A stretch of DNA of 39,444 bases. It comes from Nitrospira sp. SB0662_bin_26 (GTDB lineage Bacteria; Nitrospirota; Nitrospiria; Nitrospirales; UBA8639). A program made the position numbers and the translations under genes. Of this stretch, positions 1 through 39,444 are shown piece after piece; position 1 is the first letter of the stretch; the number at the start of each line of letters is the position of its first letter. The stretch is from the NCBI GenBank assembly GCA_009840285.1, contig VXOF01000060.1:1-39444 (forward strand). Reading direction: 5' to 3'. The notes below the pieces were generated by a model. The model was not told the origin of the DNA and did no database searches. It saw nothing but the letters and a program-made list of their open reading frames with translations.

Positions 1-54
1 GAGCGAGGACACAACGCAGCCCTGCGCCCGATAGTGCATTAAATCAGAGGTTCC
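1..54. mobile_element. Partial MITE-like element (copy 1)
   Basis: These 54 bases are identical to the last 54 bases of the complete element at 27430-27571 and end in the same terminal inverted repeat, TAAATCAGAGGTTCC (40-54). The other end lies outside the window. The first gene of the window begins 26 bases further on. No transposase is visible, so mobility would need to be supplied in trans. Confidence 0.8.
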
Positions 55-80
55 TAAAGAAGAACCTTGGAGGCCAGCGT

Positions 81-395
81 ATGTCCATACGCATCCACGC
101 CGAAGCCCTGTACGATTCGCTGAAAACCGTATTGGGCAACCATGATCCTGACCAGATACGGACCAAGCTGGAGAAAGAACTCCGTCATCTGATACCCAAC
201 TGGAGCGACAGGATTCCGGACTGTCCGGGTTGGTATTGGTTCAAGCCGCAAGGCGTCGCCGAACCGCAACTCCTCCTTGTGGATCATGGCCGTATCGACA
301 CCAAACTCATGGCCGATTTAGGCCCCCCGAATAATCTGGTGGACGTTCAGCGCGTGAAAGGGCTTTGGGCCGGGCCCCTGCTGCCTCCCACGTAA
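81..395 (+). CDS. Small hypothetical protein
   Basis: A 104-residue soluble protein that I cannot assign to a named family. It has no signal peptide or membrane segment. The central PGWYWFKP stretch followed by a short beta-rich segment (EPQLLLVDHG) and a terminal GLWAGPL recalls small beta-sheet domains of unknown function. The ATG is preceded by TTGGAGG about 7 bases upstream, a good ribosome binding site. The stop codon lies one base before the next gene, so the two are almost certainly co-transcribed and translationally coupled. The coding start sits just downstream of a MITE-like element end (1-54), which may have replaced its original promoter region. Confidence 0.7.
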   Translation: MSIRIHAEALYDSLKTVLGNHDPDQIRTKLEKELRHLIPNWSDRIPDCPGWYWFKPQGVAEPQLLLVDHGRIDTKLMADLGPPNNLVDVQRVKGLWAGPLLPPT

Positions 396-396
396 G

Positions 397-1350
397 ATGA
401 TGTCCGACCACGAAGCCTCCTGGAAATCGTTCCGTGCATCACGACTCGACTACCTGTCCGCCCTGGCCGTACCCATCGCCGAAGGTGTCACGCGCCGGGA
501 TACAACCCATCCCGCATTTTGCGGTTGTATCGACTGGCATTCCTGTGTCCATGGACACTATGCCTTATTCACCATATCCCGATTAACCGGAGAGGCACGG
601 TGGAGTGATCTGGCGGAATCCTTGCTCATCCCTGAAAAACTCGAGCAGGAACTGGTCTGCATACGGAATGGTGAATTGAACGAGGAACTTCCCTATGGAT
701 ACGCGTGGTTCCTGAAACTTGCACAAGATCGCCAACGCTTTTTTCAGAAAAACGACTTGCACCCTATCGCCGGCGAACTGGCACAACGGCTCGCACAATG
801 GATCTTCTCTCTCTCCGGCAATGACATCGTGACCTCTGCCCGAAACCGCGCCTATGGCAACGTCTCCTGGGCCGTGCTGAATTTGTGGGAGTGGGCCCAG
901 TGGAACCGGGAGCCGGAGCTGATTGACGCTCTATCCGTGTTCACACGCGAGCAATTACTGCCCCTCGATCAGGAGCTTCCTCCTTCCTGCGACCACCTGA
1001 CAGATGAATTCTTCCCGGCCGCGTTGCAGCGAACGCGAGCGATTCTCACCATCCTGCCTCACAACGAGTCGCGCGCCTGGTTGAGCGCGTACCTTGCGGA
1101 AGACTTTCAATTGGAGCCCGTCCGGCGTCCGGCCTTTCCGCATTCGGCCGGGCTCAATTTCAGCCGGTGCTGGGGCTTATGGGAGCTGTTTCAATACACA
1201 AGAAATCCGGTCTATCGCGATCAATACATACGGCACTTTGCCACGCACGTGAACCATCCCGAATATTGGCGCGACGATTACAAAAAATATGGTCATTGGG
1301 TCGCCCAGTTCGGGGTCTACGCCCTCGCACTCAGCTTCGATAATCCGTAA
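397..1350 (+). CDS. DUF2891 family protein
   Basis: A 317-residue protein matching the DUF2891 family. The diagnostic block is HPAFCGCIDWHSCVHGHYAL near residues 39-58, followed by PYGYAWFLKLA and a C-terminal half with HSAGLNFSRCWGLWELF. Family members are predicted alpha/alpha-toroid proteins with conserved His and Asp residues resembling those of glycan-processing enzymes, but no reaction is established. There is no clear signal peptide, so it is probably cytoplasmic. Two adjacent ATG codons (397 and 400) could serve as start. It follows the small hypothetical gene with a one-base gap, so the pair forms a unit. Confidence 0.85.
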   Translation: MMSDHEASWKSFRASRLDYLSALAVPIAEGVTRRDTTHPAFCGCIDWHSCVHGHYALFTISRLTGEARWSDLAESLLIPEKLEQELVCIRNGELNEELPYGYAWFLKLAQDRQRFFQKNDLHPIAGELAQRLAQWIFSLSGNDIVTSARNRAYGNVSWAVLNLWEWAQWNREPELIDALSVFTREQLLPLDQELPPSCDHLTDEFFPAALQRTRAILTILPHNESRAWLSAYLAEDFQLEPVRRPAFPHSAGLNFSRCWGLWELFQYTRNPVYRDQYIRHFATHVNHPEYWRDDYKKYGHWVAQFGVYALALSFDNP

Positions 1351-1384
1351 TCACGGCGCATTCGTTCTTCGCGACGCAGCCCGG

Positions 1385-1414
1385 TTGACAATGGGTTTTG
1401 CCGGTAGGTAGAAA
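1385..1414 (+). promoter_or_regulatory. Candidate sigma70 promoter for the YbjQ-like gene
   Basis: A perfect -35 TTGACA (1385-1390) is followed after 18 bases by TAGAAA (1409-1414). Just downstream, TTCAGC-TTT-GCTGAA (1415-1429) forms a perfect 6-bp stem hairpin that would lie at or near the 5' end of the transcript. The gene starts at 1457. Promoter strength and the exact start site are inference. Confidence 0.4.
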
Positions 1415-1456
1415 TTCAGCTTTGCTGAAGAAAGCGTTTTTTACGGAGTTCTGCCG

Positions 1457-2026
1457 ATGCCGATCAACGAGCTACGAAAACCGGGGGCGAAGATGAGCCT
1501 CAAGGAAGCACTCGAACGAGCCGAAAAGCTCAAACGCATGGCTGCGAGCAGCAACCCCAATGAAGCGGCCGTGGCCGCGGCACGACTCAAAGCCTTTGAC
1601 GTCGATGCCGCGCGCGCGCCTCAATCGAAAGATGCCGCGTTCGAACCGGCACCTGTCACGGCAACCGGCGAACACGGACCTTCCAATTACAAAGTCGAAG
1701 TGCTCGATGAGTTGCCCGTCATTCCCTACAGGGAATTGGGAGAATTGGAAGTGGAGCAGGCACCCGACACCGCGTCGGTGAACTGGGACGTGCTTCATGC
1801 CGAATTACTGGAACGGGCCCAACAGATCGGCGCCCACGCCGTCATCGATATTCAGATCAAGGGCACGATTCAGCAAAAAATCCTGACCGGCATGGCGCTC
1901 AAATACCTGTCACCGCAAGAGATCCTGGATGTTCAAGCGGCGAATAAATTGGATGAGGACGAGAAAGCCTATCATGAAGCGCAAAAGGAACGCCGCGATG
2001 AAGACTGGGCCCCACCCGTGGGGTAG
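1457..2026 (+). CDS. YbjQ/DUF2786-like small protein of unknown function
   Basis: A 189-residue soluble protein. The N-terminal part (about 14-46) reads LKEALERAEKLKRMAASSNP, an alpha-helical segment like DUF2786 N-termini. The C-terminal part (about 90-150) contains a segment with QIGAHAVIDIQIKG, resembling the YbjQ/DUF74 type of fold, whose members form ring-shaped pentamers and are sometimes called heavy-metal-binding without proof. The tail is highly charged. ACGGAG lies upstream of the ATG with about 8 bases spacing. The gene stands alone, with a candidate promoter at 1385-1414 and a cluster of palindromic repeats just after its stop. Its function is unknown. Confidence 0.7.
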   Translation: MPINELRKPGAKMSLKEALERAEKLKRMAASSNPNEAAVAAARLKAFDVDAARAPQSKDAAFEPAPVTATGEHGPSNYKVEVLDELPVIPYRELGELEVEQAPDTASVNWDVLHAELLERAQQIGAHAVIDIQIKGTIQQKILTGMALKYLSPQEILDVQAANKLDEDEKAYHEAQKERRDEDWAPPVG

Positions 2027-2048
2027 GCGTCGAGCCGGGGTTGTTGAG

Positions 2049-2237
2049 TTACGCCCTTCGACAAGCCTGTCCTGAGCGTCCTTCGACTTCGCTCCGCTAC
2101 GCCTGTCCTGAGCGCAGTCGAAGGGCTCAGGACGAACGGGGAGTGATAATCCGTTCATCCTGAGCGTAAGACGCAACGCGCCTGAAGTCGAAGGAAGCGT
2201 AGGTCTCTTGAGACCGAAGTCGAAGGGCGACGCTAAT
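2049..2237. repeat. Cluster of TCCTGAGC/GTCGAAGG palindromic repeats
   Basis: This intergenic stretch is made of repeated, inverted variants of CCTGTCCTGAGCG and CCTTCGACTTCG/AGTCGAAGGG. It also holds a GGTCTC-TT-GAGACC stem. Related units fill 9957-10088. Such short palindromic units are scattered between genes in many bacterial genomes. They would fold into strong hairpins in RNA and may limit read-through from 1457-2026 into the fumarase gene. No coding function is seen. Confidence 0.75.
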
Positions 2238-2332
2238 CCAACTACCCCAACCTGCGTGCTTGCCCTGATCCTGTCTTGAGGTGCATTCGTCCAGTCAAGT
2301 GTGGCAAGATTCATTTTGGGGGAACGTCGCCC

Positions 2333-3985
2333 ATGGAATTTCGCTATCAGGAACTCTTCGAACACGGATTGGATACGACGACGTATCGCAAGTTGACGTC
2401 GGACCACGTCGCCACCACCAGGTTTGAAGGCCAGGAGATCCTCACCATCCAGCCTGAAGCACTCACGCTGTTGGCGCGTGAGGCCATGGATGACGTGGCG
2501 CATCTCTTGCGAGCGAGCCATCTCAAACAATTGGGCAACATTCTGGACGATCCTGAAGCTTCGGAGAACGATCGCTTCGTCGCGTTGGAACTGCTCAAGA
2601 ATGCCAACATCGCCGCCGGCCGGGTGCTGCCGGGCTGCCAGGATACCGGCACAGCGATCGCCGTCGGATACAAAGGCCAGCAGGTGTTCACCACGGGCCA
2701 TGACGCCGAAGCGCTCTCGCGCGGTATCTATGAAGCCTATGCGCAACGCCATCTGCGCTATTCGCAGTTGGCGCCACTCGACATGTATACCGAGAAGAAT
2801 ACCGGCACGAACCTCCCGGCGCAGATTGAGCTCTATGCCGAACCCGGCTCGGAATACCGTTTCCTGTTTATTGCCAAAGGCGGAGGGTCGGCAAACAAAA
2901 CCTTTTTATACCAGGAGACCAAAGCCCTGCTGAATCCCAAAGCCCTGCTCTCCTTTGTCGCGGAGAAAATCCGCACGATCGGGACCTCGGCCTGCCCTCC
3001 CTATCACCTGGCCATCGTCATCGGAGGCTTGTCCGCGGAGTTCACCTTGAAGACCGTCAAACTCGCAAGCTGTCACTATCTTGATGATCTCCCGACTTCC
3101 GGAAACAATTTGGGACGTGCGTTTCGGGACCTCGATTTCGAGAAGGACATCTTACGACTCTGCGCTGAAACCGGCATCGGCGCCCAATTCGGCGGTAAAT
3201 ATTTCGCACACGACGTCCGGGTCATTCGCCTCCCCCGGCATGGTGCGTCCTGCCCCGTTGGTCTGGGTGTCTCCTGCTCGGCCGACCGGCAAATCCTGGG
3301 CAAAATTACCAAAGACGGTGTCTTTCTCGAACAACTCGAAACGAATCCCGCGCAATACCTCCCAGACGTCGGCGAAAAGGATCTGGAGGAGAAAGTCGTC
3401 AGACTCGATCTGAACCGGCCGATGCCGGCCATCCTTTCAGAGTTGCGCGAACATCCGGTCGCCACCCGGTTGTCGCTGACCGGACCTATTGTCGTGGCGC
3501 GGGACATCGCCCACGCCAAACTAAAAGAACAACTGGATGCCGGAAAGGGCCTTCCCGGGTATTTCAAAAATCACGTCGTGTATTACGCCGGCCCCGCCAA
3601 AAAACCCGAAGGATACGCCTCAGGTTCCTTCGGCCCCACGACCGCCGGGCGCATGGACTCTTACGTGGAGCAGTTTCAGGCCGAAGGGGCCAGCCTAGTC
3701 ATGCTGGCGAAAGGCAACCGTTCCCAACAGGTGCGCGAGTCCTGCCGGAAGTACGGGGGCTTCTACCTGGGATCCATCGGTGGGCCTGCCGCACGGCTGG
3801 CCGAACACAGCATCAAAAAAGTCGAAGTGCTCGAATTCGAGGATCTCGGCATGGAAGCGGTATGGAAAATCGAAGTCGAGGATTTCCCGGCCTTCATCGT
3901 CATCAATCACGAAGGCCGGGACTTTTACAACGACCTCGACGCGCGACGCTCGCTGGTTCAACCCGACAAACAGGCAAGATCCTAG
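2333..3985 (+). CDS. fumA: Fumarate hydratase, class I (iron-sulfur)
   Basis: A 550-residue class I fumarase interconverting fumarate and malate in the TCA cycle, typically a cytoplasmic homodimer with an oxygen-sensitive [4Fe-4S] cluster. The three expected cluster cysteines are visible: C102 in GCQDTGT, C221 in TSACPPYH and C307 in GASCPVG. The N-terminal alpha domain and the C-terminal beta domain ([17 protein letters not shown] onward, with [11 protein letters not shown]) are joined in one chain, as in the long FumA/FumB type. I chose ATG 2333, preceded by GGGGGAA; an in-frame TTG at 2276 would add 19 residues unlike the family. The gene is monocistronic, flanked by repeats upstream and a 262-base gap downstream. 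Confidence 0.95.
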
Positions 3986-4247
3986 AGATTTGCGCGTTGC
4001 AGGGTCGTCCTGTTCCGAAGCCTTTTCTCCCGCGCTGTTGTCTTCCCGGAAAAAATGTGCTACCGTGCCTCTTGAAGATGGTGGCCTGCGTTGGCGTTCA
4101 GTTCAACAAGATGGCCATTTATTAATCGAGGTTGCAATCGGAAATCTGATCGAAAGCTGACCCAAGCCGCATTTCTCCAGTCGTGCTTCGGCCCTCCTTT
4201 CCCGTTTTTCGAGTGTAAATCCCCAATACTTTCAAAGGAGTTGTTCT
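3986..4247. other. Intergenic gap upstream of the RRM gene
   Basis: 262 bases without a credible gene. It ends in AAAGGAG, the ribosome binding site of the RRM gene. I see no clear terminator or consensus promoter. RRM genes of this type often have long 5' leaders, but nothing here proves one. Confidence 0.3.
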
Positions 4248-4559
4248 ATGCCGTTTAAAATTTATGTGGGCGGATTGCCATATCCGACAACCGAAACGGA
4301 GTTGACCGATCTGTTTGTCCAACATGGCAACGTGGATTCGGCAAAAATCATTACCGATAAATACACCGGCCGGTCCCGGGGTTTCGGTTTTGTCGAAATG
4401 CCCTCGGAAGAAGAAGGCAAAGCAGCCATTGCGGCTTTGAACGGGACCCAATTGGATGGCCGTACGTTGACCGTGAACCAGGCCCGGCCTCAAGAAGCAA
4501 GGCCCGGCGGCGGCGGACGCGGTGGGTTCGGCGGTCGAGGCGGACGACACGATCGCTAA
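4248..4559 (+). CDS. RRM-domain RNA-binding protein
   Basis: A 103-residue protein with a single RNA recognition motif (residues about 3-80) and a Gly/Arg-rich tail (about 86-103, GGGGRGGFGGRGGR). RNP2 is IYVGGL and RNP1 is RGFGFVEM, carrying the aromatic residues that stack on RNA bases. Bacterial proteins of this kind bind single-stranded RNA and are often linked to cold adaptation; that role here is inference. AAAGGAG precedes the ATG at proper spacing. The gene is monocistronic and is followed by a G/C-rich inverted repeat between it and a convergent gene. Confidence 0.93.
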   Translation: MPFKIYVGGLPYPTTETELTDLFVQHGNVDSAKIITDKYTGRSRGFGFVEMPSEEEGKAAIAALNGTQLDGRTLTVNQARPQEARPGGGGRGGFGGRGGRHDR

Positions 4560-4577
4560 AATACGCCATGAGTGAGA

Positions 4578-4625
4578 ACTGGGGAGGGGCTTGAGCCTTC
4601 TCCCCCTCTCACCTCCCCTCCCAGT
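4578..4625. terminator. Possible bidirectional terminator hairpin
   Basis: ACTGGGGAGGGG (4578-4589) pairs imperfectly with CTCCCCTCCCAGT (4613-4625), between two convergent genes. There is no T-run, so it may act as a stabilising hairpin rather than an intrinsic terminator. It overlaps the end of the minus-strand gene. Confidence 0.35.
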
Positions 4626-5175
4626 AGGTCGGCAAGGCCGTTTCCAGCACCCGCAAGACAATACCCCAAATTTTTCGAGCCTCTCGAATTTCGTCGGCGC
4701 AGACGTACGTCAGCAGCATCAGGCTCCAGCCGTCTACTCCATGAAGATGAAAACGCGTCGGTTGCAATTCCAACCGGATTTCCACGTCCAGCCGCTGTTT
4801 CAGGGCCTGACTCGCCGCATGCATCAGCTCATCTATTCGGGCTCGTAAAAAATCAGCCAGGTTCTTCATGGCTGGTTTGTCCTGCTCGGATGGTTCAGCC
4901 GGACATAGCACGACGAACGACGTCAATCGAGACATGGACGAATCGCCGGGAACGAAATGCTGTGCGGCAGCCAGGCTCATCAATGGCGTTTGAGGAGCAT
5001 TGATCACGTGCAGGAGAGATTGCATTTCCGGCCACCCGATACAGGAAGGCAACACCGGGATCCATTCGGGATGCGCCTTGAGATCGACAAAACCGTCTTC
5101 AGGGGTCCCGTCGTTATTGAATGACGAAAACGGTACATGAAAGACGTTCGAACTTTCAGAAACTGAAATGCCCAT
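4609..5175 (-). CDS. Hypothetical protein
   Basis: A 188-residue soluble protein of unknown family. I start it at ATG 5175 because AAAGGAAA lies 8 bases upstream; an upstream in-frame ATG at 5226 lacks such a site. No signal peptide, membrane helix or metal motif is seen. The C-terminal half has amphipathic segments (KNLADFLRARIDELMHAASQ, LDVEIRLELQPTRFHLHGVD). It is read away from the copper-related cluster and shares its upstream region with the His-rich gene at 5340, so the two are divergently transcribed. Confidence 0.6.
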   Translation of the reverse strand: MGISVSESSNVFHVPFSSFNNDGTPEDGFVDLKAHPEWIPVLPSCIGWPEMQSLLHVINAPQTPLMSLAAAQHFVPGDSSMSRLTSFVVLCPAEPSEQDKPAMKNLADFLRARIDELMHAASQALKQRLDVEIRLELQPTRFHLHGVDGWSLMLLTYVCADEIREARKIWGIVLRVLETALPTYWEGR

Positions 5176-5339
5176 GATAAAATTTCCTTTATCGAACGCT
5201 GTTCGCCGGTCTCCGCAATGAGCCATCCGCTCGCTCGCGATTCCTGAGCATACAACAGATCAACCTTACCTTGAAGACCTCCACGGTTCTTGACACACGG
5301 AGGCTCTTGCCCTATGCTGAACTTCAAGGTGATGTATTC

Positions 5340-5639
5340 ATGACTCGTATATCCCGCACAGCACTCGTTCTCGGGGTTCTGACCTGTTTCCTGGTCATGA
5401 GCGGCGTGGTTTCCAGCCATGCTGCCGCTCATTCCCTTCACCACGTTCACCATAACGCGGCTACCCATTCGACGATTCTCTGCTCTCTTATGTGCGCGGC
5501 CGGCCAGGTGGTCAGCGTTGCTGAGCCGGTGTTTGACGCCCCGCTCACCGTTTTACAGGCCTTGGAGGTTTCCAGGGTTGATCCTGTCACGAGTACCGTT
5601 CCCACGCTTCGCTTTTCTCGCGGCCCTCCCCGTTTCTAA
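5340..5639 (+). CDS. Small secreted or membrane-anchored His-rich protein
   Basis: A 99-residue protein starting at ATG 5340, preceded by AAGGTGAT. An N-terminal hydrophobic segment (about residues 8-26) acts as signal or anchor. It is followed by a cluster of six histidines in thirteen residues (HSLHHVHHNAATH) and then CSLMC. This arrangement resembles small DUF2946-like proteins found next to copper-handling genes and suggests Cu binding at the membrane or periplasm. The next gene is an outer-membrane barrel 163 bases downstream, then a cupredoxin-like protein, all on the same strand. Function as a copper chaperone or sensor is inference. Confidence 0.65.
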   Translation: MTRISRTALVLGVLTCFLVMSGVVSSHAAAHSLHHVHHNAATHSTILCSLMCAAGQVVSVAEPVFDAPLTVLQALEVSRVDPVTSTVPTLRFSRGPPRF

Positions 5640-5802
5640 GTCTCAAGTCTTCTCTTTCACACGTTGCAGCGTTCTTTCCGTCGAGGGATGTACCCTTGCG
5701 GGCTATGCTGTTTACTCCTATTTCCAATGGAGGACTTGATGACTCGATCCGAGGAATTGGCACAATCAGTTTCATTCATGCTTTGCGAGAAGAGGTTTGC
5801 AA

Positions 5803-6972
5803 ATGAACGGAGTACTGAACCCGGTGAAACCGGGAATGATATTTGTGTTTTTTTTATTCTGCCTGACGTGGGCCGGCACGCAAGAGGTTCACGCGGCGTT
5901 ATTGGACGGCTTGCTCGATGACGTCGAGGAGTCCTTGGCTGAGGGTTTGGCAGAAAAAGGAGAAAAACTGACCACGGGGAACTTTTACACCGACGATAAA
6001 CCGAATGCCCATGCCCCGATCGGGATGATGGGAGATCACACGCATGAAGCGGGAGAAGTCATGTTCTCCTATCGCTTGATGCACATGTTCATGGAAGGAA
6101 ATCGATACGGGACCGATAGACTGACCACGGATGAAGTCACAATGATGGGGCGACCCGTTCCAGGCGGATATCTGGTGGCGCCCGAATCCATGCGCATGTG
6201 GATGCACATGTTCGGGCTCATGTATGGATGGAACGACACCGTCACCCTGACGCTCATGGTCCCCTACCTGAACAACAGCATGGATCACGTGACGCGTATG
6301 GGAGGCAAATTCACGACCCGTTCCGAAGGATTCGGCGATATCCGGTTCGGATCGCTTTGGCGGCTCTGGGCGGTTGAAGCCCCGAGCCTCGGAGCCCATC
6401 GGTTTCACTTCAACCTGTCGATGAGTATCCCCACGGGAAGTATTGAGCCGACGGACCAGACACCAATGGGAAACATCCGATTGCCCTATCCCATGCATCT
6501 CGGTTCAGGGACCTTCGATTTTTACCCCGGGATCACGTACGGAGGGGAGATGGGTCGCGCCACCTGGGGGATTCAAGCCATCGGCACCTTGCGGGCAGGC
6601 AACAACTCCAATGACTTCTCCAAGGGTGACGCCTATACCATCAACGTCCATGGAGCCTATGAAGTGATCCCTGATACGCTGAGCGGTTCGGTTCGGCTGA
6701 GTTGGAACCATTGGGAAGACTATGACGGGATGGACCCGAACATTCGCACGAATCACCCGATGAATCAAATGAGGATCGTTCAAACGGCGTTTCCCGATCT
6801 GTTGGGCGGCCAACGCCTTGATGTCCTGTTCGGGATCAACGTCCTGTTCCCGGATTTCATGGGTTTGGAAAGCCGGCTGGCCGTGGAAGGCGGGTTCCCG
6901 ATTTACCAGTACCTGGACGGACAGCTTGAGACCGATTCGGTTGTCACGTTCGGGTGGCAGGCGGTCTATTGA
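5803..6972 (+). CDS. Outer-membrane beta-barrel, metal-associated transporter-like
   Basis: A 389-residue secreted protein. It has a signal peptide (hydrophobic stretch about 9-25, cleavage near VHA) and then the motif HAPIGMMGDHTHEAGEVMFSY, typical of a barrel family (Phenol_MetA_deg/transporter clan) often encoded near copper or cytochrome genes. The mature part alternates polar and aromatic strands and ends GWQAVY, an aromatic C-terminus typical of outer-membrane proteins. Met and His are concentrated in segments such as MRMWMHMFGLMYG. The start is ATG 5803, with GAGAAGAGG upstream. It lies 59 bases before the cupredoxin-like gene, suggesting one transcript. Export of Cu or small solutes is inference. 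Confidence 0.75.
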   Translation: MNGVLNPVKPGMIFVFFLFCLTWAGTQEVHAALLDGLLDDVEESLAEGLAEKGEKLTTGNFYTDDKPNAHAPIGMMGDHTHEAGEVMFSYRLMHMFMEGNRYGTDRLTTDEVTMMGRPVPGGYLVAPESMRMWMHMFGLMYGWNDTVTLTLMVPYLNNSMDHVTRMGGKFTTRSEGFGDIRFGSLWRLWAVEAPSLGAHRFHFNLSMSIPTGSIEPTDQTPMGNIRLPYPMHLGSGTFDFYPGITYGGEMGRATWGIQAIGTLRAGNNSNDFSKGDAYTINVHGAYEVIPDTLSGSVRLSWNHWEDYDGMDPNIRTNHPMNQMRIVQTAFPDLLGGQRLDVLFGINVLFPDFMGLESRLAVEGGFPIYQYLDGQLETDSVVTFGWQAVY

Positions 6973-7031
6973 TTCGGACCACTTGCCGAAGAAAAAAGAG
7001 GACTGAAACGTCCTTGAAAAGGAGACATCAC

Positions 7032-7835
7032 ATGTGGCGCCGCAGTTGTACCATGATTTGGGCTCTTGTGTTTTCGGGATTCGCAGGTGCGGGGTTTGCC
7101 TACGACGTGATTGAGATCAACAACGGGGCGACCATCACGGGGAGAGTGACCTTCACGGGCTCCCTCCCTCATGCTCCCAGACAGTTTGAAGTCCGGAACG
7201 GGCCTGAGGTGTGCGGGCCGGAGCGCGTACTGAACAAACTCGACGTGCGTGACGGCACGGTGAAAGGCGTCGTCATCGCCCTGGAGGGCGTGGAAAAGGG
7301 CAAGCCTTTTTCATCGCATGAAGACACGGCCACCGGGCATGGTCGTGGAGAATTCCGGTATGCCGGCGGAAACGCGTTGAACCTTGGCGTTCGACTCGAA
7401 AAATGCAGCTTCGGCCCATTTACCGGCGTGATTCGAGCGGATGAGGCCGTCCAGTTCGTCAATCACGATTCCATCAAGCACACCCTTCATACGTATGCAT
7501 TGAAGGGCCGTAAAGCCAAAATCATGCGAACCTTGCATACCCAGAGTCTTCGAGCGCAGGGACAGACAGAAAAAGTCTTTCGCGCCCAAAAGATGCGCCG
7601 CGCCGTTGCCGTGGTGTTGACCTGCGATCGTCACGACTTTATGGAAAATTGGCTGTACGTGGTGAAGAATCCCTACTACGCCATTTCAGACGAATCAGGA
7701 AGTTTCGAGATCGGCCACATTCCGCCGGGCGACTACAACCTGATCGCATGGCATCCCGTTCTGGGCATGCAAGAGCACCGCGTGACCGTCACCGCACATG
7801 GGGCTCTCTCGGTTGACTTTGATTTCGTGAAATAA
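7032..7835 (+). CDS. Secreted cupredoxin-like protein with carboxypeptidase-regulatory domain
   Basis: A 267-residue protein with a signal peptide (residues 1-23, ending GFA). A region at about 35-205 resembles plastocyanin-like/methylamine-utilisation proteins. H150/H153 in the DSIKHTLH block and C198-H201-M204 in TCDRHDFM are a plausible type I copper ligand set. Residues about 215-265 form a transthyretin-like carboxypeptidase-regulatory domain (SGSFEIGHIPPGDYNLIAWH). The start at 7032 is set by AAAAGGAG about 7 bases upstream. It closes the three-gene cluster of His/Met-rich exported proteins. Periplasmic electron transfer or copper buffering is the likely role, not proven. Confidence 0.75.
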   Translation: MWRRSCTMIWALVFSGFAGAGFAYDVIEINNGATITGRVTFTGSLPHAPRQFEVRNGPEVCGPERVLNKLDVRDGTVKGVVIALEGVEKGKPFSSHEDTATGHGRGEFRYAGGNALNLGVRLEKCSFGPFTGVIRADEAVQFVNHDSIKHTLHTYALKGRKAKIMRTLHTQSLRAQGQTEKVFRAQKMRRAVAVVLTCDRHDFMENWLYVVKNPYYAISDESGSFEIGHIPPGDYNLIAWHPVLGMQEHRVTVTAHGALSVDFDFVK

Positions 7836-7860
7836 CGCCGCGATCGGGACTGCCGGGTCC

Positions 7861-7949
7861 TGCTATGTTTTGCTATGCCTTTGCTATGAAAGTGCTATGA
7901 ATTGCTATGCCATGCTATATTCTGCTATGCCATGCTACGGTATGCTACG
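7861..7949. repeat. Nine-unit TGCTATG array with 10-11 bp period
   Basis: TGCTA-type units begin at 7861, 7871, 7882, 7893, 7903, 7913, 7923, 7933 and 7943. The first seven units are TGCTATG or TGCTATA, the last two TGCTACG. The spacing of 10,11,11,10,10,10,10,10 places each unit on the same face of the helix, while the 3-4 base linkers vary. No gene spans it credibly. It could be a multi-site protein-binding array, a bent-DNA element or a degenerate minisatellite. Confidence 0.85.
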
Positions 7950-7986
7950 CTAAGCCGGCCTACGCTGAATCTCCCCCTCACCCTGC

Positions 7987-8009
7987 CCCCCGATTAACAA
8001 TGTCGGGGG
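7987..8009. other. Strong hairpin upstream of the DUF1015 gene
   Basis: CCCCCGA (7987-7993) and TCGGGGG (8003-8009) form a perfect 7-bp stem with a 9-base loop. There is no following T-run. It lies 72 bases before the GTG start of the DUF1015 gene, and flanking CTCCCCCT and AGGGGAGAGGG can extend the fold. Confidence 0.45.
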
Positions 8010-8081
8010 CTGCGCCTCATTTCAGATTAGGGGAGAGGGTTCTAAAAAGCTATTCTCGCATCAACGTGGAAAGGAGAACCC

Positions 8082-9332
8082 GTGGCAACCATCATGCCTT
8101 TTCGTAGCGTCAGGCCCAAACCGGAATACGCCGCCCAAGTGGCCGCTCCTCCCTATGACGTCGTGTCCTTGGACAAGGCACGCGACGTTGCCGCCGGCAA
8201 TCCTTATTGTTTTCTCCGGGTCGGGCGAGCCGAGTTGGAACTGGCTGATGGCGTTGATCCCTATTCAACCGAAGTCTACGAAAAAGGAGCCGCCAATCTA
8301 CAGAAATTTCTCGAAGACGGTATTCTGGTGCGAGAACCCAACCCCATGTTCGGAGTGTATCGCCAGCGCTGGGGGACCCACGAACAGACCGGCCTCGTCG
8401 CACTCGCCTCAATCGACGAATATGACCGTGGACTCATTAAGAAACATGAGCTCACCAGGCCGGTTAAGGAAGACGACCGCGTACAGGTGATCGAAACGCA
8501 CGACTCGCAATCCGGGCCCGTTCTCCTGTTTTTCCGCCGTTCCAATCAACTCGGCAGTTGGCTTGCGGACGTCACGGCCGCGGAGCCGGACTGCCGGTTC
8601 AGCGCGGACGACGGCGTGGAGCATACAGTCTGGAGCCTGCGTGATGATACGGCCATTGAAACAATGATCGAAAATTTCAAGAACGTTGACGCCTTGTATA
8701 TTGCCGACGGACACCATCGCTCAGCGGCAGCCAGCCGGGTACGAGCGACCCGGGCCGGCAACTCCGGACAATCCTCACAGCAAGAGAAAGAAGGATTTTT
8801 GAGCGTCATTTTTCCGCACGACGAATTGCAGATTCTGCCCTATAACCGCGTGGTGCGCGATCTAAACGGGCATACGCCACAACAATTTCTTGACGCATTG
8901 GCCGTGGACTATGACGTGACACCCACAACTCAGCCCGGACAGGCGCCGGAGGCCGGGTTTGACGTGTACCTGGAAGGCCGCTGGCATCGAGCACTTCCCA
9001 AATTGGCGCCAGAGCAACAAACGTGGATGGAAGAGAGTCCGGTAAACGCCTTGGCCGTGTCGATCTTGACCGATCGCGTGTTGACTCCGTTGCTGGGCAT
9101 TACGGATCAGCGTTCCGATCCGAGGATCGATTTCGTCGGCGGGATACACCCACCAAAAACCTTGGCCGCAAAGGTGGATGCAGGAGAATGGGCCGGTGCG
9201 TTCTGGTTGTACCCCACGACCGTTAATGAACTCATGGCCGTTGCCGATGCCCAAGACATCATGCCACCCAAGAGCACGTGGTTCGAGCCCAAGCTTCGTG
9301 ACGGGTTATTCGTTCATATGCTGCGCGACTAA
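8082..9332 (+). CDS. DUF1015 family protein
   Basis: A 416-residue cytoplasmic protein of the DUF1015 family. Diagnostic features are the N-terminal PFRSVRPKPEYAAQVAAPPYD, the central YIADGHHRSAAA and the C-terminal PKLRDGLFVHML. Family members occur widely in bacteria and archaea, sometimes beside serine-biosynthesis genes, and show weak resemblance to kinase-like or ParB-like nucleotide-binding proteins, but no activity can be assigned here. The start is GTG 8082, with GGAAAGGAG upstream. It stands alone on this strand; the upstream gap carries the TGCTATG array and a hairpin. Confidence 0.9.
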   Translation: MATIMPFRSVRPKPEYAAQVAAPPYDVVSLDKARDVAAGNPYCFLRVGRAELELADGVDPYSTEVYEKGAANLQKFLEDGILVREPNPMFGVYRQRWGTHEQTGLVALASIDEYDRGLIKKHELTRPVKEDDRVQVIETHDSQSGPVLLFFRRSNQLGSWLADVTAAEPDCRFSADDGVEHTVWSLRDDTAIETMIENFKNVDALYIADGHHRSAAASRVRATRAGNSGQSSQQEKEGFLSVIFPHDELQILPYNRVVRDLNGHTPQQFLDALAVDYDVTPTTQPGQAPEAGFDVYLEGRWHRALPKLAPEQQTWMEESPVNALAVSILTDRVLTPLLGITDQRSDPRIDFVGGIHPPKTLAAKVDAGEWAGAFWLYPTTVNELMAVADAQDIMPPKSTWFEPKLRDGLFVHMLRD

Positions 9333-9344
9333 GATGTTCCCTGC

Positions 9345-9929
9345 TTACCCCTCGCCAAAATCCGGATACCGCGTGGAACCTGACTGAAACAATGGTTCCC
9401 TCACGATCCAACCAAGCTCGTCGACGGGTTCCAGCGCAATGATGGCGGCATCCTGCTCCGACGAACTCTCTTCTATATCAGCGCATTGACGAGAGTTGCT
9501 TGTTTGCCCGGCCCACGTTTCTTTCCTATTGCAAAAGAGAAAGTCCGTATCCCAAAAATAGATAGTAACCAGCGCCTCTCCGTCCACCTCCCCGATTTTG
9601 TAGTCTCCAACGGGTCTGGTGTGCTGGTCGAAATCATCGAGCAGGTCATTATGGGTCGCACAAAAATTTCTTAACGCTTCGTACAGCACCAGCCAATGTA
9701 AATCGGTTAAGCGATAGACGCGCGAATCATTGACCGCGGCCGATAGTTGGACCAGGACCCGCACCGCTTCATACGGACAGAGCCGTTGTGACGTTTCGGG
9801 ATAGAGCCCTTCCCATGAATCGATGGCCCCGTCGTCCGACAACAATTGGATTTCGGAGGCTTCACTGGCAAAGGCTTCTTTTAGAATGGCTTCAAAGACG
9901 GCATCAGGTTTGGTTTGAAAATAAATCAT
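9345..9929 (-). CDS. Hypothetical protein
   Basis: A 194-residue acidic soluble protein that I do not recognise. It lacks a signal peptide and membrane helices. The middle part (about 70-130) holds LTDLHWLVLYEALRNFCATH followed by beta-rich VDGEALVTIYFWDTDFLF. The only ribosome-binding-like sequence before the ATG is a weak GAG about 12 bases upstream. The 170 bases before it are filled with TCCTGAGC-type repeats, so its promoter is unclear. It converges with the DUF1015 gene with 12 bases between stops. Confidence 0.6.
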   Translation of the reverse strand: MIYFQTKPDAVFEAILKEAFASEASEIQLLSDDGAIDSWEGLYPETSQRLCPYEAVRVLVQLSAAVNDSRVYRLTDLHWLVLYEALRNFCATHNDLLDDFDQHTRPVGDYKIGEVDGEALVTIYFWDTDFLFCNRKETWAGQTSNSRQCADIEESSSEQDAAIIALEPVDELGWIVREPLFQSGSTRYPDFGEG

Positions 9930-9956
9930 CGCAACGATCTCGACGGTATCTGTAGG

Positions 9957-10088
9957 TCAGGGTAGCCCTGAGCCCTTCGACTCCAGGCGCGTGACGCCTT
10001 ACGCTCAGGGTGACCGGAGAGGCACCCGTTCGTCCTGAGCGTAGCGAAGTCGAGGGAAGCGTAGTCGAAGGGCTAATCCGACCTACCC
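9957..10088. repeat. TCCTGAGC/GTCGAAGG palindromic repeat cluster
   Basis: Same repeat family as 2049-2237. AGCCCTTCGACT (9971-9982) is matched by a perfect inverted copy AGTCGAAGGGCT (10063-10074). Between them lie TACGCTCAGGGTGACC and TCGTCCTGAGCGTAGCGAAG. In RNA this forms a long cruciform-like structure between two minus-strand genes. Confidence 0.75.
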
Positions 10089-10099
10089 ACCACGCACTC

Positions 10100-10543
10100 T
10101 CAGAAAATGCAGGGAACGAGCCGCCACGTCCGTAACCGGTAGGCTTCATAGTCATCAAAGATTTCACCTAAAAACCTCTCTTCAGCGGAGAGTTTCGCCA
10201 CCAGGTCCGCGCTCAAGAGCATCCACCAAAAGCCCCGCCAGTATGAAAACGACTCGCACAGCAGCGCCAGTGTGATAAGCAGCAACGCCGTGTACATGGG
10301 GTGCCGGATCCAGCGATACGGACCATTGGTCACCAAGCGACTTCCGGCCCTGACCTCGGGGAACACATTGACCTTCGTGACCTTCATGGCGAAGATCGCC
10401 CACACCGCCAACAGAATTCCCAACAATTCCAACGTCAAGAGCCACCCATTTCCCGGGACCCATGGGCCGGAGACCAGAAACGCCATAATGCAGGCAAATT
10501 GAACACCCACGAGCACATAGGACTTGAATGATGTGCGCATCAT
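10100..10543 (-). CDS. ICMT/PEMT-like integral membrane methyltransferase
   Basis: A 147-residue membrane protein with three to four hydrophobic segments (about 10-27, 35-52, 85-110). The C-terminal block GPYRWIRHPMYTALLL, then KLSAEERFLGEIFDDYEAY and a terminal LVPCIF is the signature of the isoprenylcysteine carboxyl methyltransferase/phospholipid methyltransferase family, which uses S-adenosylmethionine. RHP-Y and the EE pair are the conserved SAM-site residues. Bacterial members have mostly unknown substrates, possibly lipids. It lies 43 bases after the TPR lipoprotein gene on the same strand, so the two probably share a transcript. Confidence 0.88.
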   Translation of the reverse strand: MMRTSFKSYVLVGVQFACIMAFLVSGPWVPGNGWLLTLELLGILLAVWAIFAMKVTKVNVFPEVRAGSRLVTNGPYRWIRHPMYTALLLITLALLCESFSYWRGFWWMLLSADLVAKLSAEERFLGEIFDDYEAYRLRTWRLVPCIF

Positions 10544-10586
10544 GAGTATGGCTCGCCGGCTGACAATATCCAGATGAACGGAAATC

Positions 10587-10982
10587 TCAATACCGGTAAC
10601 CGCCGCTCAGGTGTTTCTCCAAAGTCGAAGACAGACCGAGATGATTGCGATACACGGAAGATCCCGCAATTTCTTTATTCTCCGGAGCCAATTCACTTGC
10701 TCTCTTGAAATGAATCGTGGCTTCCCGGTGATCGCCCAGCTTGTGAAGGGTCAGGGCCAGATTGAAATGGGCTTCCGGCAAATCGGGAGCGGCCTGAATC
10801 GCCGATTCGAAACGACTCTTCGCCTCTTGCCATTTTCCCGCTTGATACTGCTGAATCCCTTCAAGGTTCTGCTGAGCCGCAGCCGGACTCGTCATGGGCA
10901 GGACGGCGAGAGGTCCTGACGGCGTGGCACACCCTGTCACCATTAAACATCCCAGGACGACCGCTGTTATTCCATGATGCAT
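10587..10982 (-). CDS. TPR-repeat lipoprotein
   Basis: A 131-residue lipoprotein. The N-terminus has a hydrophobic stretch ending in the lipobox LMVTGC, so Cys18 is the likely lipidated residue. It is followed by a low-complexity linker and two tetratricopeptide repeats (about 45-110, with AHFNLALTLHKLGDHREATIHFKRASELAP). Such proteins act as scaffolds for envelope complexes. GGAGGG lies upstream of the ATG. It is transcribed away from the CxxC protein gene at 11206, sharing a 223-base divergent region, and precedes the ICMT-like methyltransferase gene. Confidence 0.88.
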   Translation of the reverse strand: MHHGITAVVLGCLMVTGCATPSGPLAVLPMTSPAAAQQNLEGIQQYQAGKWQEAKSRFESAIQAAPDLPEAHFNLALTLHKLGDHREATIHFKRASELAPENKEIAGSSVYRNHLGLSSTLEKHLSGGYRY

Positions 10983-11031
10983 ACGTTTCCCTCCACTACT
11001 CTTTTTTTCAATTTATCCCGCTTTTCCTTGA

Positions 11032-11067
11032 ATTGTGTCACCAGGTACGTATAGATAGCAACACAAT
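11032..11067. promoter_or_regulatory. Inverted repeat in a divergent intergenic region
   Basis: ATTGTGT (11032-11038) and ACACAAT (11061-11067) are perfect inverted arms 22 bases apart around a central TACGTA. They lie in the AT-rich 223-base region between the TPR lipoprotein gene (minus) and the CxxC protein gene (plus). A regulator site for either gene is possible, but the arms are short. Confidence 0.25.
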
Positions 11068-11205
11068 GACGTAGACCATGAAAATTTCAACTACAATCTA
11101 GAATTATCGGTTGGAAAGACCTATACTTTTCTCCCTATTTTAGTAGTAAATCACTTATTCCGTCATCTCATGATGGTCTTTTACCCTCATAGGAGGAATC
11201 ACCAG

Positions 11206-11580
11206 ATGAAACGAATACTCGGTTTCCTCACCTTGATGATCGTCGCCGGTTGCCTCTTGCAGGCATCGGCATACGCCTCCGGTTCCCTTTCGACAGGCCA
11301 GGGCATCAGCGCCAGAAGCGCCTATGCCATGGGCAAGGCACTCACGTTCCAGAAACTCGTGTGCCCTTCCTGTCCCCTGAAGGCGGCCGATTTGACCAAG
11401 GAACGCGCCATGAGCCTGAAGAACAGCCTCGAAGCCCGCGACGCAGCCAGCAAGCCGGGCACACCGGATGACGAACACATCGCCGTACTCTGTCCGGGGA
11501 GCCGTGCCAGCGATTGCGACGGAAAACCGGACGAACAGGAACTCGTCCACTATTACCTGAAGCGCCGTTTCAAAATGTAA
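11206..11580 (+). CDS. Small secreted CxxC protein
   Basis: A 124-residue exported protein of unknown family. A signal peptide covers about residues 1-24 (MKRILGFLTLMIVAGCLLQA, ending SAYA). The Cys in this stretch gives AGC, a weak lipobox alternative. The mature part carries KLVCPSCPLK, a CxxC pair not followed by His and so not a c-type haem site, and a second pair in VLCPGSRASDCDG. These four Cys could bind metal or form disulfides. The start is ATG 11206, with AGGAGG upstream. An outer-membrane barrel follows 47 bases downstream with its own good ribosome binding site, so the two probably act together at the envelope. Confidence 0.7.
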   Translation: MKRILGFLTLMIVAGCLLQASAYASGSLSTGQGISARSAYAMGKALTFQKLVCPSCPLKAADLTKERAMSLKNSLEARDAASKPGTPDDEHIAVLCPGSRASDCDGKPDEQELVHYYLKRRFKM

Positions 11581-11627
11581 CCCACATCTGTTTCATCATA
11601 GATGTGCATGAACGGAGGAACCTCACC

Positions 11628-12542
11628 ATGTACAGAGCAAGATTGATTGCCTTCATGGTTATCGTCATGACGGCCGTGGGATCATCCGCATTCGCCGACG
11701 GGGTGTCGCCTTGGCTCCCCGCGCCGGGCGCGGGATTCGTCAACCTTTCCTATGTCTCTCAGAACGCCAACCAGTTCTACGTCCAAGAGAACTTGAGAGG
11801 AACTCCTCCTCAGAATGCGGTACCCGATGGCAAAGGCCCGAATCTCGGCCAGCACACCGTGTGGCTGAACGGCATGTACGGCTGGTCTGATTCAATCGCA
11901 ATCGATTTCCGCGTGGGCGCCGCCAGGAGTTATTTTGGCGCCACAACGCCCATGGGAGACCCAATCCCGCCCACAGGAGGGCGTGATAATTACTCGGGCG
12001 TGACGGACGCCAATATCGGCGTCACCTGGCGCATCGCCGACGAACTCGTGAATCCATCAATGCCGAGCGTTGCCCTGCGCGCCGGGGCAATCATCGAGGG
12101 ATCCTACACACCCGGCTACATCAATTCCATCGGCGACGGAGCAAGCGGCTTGGAAGTGTCGGCATTGGCCGGCAAATATTTCGCGGACATGTTCGCCGTA
12201 TCCGGCGAAGTCGGGTACCGTGACCGCGACGAAGATGTCCCCGCAGACCTCTTCGTGAATTTGTCGGGCGGTTTGCTGTTCGAGAACATCGGCCTGAGTG
12301 TCAACTACAAGCTCGTTGACGCGCAGTCAGGCCTCCAAATCGGTGGTCCCGGATTCAGTCCCGTCACGCGCGTTTTTCCCAGGCTGGAAGAAGACATCCA
12401 GTTCCTGAGCGGGACGGTGAGCCTCAACGTGACGGACCAAACGAACATTGGCGTGTCTTACGGAGAGGTTATCGACGGTCGCAATACGTCCAAGTCCAAG
12501 GTTTTCAGCGTGTCGATGGGGTACCTTTTCGATACCTTTTGA
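11628..12542 (+). CDS. Outer-membrane beta-barrel protein
   Basis: A 304-residue protein with a clear signal peptide (about 1-21, ending AFA). The mature protein is built of alternating strands (FVNLSYVSQNANQFYV, TVWLNGMYGWSDSIAIDFRV, LFVNLSGGLLFENIGLSVNY) and ends with GYLFDTF; the terminal Phe is the usual barrel-assembly signal. The start is ATG 11628, with GGAGG upstream. Substrate is unknown; similar barrels are labelled transporter or porin-like. It follows the CxxC protein gene. A small AGCCG/CGGCT stem lies in the 20-base gap before the convergent DUF547 gene. Confidence 0.8.
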   Translation: MYRARLIAFMVIVMTAVGSSAFADGVSPWLPAPGAGFVNLSYVSQNANQFYVQENLRGTPPQNAVPDGKGPNLGQHTVWLNGMYGWSDSIAIDFRVGAARSYFGATTPMGDPIPPTGGRDNYSGVTDANIGVTWRIADELVNPSMPSVALRAGAIIEGSYTPGYINSIGDGASGLEVSALAGKYFADMFAVSGEVGYRDRDEDVPADLFVNLSGGLLFENIGLSVNYKLVDAQSGLQIGGPGFSPVTRVFPRLEEDIQFLSGTVSLNVTDQTNIGVSYGEVIDGRNTSKSKVFSVSMGYLFDTF

Positions 12543-12562
12543 TTCCCTCGGACCTAGCCGCC

Positions 12563-13456
12563 TTACGGCTGGTTCAGGCTCCAGTCGTACTCGTAGTCCA
12601 CTGACCCGGCGAATTTGCTCAGGCGCGTCGCAAGCGGTTTGTCCGCGTACTTGACTAAGTGCTCGATCACCGACTTCTCGCCCCTCCCGAAGTCCGCTAC
12701 GTACCACTTGTAAATGCTCGAAATAATCATGAAGTCGTCATCCATGAACTCGACGCCCCTCGGATGGTTCACGTAGTCACGTGCCCCGGCGTCGAGCAGT
12801 TCCTCTGCATTGTTCGCGGTGAAGGCCGTGGGACTCAGATTCGGACAGCCGTAGCTGGCGCAGTTGACCGCGTAGTGGATCCGGTTGTCCCGCCAGATGG
12901 GCCGCAGGATGCCGTGTTCGATGTTGTTCAGCGTCAGGTCCAGGCCGGCGACCCTGGCGTGTACGTCGTCCCAAGGCCCGCCGAAGAGACGTCCCAGACT
13001 GCCCAACAGGCTTTCGCTGATGTCCTTGATGGATTTAACGGGATAGGCGTCCGTCACGACTTTCACCGTCAGGGCGTTGTAGAAATTGATCCAGTACGCT
13101 TTCTGTTCAGCCCGGGAATAGTCCCTCGGATCGAATGACTGCAGATACGCCAGGTATGAGGCCAGCTTGGCGAAGTCCCCCGCATTGGCCTTGAGCGCCC
13201 CGTAATCGAAGCGATTTACGCCCGAGTCGTGGAAGCGGAGATAGCCGTTCAGGATGTCCTGCCAGGCGGTGTGATCGATGCGAGCGGCGCTTGTTTCGTC
13301 ACTCGCGTCCCAGGCCGGAATCAGCTTCGCCGTCTGGGCGTGTGCGGCGACTGCAAGCAGCATCGTCACGAGCAGGCTTATGACAATCTGCAAACAACAT
13401 CTCCCACGTGTAGGGGCGAACCCGTGTGTTCGCCCTGTAATCAGGGTCGGTTTCAT
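12563..13456 (-). CDS. DUF547 family exported protein
   Basis: A 297-residue protein of the DUF547 family. Family hallmarks are KAYWINFYNALTVKVV (about 119-134), DISES, LTLNNIEHGILRP and VNCASYGCPNLSP, which contains conserved Asn and Cys residues. The function is unknown; some relatives occur beside glycosyltransferase or oxidoreductase genes. A signal peptide with hydrophobic core LQIVISLLVTMLLAVAAHAQ is preceded by an unusually long N-region. That N-region is encoded by a dispersed inverted repeat (13409-13440). The ATG overlaps the end of the GT2 gene by 4 bases and has AAGGAG upstream, so the long start is supported. It is last in a three-gene operon. Confidence 0.85.
   Translation of the reverse strand: MKPTLITGRTHGFAPTRGRCCLQIVISLLVTMLLAVAAHAQTAKLIPAWDASDETSAARIDHTAWQDILNGYLRFHDSGVNRFDYGALKANAGDFAKLASYLAYLQSFDPRDYSRAEQKAYWINFYNALTVKVVTDAYPVKSIKDISESLLGSLGRLFGGPWDDVHARVAGLDLTLNNIEHGILRPIWRDNRIHYAVNCASYGCPNLSPTAFTANNAEELLDAGARDYVNHPRGVEFMDDDFMIISSIYKWYVADFGRGEKSVIEHLVKYADKPLATRLSKFAGSVDYEYDWSLNQP
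13409..13440. repeat. GTAGGGGCGAAC inverted repeat inside DUF547 signal region
   Basis: GGGCGAAC (13414-13421) and GTTCGCCC (13428-13435) form a perfect 8-bp stem with a 6-base loop, flanked by TGTA/TGTAA. This resembles a common intergenic repeat of the form GTAGGGGCGA(N)CGCCC; a related half unit (GGGGGTCGTCCCTACA) occurs near 19539-19554. Here it lies inside a reading frame and encodes GRTHGFAPTR near residue 8 of the DUF547 protein. Confidence 0.65.
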
Positions 13457-14211
13457 GGTCGTTCTTTCTCCTTGTTGTCACGTCTCTTCCCGGGATCGAC
13501 GCGCCTGCATCGCAACTTGGCGATCGTCCCGAGAATGCCGATGCTGGCGCCGATTACGCCCCTCAGGGTTCCTCCGACCTTGGATATTCCAAATCTCCGC
13601 CGCAGGGTGTTCGCCGGCTTCTCGTCGATTCGCATGTTCAATTGGATGGCCTTGACCTGCATTTCCACTGTCCAGCCGTAGGCCACATCGCGCATATCGA
13701 GTTGCCTCAGGGTATCCGCGCGAACGGCACGGAAAGGACCCAGGTCGGTGATCACCCGCCCCCACAGCAATCGGATCAGCAGGCTTGCCACGCGGTTGCC
13801 GACGATTTGCGGCATTGACAGGGCACCCGGTTCCATCTGTCCCAGCGCACGGGATCCGATGGCCAAGTCGGCGCCGTCCGCGATGGCCGCAAGCAAGTCG
13901 AGTGACTGCGAAACCTCGAACGACTGGTCGCCGTCCACAAACAGGACGACGTCCACCGGATGGAGAGCGGCGAGCGCCGTCAGGCAGGCCCTGCCGTAAC
14001 CCGGTATCTCCTCGACGATGACGCGGGCGCCCGCCGCGCGTGCACGCTGAGCCGTGGCGTCCGTCGATCCGTTATCGCATACCACGACGTCGTCGACGAC
14101 GCGCTGTCCGGCATCCGTACGAAGATCCAACAGCGCAGTGACCACCGGGGCGATGTTGTCTTCTTCGTCACATGCCGGAATCACCGCTCCGATGCTCAAG
14201 CCTTTATACAT
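13453..14211 (-). CDS. GT2 family glycosyltransferase (DPM1-like)
   Basis: A 252-residue family 2 glycosyltransferase like dolichyl/polyprenyl-phosphate mannose or glucose synthases, which move a sugar from a nucleotide donor to a polyprenyl phosphate at the inner membrane. The GT-A fold is seen in IGAVIPACDEEDN, VVVCDNGSTD and the DXD-type motif LFVDGDQSF, with GSRA later. The conserved RFGISKVGGT lies near the C-terminus. I start at ATG 14211, 18 bases after the upstream gene's stop, since this M begins the conserved domain; the ribosome binding site is weak. It overlaps the DUF547 gene by 4 bases. It probably supplies a lipid-linked sugar to the neighbouring GT-C enzyme. Confidence 0.88.
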   Translation of the reverse strand: MYKGLSIGAVIPACDEEDNIAPVVTALLDLRTDAGQRVVDDVVVCDNGSTDATAQRARAAGARVIVEEIPGYGRACLTALAALHPVDVVLFVDGDQSFEVSQSLDLLAAIADGADLAIGSRALGQMEPGALSMPQIVGNRVASLLIRLLWGRVITDLGPFRAVRADTLRQLDMRDVAYGWTVEMQVKAIQLNMRIDEKPANTLRRRFGISKVGGTLRGVIGASIGILGTIAKLRCRRVDPGKRRDNKEKERP

Positions 14212-14228
14212 CGCATCCAGTCGCCATC

Positions 14229-15545
14229 TCAATTGTTTGCCCTGTTGCCGAGGCCGGTCGGCCACCGACGGAACCAGTCGTAGGCCAGTGCCAGGAGGAT
14301 CAGGCCGAACTCCAGGGGCCGGACCCATACCGGCTGTTGGTATGGCTGCAGATTGCCGTCGTTCAGGTTAAGCCCGGTGACGTAGCCGAGGAAGACCGCA
14401 ATTGAGGCCGTCCACGCGGAGACACTTGGTGTAATCGCGGCAAACGGCAACAGCCAGAGCAGGTACCATGGATTGATGACCGGCGAGGCCATGAGGAATA
14501 TACCATAGAGCCAGTCGCCTCGCGGAATCTCACGATCACCGCTCCGGGAATAGCGGAAATAGTAGTGTCCCCAGAAGGCGGCACACACCAGGCCCAGAAC
14601 AAGCTTGGCCCCGAACGGTTGCAGAACGGTCGTAAATAGTCCGAAGGCCGCCGAGTTGAATTCCCACTCCCGCGCAAAGACCAGGAGAGAGTCGAAGCCC
14701 GCGCCGCCCTGCAGAATGAATGGTGCATACAACGCCGACAGCGTGACGACAAACAGGACCCAATAACCGAAACTCGCGCCGACCAGCACCAACGGGACCA
14801 GCACCAGCGCGAATATCTTGGCCCCCACGGCCATCCCCAAGCAGACGGCGGCACCCCACCAGCGATGCTTTCGGGCCAGTACGATCGCCGCCAGCAACAG
14901 ACAGACACCGATACCGTCCGGGTGCGCGGTAAAGGCAACTTCCTTGACGACCAGTGGACACCACGCATAGAGCATGACGTTCCCGGTCGGGGCCAAGCGC
15001 AACAGCAGCGCAATGGTCGCCAGATCGACAAGGATCAGGATCGCCTGCAAGGCTATGACACTCCCCGGTTTCAACCAATAGCCGAACAGGAAGACGACCT
15101 GCGTGACCGGAGCGTAGATCGTCGGCAATTCGGGATAATTGATCCTGTCCAGGATGCCACGAAATACCGCGGGAACGCCGGGATCGCTGAAGAACGTTTC
15201 AGGAACGGCTCCGTAGGGCGTACCGGTGGTAGCAAAACGATAGCCGTCCCACAGGTAACGATAAAAGTCGTCTTCGTAAAACGGCCCGCCCGCCAACCCG
15301 AAGATGCGGAAAACCACGGCCCAGAAAATCAGGCGTCCGAGCGGGAAAGGCTCGCCACGCCGGTGGAAGTACAGGTAGAGGCTGAAGACCGGCAGGCTGG
15401 TCCATGCAACGAGAAGGAAGAACACCGGCAGGTCGGGTTCGCCGGGTTGCCGCGCCAGAAAGGTGAGGGCGGCGTACCCCAACGCGCACCACAGACCGAC
15501 CACGTCCACGTACCGGCACGCGCGCCCGTTCGTCATCGGTGTCAT
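14229..15545 (-). CDS. Polytopic GT-C glycosyltransferase (GT87/DUF2029-like)
   Basis: A 438-residue integral membrane protein with about ten or more hydrophobic helices. Between helices near residues 85-110 lies YEDDFYRYLWDGYRFATTGTPYG, the extracytoplasmic acidic loop typical of GT-C enzymes that use polyprenyl-phosphate sugars. Another signature is SPVINPWYLLWLLPF near the C-terminus. It probably transfers a hexose, perhaps mannose, to an extracytoplasmic glycan or lipid. It is first in the operon with the GT2 and DUF547 genes. ATG 15545 and ATG 15536 are both possible starts; neither has a strong ribosome binding site. The reading frame faces the divergent FAD oxidoreductase gene. Confidence 0.82.
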   Translation of the reverse strand: MTPMTNGRACRYVDVVGLWCALGYAALTFLARQPGEPDLPVFFLLVAWTSLPVFSLYLYFHRRGEPFPLGRLIFWAVVFRIFGLAGGPFYEDDFYRYLWDGYRFATTGTPYGAVPETFFSDPGVPAVFRGILDRINYPELPTIYAPVTQVVFLFGYWLKPGSVIALQAILILVDLATIALLLRLAPTGNVMLYAWCPLVVKEVAFTAHPDGIGVCLLLAAIVLARKHRWWGAAVCLGMAVGAKIFALVLVPLVLVGASFGYWVLFVVTLSALYAPFILQGGAGFDSLLVFAREWEFNSAAFGLFTTVLQPFGAKLVLGLVCAAFWGHYYFRYSRSGDREIPRGDWLYGIFLMASPVINPWYLLWLLPFAAITPSVSAWTASIAVFLGYVTGLNLNDGNLQPYQQPVWVRPLEFGLILLALAYDWFRRWPTGLGNRANN

Positions 15546-15607
15546 GGATCATCAACCAATCTCATAAAATGGATACGGCATTGTACATGGAAGGAGCTTC
15601 CGCTACC

Positions 15608-17035
15608 ATGATTTGTTATGGACACGAACATGACACGCGCAACGTCATGACGCACGACGTTGTCATTATCGGAGGAGGATCCGCGGGGTACGCCGCGGCC
15701 CGTACGGCACGCGATGAAGGCGCGGACGTCGGCATTATCGACCATGGACCGCTGGGAGGACTCTGCATCTTACGCGGATGCATGCCGACCAAGACGATCC
15801 TGCGCTCCTCCGACGTTATGTCGCTCATGAACCGTGCGGAAGAATTCGGGTTGAAGCCGGTTGCCGCGAAAGCCGATCTCTCCGCCATCATCAGTCGCAA
15901 GGCTCGCCTCATCGAAGAATTTGCCGAACACCGCATTCACGCATTGAAAGATTCCCGTTACACCTTATACGAGGAACGCGCCGCGTTCCTCTCTCCCCAC
16001 GAAGTCCAGGCCGGTCCTCACACGCTGACAGCCAAGGCGTTCATTGTCTCTACGGGATCCGTGGTCTCCCGTGTCCCAATAGCCGGATTGGAAGAAGCCG
16101 GCTATCTCACCAGCGATGAGGCCCTGGAACTGCGCGACGTTCCCGAATCCATGATCGTGCTCGGCGGCGGGCCCGTGGCCCTGGAATTGGCTCAATTCTT
16201 CCAGCGTATCGGCACACACGTGACGCTGATCCAGCGAAGCGCCCACGTCATGTCGCAAGGTGATGAAGACCTGGCTCGCCCGGTGGAGGCCAGGTTCCGG
16301 GAAGAGGGCATGACGGTGCTGACCAATACCCGACTGCATGAATTTACACAGGATGGCACGCAGAAAGTAGCCCACCTGACTCATGAGGGGACGGAGAAAA
16401 CCATTACCGCAGAGGTCATCCTCCAGGCTCTGGGACGGCAGCCTAACATCGAGAGTTTGAACGTGGAGGCTGCACAATTAGAGGTTCGTCAAGACAAAAT
16501 TTCGGTCGACGACACGATGCGGACCAGCCAGCCCCACATTTATGCCGTGGGTGACGTGAACGGACTTCATGAAATCGTCCATATTGCGATCCAACAAGGA
16601 GAGATCGCAGGCTGGAACGCCGCTCATCCCCAGGCCACACCCCACCGATATGACGATCATCTGAAAACTCAGGTCGTCTTTACCGATCCTCAAATCGCCG
16701 GCGTCGGTTTAAGCGAAAAAGAATGCCGAAGCAGGCAAATCCCCTATCGTGTGGCCTCGTATCCGTTTGACGACCATGGAAAGTCGATGACGTTGGGTGA
16801 GACGCACGGTCACGTCAAACTGCTGGCTTCGCCGGAGACCGGCAAAATTTTGGGAGCCCATATTGTCGGACCGGAAGCCGCGGAGTTGATTCATGAACTC
16901 ATCGCCGTCATGTATTACCGGGGCACGGTTCACGATCTCGCCCGGATGCCCCACTATCACCCGACCCTCGCCGAGATCATCACCTATCCTGCAGAAGAAC
17001 TGGCGGGCATGATCGATTCACGGCCCCTCGGCTAA
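15608..17035 (+). CDS. FAD-dependent disulfide oxidoreductase (dihydrolipoyl dehydrogenase/MerA-like)
   Basis: A class I pyridine nucleotide-disulfide oxidoreductase of about 475 residues. It has an FAD-binding VIIGGGSAGYAA, the redox pair CILRGC in GGLCILRGCMPTK, an NAD(P)-binding VLGGGPVALELAQ, an FAD site at IYAVGDVNG, and the C-terminal catalytic HYHPTLAEI. Such enzymes pass electrons between NAD(P)H and a thiol partner. GGLCILRGCMPTK differs from the usual GGTCLNVGC, so the true substrate is uncertain. Start choice is open: ATG 15608 has GGAAGGAG about 11 bases upstream, while ATG 15647 begins the conserved domain. The TVP38 gene follows after 146 bases. Confidence 0.82.
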   Translation: MICYGHEHDTRNVMTHDVVIIGGGSAGYAAARTARDEGADVGIIDHGPLGGLCILRGCMPTKTILRSSDVMSLMNRAEEFGLKPVAAKADLSAIISRKARLIEEFAEHRIHALKDSRYTLYEERAAFLSPHEVQAGPHTLTAKAFIVSTGSVVSRVPIAGLEEAGYLTSDEALELRDVPESMIVLGGGPVALELAQFFQRIGTHVTLIQRSAHVMSQGDEDLARPVEARFREEGMTVLTNTRLHEFTQDGTQKVAHLTHEGTEKTITAEVILQALGRQPNIESLNVEAAQLEVRQDKISVDDTMRTSQPHIYAVGDVNGLHEIVHIAIQQGEIAGWNAAHPQATPHRYDDHLKTQVVFTDPQIAGVGLSEKECRSRQIPYRVASYPFDDHGKSMTLGETHGHVKLLASPETGKILGAHIVGPEAAELIHELIAVMYYRGTVHDLARMPHYHPTLAEIITYPAEELAGMIDSRPLG

Positions 17036-17181
17036 GGCGCGCGAAATGTGCGCGGACATCCCCAGCGATGACAGCCACCCTCAACGGGCTATGACCCTCA
17101 ACCGGTATAATGTTATAGAGAGTGCATATTCTACCGACATGAATCGGCGCCGTGACTCAGACAGCAACCATGGAGCCCACA

Positions 17182-17889
17182 ATGACTGATCCTGCCGCAT
17201 CATCACCACGATCGCTTGGAAAACTCGTTATTCTCGGAATCCTGGGACTGGGAATCGGGGCCTTCTTCTATTTCGACCTGGGACAGTATTTTTCTCTTGA
17301 AGCCTTGAAAGCCAACCGTGACAACTTGTTGGCTTATACGAACGCCAACTTTACCACCGCGGTCGTCCTATACGTGGCTGTGTACATCCTCCAAACCGCG
17401 TTTTCGTTACCTGGCGGGGCCATCATGACTCTGGCCGGAGGGTTTTTGTTCGGAAGCATCCTCGGCACGATCTTCGTCAACATCGGAGCCACCACGGGCG
17501 CCACCTTGGCCTTCCTGGCTGCGCGATACGTCTTGCGTGATTGGGTCGAACAAAAATTCGGCGAGCGCATTGAACCGATCCAGGCCGGTTTCGCTCAAAA
17601 CGCCTTCAGCTATTTGTTGACCCTGCGGCTGATCCCGGCCTTTCCGTTCTTTCTCGTGAATCTCGTATCCGGTCTGACCCGGATACCACTCGGCACCTAC
17701 GTCATTGGAACCTCCGTCGGCATTATCCCGGGCAGTTTTGTCTACGCGTTCGCGGGACGACAACTCGGATCCATCAACTCGTTGGCGGAAATTGCGTCAC
17801 CACCCGTATTGCTGGCGTTTACGTTCCTGGGTTTACTGGCGCTCGTTCCCATTCTTCATCGCAAATTCGTGGCAAGGAAATCATCATGA
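17182..17889 (+). CDS. TVP38/TMEM64 family membrane protein
   Basis: A 235-residue inner-membrane protein of the VTT/SNARE-associated (DedA-like) family. About five hydrophobic segments are visible. The re-entrant signature is FSLPGGAIMTLAGGFLFG, followed by GATTGATLAFLAARYVLRD and later LTLRLIPAFPFFLVNLVSGL and GIIPGSFVYAFAG. Relatives move or flip lipids or undecaprenyl phosphate; in several bacteria they sit next to MerA-like oxidoreductases. I choose ATG 17182 because GGAG lies 6 bases upstream; GTG 17152 and ATG 17170 are alternatives. It lies between two FAD disulfide oxidoreductase genes, 74 bases before the second. Confidence 0.9.
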   Translation: MTDPAASSPRSLGKLVILGILGLGIGAFFYFDLGQYFSLEALKANRDNLLAYTNANFTTAVVLYVAVYILQTAFSLPGGAIMTLAGGFLFGSILGTIFVNIGATTGATLAFLAARYVLRDWVEQKFGERIEPIQAGFAQNAFSYLLTLRLIPAFPFFLVNLVSGLTRIPLGTYVIGTSVGIIPGSFVYAFAGRQLGSINSLAEIASPPVLLAFTFLGLLALVPILHRKFVARKSS

Positions 17890-17963
17890 GTGAGGCCCGC
17901 TTTTCTTCTGCGCGAGCTTGAGGGAGAAGTCCGCGAGAACCGTATCATAAGGAAGGACTCATC

Positions 17964-19517
17964 ATGTCGACTGAAAATCATCGAAATGAAGCCGTGACCA
18001 TGGCTCCGATGGACGAGTTCAATCAGCAACTCATTCACAACGTCCATCCTCCATCCTGGACGAACCCCACGCCCGACGGTCGATACAATATCGTCGTCAT
18101 CGGAGCCGGCACCGCCGGATTGGTCACCGCGGTGGTGGCTGCCGGGCTTGGCGCGAAGGCAGCCCTGGTCGAACGCCATTTGATGGGTGGGGATTGCCTG
18201 AACGTGGGATGCGTGCCATCGAAGGGTGTCATTCGCGCGTCCCGTGCGTGGAGCGCAGTAAAACGGTCGGCGGAATTCGGCGTGACCATTCCGGATGGAG
18301 TCAAAACCGATTTCGAAACCGCAATGGCGCGAATGCGAAAACTGCGCGCACGTCTAAGCCGTGTGGATTCGGCGCATCGGTTTACCAGCCTGGGAGTCGA
18401 CGTGTTCATGGGCGCGGGCCGGTTCACCGGAAAGCATACCATCGACGTGGACGGCGCCACACTCGAATTTGCAAAGGCCGCAGTCTGTACCGGCGCGCGC
18501 GCGGCAGCACCGCCTATTCACGGACTGGAAGCAGCAGGCTACCTGACGAATGAAACCGTCTTTTCCTTGACCGAGCTCCCTCCGCGCCTCGCGGTCATCG
18601 GCGCCGGACCGATCGGCTGTGAGATGGCCCAGACCTTCGCTCGATTCGGCAGTCGTGTCGTCCTCTTCGAACAAACCGGGCACATTCTTCCCCGCGAGGA
18701 TACGGATGCAGCGGAAATCGTCCAAACGCAGATGACTGAAGACGGCGTCGTGTTTGTCTTTGATTCACAGATCACGTCCGTCGAATTACGCGGACAGGAG
18801 AAAGTCCTGCATTACATCAGCCGTGGCGAGTCACATGAACTCGCGGTCGATGAGATACTCGTCGGCGTGGGACGCGCCCCCAACGTGGAGGACCTCGGAC
18901 TCGAAACAGCCGGAGTGGAGTATGATACCCGCATCGGCGTGAAGGTGAACAGCCGGTTACAGACGACCAATCCAAACGTCTATGCGGCCGGGGACGTGTG
19001 TTTCCCGTTCAAGTTCACTCACGCCGCGGACGCCATGGCCCAAATCGTCATTCAAAATGCTCTGTTCCCGCATCCCCTTGGATTGGGGTACGCCAAGACG
19101 GATTCGCTCATTATCCCCTGGGCGACCTATACGGATCCGGAGATCGCGCACGTCGGGCTCTACGAGGCCGAAGCCCAAAACAAGGGCATCGAGGTGGATA
19201 CGTTTACGTTCAAACTCGATGAAGTCGACCGTGCGGTTCTGGACGGGGAGGATCACGGCTTTGCTCGCGTGCACGTCAAGAAAGGCACCGACGTCATCGT
19301 GGGCGCGACGATCGTCGCGGCGCATGCGGGTGACATGATCAGCGAATTCACGTTAGCCATGAAAGGGGGACTCGGCTTGGGCACGATCACCAGCACGATC
19401 CACCCCTACCCCACCCAGGCCGAAGTCATCAAAAAAGTGGCCAATGCCTGGAGAAAAACCACCCTCACCGAAAGCAAGAAACGATTCCTCGAGAAACTGT
19501 TTGCCTGGAGACGATGA
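17964..19517 (+). CDS. FAD-dependent disulfide oxidoreductase, mercuric-reductase-like
   Basis: A 517-residue class I flavoprotein disulfide reductase close to mercuric reductase-like proteins. It has an FAD site VVIGAGTAGLVTA, redox pair CLNVGC in GGDCLNVGCVPSK, NAD(P) site AVIGAGPIGCEMAQ, VYAAGDVC and a C-terminal catalytic HPYPTQAE. It lacks the vicinal CysCys tail and the N-terminal HMA domain of true MerA, so mercury reduction is not supported. The extra N-terminus (about 40 residues) and basic C-terminal tail (KKRFLEKLFAWRR) could contact the membrane. AAGGAAGGAC precedes the ATG. The gene order with the TVP38 protein suggests a shared membrane-linked thiol redox role. Confidence 0.88.
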   Translation: MSTENHRNEAVTMAPMDEFNQQLIHNVHPPSWTNPTPDGRYNIVVIGAGTAGLVTAVVAAGLGAKAALVERHLMGGDCLNVGCVPSKGVIRASRAWSAVKRSAEFGVTIPDGVKTDFETAMARMRKLRARLSRVDSAHRFTSLGVDVFMGAGRFTGKHTIDVDGATLEFAKAAVCTGARAAAPPIHGLEAAGYLTNETVFSLTELPPRLAVIGAGPIGCEMAQTFARFGSRVVLFEQTGHILPREDTDAAEIVQTQMTEDGVVFVFDSQITSVELRGQEKVLHYISRGESHELAVDEILVGVGRAPNVEDLGLETAGVEYDTRIGVKVNSRLQTTNPNVYAAGDVCFPFKFTHAADAMAQIVIQNALFPHPLGLGYAKTDSLIIPWATYTDPEIAHVGLYEAEAQNKGIEVDTFTFKLDEVDRAVLDGEDHGFARVHVKKGTDVIVGATIVAAHAGDMISEFTLAMKGGLGLGTITSTIHPYPTQAEVIKKVANAWRKTTLTESKKRFLEKLFAWRR

Positions 19518-19558
19518 GATCAATGAGGACAACCACGGGGGGTCGTCCCTACAAGACG

Positions 19559-19578
19559 GAACAACGATCGTTGTTCCC
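19559..19578. promoter_or_regulatory. Perfect 20-bp palindrome downstream of thioredoxin-like gene
   Basis: GGAACAACGATCGTTGTTCC is a perfect palindrome, 17 bases beyond the stop of the minus-strand thioredoxin-fold gene. Its core CAACGATCGTTG (19563-19574) recurs upstream of the same gene at 20178-20189. It lies between that gene and the convergent oxidoreductase gene, where it could be a regulator site or a hairpin. Confidence 0.6.
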
Positions 19579-19594
19579 TACGAGATAGAACCCA

Positions 19595-20152
19595 TCACGG
19601 CTTCCACTTGATGTTGCACCCGGCACTGGGGCGTTGATCCCCGCTCAAGGGTTGATCCGCCAGGACAGCGTCGATCGCCGCGCGCAAATCTTTTCCCGTC
19701 ACCGGCTTGCCGTTCCCCGGACGACTGTCATCCAACTGCCCCCGGTAGACCAACTTCCGCGCCTTGTCGAATAAAAAGAAATCCGGTGTACAGGCCGCGG
19801 TGAAAGCCTTGGCCACGTCCTGGCTTTCGTCGTAACAGTAAGGGAACGTAAATTCGAGTTCCCGGGCCATGGCGCGCAAACGATCCGGATGGTCATCAGG
19901 ATAGTTGTCTACGTCGTTACTGCTGATCGCGATCACGCCAAGCGATTGCCCTGCATAATCCCGTCCAAGCCGGCCCAGTTCCTGCTGCACGTGGATAACA
20001 TAGGGACAATGCCGGCAAATGAACATCACCAGCAAACCGTGTTGTCCGGCAAATTGGCCGGGACGGACTATTTCGCCCGACACCACGTCAGGTAATTCAA
20101 AATCAGGAATCGTGGTTCCCAACGCCAACATGGTCGAATGGGTCAAAGCCAT
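19595..20152 (-). CDS. Thioredoxin-fold protein (AhpC/TSA redoxin family)
   Basis: A 185-residue cytoplasmic protein of the redoxin/AhpC-TSA type often annotated as thioredoxin family protein. The fold signature is TIPDFELPDVVSGE, then LLVMFICRHCPYV with a CxxC pair, and later AACTPDFFLFDKARKLVYRGQLDD, where TPDFF is the cis-Pro loop. Relatives reduce peroxides or disulfides; the exact role here is unknown. GGAGCAGGTAT precedes ATG 20152. A near-perfect palindrome (20173-20194) sits about 20 bases before the start, and the same core occurs after the stop. It follows the bacterioferritin terminator, so it is transcribed on its own. Confidence 0.88.
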   Translation of the reverse strand: MALTHSTMLALGTTIPDFELPDVVSGEIVRPGQFAGQHGLLVMFICRHCPYVIHVQQELGRLGRDYAGQSLGVIAISSNDVDNYPDDHPDRLRAMARELEFTFPYCYDESQDVAKAFTAACTPDFFLFDKARKLVYRGQLDDSRPGNGKPVTGKDLRAAIDAVLADQPLSGDQRPSAGCNIKWKP

Positions 20153-20172
20153 ATACCTGCTCCGTTACAGTA

Positions 20173-20194
20173 GGCAGCAACGATCGTTGTTGCC
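20173..20194. promoter_or_regulatory. Near-perfect palindrome, likely operator of the thioredoxin-like gene
   Basis: GGCAGCAACGATCGTTGTTGCC is a palindrome with one mismatched pair. It ends 21 bases before the ATG of the minus-strand gene, within the expected promoter/leader. It shares CAACGATCGTTG (20178-20189) with 19563-19574. A dimeric repressor or activator site is the simplest reading; a transcript hairpin is also possible. Confidence 0.55.
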
Positions 20195-20201
20195 TTATTA
20201 C

Positions 20202-20259
20202 ATAACAAAAAAGCCTTGAAAAGGAAAAGCCCAAATCCGGCTTTTCCCCTTCAAGGCTT
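20202..20259 (-). terminator. Intrinsic terminator of bacterioferritin
   Basis: On the minus strand AAGCCTTGAAGGGGAAAAGCC (read from 20259) pairs with its near-perfect complement 20231-20211 across a 7-base loop, then TTTTTTG follows. A 21-bp stem plus T-run is a textbook rho-independent terminator, 20 bases after the bacterioferritin stop. Confidence 0.92.
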
Positions 20260-20278
20260 GGACCAATCGAGCGATTGA

Positions 20279-20758
20279 TTAACTGCCTTCTTCGTGAAGC
20301 TGTTCGCTCAGGTAATTTTGCAGCCCGACTTGCTTGATGCTTTCCAACTGCGTTTCGATCCAATCGATGTGTTCTTCTTCATCTTTCACCATGTCTTCCA
20401 GCATGTGACGCGTTGAAAAATCGCCGACCTTCGTACAATGCTGGATGCCTTCGGTGAGCAACTTGACCATGGCTTTTTCCTTGTCCAGGTCTGCTTTCAA
20501 CTGTTCCGGGACGGTTTCTCCGATCTTGACGGTTCCGAGCCGTTGCATGTTGGGCAGCCCTTCCAGAAACAGAATGTGATCGATCACGTGTTTCGCATCC
20601 TTCATTTCCCCGTAGCTGCGATCCAACACGTGATGATGCAAATTTTCATATCCCCAGTTCTTGCACATTTTGGCGTGCAAAAAATATTGATTGATGACCG
20701 TCAATTCTTCGGTCAACAGCTTGTTGAGAAGGTCAACGACTCCTTGTTTGGCTTTCAT
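20279..20758 (-). CDS. bfr: Bacterioferritin
   Basis: A 159-residue ferritin-like four-helix protein. The ferroxidase residues of bacterioferritin are visible: LLTEELTVINQYFLH (Glu18), the second-helix region with YGEMKDAKHVIDH (Glu51, His54-type) and KDEEEHIDWIE with Glu127/His130-type ligands. Met52 in YGEMKDA corresponds to the haem ligand of bacterioferritins. Such proteins form a 24-mer iron store with haem b and protect against iron/peroxide stress. AAAGGGGACTGAA precedes the ATG. A consensus promoter lies at 20858-20886 and an intrinsic terminator follows, so it is monocistronic. Its neighbours are thiol redox genes. Confidence 0.95.
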   Translation of the reverse strand: MKAKQGVVDLLNKLLTEELTVINQYFLHAKMCKNWGYENLHHHVLDRSYGEMKDAKHVIDHILFLEGLPNMQRLGTVKIGETVPEQLKADLDKEKAMVKLLTEGIQHCTKVGDFSTRHMLEDMVKDEEEHIDWIETQLESIKQVGLQNYLSEQLHEEGS

Positions 20759-20857
20759 TTCAGTCCCCTTTCTTTGAGTTCGGCCTGTATTTGTTAGTAA
20801 TGCTCTCTCATCCTGGAATCATGAAAACTCTTGAATTTCGATTCTCAACTTGTTTTC

Positions 20858-20886
20858 AAATTACTCCCCTTCTTTGACGATGTCAA
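20858..20886 (-). promoter_or_regulatory. Sigma70-like promoter of bacterioferritin
   Basis: On the minus strand a perfect -35 TTGACA (20886-20881) and a weaker -10 TAATTT (20863-20858) are exactly 17 bases apart, giving a leader of about 95 bases to the bfr start. A palindrome at 20897-20912 lies just upstream of the -35. GAGAATCATT near 20916-20930 weakly resembles half of a Fur box. Confidence 0.55.
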
Positions 20887-20896
20887 TAGAAAATAC

Positions 20897-20912
20897 TAGG
20901 TATCTATACCTA
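20897..20912. promoter_or_regulatory. TAGGTAT-N2-ATACCTA palindrome upstream of bfr promoter
   Basis: A 16-bp palindrome with perfect 7-bp arms begins 10 bases upstream of the bfr -35 box. This position suits an activator that contacts RNA polymerase. The motif is not one I can assign to Fur, IscR or OxyR with confidence. Confidence 0.5.
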
Positions 20913-21045
20913 TAAATGATTCTCTTTCTCAACTTCGCCGATTCGGATTCTCAACGTCTTATCAAACCAGCGAAAAGGTTTTTAAGAACAAGGATCAAGA
21001 GGCTCAAGTTGACCCGCATTTTTGCCCGGTGCTACTGTCGATTGC

Positions 21046-24000
21046 ATGTCTGATCCTCACCCGACCAGATCTCCGAACCGCCTCATTCACGAAACCAGCC
21101 CCTATCTCCTTCAACATGCCCACAACCCGGTGGATTGGTATCCCTGGGGCCCGGAAGCACTCCAACTTGCCAAGGAACAGGATAAACCCCTGCTCCTGTC
21201 TATCGGGTATTCCGCCTGTCACTGGTGCCACGTGATGGAGCGGGAATCGTTCGAGAACGACGAGATCGCTACCCTCATGAATCGCCATTATGTCTGCGTC
21301 AAGGTTGACCGGGAAGAACGCCCGGATCTCGATGAAATCTACATGCAGGCCACCATCGCCATGAATCAGGGAAACGGCGGTTGGCCCATGACGGTGTTTC
21401 TCACGCCGGATCAACAACCGATCTTCGCCGGCACGTATTTTCCGCCGACCGACAAATGGGGCAGGCCCGGCTTTGGCACGGTCCTCAAAAAGATCGCCGA
21501 AGGCTGGGAACGTGACCGCCCCGCCATTGCCGACAGCGCCGCGCGTTTCACCGACCGGCTGCAAACGGCCATGCGCGTCCCCGCCCCCACGACCGTCGGA
21601 CAACAGGAGCTTGACTCCGCGGTCGAGCAATTTTCAGCGGACTTCGATTCGATCTATGGCGGGTTCGGCCAGGCCCCCAAGTTCCCACCGGCCACCGGGC
21701 TGGCATTTCTCCTCCGGCAATACCACCGAACCGGGACGGACCACGTCCTGCATATGGTGTGTAAAACCCTGGATGCCATGGCCGCCGGAGGCATGTACGA
21801 CCACGTCGGGGGCGGGTTCGCCCGGTATTCCACTGATGAACGCTGGCTGGTTCCACACTTTGAAAAAATGCTCTACGACAATGCCTTGCTCGCGAAGACG
21901 TATCTCGAAGCGTTTCAGGTCACCGGCAACCTCGATTACAAACGCGTCACCTGCGAAATTCTGGATTATATCCTGCTGGAAATGACCTCACCCGAGGGTG
22001 GCTTTTATTCCGCCACGGACGCAGACTCGGAGGGCGTCGAAGGCAAGTTCTTCGTGTGGGACCCCGAACAAATCCGGGAGATTGTCCCATCGGAGCAGGA
22101 CGCGGTTTGGTTCTGCGCGTATTACGATATTACCGCTGACGGGAATTGGGAGCACCGCAGCATTCCCAATACCCCCCACACACTCGAACGCGTGGCGGAG
22201 AAACTGTCCTGTTCCCCGGAAGAGCTTCGAGAGACGATCAACCGGGTCAAACCGCTCATCTATGAGGCGCGCCTGAAACGCGTGCCCCCGGGGTTGGACG
22301 ACAAAATCATCACGGCCTGGAACGGGATGATGATCAGCGCCCTGGCCGAGGCGGCAAGGGTCCTGAGACATGCTCCCTATCTGGAAGCCGCGTGTCGCGC
22401 CGCGGATTTTCTGCTCAGCACCCTCTCCCGTCCAGACGGAGGTCTGTACCGCACCTATCGGACAGGCAAAGCCCACCTCAATGCGTACCTGGAGGACTAC
22501 GCCTATATCGTGGAAGCCCTCATCGACGTCTACGAGGCCGGCGGCGAAGAACGATACCTCAGAGAAGCCGTTCGATTGGGCGAACGCCTGTTGCGCGATT
22601 TCCTGGATAAGGAGCACGGGGGGTTTTTTACCACGGCCAATGACCACGAAGTCCTCATCCTCCGAGGACGTGAAGGACCGGACGGCGCCACGCCGAGCGG
22701 CAACGCCGTGTCGGCCATGGCTTTGGCCCGCCTCTCGTTCCACGAGGATCGTGAAGATTTGCGGGACGCCGCCACGCAGGCCGTTCGCGCCTACGGCCAA
22801 CAGATCAGTCGCATACCCAGGGGGTTCGCCAAGACCATCATGGCCGCGGAGTTTCTGTTGAACGGTCCTGTGGAATTGGCTTTCATCGGGTCACCGAGCG
22901 ACGAAAGGCACGACCGGTTGCTCGATGAGGTGGCCCGCCACTTCGTTCCCCATCGCATCATCGCCCATGGCAACCCCGATGCTCTCGAGTCGCAACATCC
23001 ACTTCTCAAAGGCAAGGGTCTCGTGGAGGGACAAGCAGCCTTATACGTGTGTCGAAACTATGCCTGTCAGGCCCCCCTCACCGATCCGGAAAACGCGGCA
23101 CAGGCATTGACCGAGACGCCTCAAGAGGATTCGACATCACGCACGCTGGCCTCTCAAGGTGTACCGGGGACGGCCACCGTTCAAGGCACCGCCGCCTACG
23201 TGTCGCGGATCCTGGCACGGTCATCCGGCCCTGCGGCTCACGGCTATACGACCCTGGGTGCCACGGGTCTGACCAATTCCCGGATCGGGTTCGGCGGCTA
23301 CAGAACCGGGATCGACCAGGAAGGCCATCGGGCGGCACTGCTGAAAGCCATTCGGGAAGGCTGCAACCTCATCGATACCTCCACGAACTATGCGGACGGC
23401 GACAGCGAACGCCTGGTGGGAAGCGTCCTCCAGGAGTTGATTTCTCAACAAGAAATAACTCGCGACAACGTGATCGTGGTTTCAAAAATCGGCTATGTGC
23501 AAGGGAAAAATCTGCAACACGCCAAATCCAGAGAAAAGGCTGGGCGTGCCTATCCCGACATGGTCAAATACGGGGAAGACATCTGGCATTGCCTCCACCC
23601 CGAGTTTCTCGAGGATCAACTCACGGGCTCACTCGACCGCTTCGGACTCGCCACGCTGGATGTCTGCCTTTTACACAACCCCGAATATTTCCTCTCCGAC
23701 GCGAAACAACGAAAGCTGACCGTCGACGCCTCCACCCTGGATGAATTGCGGACCGAATTTTACCGGCGCCTCGAGCAGGCGTTTGTCTATTTGGAGCAAC
23801 AGATCGACTCAGGCCGCATCCAATACTACGGCGTCTCCTCCAACACAAGTACGGCCCGCCCCGAAGACCCGGAAGCGACCTCGCTGTCCCGCATGCTCGA
23901 AGCCGCCCAACGGGCGGCGCAACAGACCGGCAAATCCCACCATGGGTTTCGAGTGCTGCAATTGCCCATGAACCTCTTCGAGTCGGGAGCCTTGCTCATA

Positions 24001-24717
24001 CCCAATACCGGACAGGAAAACACCGTGCTGGAGTTTGCCCGGGAACATCGGGTCGCCGTGCTCGTCAACAGGCCGCTCAATGCCATACCCGCCGACCGGC
24101 GGGGAATGATACGATTGGCCGCTCCGCGATATGAGCCGGTGGAAACGCCCTTTGAGACGCAACACCAGGCCGTCCTGGCGTTGGAAGACACGTTTCGCAA
24201 AGACTTTGCAGCCCTGATCCCCTATTCGGGAAAAGGACTGGAACCCAAAGACTTCTTTTCCCTGGCGGATGAACTCGGCCGCCTCCGGTCCCAAATTCAC
24301 AACCTGGAGCATTGGGATCAGATCGAGTCACAGATGATTGCGCCACATATCAATCAGGCGCTTCAGGTAACCACCAGGCACATGAACCAGGACAAAGCCA
24401 CAGACTGGGAAAATTGGCAAACCCGCTACGTGTCCAAGTTTCTGCTCTTACTCAAAATCATACGGCAGGAAGCGGCAAAGAAGAGTGAGCGACACCTGCA
24501 ATCCGTCACCGCAACGCTCGATGGATTTCTTCCGAAAGAGAAACACGGAGAGCCATTATCACGAAAGGCGCTGTGGTGTTTGACCAGCACCCCCGGTGTG
24601 ACCTGCGTCCTGAACGGCATCCGCACCACAGATTACGTCGAGGACTCTCTGACGATCCTCGGATGGGAACCCCTGCCCAAGCCCCAACCTGTCTTCGAGA
24701 GCATGCAGGCTCAGTAA
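21046..24717 (+). CDS. Fusion of YyaL/DUF255 thioredoxin-domain protein and aldo/keto reductase
   Basis: A 1223-residue protein with two complete parts. Residues about 1-690 are the YyaL/DUF255 family: [21 protein letters not shown], a thioredoxin-like CHWC (58-61), [11 protein letters not shown], then an alpha/alpha-toroid region with CRNYACQAP near its end. After a linker (about 695-730) an aldo/keto reductase begins at [20 protein letters not shown]. It keeps the tetrad Asp and Tyr ([14 protein letters not shown]), Lys (VVSKIGY) and His (CLLHNPEYF). No stop or frameshift separates the parts. The start is ATG 21046, where the conserved region begins; no strong ribosome binding site is seen. 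It converges with comEC 35 bases later. Its substrate is unknown. Confidence 0.9.
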
Positions 24718-24752
24718 CGACGACCAAGCCGCTTCTCTATGTCTCCGAACCA

Positions 24753-27278
24753 TTACACGTTGCGCACCCAGACCTCCCACAAGCGGGACAAATTTTCCCA
24801 TTCGCGTGTCAGCGAATAATCGCTCAGTTCCAGAGGAACGGGGTGACGATCCGTCGTGCGACAGACCCGAAATTCTCCGGCATCCGGCTTCGCGGAAAAC
24901 ACGATCGCGCCGTGGGCATCAGTTCGGTAGATGGTCATATGCCCGTACGCCTGCAACACATCCTCGGCGGGATGCCCGTAACGATTTCCCCGACCCGCGG
25001 ACACCACCGAGATCTCCGCGTTCAGTTGTTGAATCCATTGTCGATTCAGTGAACTCTTGGCTCCATGATGCGGAATCTTGACCAGGATCGCTGACTCCAC
25101 CAACGGATGGCCGGTCAATCTGGCCAAGGCTTCGATTTCCGCATCAGCCGTCAACAGAATGGAGTGCTCGCCGCAAGTCAGACTCAGAACCACGGAGAGA
25201 TTGTTCAATTCCGATCCTCGAGAATCGTTCAACGTGGCGTCATCTTCCGGCAACGGCGGGTTCAGCGATATGAACCGACAGGGCCATTCCTGCTCCAACG
25301 TTTCTCCTTCCAGGGCAACACGTTCAACGAGTCCCTGTTTCGCAATCGTCTTTTGGAGGCGTTGATAAAAGGGGGTCGCTCGCCGAATCCCGTTACTCCA
25401 ATAGTGATCGACCTCGAAGTTGTCGATGATCCAAACAAGCCCGCCCACGTGATCCAATTGCGGATGAGTGGCAATCACGTGAGTCAACCGCCTGATGCCT
25501 CGATCCCACAAATACGGTCCCACCACCATGCGGCCGATGTCCCACCGTTCATAGGCGGCCCCGCCGTCAACCAGAATCGTGTCGCCGCCGGGAAGTTCGA
25601 TCACCGTGGCGTCGCCTTGCCCCACGTCCAGAAACGTCACGCGCAGCGCATCATCCTCAAACACGTGTCGCGGCGACCACGCCCACCACACCAGGCAGAA
25701 GATCAGCGCACTCACGCTGAGGCCCTGCACCGTCCTTTTCCGGCTAAGCAACGCTATCGCGAGACACAGATAGAAGCCTGCTATGGATAGGACCGACGGC
25801 GACGCCACGTGCCATTCGGCACCGGGAATCATGGCCAGCATGCCGACAACGGATGTCAAGCCGTCCATGAGTTCCTGATGAATCCAGCCGAAAGGCAAGT
25901 GCTCCAGCCCGCCGAACAAGACGAGCAGCGACGCACCGAGTCCCAACGGCACGACCAGCATGCCGACGAACGGTACGACAACCGCATTGGCAAAGAGGCC
26001 CAACCACGCCACCTGATTGAAATAGTACGCCACGAGCGGCACGGTCCCCACGGTGGCGGCAAGGGTCATCAACGCATACTGTTTTCCCCAATGTTTTACT
26101 TTGTCCGTGAAGGCCTGCGGGATCTCGCCTTCGTCGTCGTCGCTCGGACTCCATTGAAAGACCAGGGCAATAGCCAGGACGGAAATATACGAGAGTTGAA
26201 AAGACAGAGCGTACAGCGCCCCGGGATCGGCCAGTGTCGTACCCAACGCGGCGATAGCCAATGCAATGAGAATCCGTCGCTCATAACCGATCCACACCGC
26301 GAAGAGATACAACAGGATCATCAGCAGCGATCGAACGGTCGCAACGTGGGCGCCGGACAACAGCGTATAAAACAGGACCATGGGGACGGTGACCAGCACC
26401 GCAAGTTGCCTGGGAGTCAGGATACACGAGAGTCTTTCCAGCCACCGGACCGGCATGCGGCGAGTGAGCCCCCTCACGCCCAGGAACGAGACAAAGGCCA
26501 GCAATCCCAAATGTGAACCTGATATGGAAATGATGTGGACCGTCCCCGTCGTCATGAAATCGTCACGCACGTCCGGGGGAATATCGTTCTGCTCTCCGAC
26601 GATCATGCCCAGAAACAAACCGCGGGCCGGCTGTTGGAGCGTTGCAATGGCAGCTTGGCGCACCTGATTTCTCCCACGATCAACCTGCGACCATATCCAT
26701 TCACTCAAATCGAAGATGCCGGGAGGTTGCAGCTGTATTCTCTGAGGCCCTCTGACGGTCGCGACCGCGTGAATCCCGCGATCCCTGAGGTAGGCGCCGT
26801 AGTCGAATCCGCCGGGATTCCGTGTACCGAAAGGCCGGCGAATGCGAGCACGGACCGTGATCCTGTCGCCCCGAAATATATCCGTCTCCGGTTCACACTC
26901 GTGACCCGGCTTACACGGACGCCACGTCAAGCGCAGATTCCCACGGACTTCACGGCTCGCGCCGTCCTGTTGGACGGATTCCACAGCCACGATCATCGTC
27001 ATTCGGCCCGGACCATGCTCGACCGGTGCCGTCACGACGCCGGAAAGCGCCACCTCTTGCCGGCCGGTTTGAAACGGCAGATCAACCCCTTGATCCGTTC
27101 TCGCGTCCAGCAACCAATATCCCAAGCCGGTCAGGATACAAGCATATAGGATGAGTCCCTGTCTCTTGGAGAAATGCGCCGTCTTCTCAAACCAGGACAA
27201 CGCGCCGGCGACGGAGACCAGCAGGATCAGAATCGTGATTGGAAGAAAGAAAAGCCAGGACCCGAGCAGGAGTCCCAC
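24753..27278 (-). CDS. comEC: DNA uptake channel ComEC/Rec2
   Basis: An 841-residue polytopic membrane protein that forms the channel for single-stranded DNA import in natural transformation. Three parts are visible: an N-terminal membrane/DUF4131 region with an OB-like segment (about 70-190, EVALSGVVTAPVEHGPGRMT), the Competence domain (about 220-500, with GMIVGEQNDIPPDVRDDF and ISGSHLGLLAFV) and a C-terminal metallo-beta-lactamase-like domain with FLDVGQGDATVIE, HPQLDHVGG and IPHHGAKSS. All metal-site motifs are present, so it looks intact. The start is uncertain: GTG 27278 has no good ribosome binding site, and the 5' side borders a MITE-like insertion 150 bases away. Other competence genes are not in the window. 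Confidence 0.93.
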   Translation of the reverse strand: MGLLLGSWLFFLPITILILLVSVAGALSWFEKTAHFSKRQGLILYACILTGLGYWLLDARTDQGVDLPFQTGRQEVALSGVVTAPVEHGPGRMTMIVAVESVQQDGASREVRGNLRLTWRPCKPGHECEPETDIFRGDRITVRARIRRPFGTRNPGGFDYGAYLRDRGIHAVATVRGPQRIQLQPPGIFDLSEWIWSQVDRGRNQVRQAAIATLQQPARGLFLGMIVGEQNDIPPDVRDDFMTTGTVHIISISGSHLGLLAFVSFLGVRGLTRRMPVRWLERLSCILTPRQLAVLVTVPMVLFYTLLSGAHVATVRSLLMILLYLFAVWIGYERRILIALAIAALGTTLADPGALYALSFQLSYISVLAIALVFQWSPSDDDEGEIPQAFTDKVKHWGKQYALMTLAATVGTVPLVAYYFNQVAWLGLFANAVVVPFVGMLVVPLGLGASLLVLFGGLEHLPFGWIHQELMDGLTSVVGMLAMIPGAEWHVASPSVLSIAGFYLCLAIALLSRKRTVQGLSVSALIFCLVWWAWSPRHVFEDDALRVTFLDVGQGDATVIELPGGDTILVDGGAAYERWDIGRMVVGPYLWDRGIRRLTHVIATHPQLDHVGGLVWIIDNFEVDHYWSNGIRRATPFYQRLQKTIAKQGLVERVALEGETLEQEWPCRFISLNPPLPEDDATLNDSRGSELNNLSVVLSLTCGEHSILLTADAEIEALARLTGHPLVESAILVKIPHHGAKSSLNRQWIQQLNAEISVVSAGRGNRYGHPAEDVLQAYGHMTIYRTDAHGAIVFSAKPDAGEFRVCRTTDRHPVPLELSDYSLTREWENLSRLWEVWVRNV

Positions 27279-27429
27279 GAGGAAGGCAATAATGCCGGAG
27301 AGAAATACGCTAGAAAGGCACCCTGTTAATTTACGGCAATTTGGATCAAAGGGTCAATATTAGAGAGAATGCCTTCTCGCATTCATGAACGAACATCCCA
27401 TTCTTTGACGCGCGTTGCCTGCGAATTAT

Positions 27430-27571
27430 GGAACCTCTGATTTATTGTGATTGCGGGATGCAGGACAAGGCGTCCCGGAGCGAAACCCGAGGCTTATCAG
27501 AGAGATAGGTGAGGGTTGAGCGAGGACACAACGCAGCCCTGCGCCCGATAGTGCATTAAATCAGAGGTTCC
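27430..27571. mobile_element. Complete 142-bp MITE-like element (copy 2)
   Basis: The element begins GGAACCTCTGATTTA (27430-27444) and ends TAAATCAGAGGTTCC (27557-27571), perfect 15-bp terminal inverted repeats. TTAT immediately precedes (27426-27429) and follows (27572-27575) it, a 4-bp target duplication. Imperfect pairing continues inward from both ends for about 65 bases, so the single strand folds back on itself. It has no gene. The right end abuts the TAA stop of glmM, the duplicated TTAT supplying that stop. An IS5-like helper transposase is plausible from end style and duplication length. Confidence 0.85.
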
Positions 27572-28921
27572 TTATCCGATTACGGCCTTGACCACGCCAG
27601 CCAAGTCTTCCGCGACGGCTTTGATCTGCGAATCATCCCGGCCCTCAACCATGACCCGGACCAACGGCTCGGTTCCGGAATACCGCACCAGAATCCGTCC
27701 CGTCCCATTCAACCGTTCTTCACCGGATCGAATCGCTTCCCGCAACTCGGGGAGAGAGCCCAGGTCGGGTTTCCGGTTCACTTTCACCCCCAACAAAACT
27801 TGCGGAACGGTCTCGATACACCGGGTCAGCTCCGAGAGAGGAGAACCGGACCGCTTGACCAACTTGAGCATTTGCAGGCCGGAAATCAGACCGTCTCCGG
27901 TCGTATTATAGTCGAGAAAAATGACGTGTCCCGATTGTTCTCCTCCCAGGTTATAGCCCTCGGCCAACATGCGTTCCAAGATGGACCGGTCGCCAACGGG
28001 GGTCCGGATCAGATTGATTCCGTTCTTTTGCATGGCCAATTCAAACCCGAAATTCGTCATGACCGTTCCGACGACGGTATCGCGATTGAGCCCGCCGCGT
28101 CGCTGCAAATCCAAAGCAAAGGCGGCCAGGGCCTGATCGCCATGCACCACGCCACCCTCTTCGTTCACAAACACGGCCCGGTCCGCGTCGCCGTCCAAGG
28201 CAATCCCCACGTCGCCTCGACGCGCACGAACGGCCTCCTGCAGTCGCTCCGGGTAGAGGGCTCCATACCCCGCGTTGATGTTTGTGCCGTCCGGTTCGTC
28301 TCCGATGACGGACACGTCGGCACCCAATTCCCGTACGACCTTGGGAAAGACCGAATACGCGGCGCCATGGGCACAGTCGATGACCACCTTCATCCCCTGA
28401 TAATCCATTTCGCGCGGCAGGGACCGTTTCACGAATTCGATATAGCGTCCTTCGGCATCGTCAATGCGAAACGCCTTGCCGATTTCATCGGCCGTGGGAC
28501 GAAGATGTTCGATCTCGTTCGTCACGATCAATTCTTCAATGCGTGATTCCAGTTCATCGGGAAGTTTGAAGCCGTCGTGTGAAAAAAACTTGATCCCGTT
28601 ATCCTGGTAGGGATTGTGGGAGGCGGAAATCATCACCCCCGCGTCGGCTCGGAGGCTGCGCGTCAAAAAGGCCACGCCCGGCGAAGGCATCGGCCCGACC
28701 AGCAAGACGTCGACCCCCATGGAACAAATGCCGGAGATCAGTGCCGATTCCAACATGTAGCCGGACAGCCGGGTGTCTTTGCCGATCACGATTTGATGGT
28801 GCCCTGCCCGTCCCTTGAACACGTAGGCCACGGCCCTACCCAACTTCAGCACCGTTTCACTGTTCATAGGCTCCAGGTTGGCAACGCCCCGTACCCCGTC
28901 GGTTCCGAATAATTTCCGCAC
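27572..28921 (-). CDS. glmM: Phosphoglucosamine mutase
   Basis: A 449-residue enzyme converting glucosamine-6-phosphate to glucosamine-1-phosphate for UDP-GlcNAc, peptidoglycan and LPS synthesis. The active phosphoserine is S101 in ISASHNPYQDNGIK, the metal loop is DGDADRA, and the sugar-specificity loop GGEQSGHVIF and phosphate site RYSGTEPLVRV are intact. I start at GTG 28921 (MRKLFGTDGVRG), directly after AGGAGG; the upstream TTG 28951 would add ten unrelated residues. It lies 26 bases after folP. Its stop codon coincides with the target duplication of a MITE-like element. Confidence 0.96.
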   Translation of the reverse strand: MRKLFGTDGVRGVANLEPMNSETVLKLGRAVAYVFKGRAGHHQIVIGKDTRLSGYMLESALISGICSMGVDVLLVGPMPSPGVAFLTRSLRADAGVMISASHNPYQDNGIKFFSHDGFKLPDELESRIEELIVTNEIEHLRPTADEIGKAFRIDDAEGRYIEFVKRSLPREMDYQGMKVVIDCAHGAAYSVFPKVVRELGADVSVIGDEPDGTNINAGYGALYPERLQEAVRARRGDVGIALDGDADRAVFVNEEGGVVHGDQALAAFALDLQRRGGLNRDTVVGTVMTNFGFELAMQKNGINLIRTPVGDRSILERMLAEGYNLGGEQSGHVIFLDYNTTGDGLISGLQMLKLVKRSGSPLSELTRCIETVPQVLLGVKVNRKPDLGSLPELREAIRSGEERLNGTGRILVRYSGTEPLVRVMVEGRDDSQIKAVAEDLAGVVKAVIG

Positions 28922-28947
28922 TTGACCTCCTGACACAATGTCTCCTT

Positions 28948-29799
28948 TCAAGTCTGGGCAATAGCTTCCGACATTCGCACCACCTCCCGGATCGACCCGA
29001 CGTCATGCACGCGAATGATCCTGGCTCCACCCAACACCGCGGCCGCCACGGCCGCGGCAGTTCCCATGATGCGTTGCGCCACGGGTTGACCGGTGACCGT
29101 CCCGATGAAGGATTTATTCGACACGCCGATCAGAACGGGACGACCCAACTGCTGCAATGAGCCGAGGCCTTTCAGTAAGGATAGATTCTGTTGTTCGTTT
29201 TTTGCAAACCCGATCCCCGGATCGATCAACATGTGCTCGCGAGCGATCCCGATTTCCTCGGCATGGTCCATGCGACTTCCCAAATAATCGCGTACATCCT
29301 CGACCACGTTGTCGTATTGGCAATGCTGCTGCATCGTCTGGGGCGTACCTCGCATATGCATCAGGACCAGCCCTGCTTTGGTCCGTGCAACCACGCCACC
29401 CATCCGGGAATCATGCTCCAACGCGCTGATATCGTTGATGATCACTGCGCCCCAGTCGATCGCCCGTTCGGCGACCCCGGCTTTCCGAGTGTCGATGGAG
29501 AGTGGAACCGTCGCTCGTTTTCCGATGGCCTCCATGACCGGCTTCAATCGACGAATTTCCTCTTGTTCATCAATAGCCTGTGAACCGGGACGCGTCGATT
29601 CGGCACCGATGTCTACCAGATCGGCCCCTTCACTCACCATCCGTTCAACATGAGCCAGGGCGCGTTGAGGATCGAGAAAGTGCCCGCCGTCGGAAAAAGA
29701 ATCCGGGGTCACGTTCAGTATGCCCATCACCAGGACGTGACGGGAACAGGGAATCCTGACGTGGCAGGCTTGCAGGTACGCGGAGCGGATTTCATCCAT
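28948..29799 (-). CDS. folP: Dihydropteroate synthase
   Basis: A 283-residue TIM-barrel enzyme joining p-aminobenzoate to hydroxymethyl-dihydropterin diphosphate in folate synthesis. The pterin loop MGILNVTPDSFSDGG, loop 2 DIGAESTRPGS, DTRKAGVAERAI, NDISALEHD and GVSNKSFIG are all present. GGAG sits 8 bases before ATG 29799; an upstream in-frame start is not supported. Upstream, GCCCGGT-CAAC-ACCGGGC (29825-29842) forms a perfect 7-bp stem hairpin without T-run between ftsH and folP. folP is followed by glmM after 26 bases, as in many bacteria (ftsH-folP-glmM). Confidence 0.96.
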   Translation of the reverse strand: MDEIRSAYLQACHVRIPCSRHVLVMGILNVTPDSFSDGGHFLDPQRALAHVERMVSEGADLVDIGAESTRPGSQAIDEQEEIRRLKPVMEAIGKRATVPLSIDTRKAGVAERAIDWGAVIINDISALEHDSRMGGVVARTKAGLVLMHMRGTPQTMQQHCQYDNVVEDVRDYLGSRMDHAEEIGIAREHMLIDPGIGFAKNEQQNLSLLKGLGSLQQLGRPVLIGVSNKSFIGTVTGQPVAQRIMGTAAAVAAAVLGGARIIRVHDVGSIREVVRMSEAIAQT

Positions 29800-29954
29800 G
29801 GGGAAAACTCCGATTCGAGGAAGGGCCCGGTCAACACCGGGCAAGGGTCATTCACGATGAAGGCCGGTAACGCCTAAAAATCGACTGCCGGTGAGAAGAA
29901 GAACGCGAATACCCAAAGAAGGCAGGGATGGGGTGTATCAAAAGCAGGATGCCG

Positions 29955-31772
29955 TCACACTTGCGCCGGCTCTCGTACGATGGTCCCGCGATTGATGATC
30001 TGATCGATTTCCAAGGAATCCAGGACTTCCTTCTCAAGAAGGGCTTCGGCCAAAGCCCGAAGGGTATGAATATGTTCCGTGAGCATGCGCTTCGTCCGCT
30101 CGTAGGCTTCCACGATCAACCGTTTGACTTCATGGTCGATTTCCAAAGCCACTTGCTCACTGAAGTCCCGACGTGCCGTGATCTCCCGACCCAGGAAAAT
30201 CTCCTCATCTTTTTTGCCGAAAGTCAACGGTCCCAATTTGTCGCTCATGCCCCATTCACACACCATTTTCCTGGCAAGTTCGGTGGCCCGTTCAATGTCG
30301 TTTCCCGCACCGGTGGTGACGTTTTTCAAAATCAACTCTTCGGCCACGCGGCCACCCAGCAAAATTGACAGGGTGTTATACAAGAAATCCTCGGAATAGC
30401 TGTGCCGGTCATCGATGGGAAGCTGCATGGTCATGCCCATCGCACGCCCCCTGGGAATGATCGTCACTTTGTGGACCGGGTCGGCGCCCGGCAATAACTT
30501 GGCCATGAGGGCGTGACCCGCCTCATGATACGCCGTGGTGCGCTTTTCGTCTTCGCTCAGAACCAGACTCTTGCGCTCGGCCCCCATCATGACTTTATCT
30601 TTGGCATTTTCAAAATCGACGAGTTCCACCAACTTCTTGTCCAGTCGCGCAGCCCAGAGCGCCGCCTCGTTGACGAGATTTTCCAAATCAGCCCCTGAAA
30701 AACCGGGCGTCCCCCTGGCAATTTGCTCGAGGTTCACGTCTGACGCCACTGGCACCTTCTTCGTGTGGACCTTGAGAATTTCCACGCGACCCCGCACGTC
30801 GGGACGATTGACCACCACCTGTCGATCGAACCGGCCTGGCCGCAACAAGGCAGGATCGAGGACGTCGGGACGGTTCGTCGCGGCGACGAGAATCACGCCT
30901 TCCGTCGTGTCGAATCCATCCATCTCCACGAGTAATTGGTTCAAGGTCTGTTCCCGCTCATCGTGACCGCCACCCAGGCCCGCGCCGCGCAACCGGCCGA
31001 CGGCATCGATTTCGTCAATGAAAATGATACAGGGTGCATGCTTCTTCCCCTGTTCAAAGAGGTCACGCACGCGGGACGCGCCCACGCCCACGAACATTTC
31101 CACAAAATCGGACCCGCTGATGCTGAAAAACGGGACTCCCGCTTCTCCGGCAATGGCTTTCGCCAACAGAGTCTTTCCCGTTCCCGGAGGGCCGACGATC
31201 AACACCCCTTTGGGGATGCGCCCACCGAGTTTTTGAAATTTTTGCGGATCTTTCAAAAATTCAATGATTTCAACGACTTCTTCCTTGGCCTCTTCCACGC
31301 CGGCCACGTCGGCAAAGGTCACCTTTTTCTTTTCCTCGGTCAGGAGACGCGCTCGACTTTTCCCGAACGAAAGGGCCCGATTGCCGCCGATCTGCATTTG
31401 CCGCATGAGGAAAAACCATAATCCCAGGAACAGAATAAACGGTCCCCACGTCACGAGAAACGTGATATACCAGGGACTTTCATCGGGCGGCTTGGCTTCG
31501 ATCTGTACCGACTGCTCTCTCAGGGCCTTGACCAGATCCGGATATTCAACGGTATAGGTCCGAATCCGGTTGCCATCCTTTAAAATCGCACTGATATGGC
31601 TGTCCTTCATGGTGACCTTGGAAATCTCTCCCCGCTCGAGGTGGGCCATGAAGTCACTGAAGATCACTTCCTCTTCGGGCGGCTGGGACGGCACGGTGAA
31701 CAGGTTGAACAACAGGATCATGAACAGCCCGACCACCACCCAAAACAGCAAATTTTTAACGCGAGAATTCAT
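29955..31772 (-). CDS. ftsH: ATP-dependent zinc metalloprotease FtsH
   Basis: A 605-residue inner-membrane AAA+ protease that extracts and degrades membrane and short-lived cytoplasmic proteins. Two membrane segments (about 6-25 and 101-123) flank the periplasmic domain. Walker A is GPPGTGKT (194-201), Walker B FIDEID (251-256), the pore residues FVGVG (227-231), the second region of homology [20 protein letters not shown], and the zinc site HEAGH (416-420). ATG 31772 is chosen because AAGGA lies upstream and the first helix follows directly. A probable promoter at 31839-31867 suggests independent expression within the hem-tilS-ftsH-folP-glmM array. Confidence 0.97.
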
Positions 31773-31838
31773 GAAAATGCGTTCCTTCTCTTTCTCAACC
31801 TTCCCGGGCAAACCGAAATCGTTGCGATAACATCAGAA

Positions 31839-31867
31839 ATACTACCATGAGGATCGAGCATCTGCAA
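31839..31867 (-). promoter_or_regulatory. Candidate promoter of ftsH
   Basis: On the minus strand TTGCAG (31867-31862) and TAGTAT (31844-31839) are 17 bases apart in the 157-base gap between tilS and ftsH. The leader to ftsH would be about 60 bases. The -35 is only a partial match. Confidence 0.4.
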
Positions 31868-31929
31868 CCTACTGCCCTTTACGTAAGCCCTCACTGGATG
31901 GGACGTTAAGGCGGTGAACTTGGTCTTCC

Positions 31930-33351
31930 TCACGCCTTTCTTCCGGCTGCACGAATCCGGACAACGGCAACGCGCCTGGTTTCCTCGGTCACTCGAAACC
32001 GATGGTCGGACCGATACCCCCCGACCCACAGAATCCCTTCAGGCGCCACCACGAGAGGCACGGCGCTTCGATCAGCTTGATAAATTTTTGCATCAGAGAA
32101 AAAATCCTGAAGCTTCTTTCGTCGTCCTCCCATTCCATAAGGGAAAAAGTAGTCCCCGGGCTTCCAGGATCGAACGACCAACTCGTGACTGAATCGATCC
32201 GCATCCAGGTAGGCCACGGAATCATTCCGCCGGGACGGGATCGTCTTCGTCACCGTGATTCTTCCTACAATCGTCTGACCCGTGACCGGCCAACGGACCG
32301 ACCCCGGGAAAGGCCAGACACAGGACCATCCGTGTTGCAGGCGAGTGTTCCGGCCTGCTTTCACGAACGTCACCCGGTCGTATTGCCTCACGGCCTCCAA
32401 ACCGGCAAAACAACCGGATGAACCCGATGTTCCGTGAACGACGTGCTGTAACAGCGTCTCCACGGTCTCGAACCCAAGCGGACTCGGCTTGACCCACAAC
32501 GTTCCCACCATCAACAGGATCATTCTTCTTTGAAGGGAGACGGGAAAGGTCAAAAGACGCGAACGGCTCCATACGACGCGATCCTTCGTGCGGCTGACCT
32601 CCACCGATTCCAGCGCGGCCTTTGCCGCCTCATCCAGATACTGATGTTCCTCTCGCAGGATGACGGCCTGCCGGGACAGGACGCTGACGATGTTGGGATT
32701 GAACGTTTTCAGCAGGGGAATCAATTCGCGGCGAAGGCGGTTTCTGGTGTATTTCGGGTTGTCATTACTCGAATCGACGCGGAACTCACAGCGTTTCTCA
32801 TCAAGGTACGACAAGATTTCAGGCCGGCTCACCGTCAAGAACGGCCGGATGACGCATGGTTCCCGTTGAGACGGCATGCCCGATAGCCCGGCAAGCCCGG
32901 CCCCGCGAAGCATCGACAGCAGCACGGTTTCCGCCTGGTCGTCCTGCGTATGCCCGACCGCGACTTTGGTGCCGCCCCATTCCCGGGTGACGGCCTGCAA
33001 CTGGGTGTATCTCTTCTCCCGTGCTACGGCCTGGACCGACTCCCCTTTTCGTTTTCCGAGAATCGATTTCAGATTGAGCTGTTTCAAGAAAAAAGGAAGG
33101 CCCAACTGCCCGGCGAGTTGCTCGACAAACGTCGCATCCTCCAGGGACTCCTTTCCACGCAACCCATGATCAACGTGGGCGACGGCCAACGTCAGATCCA
33201 GGTGATCCCGCCAGGCAGACAGCACCTGCAAGAGAGCAACGGAATCCGCCCCTCCGGACACGGCCACCACGACCCGGTCTCCGGGAGACAAGAGGCCGAG
33301 TTGCCTGACGTGTTTCAAGAGTTTGTGTTCAAAAGCCGACAGAGCGGGCAT
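31930..33351 (-). CDS. tilS: tRNA(Ile)-lysidine synthase
   Basis: A 473-residue enzyme that adds lysine to C34 of the CAU-anticodon tRNA(Ile), switching it to read AUA. The N-terminal PP-loop ATPase has VAVSGGADSVALL near residues 29-41, then VDHGLRG and VGHTQDDQAETVL. The C-terminal substrate-binding region includes VRSWKPGDYFFPYGMGG. Length fits the long form with TilS and TilS_C domains. The ATG at 33351 is preferred over GTG 33360; a GGTGG lies before it. It lies 35 bases after ribF and directly precedes ftsH, a common order (tilS-ftsH). Confidence 0.94.
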   Translation of the reverse strand: MPALSAFEHKLLKHVRQLGLLSPGDRVVVAVSGGADSVALLQVLSAWRDHLDLTLAVAHVDHGLRGKESLEDATFVEQLAGQLGLPFFLKQLNLKSILGKRKGESVQAVAREKRYTQLQAVTREWGGTKVAVGHTQDDQAETVLLSMLRGAGLAGLSGMPSQREPCVIRPFLTVSRPEILSYLDEKRCEFRVDSSNDNPKYTRNRLRRELIPLLKTFNPNIVSVLSRQAVILREEHQYLDEAAKAALESVEVSRTKDRVVWSRSRLLTFPVSLQRRMILLMVGTLWVKPSPLGFETVETLLQHVVHGTSGSSGCFAGLEAVRQYDRVTFVKAGRNTRLQHGWSCVWPFPGSVRWPVTGQTIVGRITVTKTIPSRRNDSVAYLDADRFSHELVVRSWKPGDYFFPYGMGGRRKKLQDFFSDAKIYQADRSAVPLVVAPEGILWVGGYRSDHRFRVTEETRRVAVVRIRAAGRKA

Positions 33352-33386
33352 GATCGCCACCGGCAGTGATTGATGGACTGTTCGAT

Positions 33387-34310
33387 TTATGCGGCAAACA
33401 CGCGCCTGGTCTGCTGAACGTCCTGAGCGATTCGTTCGGCAAGCTGCCCGGAATCGTCAAACCGTTCATCGCCTCGAATGTATTGTAAGAATTGAACTTC
33501 AATGGCTTGTCCATACAGTTCACAGGCGCCATCCAGAACATGCACTTCCAGTAATCGTTCGCCCTCTCCGAACGTGGGACGTGTCCCGATGTAACTCACC
33601 GCGGGAGAGGCCGCCTCCTGCCACACCATCTTTGTGGCATACACCCCATCGGGCGGAAGAACCCGGTCTTTGTCAGGCCGAAGATTGGCCGTGCGATAGC
33701 CCAACCCCTGCCCGCGACGTTCGCCTTCAATCACCGTGCCTTTCAGGGAATACGGACGTCCCAGACATTGCATCGCCTGTTCCATCTTCCCTGCCCGGAC
33801 AAACTGGCGAATACGTGTCGAGCTCACGATCGCTTCCCGGGAACTCACGGGTTTGAGGAGATGAACCCGGAACCCGGCTTGTCCGGCCAACTCCCGCAGG
33901 GTATCCGTGTTGCCCGCCCGGTTCTTGCCGAAGACAAAATGCTCCCCTACGAACAGATCTTTGACGCCCAGCCCATCCTTGAGGATCGACCACACAAACT
34001 CCCGTGGGCTCAAAGCGGCAAACTCTTGGGTGAAAGGCAACACCACGAGATGCTCGACGCCCTGCGCCTCGAACCAAGCCAACTTTTCCGAAGGGGACGT
34101 CAAGAATTGAAAGGTGGTTCCGGGACTCAACACCAACACCGGATGGGGATCAAAGGTCAACACCATCGGCGTACCCCGTCGTTCACGAGCACATTGAACG
34201 ACGGTAGCCAGCAATTCTCGATGTCCGACGTGCTGCCCGTCAAAATTGCCGATGGTCAGAACCGGATTGGACGACAAAGGAGGCTCTGGAAGCCCGTGCG
34301 AAACCTTCAT
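33387..34310 (-). CDS. ribF: Bifunctional riboflavin kinase/FAD synthetase
   Basis: A 307-residue enzyme making FMN and then FAD from riboflavin. The N-terminal adenylyltransferase part has [24 protein letters not shown] and SSTRIRQFV; the C-terminal kinase part has [27 protein letters not shown] with TAN and PDGVYAT, then [23 protein letters not shown] 34310 overlaps the hemB stop as ATGA, so translation is coupled to hemB and the start is well fixed. Linking FAD supply to haem synthesis fits the flavoprotein-rich window, but the association may be fortuitous. Confidence 0.95.
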
Positions 34311-35290
34311 GGGGTGGCGGCATTCAAGAACTTGGCGGCATCCTTGGCAAAATACGTCAGGATGAGATCGGCACCGGCACGTTTGATGGACAACAGCGTT
34401 TCCAACGTCGCTTTGGATTCGTCCAGCCATCCCTGTTGGGCTGCAGCCTTGATCATGCTGTATTCGCCGCTGACTTGAAACGCCGCCACGGGTACGTCCA
34501 CCTCGGCCCGCGTTCGCGCAATAATATCCAGGTACGCCAGCGCCGGTTTGACCATGACCACGTCTGCACCCTCTTCCACGTCGGCCCGCACTTCACGGAC
34601 GGCTTCACGCGCATTGGCGGGATCCATTTGATACGAGCACCGGTCACCGAATGCGGGGCTGGAAGAAGCCGCCTCCCTGAACGGCGCATACAGGCAGGAC
34701 GCATACTTGGCGGCATAGGACATGATGGGAAGGTGCGTGAATCCCCCCTGATCCAATTCGTCGCGGACCGCCGCGACCCGCCCGTCCATCATGTCGGACG
34801 GCGCCACCATGTCAGCCCCGGCCACTGCATGGGTTTTTGCCATCAGGCGCAAACAGTCAAGGGTTTCATCGTTCAGGATGCGCCCGTCTTTCACGATGCC
34901 GCAATGGCCATGGGACGTATATTCGTCGATACAGACGTCCGTCACCACAAAAAGACCCGGCACATGCTCCTTGAGCGCGCGGACGGCCCGTTGCACGATC
35001 CCGTCCTGATCATAACCGGAAGACCCGCGTTCATCCTTGTGATCGGGGATCCCGAAGAGCATGACCGCCGGAATGCCCAGCAGGTGCGCGTCGGTGGCTT
35101 CCTTGATCAGACGATCGATGGACCACCGGAATTGACCCGGCATCGACTGAATGGGTTCCTGTTGATCCGCTCCTTCCCTGACGAATAGGGGATAAATCAG
35201 GTTGCTCGGCGACAGCGCGGTTTCGCGCACCATCCGGCGAAGAGGCTCGGATTCACGCAAGCGCCGCATTCGTTGACGAGGAAATCCCAT
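34307..35290 (-). CDS. hemB: Porphobilinogen synthase (delta-aminolevulinic acid dehydratase)
   Basis: A 327-residue TIM-barrel enzyme condensing two 5-aminolevulinate molecules to porphobilinogen. The two active lysines are K195 (SYAAKYAS) and K248 ([11 protein letters not shown]). The metal loop is [14 protein letters not shown]: two of the three zinc cysteines remain (C120, C130) and the middle one is Asp (D122), a mixed site. ATG 35290 and GTG 35293 are adjacent starts; neither has a good ribosome binding site, because the upstream 75 bases are a degraded MITE-like end. The gene overlaps ribF by 4 bases. It follows the first CBS gene in the haem operon. Confidence 0.96.
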
Positions 35291-35293
35291 CAC

Positions 35294-35367
35294 TTATTAG
35301 ATAGGCGAGGGTTGAGCGAGGACACAACGCCGCCATGCGCCCGATAGTGCCGTAAAGCAGAGGTTCC
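35294..35367. mobile_element. Degraded half MITE-like element (copy 3)
   Basis: 35314-35367 aligns without gaps to the last 54 bases of the complete element with five mismatches, and ends in TAAAGCAGAGGTTCC, a TIR with one change. Similarity extends to about 35294 with a 4-base deletion. The left half is missing; the hemB start codon begins right there. It occupies nearly all of the CBS1-hemB gap. Confidence 0.75.
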
Positions 35368-35371
35368 CAAA

Positions 35372-35764
35372 TTATTTCCTGGGGAGATTCGTCAAGAACA
35401 CCACCAGATCCCGCACGGAGATCATCCCGACAAGCTCCCCGCCTTTCGAGACTCCCAAATGCCGGACGTGCTCCTTGGCCATCAGGTCATTGGCATCCAA
35501 CAACGTCTTGTTCTCATCAATTTTCAACACCGGCGCCGACATGATTTGCTCGACGGTCGTCCGATCCGGATCCAATCCCGCCGCCACTAACCGCCGGACG
35601 AGATCCGTGTCGGTCAGAACCCCGATGATCTCCTTATCCCGGGTGACGAACACACTGCCGATACCACTATCCTTCATGATTTCTGCCGCTTTCCGGACAC
35701 TGGTGTCACGATCAACGGTAATAAATTTTTCAGCGGGGACCATAAACGATTTCACTGGAACCAT
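35372..35764 (-). CDS. CBS-domain pair protein (CBS1)
   Basis: A 130-residue protein made of two CBS motifs (about 7-60 and 70-128), which together form one Bateman module that usually binds adenosine nucleotides. Typical positions are GIGSVFVTRDKEIIGVLTDTDL and HVRHLGVSKGGELVGMISVRDLV. No catalytic domain is attached, so it probably acts as a small sensor or regulator. AAGGAG lies before the ATG. A perfect TATAAT (35797-35792) upstream may give it a separate promoter. It is a close paralogue of the 37394-37840 gene, the homology extending into the leader; the two copies bracket cobA-hemD. A MITE-like half element follows its stop. Confidence 0.9.
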   Translation of the reverse strand: MVPVKSFMVPAEKFITVDRDTSVRKAAEIMKDSGIGSVFVTRDKEIIGVLTDTDLVRRLVAAGLDPDRTTVEQIMSAPVLKIDENKTLLDANDLMAKEHVRHLGVSKGGELVGMISVRDLVVFLTNLPRK

Positions 35765-35791
35765 AAAATTCTCCTTGGATTATCACGCCTC

Positions 35792-35797
35792 ATTATA
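35792..35797 (-). promoter_or_regulatory. Perfect -10 box upstream of CBS1
   Basis: TATAAT reads on the minus strand 28 bases before the CBS1 start, with no good -35 at 16-18 bases. The homologous leader of CBS2 has TTTAAC at this place, so the box was lost there or gained here. Confidence 0.35.
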
Positions 35798-35851
35798 CAA
35801 AAAATGCCCCATCCGCCGGGAAGTCAGGGCCTTTTGACCATTCATGCGCCG

Positions 35852-37393
35852 TTAAGAAGGCACCTCGTGCCGGACGTAGTCGACCAGCGACTGAACCAAC
35901 GCCGGAATCGTATTCCGGGCCGCCATGACGTGAACGTCCAACCCCATTTCCCGAATGGTGTCGGCCGTAATCGGCCCGATGCTCGCAATAATCGTCCCAT
36001 TTAAGCGTTGTTTCAAGTCATGCGCTTCGTCAAACAGTTGAAAAAAATTGCGAACGGTAGACGAACTGGCAAACGTGACCACGTCGATCAAATGGTCACG
36101 AAACAGTTGCTGAACGCGATCCCGTTCAATCGCCGGCACCACGGTCCTGTAGACCTTCACGACACGCACGACCGCGCCGGAGCGTTCCAACTCCTCCGGC
36201 AAAATCTCACGAGCTTGTGCGGCCCGGGCAAGCAACACCCGCTGGCCGGACACGCCGGCCCGCTTCAGCCCGTCGATCACCCCTTCGGCCTGGAACGTGT
36301 CCGGCACCAGATCGGCCTCGATACCGAATCGTTTCACCTCCTCGGCCGTTCGGGGACCGATGCAACAGACCTGCAACCCCGCCAACGCCCGGGCGTCACG
36401 CCCATGATACCAGAGGCGTTGCATAAATGCCTTTACCCCATTGACGCTGGTCAACACAAGCCACTGATAGGTGGCAAGCTGCTCGATGGCTTCATCGACT
36501 TCCGCCCAATCGTCCGGTGGGACGAAGTCGATGGCCGGACATTCAATCGGTTCCCCGCCCTGCGCTCTAATCAGCTCCGACAATTCCGACGCCTGGTCTT
36601 TGGCGCGTGTCACCAGCACGCGCTTCCCGAATAACGGTTGCGTCTCAAACCAATTGAGTTGCTCCCGCAACCGGACGACTTCCCCAACCACCACGACCGT
36701 GGGAGGGCGAATATCAGCCGCTTTCGCACGATCCACAATGTCCCGCAACGTTCCGACCACCGTGTGTTGCTTGGCATAAGTTCCCCACCGGACCAGCGCC
36801 ACGGGAGTATCCGCGGCTTTTCCTTCTTCAATCAACCGGGACACGATCATGGGTAAATTCTTGACACCCATCAAAAACACCAGAGTTCCATCTGCGGCAG
36901 CGAAGCGCGGCCACTCCAATGCCGTCTCGTCCTTGTCCGGATCTTCGTGGCCCGTGATAAAGGCCACGGTCGAGGCCAGGGTGCGATGCGTGACGGGAAT
37001 ACCCGCATACGCCGGCACCGCGGTCGCCGAGGTCACGCCCGGAACCACTTCAAAGGGAATCCGGTGTTCAACGATCCACTCGGCTTCTTCCCCGCCCCGC
37101 CCAAACACGAACGGATCTCCACCTTTCAACCGGACCACACACTTCCCTTCACGAACCTTCTCCAGCATCAATTGATTGATTTCATCCTGAGGCCGATAGA
37201 TCCCACACCCGCGTCGTCCCACGTAAATCCGCTCCGCCTCCGGGGAGACGTAATCCAGCAACGCCGGATTGGCCAGATGGTCGTACAACACAACATCGGC
37301 TTTCTCAAGACAGGCTTTGCCACGTAGCGTCAGCAAACCGGGATCCCCCGGACCCGCCCCTACCAGATAGACTTTCGATCGAAACTCGGCCAT
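35852..37393 (-). CDS. cobA-hemD: Fused uroporphyrinogen-III C-methyltransferase/uroporphyrinogen-III synthase
   Basis: A 513-residue bifunctional enzyme. Residues about 1-245 are SUMT (CobA), which methylates uroporphyrinogen III to precorrin-2 for sirohaem, B12 or haem d1: VYLVGAGPGDPGLLT, VRLKGGDPFVFGRGGEE, VVPGVTSATAVPAYAGIPVTHR. Residues about 260-510 are HemD, which closes hydroxymethylbilane to uroporphyrinogen III: KRVLVTRAKDQASELSELI, LTSVNGVKAF, ASSSTVRNFFQLF and ASIGPITADTIREMGL. This fusion is known in several phyla. ATG 37393 directly follows the TAA of CBS2, in a context that copies the end of hemC, suggesting it was originally coupled to hemC. Confidence 0.96.
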   Translation of the reverse strand: MAEFRSKVYLVGAGPGDPGLLTLRGKACLEKADVVLYDHLANPALLDYVSPEAERIYVGRRGCGIYRPQDEINQLMLEKVREGKCVVRLKGGDPFVFGRGGEEAEWIVEHRIPFEVVPGVTSATAVPAYAGIPVTHRTLASTVAFITGHEDPDKDETALEWPRFAAADGTLVFLMGVKNLPMIVSRLIEEGKAADTPVALVRWGTYAKQHTVVGTLRDIVDRAKAADIRPPTVVVVGEVVRLREQLNWFETQPLFGKRVLVTRAKDQASELSELIRAQGGEPIECPAIDFVPPDDWAEVDEAIEQLATYQWLVLTSVNGVKAFMQRLWYHGRDARALAGLQVCCIGPRTAEEVKRFGIEADLVPDTFQAEGVIDGLKRAGVSGQRVLLARAAQAREILPEELERSGAVVRVVKVYRTVVPAIERDRVQQLFRDHLIDVVTFASSSTVRNFFQLFDEAHDLKQRLNGTIIASIGPITADTIREMGLDVHVMAARNTIPALVQSLVDYVRHEVPS

Positions 37394-37450
37394 TTACGGA
37401 CGTCCATAGATTTGCTCTAAAATACGTGTTCCCCCCTTGCCTAGGATCCA
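37394..37450. repeat. Diverged copy of the hemC 3' end (partner 37917-37973)
   Basis: The first 57 bases here match the 57 bases at 37917-37973, the end of hemC, at 38 positions by my ungapped count, including TTAC, CGTCC, TAGATT, TCTAA and CCCCC blocks. The corresponding proteins align in the same frame. This is a direct duplication 523 bases apart, enclosing the CBS2 gene and its leader. Confidence 0.75.
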
Positions 37451-37840
37451 TTTTTTGGGAAGATTCGACACGAACGTGACCATATCCCTCACGGAGATCA
37501 TTCCAACGAGATTTCCGTCCCGCGTGACACCCAAATGCCGGATGTGTTCTCTGGCCATCATGGCATTGGCATCGCGAATCGTCTTGTTCTCATCAATTTT
37601 TATAACGGGCGATGTCATGACGTGTTCGACGGACGTTTGGTCCGCATCCAGACCCATCCCCACCAACCGCCTGCAGATATCCGTATCGGTCACAATCCCG
37701 ATGATCACCCTGTCCCAGGTGACAAGTACACTGCCAATGCCGGTATCCTTCATGATTTTCGCCGCCCGCCGGACGCTGATATGACGATCGACGGCGATGA
37801 CTTTATCAAAAGGGATCATGAATGTTTTCACCGGAACCAT
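37394..37840 (-). CDS. CBS-domain pair protein with a HemC-derived tail (CBS2)
   Basis: A 148-residue paralogue of the 35372-35764 protein, with two CBS motifs (about 7-60, 70-128; GIGSVLVTWDRVIIGIVTDTD, HIRHLGVTRDGNLVGMISVRD). After the shared NLPKK the protein does not stop but continues ILGKGGTRILEQIYGRP, which matches the HemC C-terminus ILSAGGRQILDRIYGRV at 10 of 17 positions. The leader AAGGAG and about 34 upstream bases match CBS1. The stop TAA is followed at once by the cobA-hemD ATG. It lies 76 bases after hemC. Nucleotide-sensing regulation of tetrapyrrole synthesis is possible but unproven. Confidence 0.9.
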   Translation of the reverse strand: MVPVKTFMIPFDKVIAVDRHISVRRAAKIMKDTGIGSVLVTWDRVIIGIVTDTDICRRLVGMGLDADQTSVEHVMTSPVIKIDENKTIRDANAMMAREHIRHLGVTRDGNLVGMISVRDMVTFVSNLPKKWILGKGGTRILEQIYGRP

Positions 37841-37916
37841 AACCTGCTCCTTGGACTAACGCGCCTCGTTAAACCACCGACTCTTTCACGTTGTCAGGAT
37901 CTTCCAACAATCCATT

Positions 37917-38864
37917 TTACACGCGTCCGTAGATTCGATCTAATATCTGTCTGCCCCCGGCACTCAGAATCCGATCGGCCAAGGCCGTACCGAGTGGGGC
38001 CGCCTGTTCCACCGGACCTTCGATCCGATCTCGAATGACCTGCGTTCCATCGACGCTTGCGACGAGCCCCTCGAATTGCACCGTCCGATCCTCGATAACC
38101 GCATGGCCTGCAATCGGGACCTGACAACCACCCTCCAATCGATCCAGGAAGGCTCGTTCAGCCGAAACCGCCATAGACGTCCGGTGATCGTTGATGGGGT
38201 CGAGCAACTCTCGAACGAACGTGTCATCCGTGCGCGATTCGATCCCCAAAGCGCCCTGACCAACGGCCGGAAGACTTAAGGCCGGGGGGAGATATTCCGT
38301 CACGTGCCGGGCCCAACCCAACCGTGTGAGACCCGCCGCAGCCAGGACAATCGCGTCGAATTCGCCTTCCTGAAGCTTTCGCAGCCGGGTGTTCACGTTG
38401 CCTCGAAGCATGACAACATTCAGGTCCGGGCGGTGAGCCAACAACTGGGCTTGCCGTCGAAGGCTACTGGTCCCCACCTTCGCACCAGCCGGAAGATCCT
38501 GGAACGCCACGCGGTCCCTGGTCAGGAGAGCATCCCGGGCATCTTCCCGCACCGGAATACAGACTATAGCCAATCCCTCCGGCAACACCGAAGGCACGTC
38601 CTTCATGCTATGAACCGCGAGATCGATGTCTCCCCTGGATAACGCCTCCTCGATTTCCTTGACAAATAACCCTTTCCCTCCGATTTTGGCTAACGGCACG
38701 TCCAGAATTTTGTCGCCGCTCGTTCGAATCCGTTCAAGCCGGATCGACACGGATGGAGCGATTTCCTGGAGTCGCGCCTGAACCCACTCTGCCTGCCAGA
38801 GGGCCAATTGACTGCCGCGTGTGCCAATGACGAGAGACGCCCGCCGTCCATTCGTAAGACTCAC
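37917..38864 (-). CDS. hemC: Porphobilinogen deaminase (hydroxymethylbilane synthase)
   Basis: A 315-residue enzyme polymerising four porphobilinogens into hydroxymethylbilane. Domain 1 starts SLVIGTRGSQLALWQ; the catalytic Asp is D89 in VHSMKDVPS; the arginine loop is GTSSLRRQAQL and MLRGNVNTRL; the dipyrromethane cofactor attaches to C247 in LEGGCQVPIAGHA. The start is GTG 38864, with AAGGA about 7 bases upstream. It lies 41 bases after hemA. Its C-terminal ILSAGGRQILDRIYGRV is echoed in the following CBS2 protein. Confidence 0.97.
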   Translation of the reverse strand: MSLTNGRRASLVIGTRGSQLALWQAEWVQARLQEIAPSVSIRLERIRTSGDKILDVPLAKIGGKGLFVKEIEEALSRGDIDLAVHSMKDVPSVLPEGLAIVCIPVREDARDALLTRDRVAFQDLPAGAKVGTSSLRRQAQLLAHRPDLNVVMLRGNVNTRLRKLQEGEFDAIVLAAAGLTRLGWARHVTEYLPPALSLPAVGQGALGIESRTDDTFVRELLDPINDHRTSMAVSAERAFLDRLEGGCQVPIAGHAVIEDRTVQFEGLVASVDGTQVIRDRIEGPVEQAAPLGTALADRILSAGGRQILDRIYGRV

Positions 38865-38905
38865 TCTGATTCCTTCATCAGTTGTCCCATGGGCATGCCT
38901 CGACC

Positions 38906-39444
38906 CTACAGACCCGAAGCCTGCCGAGAAATCCCGTCCTGTTCCGGCTCCTCTTTTGACGCGGGAGGAACCGCCGGCACGTCTGTCTCATCCCGGACAT
39001 CCTCAACGTTCACGGCTTGCTGCTCAAGAAGACTCTGGCCCAAATCATAAAACAATCTCGCCGCTTCGATATACACAAACCCGTTGGATGATTGGGCCGC
39101 GGATTTCAGGGCCACCAATGGGCCGTGAAGCAGTTTATTCACGATCCCGGAGGCAAGCCCTTCCACAGCCTCCTGCTGCTCCGGAGTCAACGTCCCAAGC
39201 CGGCTCAGGGCTTTCTGCAACTCCGCCTGCTTCAGGGCGTCCGCCCGTTGGCGCAAGGCAATAATCGTGGGAGTCGCCTTTAGGGACTGAAGCCATTTCA
39301 GGATGACTTCAACTTCATCTTTGACGATGGATTCGGCACGGGTGGCTTCCAGGCGGCGCTCTTCACGGTTCTGTTCGATATGCGATTCGAGATCGTCGAT
39401 ATCGAACAGAAACGCATTATCGACCTGACGAACGTCGGGATCGA
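38906..39444 (-). CDS. hemA: Glutamyl-tRNA reductase, C-terminal part
   Basis: The start lies beyond the window; 179 codons including the stop are present. The visible sequence starts DPDVRQVDNAFLFDIDDLE and continues with a long helical dimerisation domain (EEAR-type region NREERRLEATRAESIVKDEV, then RQRADALKQAELQKALSRL and NKLLHGPLVALK), typical of the C-terminus of HemA, which reduces glutamyl-tRNA to glutamate-1-semialdehyde, the first step of C5 haem synthesis. The N-terminal catalytic Cys is outside the window. The tail after about codon 150 is acidic and Pro-rich. It leads the haem operon with hemC 41 bases downstream. Confidence 0.93.
   Translation of the reverse strand, partial: DPDVRQVDNAFLFDIDDLESHIEQNREERRLEATRAESIVKDEVEVILKWLQSLKATPTIIALRQRADALKQAELQKALSRLGTLTPEQQEAVEGLASGIVNKLLHGPLVALKSAAQSSNGFVYIEAARLFYDLGQSLLEQQAVNVEDVRDETDVPAVPPASKEEPEQDGISRQASGL

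Follow-up and report, generated by a model that had tools for sequence, protein, structure and literature searches.

What is the short, gene-less segment that lies between the comEC gene (24753-27278, minus strand) and the glmM gene (27572-28951, minus strand) of Nitrospira sp. SB0662_bin_26, and what brought it there? The window analyzed here, a stretch of 39,444 nucleotides, is contig C3 of this draft genome.

A foldback element inserted at the glmM stop codon

The segment (27430-27571, plus strand) is an intact element of 142 bp that encodes no gene and is bounded by perfect 15-bp terminal inverted repeats (TIRs): GGAACCTCTGATTTA on the left (27430-27444, plus strand) and its reverse complement on the right (27557-27571, minus strand). 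It is flanked on both sides by the tetranucleotide TTAT (27426-27429 and 27572-27575), a target duplication (TSD). As the right-hand TTAT holds the glmM stop codon TAA (27572-27574, minus strand), the insertion left glmM intact. The element folds end to end, with -70.2 kcal/mol versus a mean of -39.0 for shuffled sequences (z = -8.3). The coordinates, 15-bp TIRs, absence of a gene and inward pairing described in a sequence-only reading of this DNA were all exact. Its assignment to the MITEs was also upheld, the element being short and non-coding, with TIRs, a TSD and dispersed copies.

The same reading had proposed that the TTAT duplication be verified on empty sites. The glmM locus of a sister genome (G004) provides an exact one, with a single TTAT (CTACGAATTATCCGATGG, versus GCGAATTAT, the 142 bp and TTATCCGAT in our genome), which confirms the duplication. 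At this site, G013 harbors a full copy with a second copy beside it, G008 a rearranged remnant, and G011 an 11-bp footprint, while the remaining sister genomes have no element.

Copies in the window and in the genus

Two further parts of the window match the element. Between hemB (34307-35290, minus strand) and a CBS-domain gene (35372-35764, minus strand), positions 35294-35367 (plus strand; homology from 35299) hold a decayed right-half copy. Its status as an older half copy, suspected from the window sequence, is supported by the 91% identity of 35299-35367 to the right half of the 142-bp element and by a full-length copy (L258) that occupies this site in G004; none was seen there in the other genomes. 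Nearby, two 300-bp stretches (35374-35673 and 37450-37749) are 76% identical and apparently belong to related CBS-domain genes; most sister genomes have conserved both together.

The second match, positions 1-54 (plus strand), is identical to 27518-27571 and corresponds to the right end of another copy cut at the contig start. Base 1 of the window is the contig end of C3; contigs C1, C39, C57, C58, C59, C60, C76 and C113 start in the same way, and many contigs of this genome begin or end at the same place inside the MITE repeat. Positions 1-54 are an assembly cut and no biological partial copy, and therefore give no information on recent movement or conversion, which had been deduced from their identity. 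That identity could also be taken as a sign that the three window copies arose by local duplication or gene conversion, with no transposition. The stretch is a contig edge, however, the sites of the copies are unrelated and their TSDs differ, and the exact empty site contradicts such an origin, to which we attach virtually no probability.

The three copies seen in the window understated the family. When the genome and its relatives were searched with the 142-bp sequence, as had been suggested, at least 40 near-full copies (90-100% identity) were found in the 2.2 Mb of this genome, about 95 candidates having been counted at first look. The TIR 15-mer, with up to two mismatches, occurred at about 127 ends compared with 0 for a reversed control. 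The MITE was present in 11 of 14 same-genus genomes and in none of a sample of 84 genomes from outside the genus, most of the assemblies compared being fragmented (113 contigs for our draft genome). Carriers with a name are recorded as Nitrospira sp. or as metagenome-assembled genomes of Nitrospirales; judging by the project names, several may be sponge symbionts. Within the genus the family is old, with separate amplifications in several species. Shortened forms also occur in our genome: a derivative of 81 bp that has lost internal sequence but retains both TIRs, with TAAT on its flanks (L008, contig C6, 205-285), and a 23-bp left-end remnant just upstream of an apparent rplT (L040, contig C14, 871-893).

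Target sites and gene ends

Among the 93 copies with long flanks, 55 displayed a perfect 4-bp TSD. The target motif is T-T-A-A, with TSDs including TAAA, CTAA, ATAA, TCAA and similar tetranucleotides; it is looser than a strict YTAR, the target of IS5 (PMC10359306), and has the YTAR-like, 4-bp character expected of IS5-family MITEs. The sites are AT-rich, TTAA-like and gene-avoiding: according to a simple codon-score gene finder, whose starts are approximate and stops exact, 9 of the 93 copies lie inside genes, compared with 83% of positions drawn at random from these loci.

A stop codon is overlapped by 30 of the 93 copies. For 43 independent TSD sites, 16 overlaps were counted; the motif in permitted positions predicts 9.0 (simulated P about 0.002), and 4.6 are expected when the motif is ignored. 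This excess is suggestive only, as the weights of the motif were derived from these very sites. The stop-adjacent position of the MITE is at least half explained by its target motif.

This placement, together with the very stable fold, could nevertheless reflect a role such as that proposed for REP or ERIC elements, the element being kept at gene ends because its RNA or DNA structure is functional (mRNA stabilizer, processing site or terminator). Paired positions compared among 90 copies do contain 22 two-sided compensatory cells, but these are outnumbered by 103 pair-breaking ones; the terminator scan of the element revealed no terminator-like site, and the window gave no Rfam match, so that neither a compensatory excess nor a known RNA family was found. 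Moreover, the sites vary between species, the glmM site being empty or remodeled in most relatives, and gene avoidance and the target motif account for much of the placement. We consider such a role very improbable and claim no function for the MITE RNA.

A probable IS5-family partner in sister genomes

The sequence-only reading had attributed movement of the element to an IS5-like transposase encoded elsewhere. No IS5-type transposase was found in the 113 contigs of our draft genome using PF01609, PF13586 or the protein of the IS described below, and several other sister genomes rich in copies likewise had no detectable one. A partner IS in the same genome is usual for IS5-family MITEs but not a strict requirement. 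The Pfam domain DDE_Tnp_1, absent from our genome, is present in five sister genomes, and a complete IS occupies two of the loci. The first, in G008 (L092), is an intact IS of 1165 bp with the TIR GGAACCTCTGATTAAGTC, the TSD TTTA and one transposase ORF; the second, in G013 (L091), measures 1163 bp and is 86% identical to it. The G008 transposase belongs to the IS5 family (NF033581, 312 bits for a cut-off of 140; Pfam DUF772 and DDE_Tnp_1), and its type was found only in these two genomes. The MITE ends of our genome match this known IS over 13-14 bp and then differ, whereas those of the G008 MITE subfamily match it over 17 bp.

The attribution is supported by an intact IS in two sister genomes that shares end bases with the MITE. 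The expectation of a full IS carrying the MITE ends held in part: the intact IS of the relatives shares 13-14 bp, but the genus yielded no IS with full GGAACCTCTGATTTA ends, and our genome no partner IS of any kind. Like IS5-family ISs (NF033581, DUF772 and DDE_Tnp_1), the MITE exhibits the TIR core GGAACCTCTGAT and a 4-bp TTAA/YTAR-like TSD; it differs from them in having no transposase and no similarity in its interior, for which a comparison with the IS found none. Since its interior is dissimilar to the IS, the element is, in the terms of PMC10969869, a type II MITE. Judged by its ends, it is a type II (TIR-only) MITE of the IS5 family, a known kind.

It is highly probable that this non-coding foldback MITE is moved in trans by an IS5-type transposase, the partner being absent from or unassembled in our genome. 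The transposase would recognize MITE ends with the common core GGAACCTCTGAT and use AT-rich, TTAA/YTAR-like sites of 4 bp as targets, which would be duplicated on insertion; the remainder of the 142 bp would be a non-coding foldback carried as a passenger. Copies would survive where they are harmless, in intergenic positions and often right on stop codons. In our genome, they are probably stranded or intermittently helped. Mobilization in trans is what we infer from the comparison, as any effect on RNA would be.

Ends, modules and the choice of partner

The G008 form of this MITE is 94% identical in its interior and has been rewritten to GGAACCTCTGATTAAGTG at both ends; 168 GGAACCTCTGATTAAG ends were counted. 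The two ends of a copy change together, with 82 A/A and 19 B/B concordant copies versus 3 mixed; a Fisher test of this concordance overstates independence, as the copies are related by descent.

Subfamilies carry modules of 27-82 bp inserted exactly between TIR bases 11 and 12, for example TCCCCGATTAAGAACGTCGAGGACATG, with longer palindromic forms of up to about 82 bp. These are common in G008, G013, G011 and G001, on the left (as in L140), the right (L153) or both sides (L225); other module-bearing loci are L143, L182, L192, L103, L122 and L113, and our genome shows one decayed case (L226). Several module-bearing copies have clean TSDs and have therefore probably moved as units; a terminus of about 12 bases thus seems to suffice for transposition. 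At one G013 locus (contig C93, L221-L225), the IS5 element presumed to mobilize the MITE is present as a decayed copy that itself contains a MITE bearing modules on either side.

These ends bear on the identity of the partner. A different, unseen IS with exact GGAACCTCTGATTTA ends, lost or missing from the assemblies, could have mobilized the MITE in place of the G008/G013 IS5. The match of only 13-14 bp in our genome and the undetectable transposase there are in line with this, as is a 1217-bp IS5-like element of Oscillibacter sp. ER4 (L149, 321-1537), in which 19 bp of the left end agree with the MITE end. However, the known IS occurs alongside an amplified form of the same MITE with fully matched ends, the TSDs of module-bearing copies point to about 12 terminal bases as sufficient for movement, and any such partner would very likely still belong to the IS5 family. 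We regard this other IS as possible but rather unlikely; the mobilizer is almost certainly an ordinary IS5-family transposase that is no longer visible in our genome. A more specific scenario, which we also consider rather unlikely, is that of a modular parasite, with both ends being rewritten together to suit any IS5 transposase that happens to be resident (GATTTA to GATTAAGT at both ends), with growth through modules placed exactly behind a minimal recognition core of 11-12 bp, and with transposition biased to stop codons beyond the motif.

Relation to known MITEs and significance

Type II IS5-family MITEs have precedents in ATR of Neisseria meningitidis, with ISNme1 ends, and BrickBuilt of Porphyromonas gingivalis, with ISPg ends (PMC4596501). 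Like the present MITE, both are small, non-coding and multi-copy, with only TIRs in common with IS5-family ISs, and BrickBuilt also possesses variable internal repeat units. They differ in their TIRs (GAGACCTTTGCA type versus GGAACCTCTGAT here), host and interior; the family described here has more copies and an end-to-end fold. Another parallel is the IS982-derived MITE of Cardinium, likewise a lineage-specific burst in a host-associated bacterium that was attributed to a parental IS (PMC9769881).

The same GGAACCTCTGATTTA ends were observed with different interiors in 140-bp MITEs of Granulosicoccaceae (L099, L117, L123, L132, L136, L161) and in 98-99-bp MITEs of Clostridia (L116, L147). These loci were rejected as family members, different interiors denoting separate families. 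Shared ends in unrelated bacteria suggest a repeated origin from similar IS5 ends.

Literature searches on the TIR core returned unrelated papers only, and those on Nitrospira MITEs and sponge-symbiont transposable elements returned no description of this family. For this lineage, in which the element is an IS5-type MITE of high copy number, we found no MITE report. The repeat also explains breaks in these metagenome assemblies, many contig ends lying inside it. The mechanism is well supported and the comparative material good: the 14 sister genomes, which offer empty sites, partners both matched and mismatched, and ends that have recombined, constitute a natural experiment on the end length that an IS5 transposase needs.
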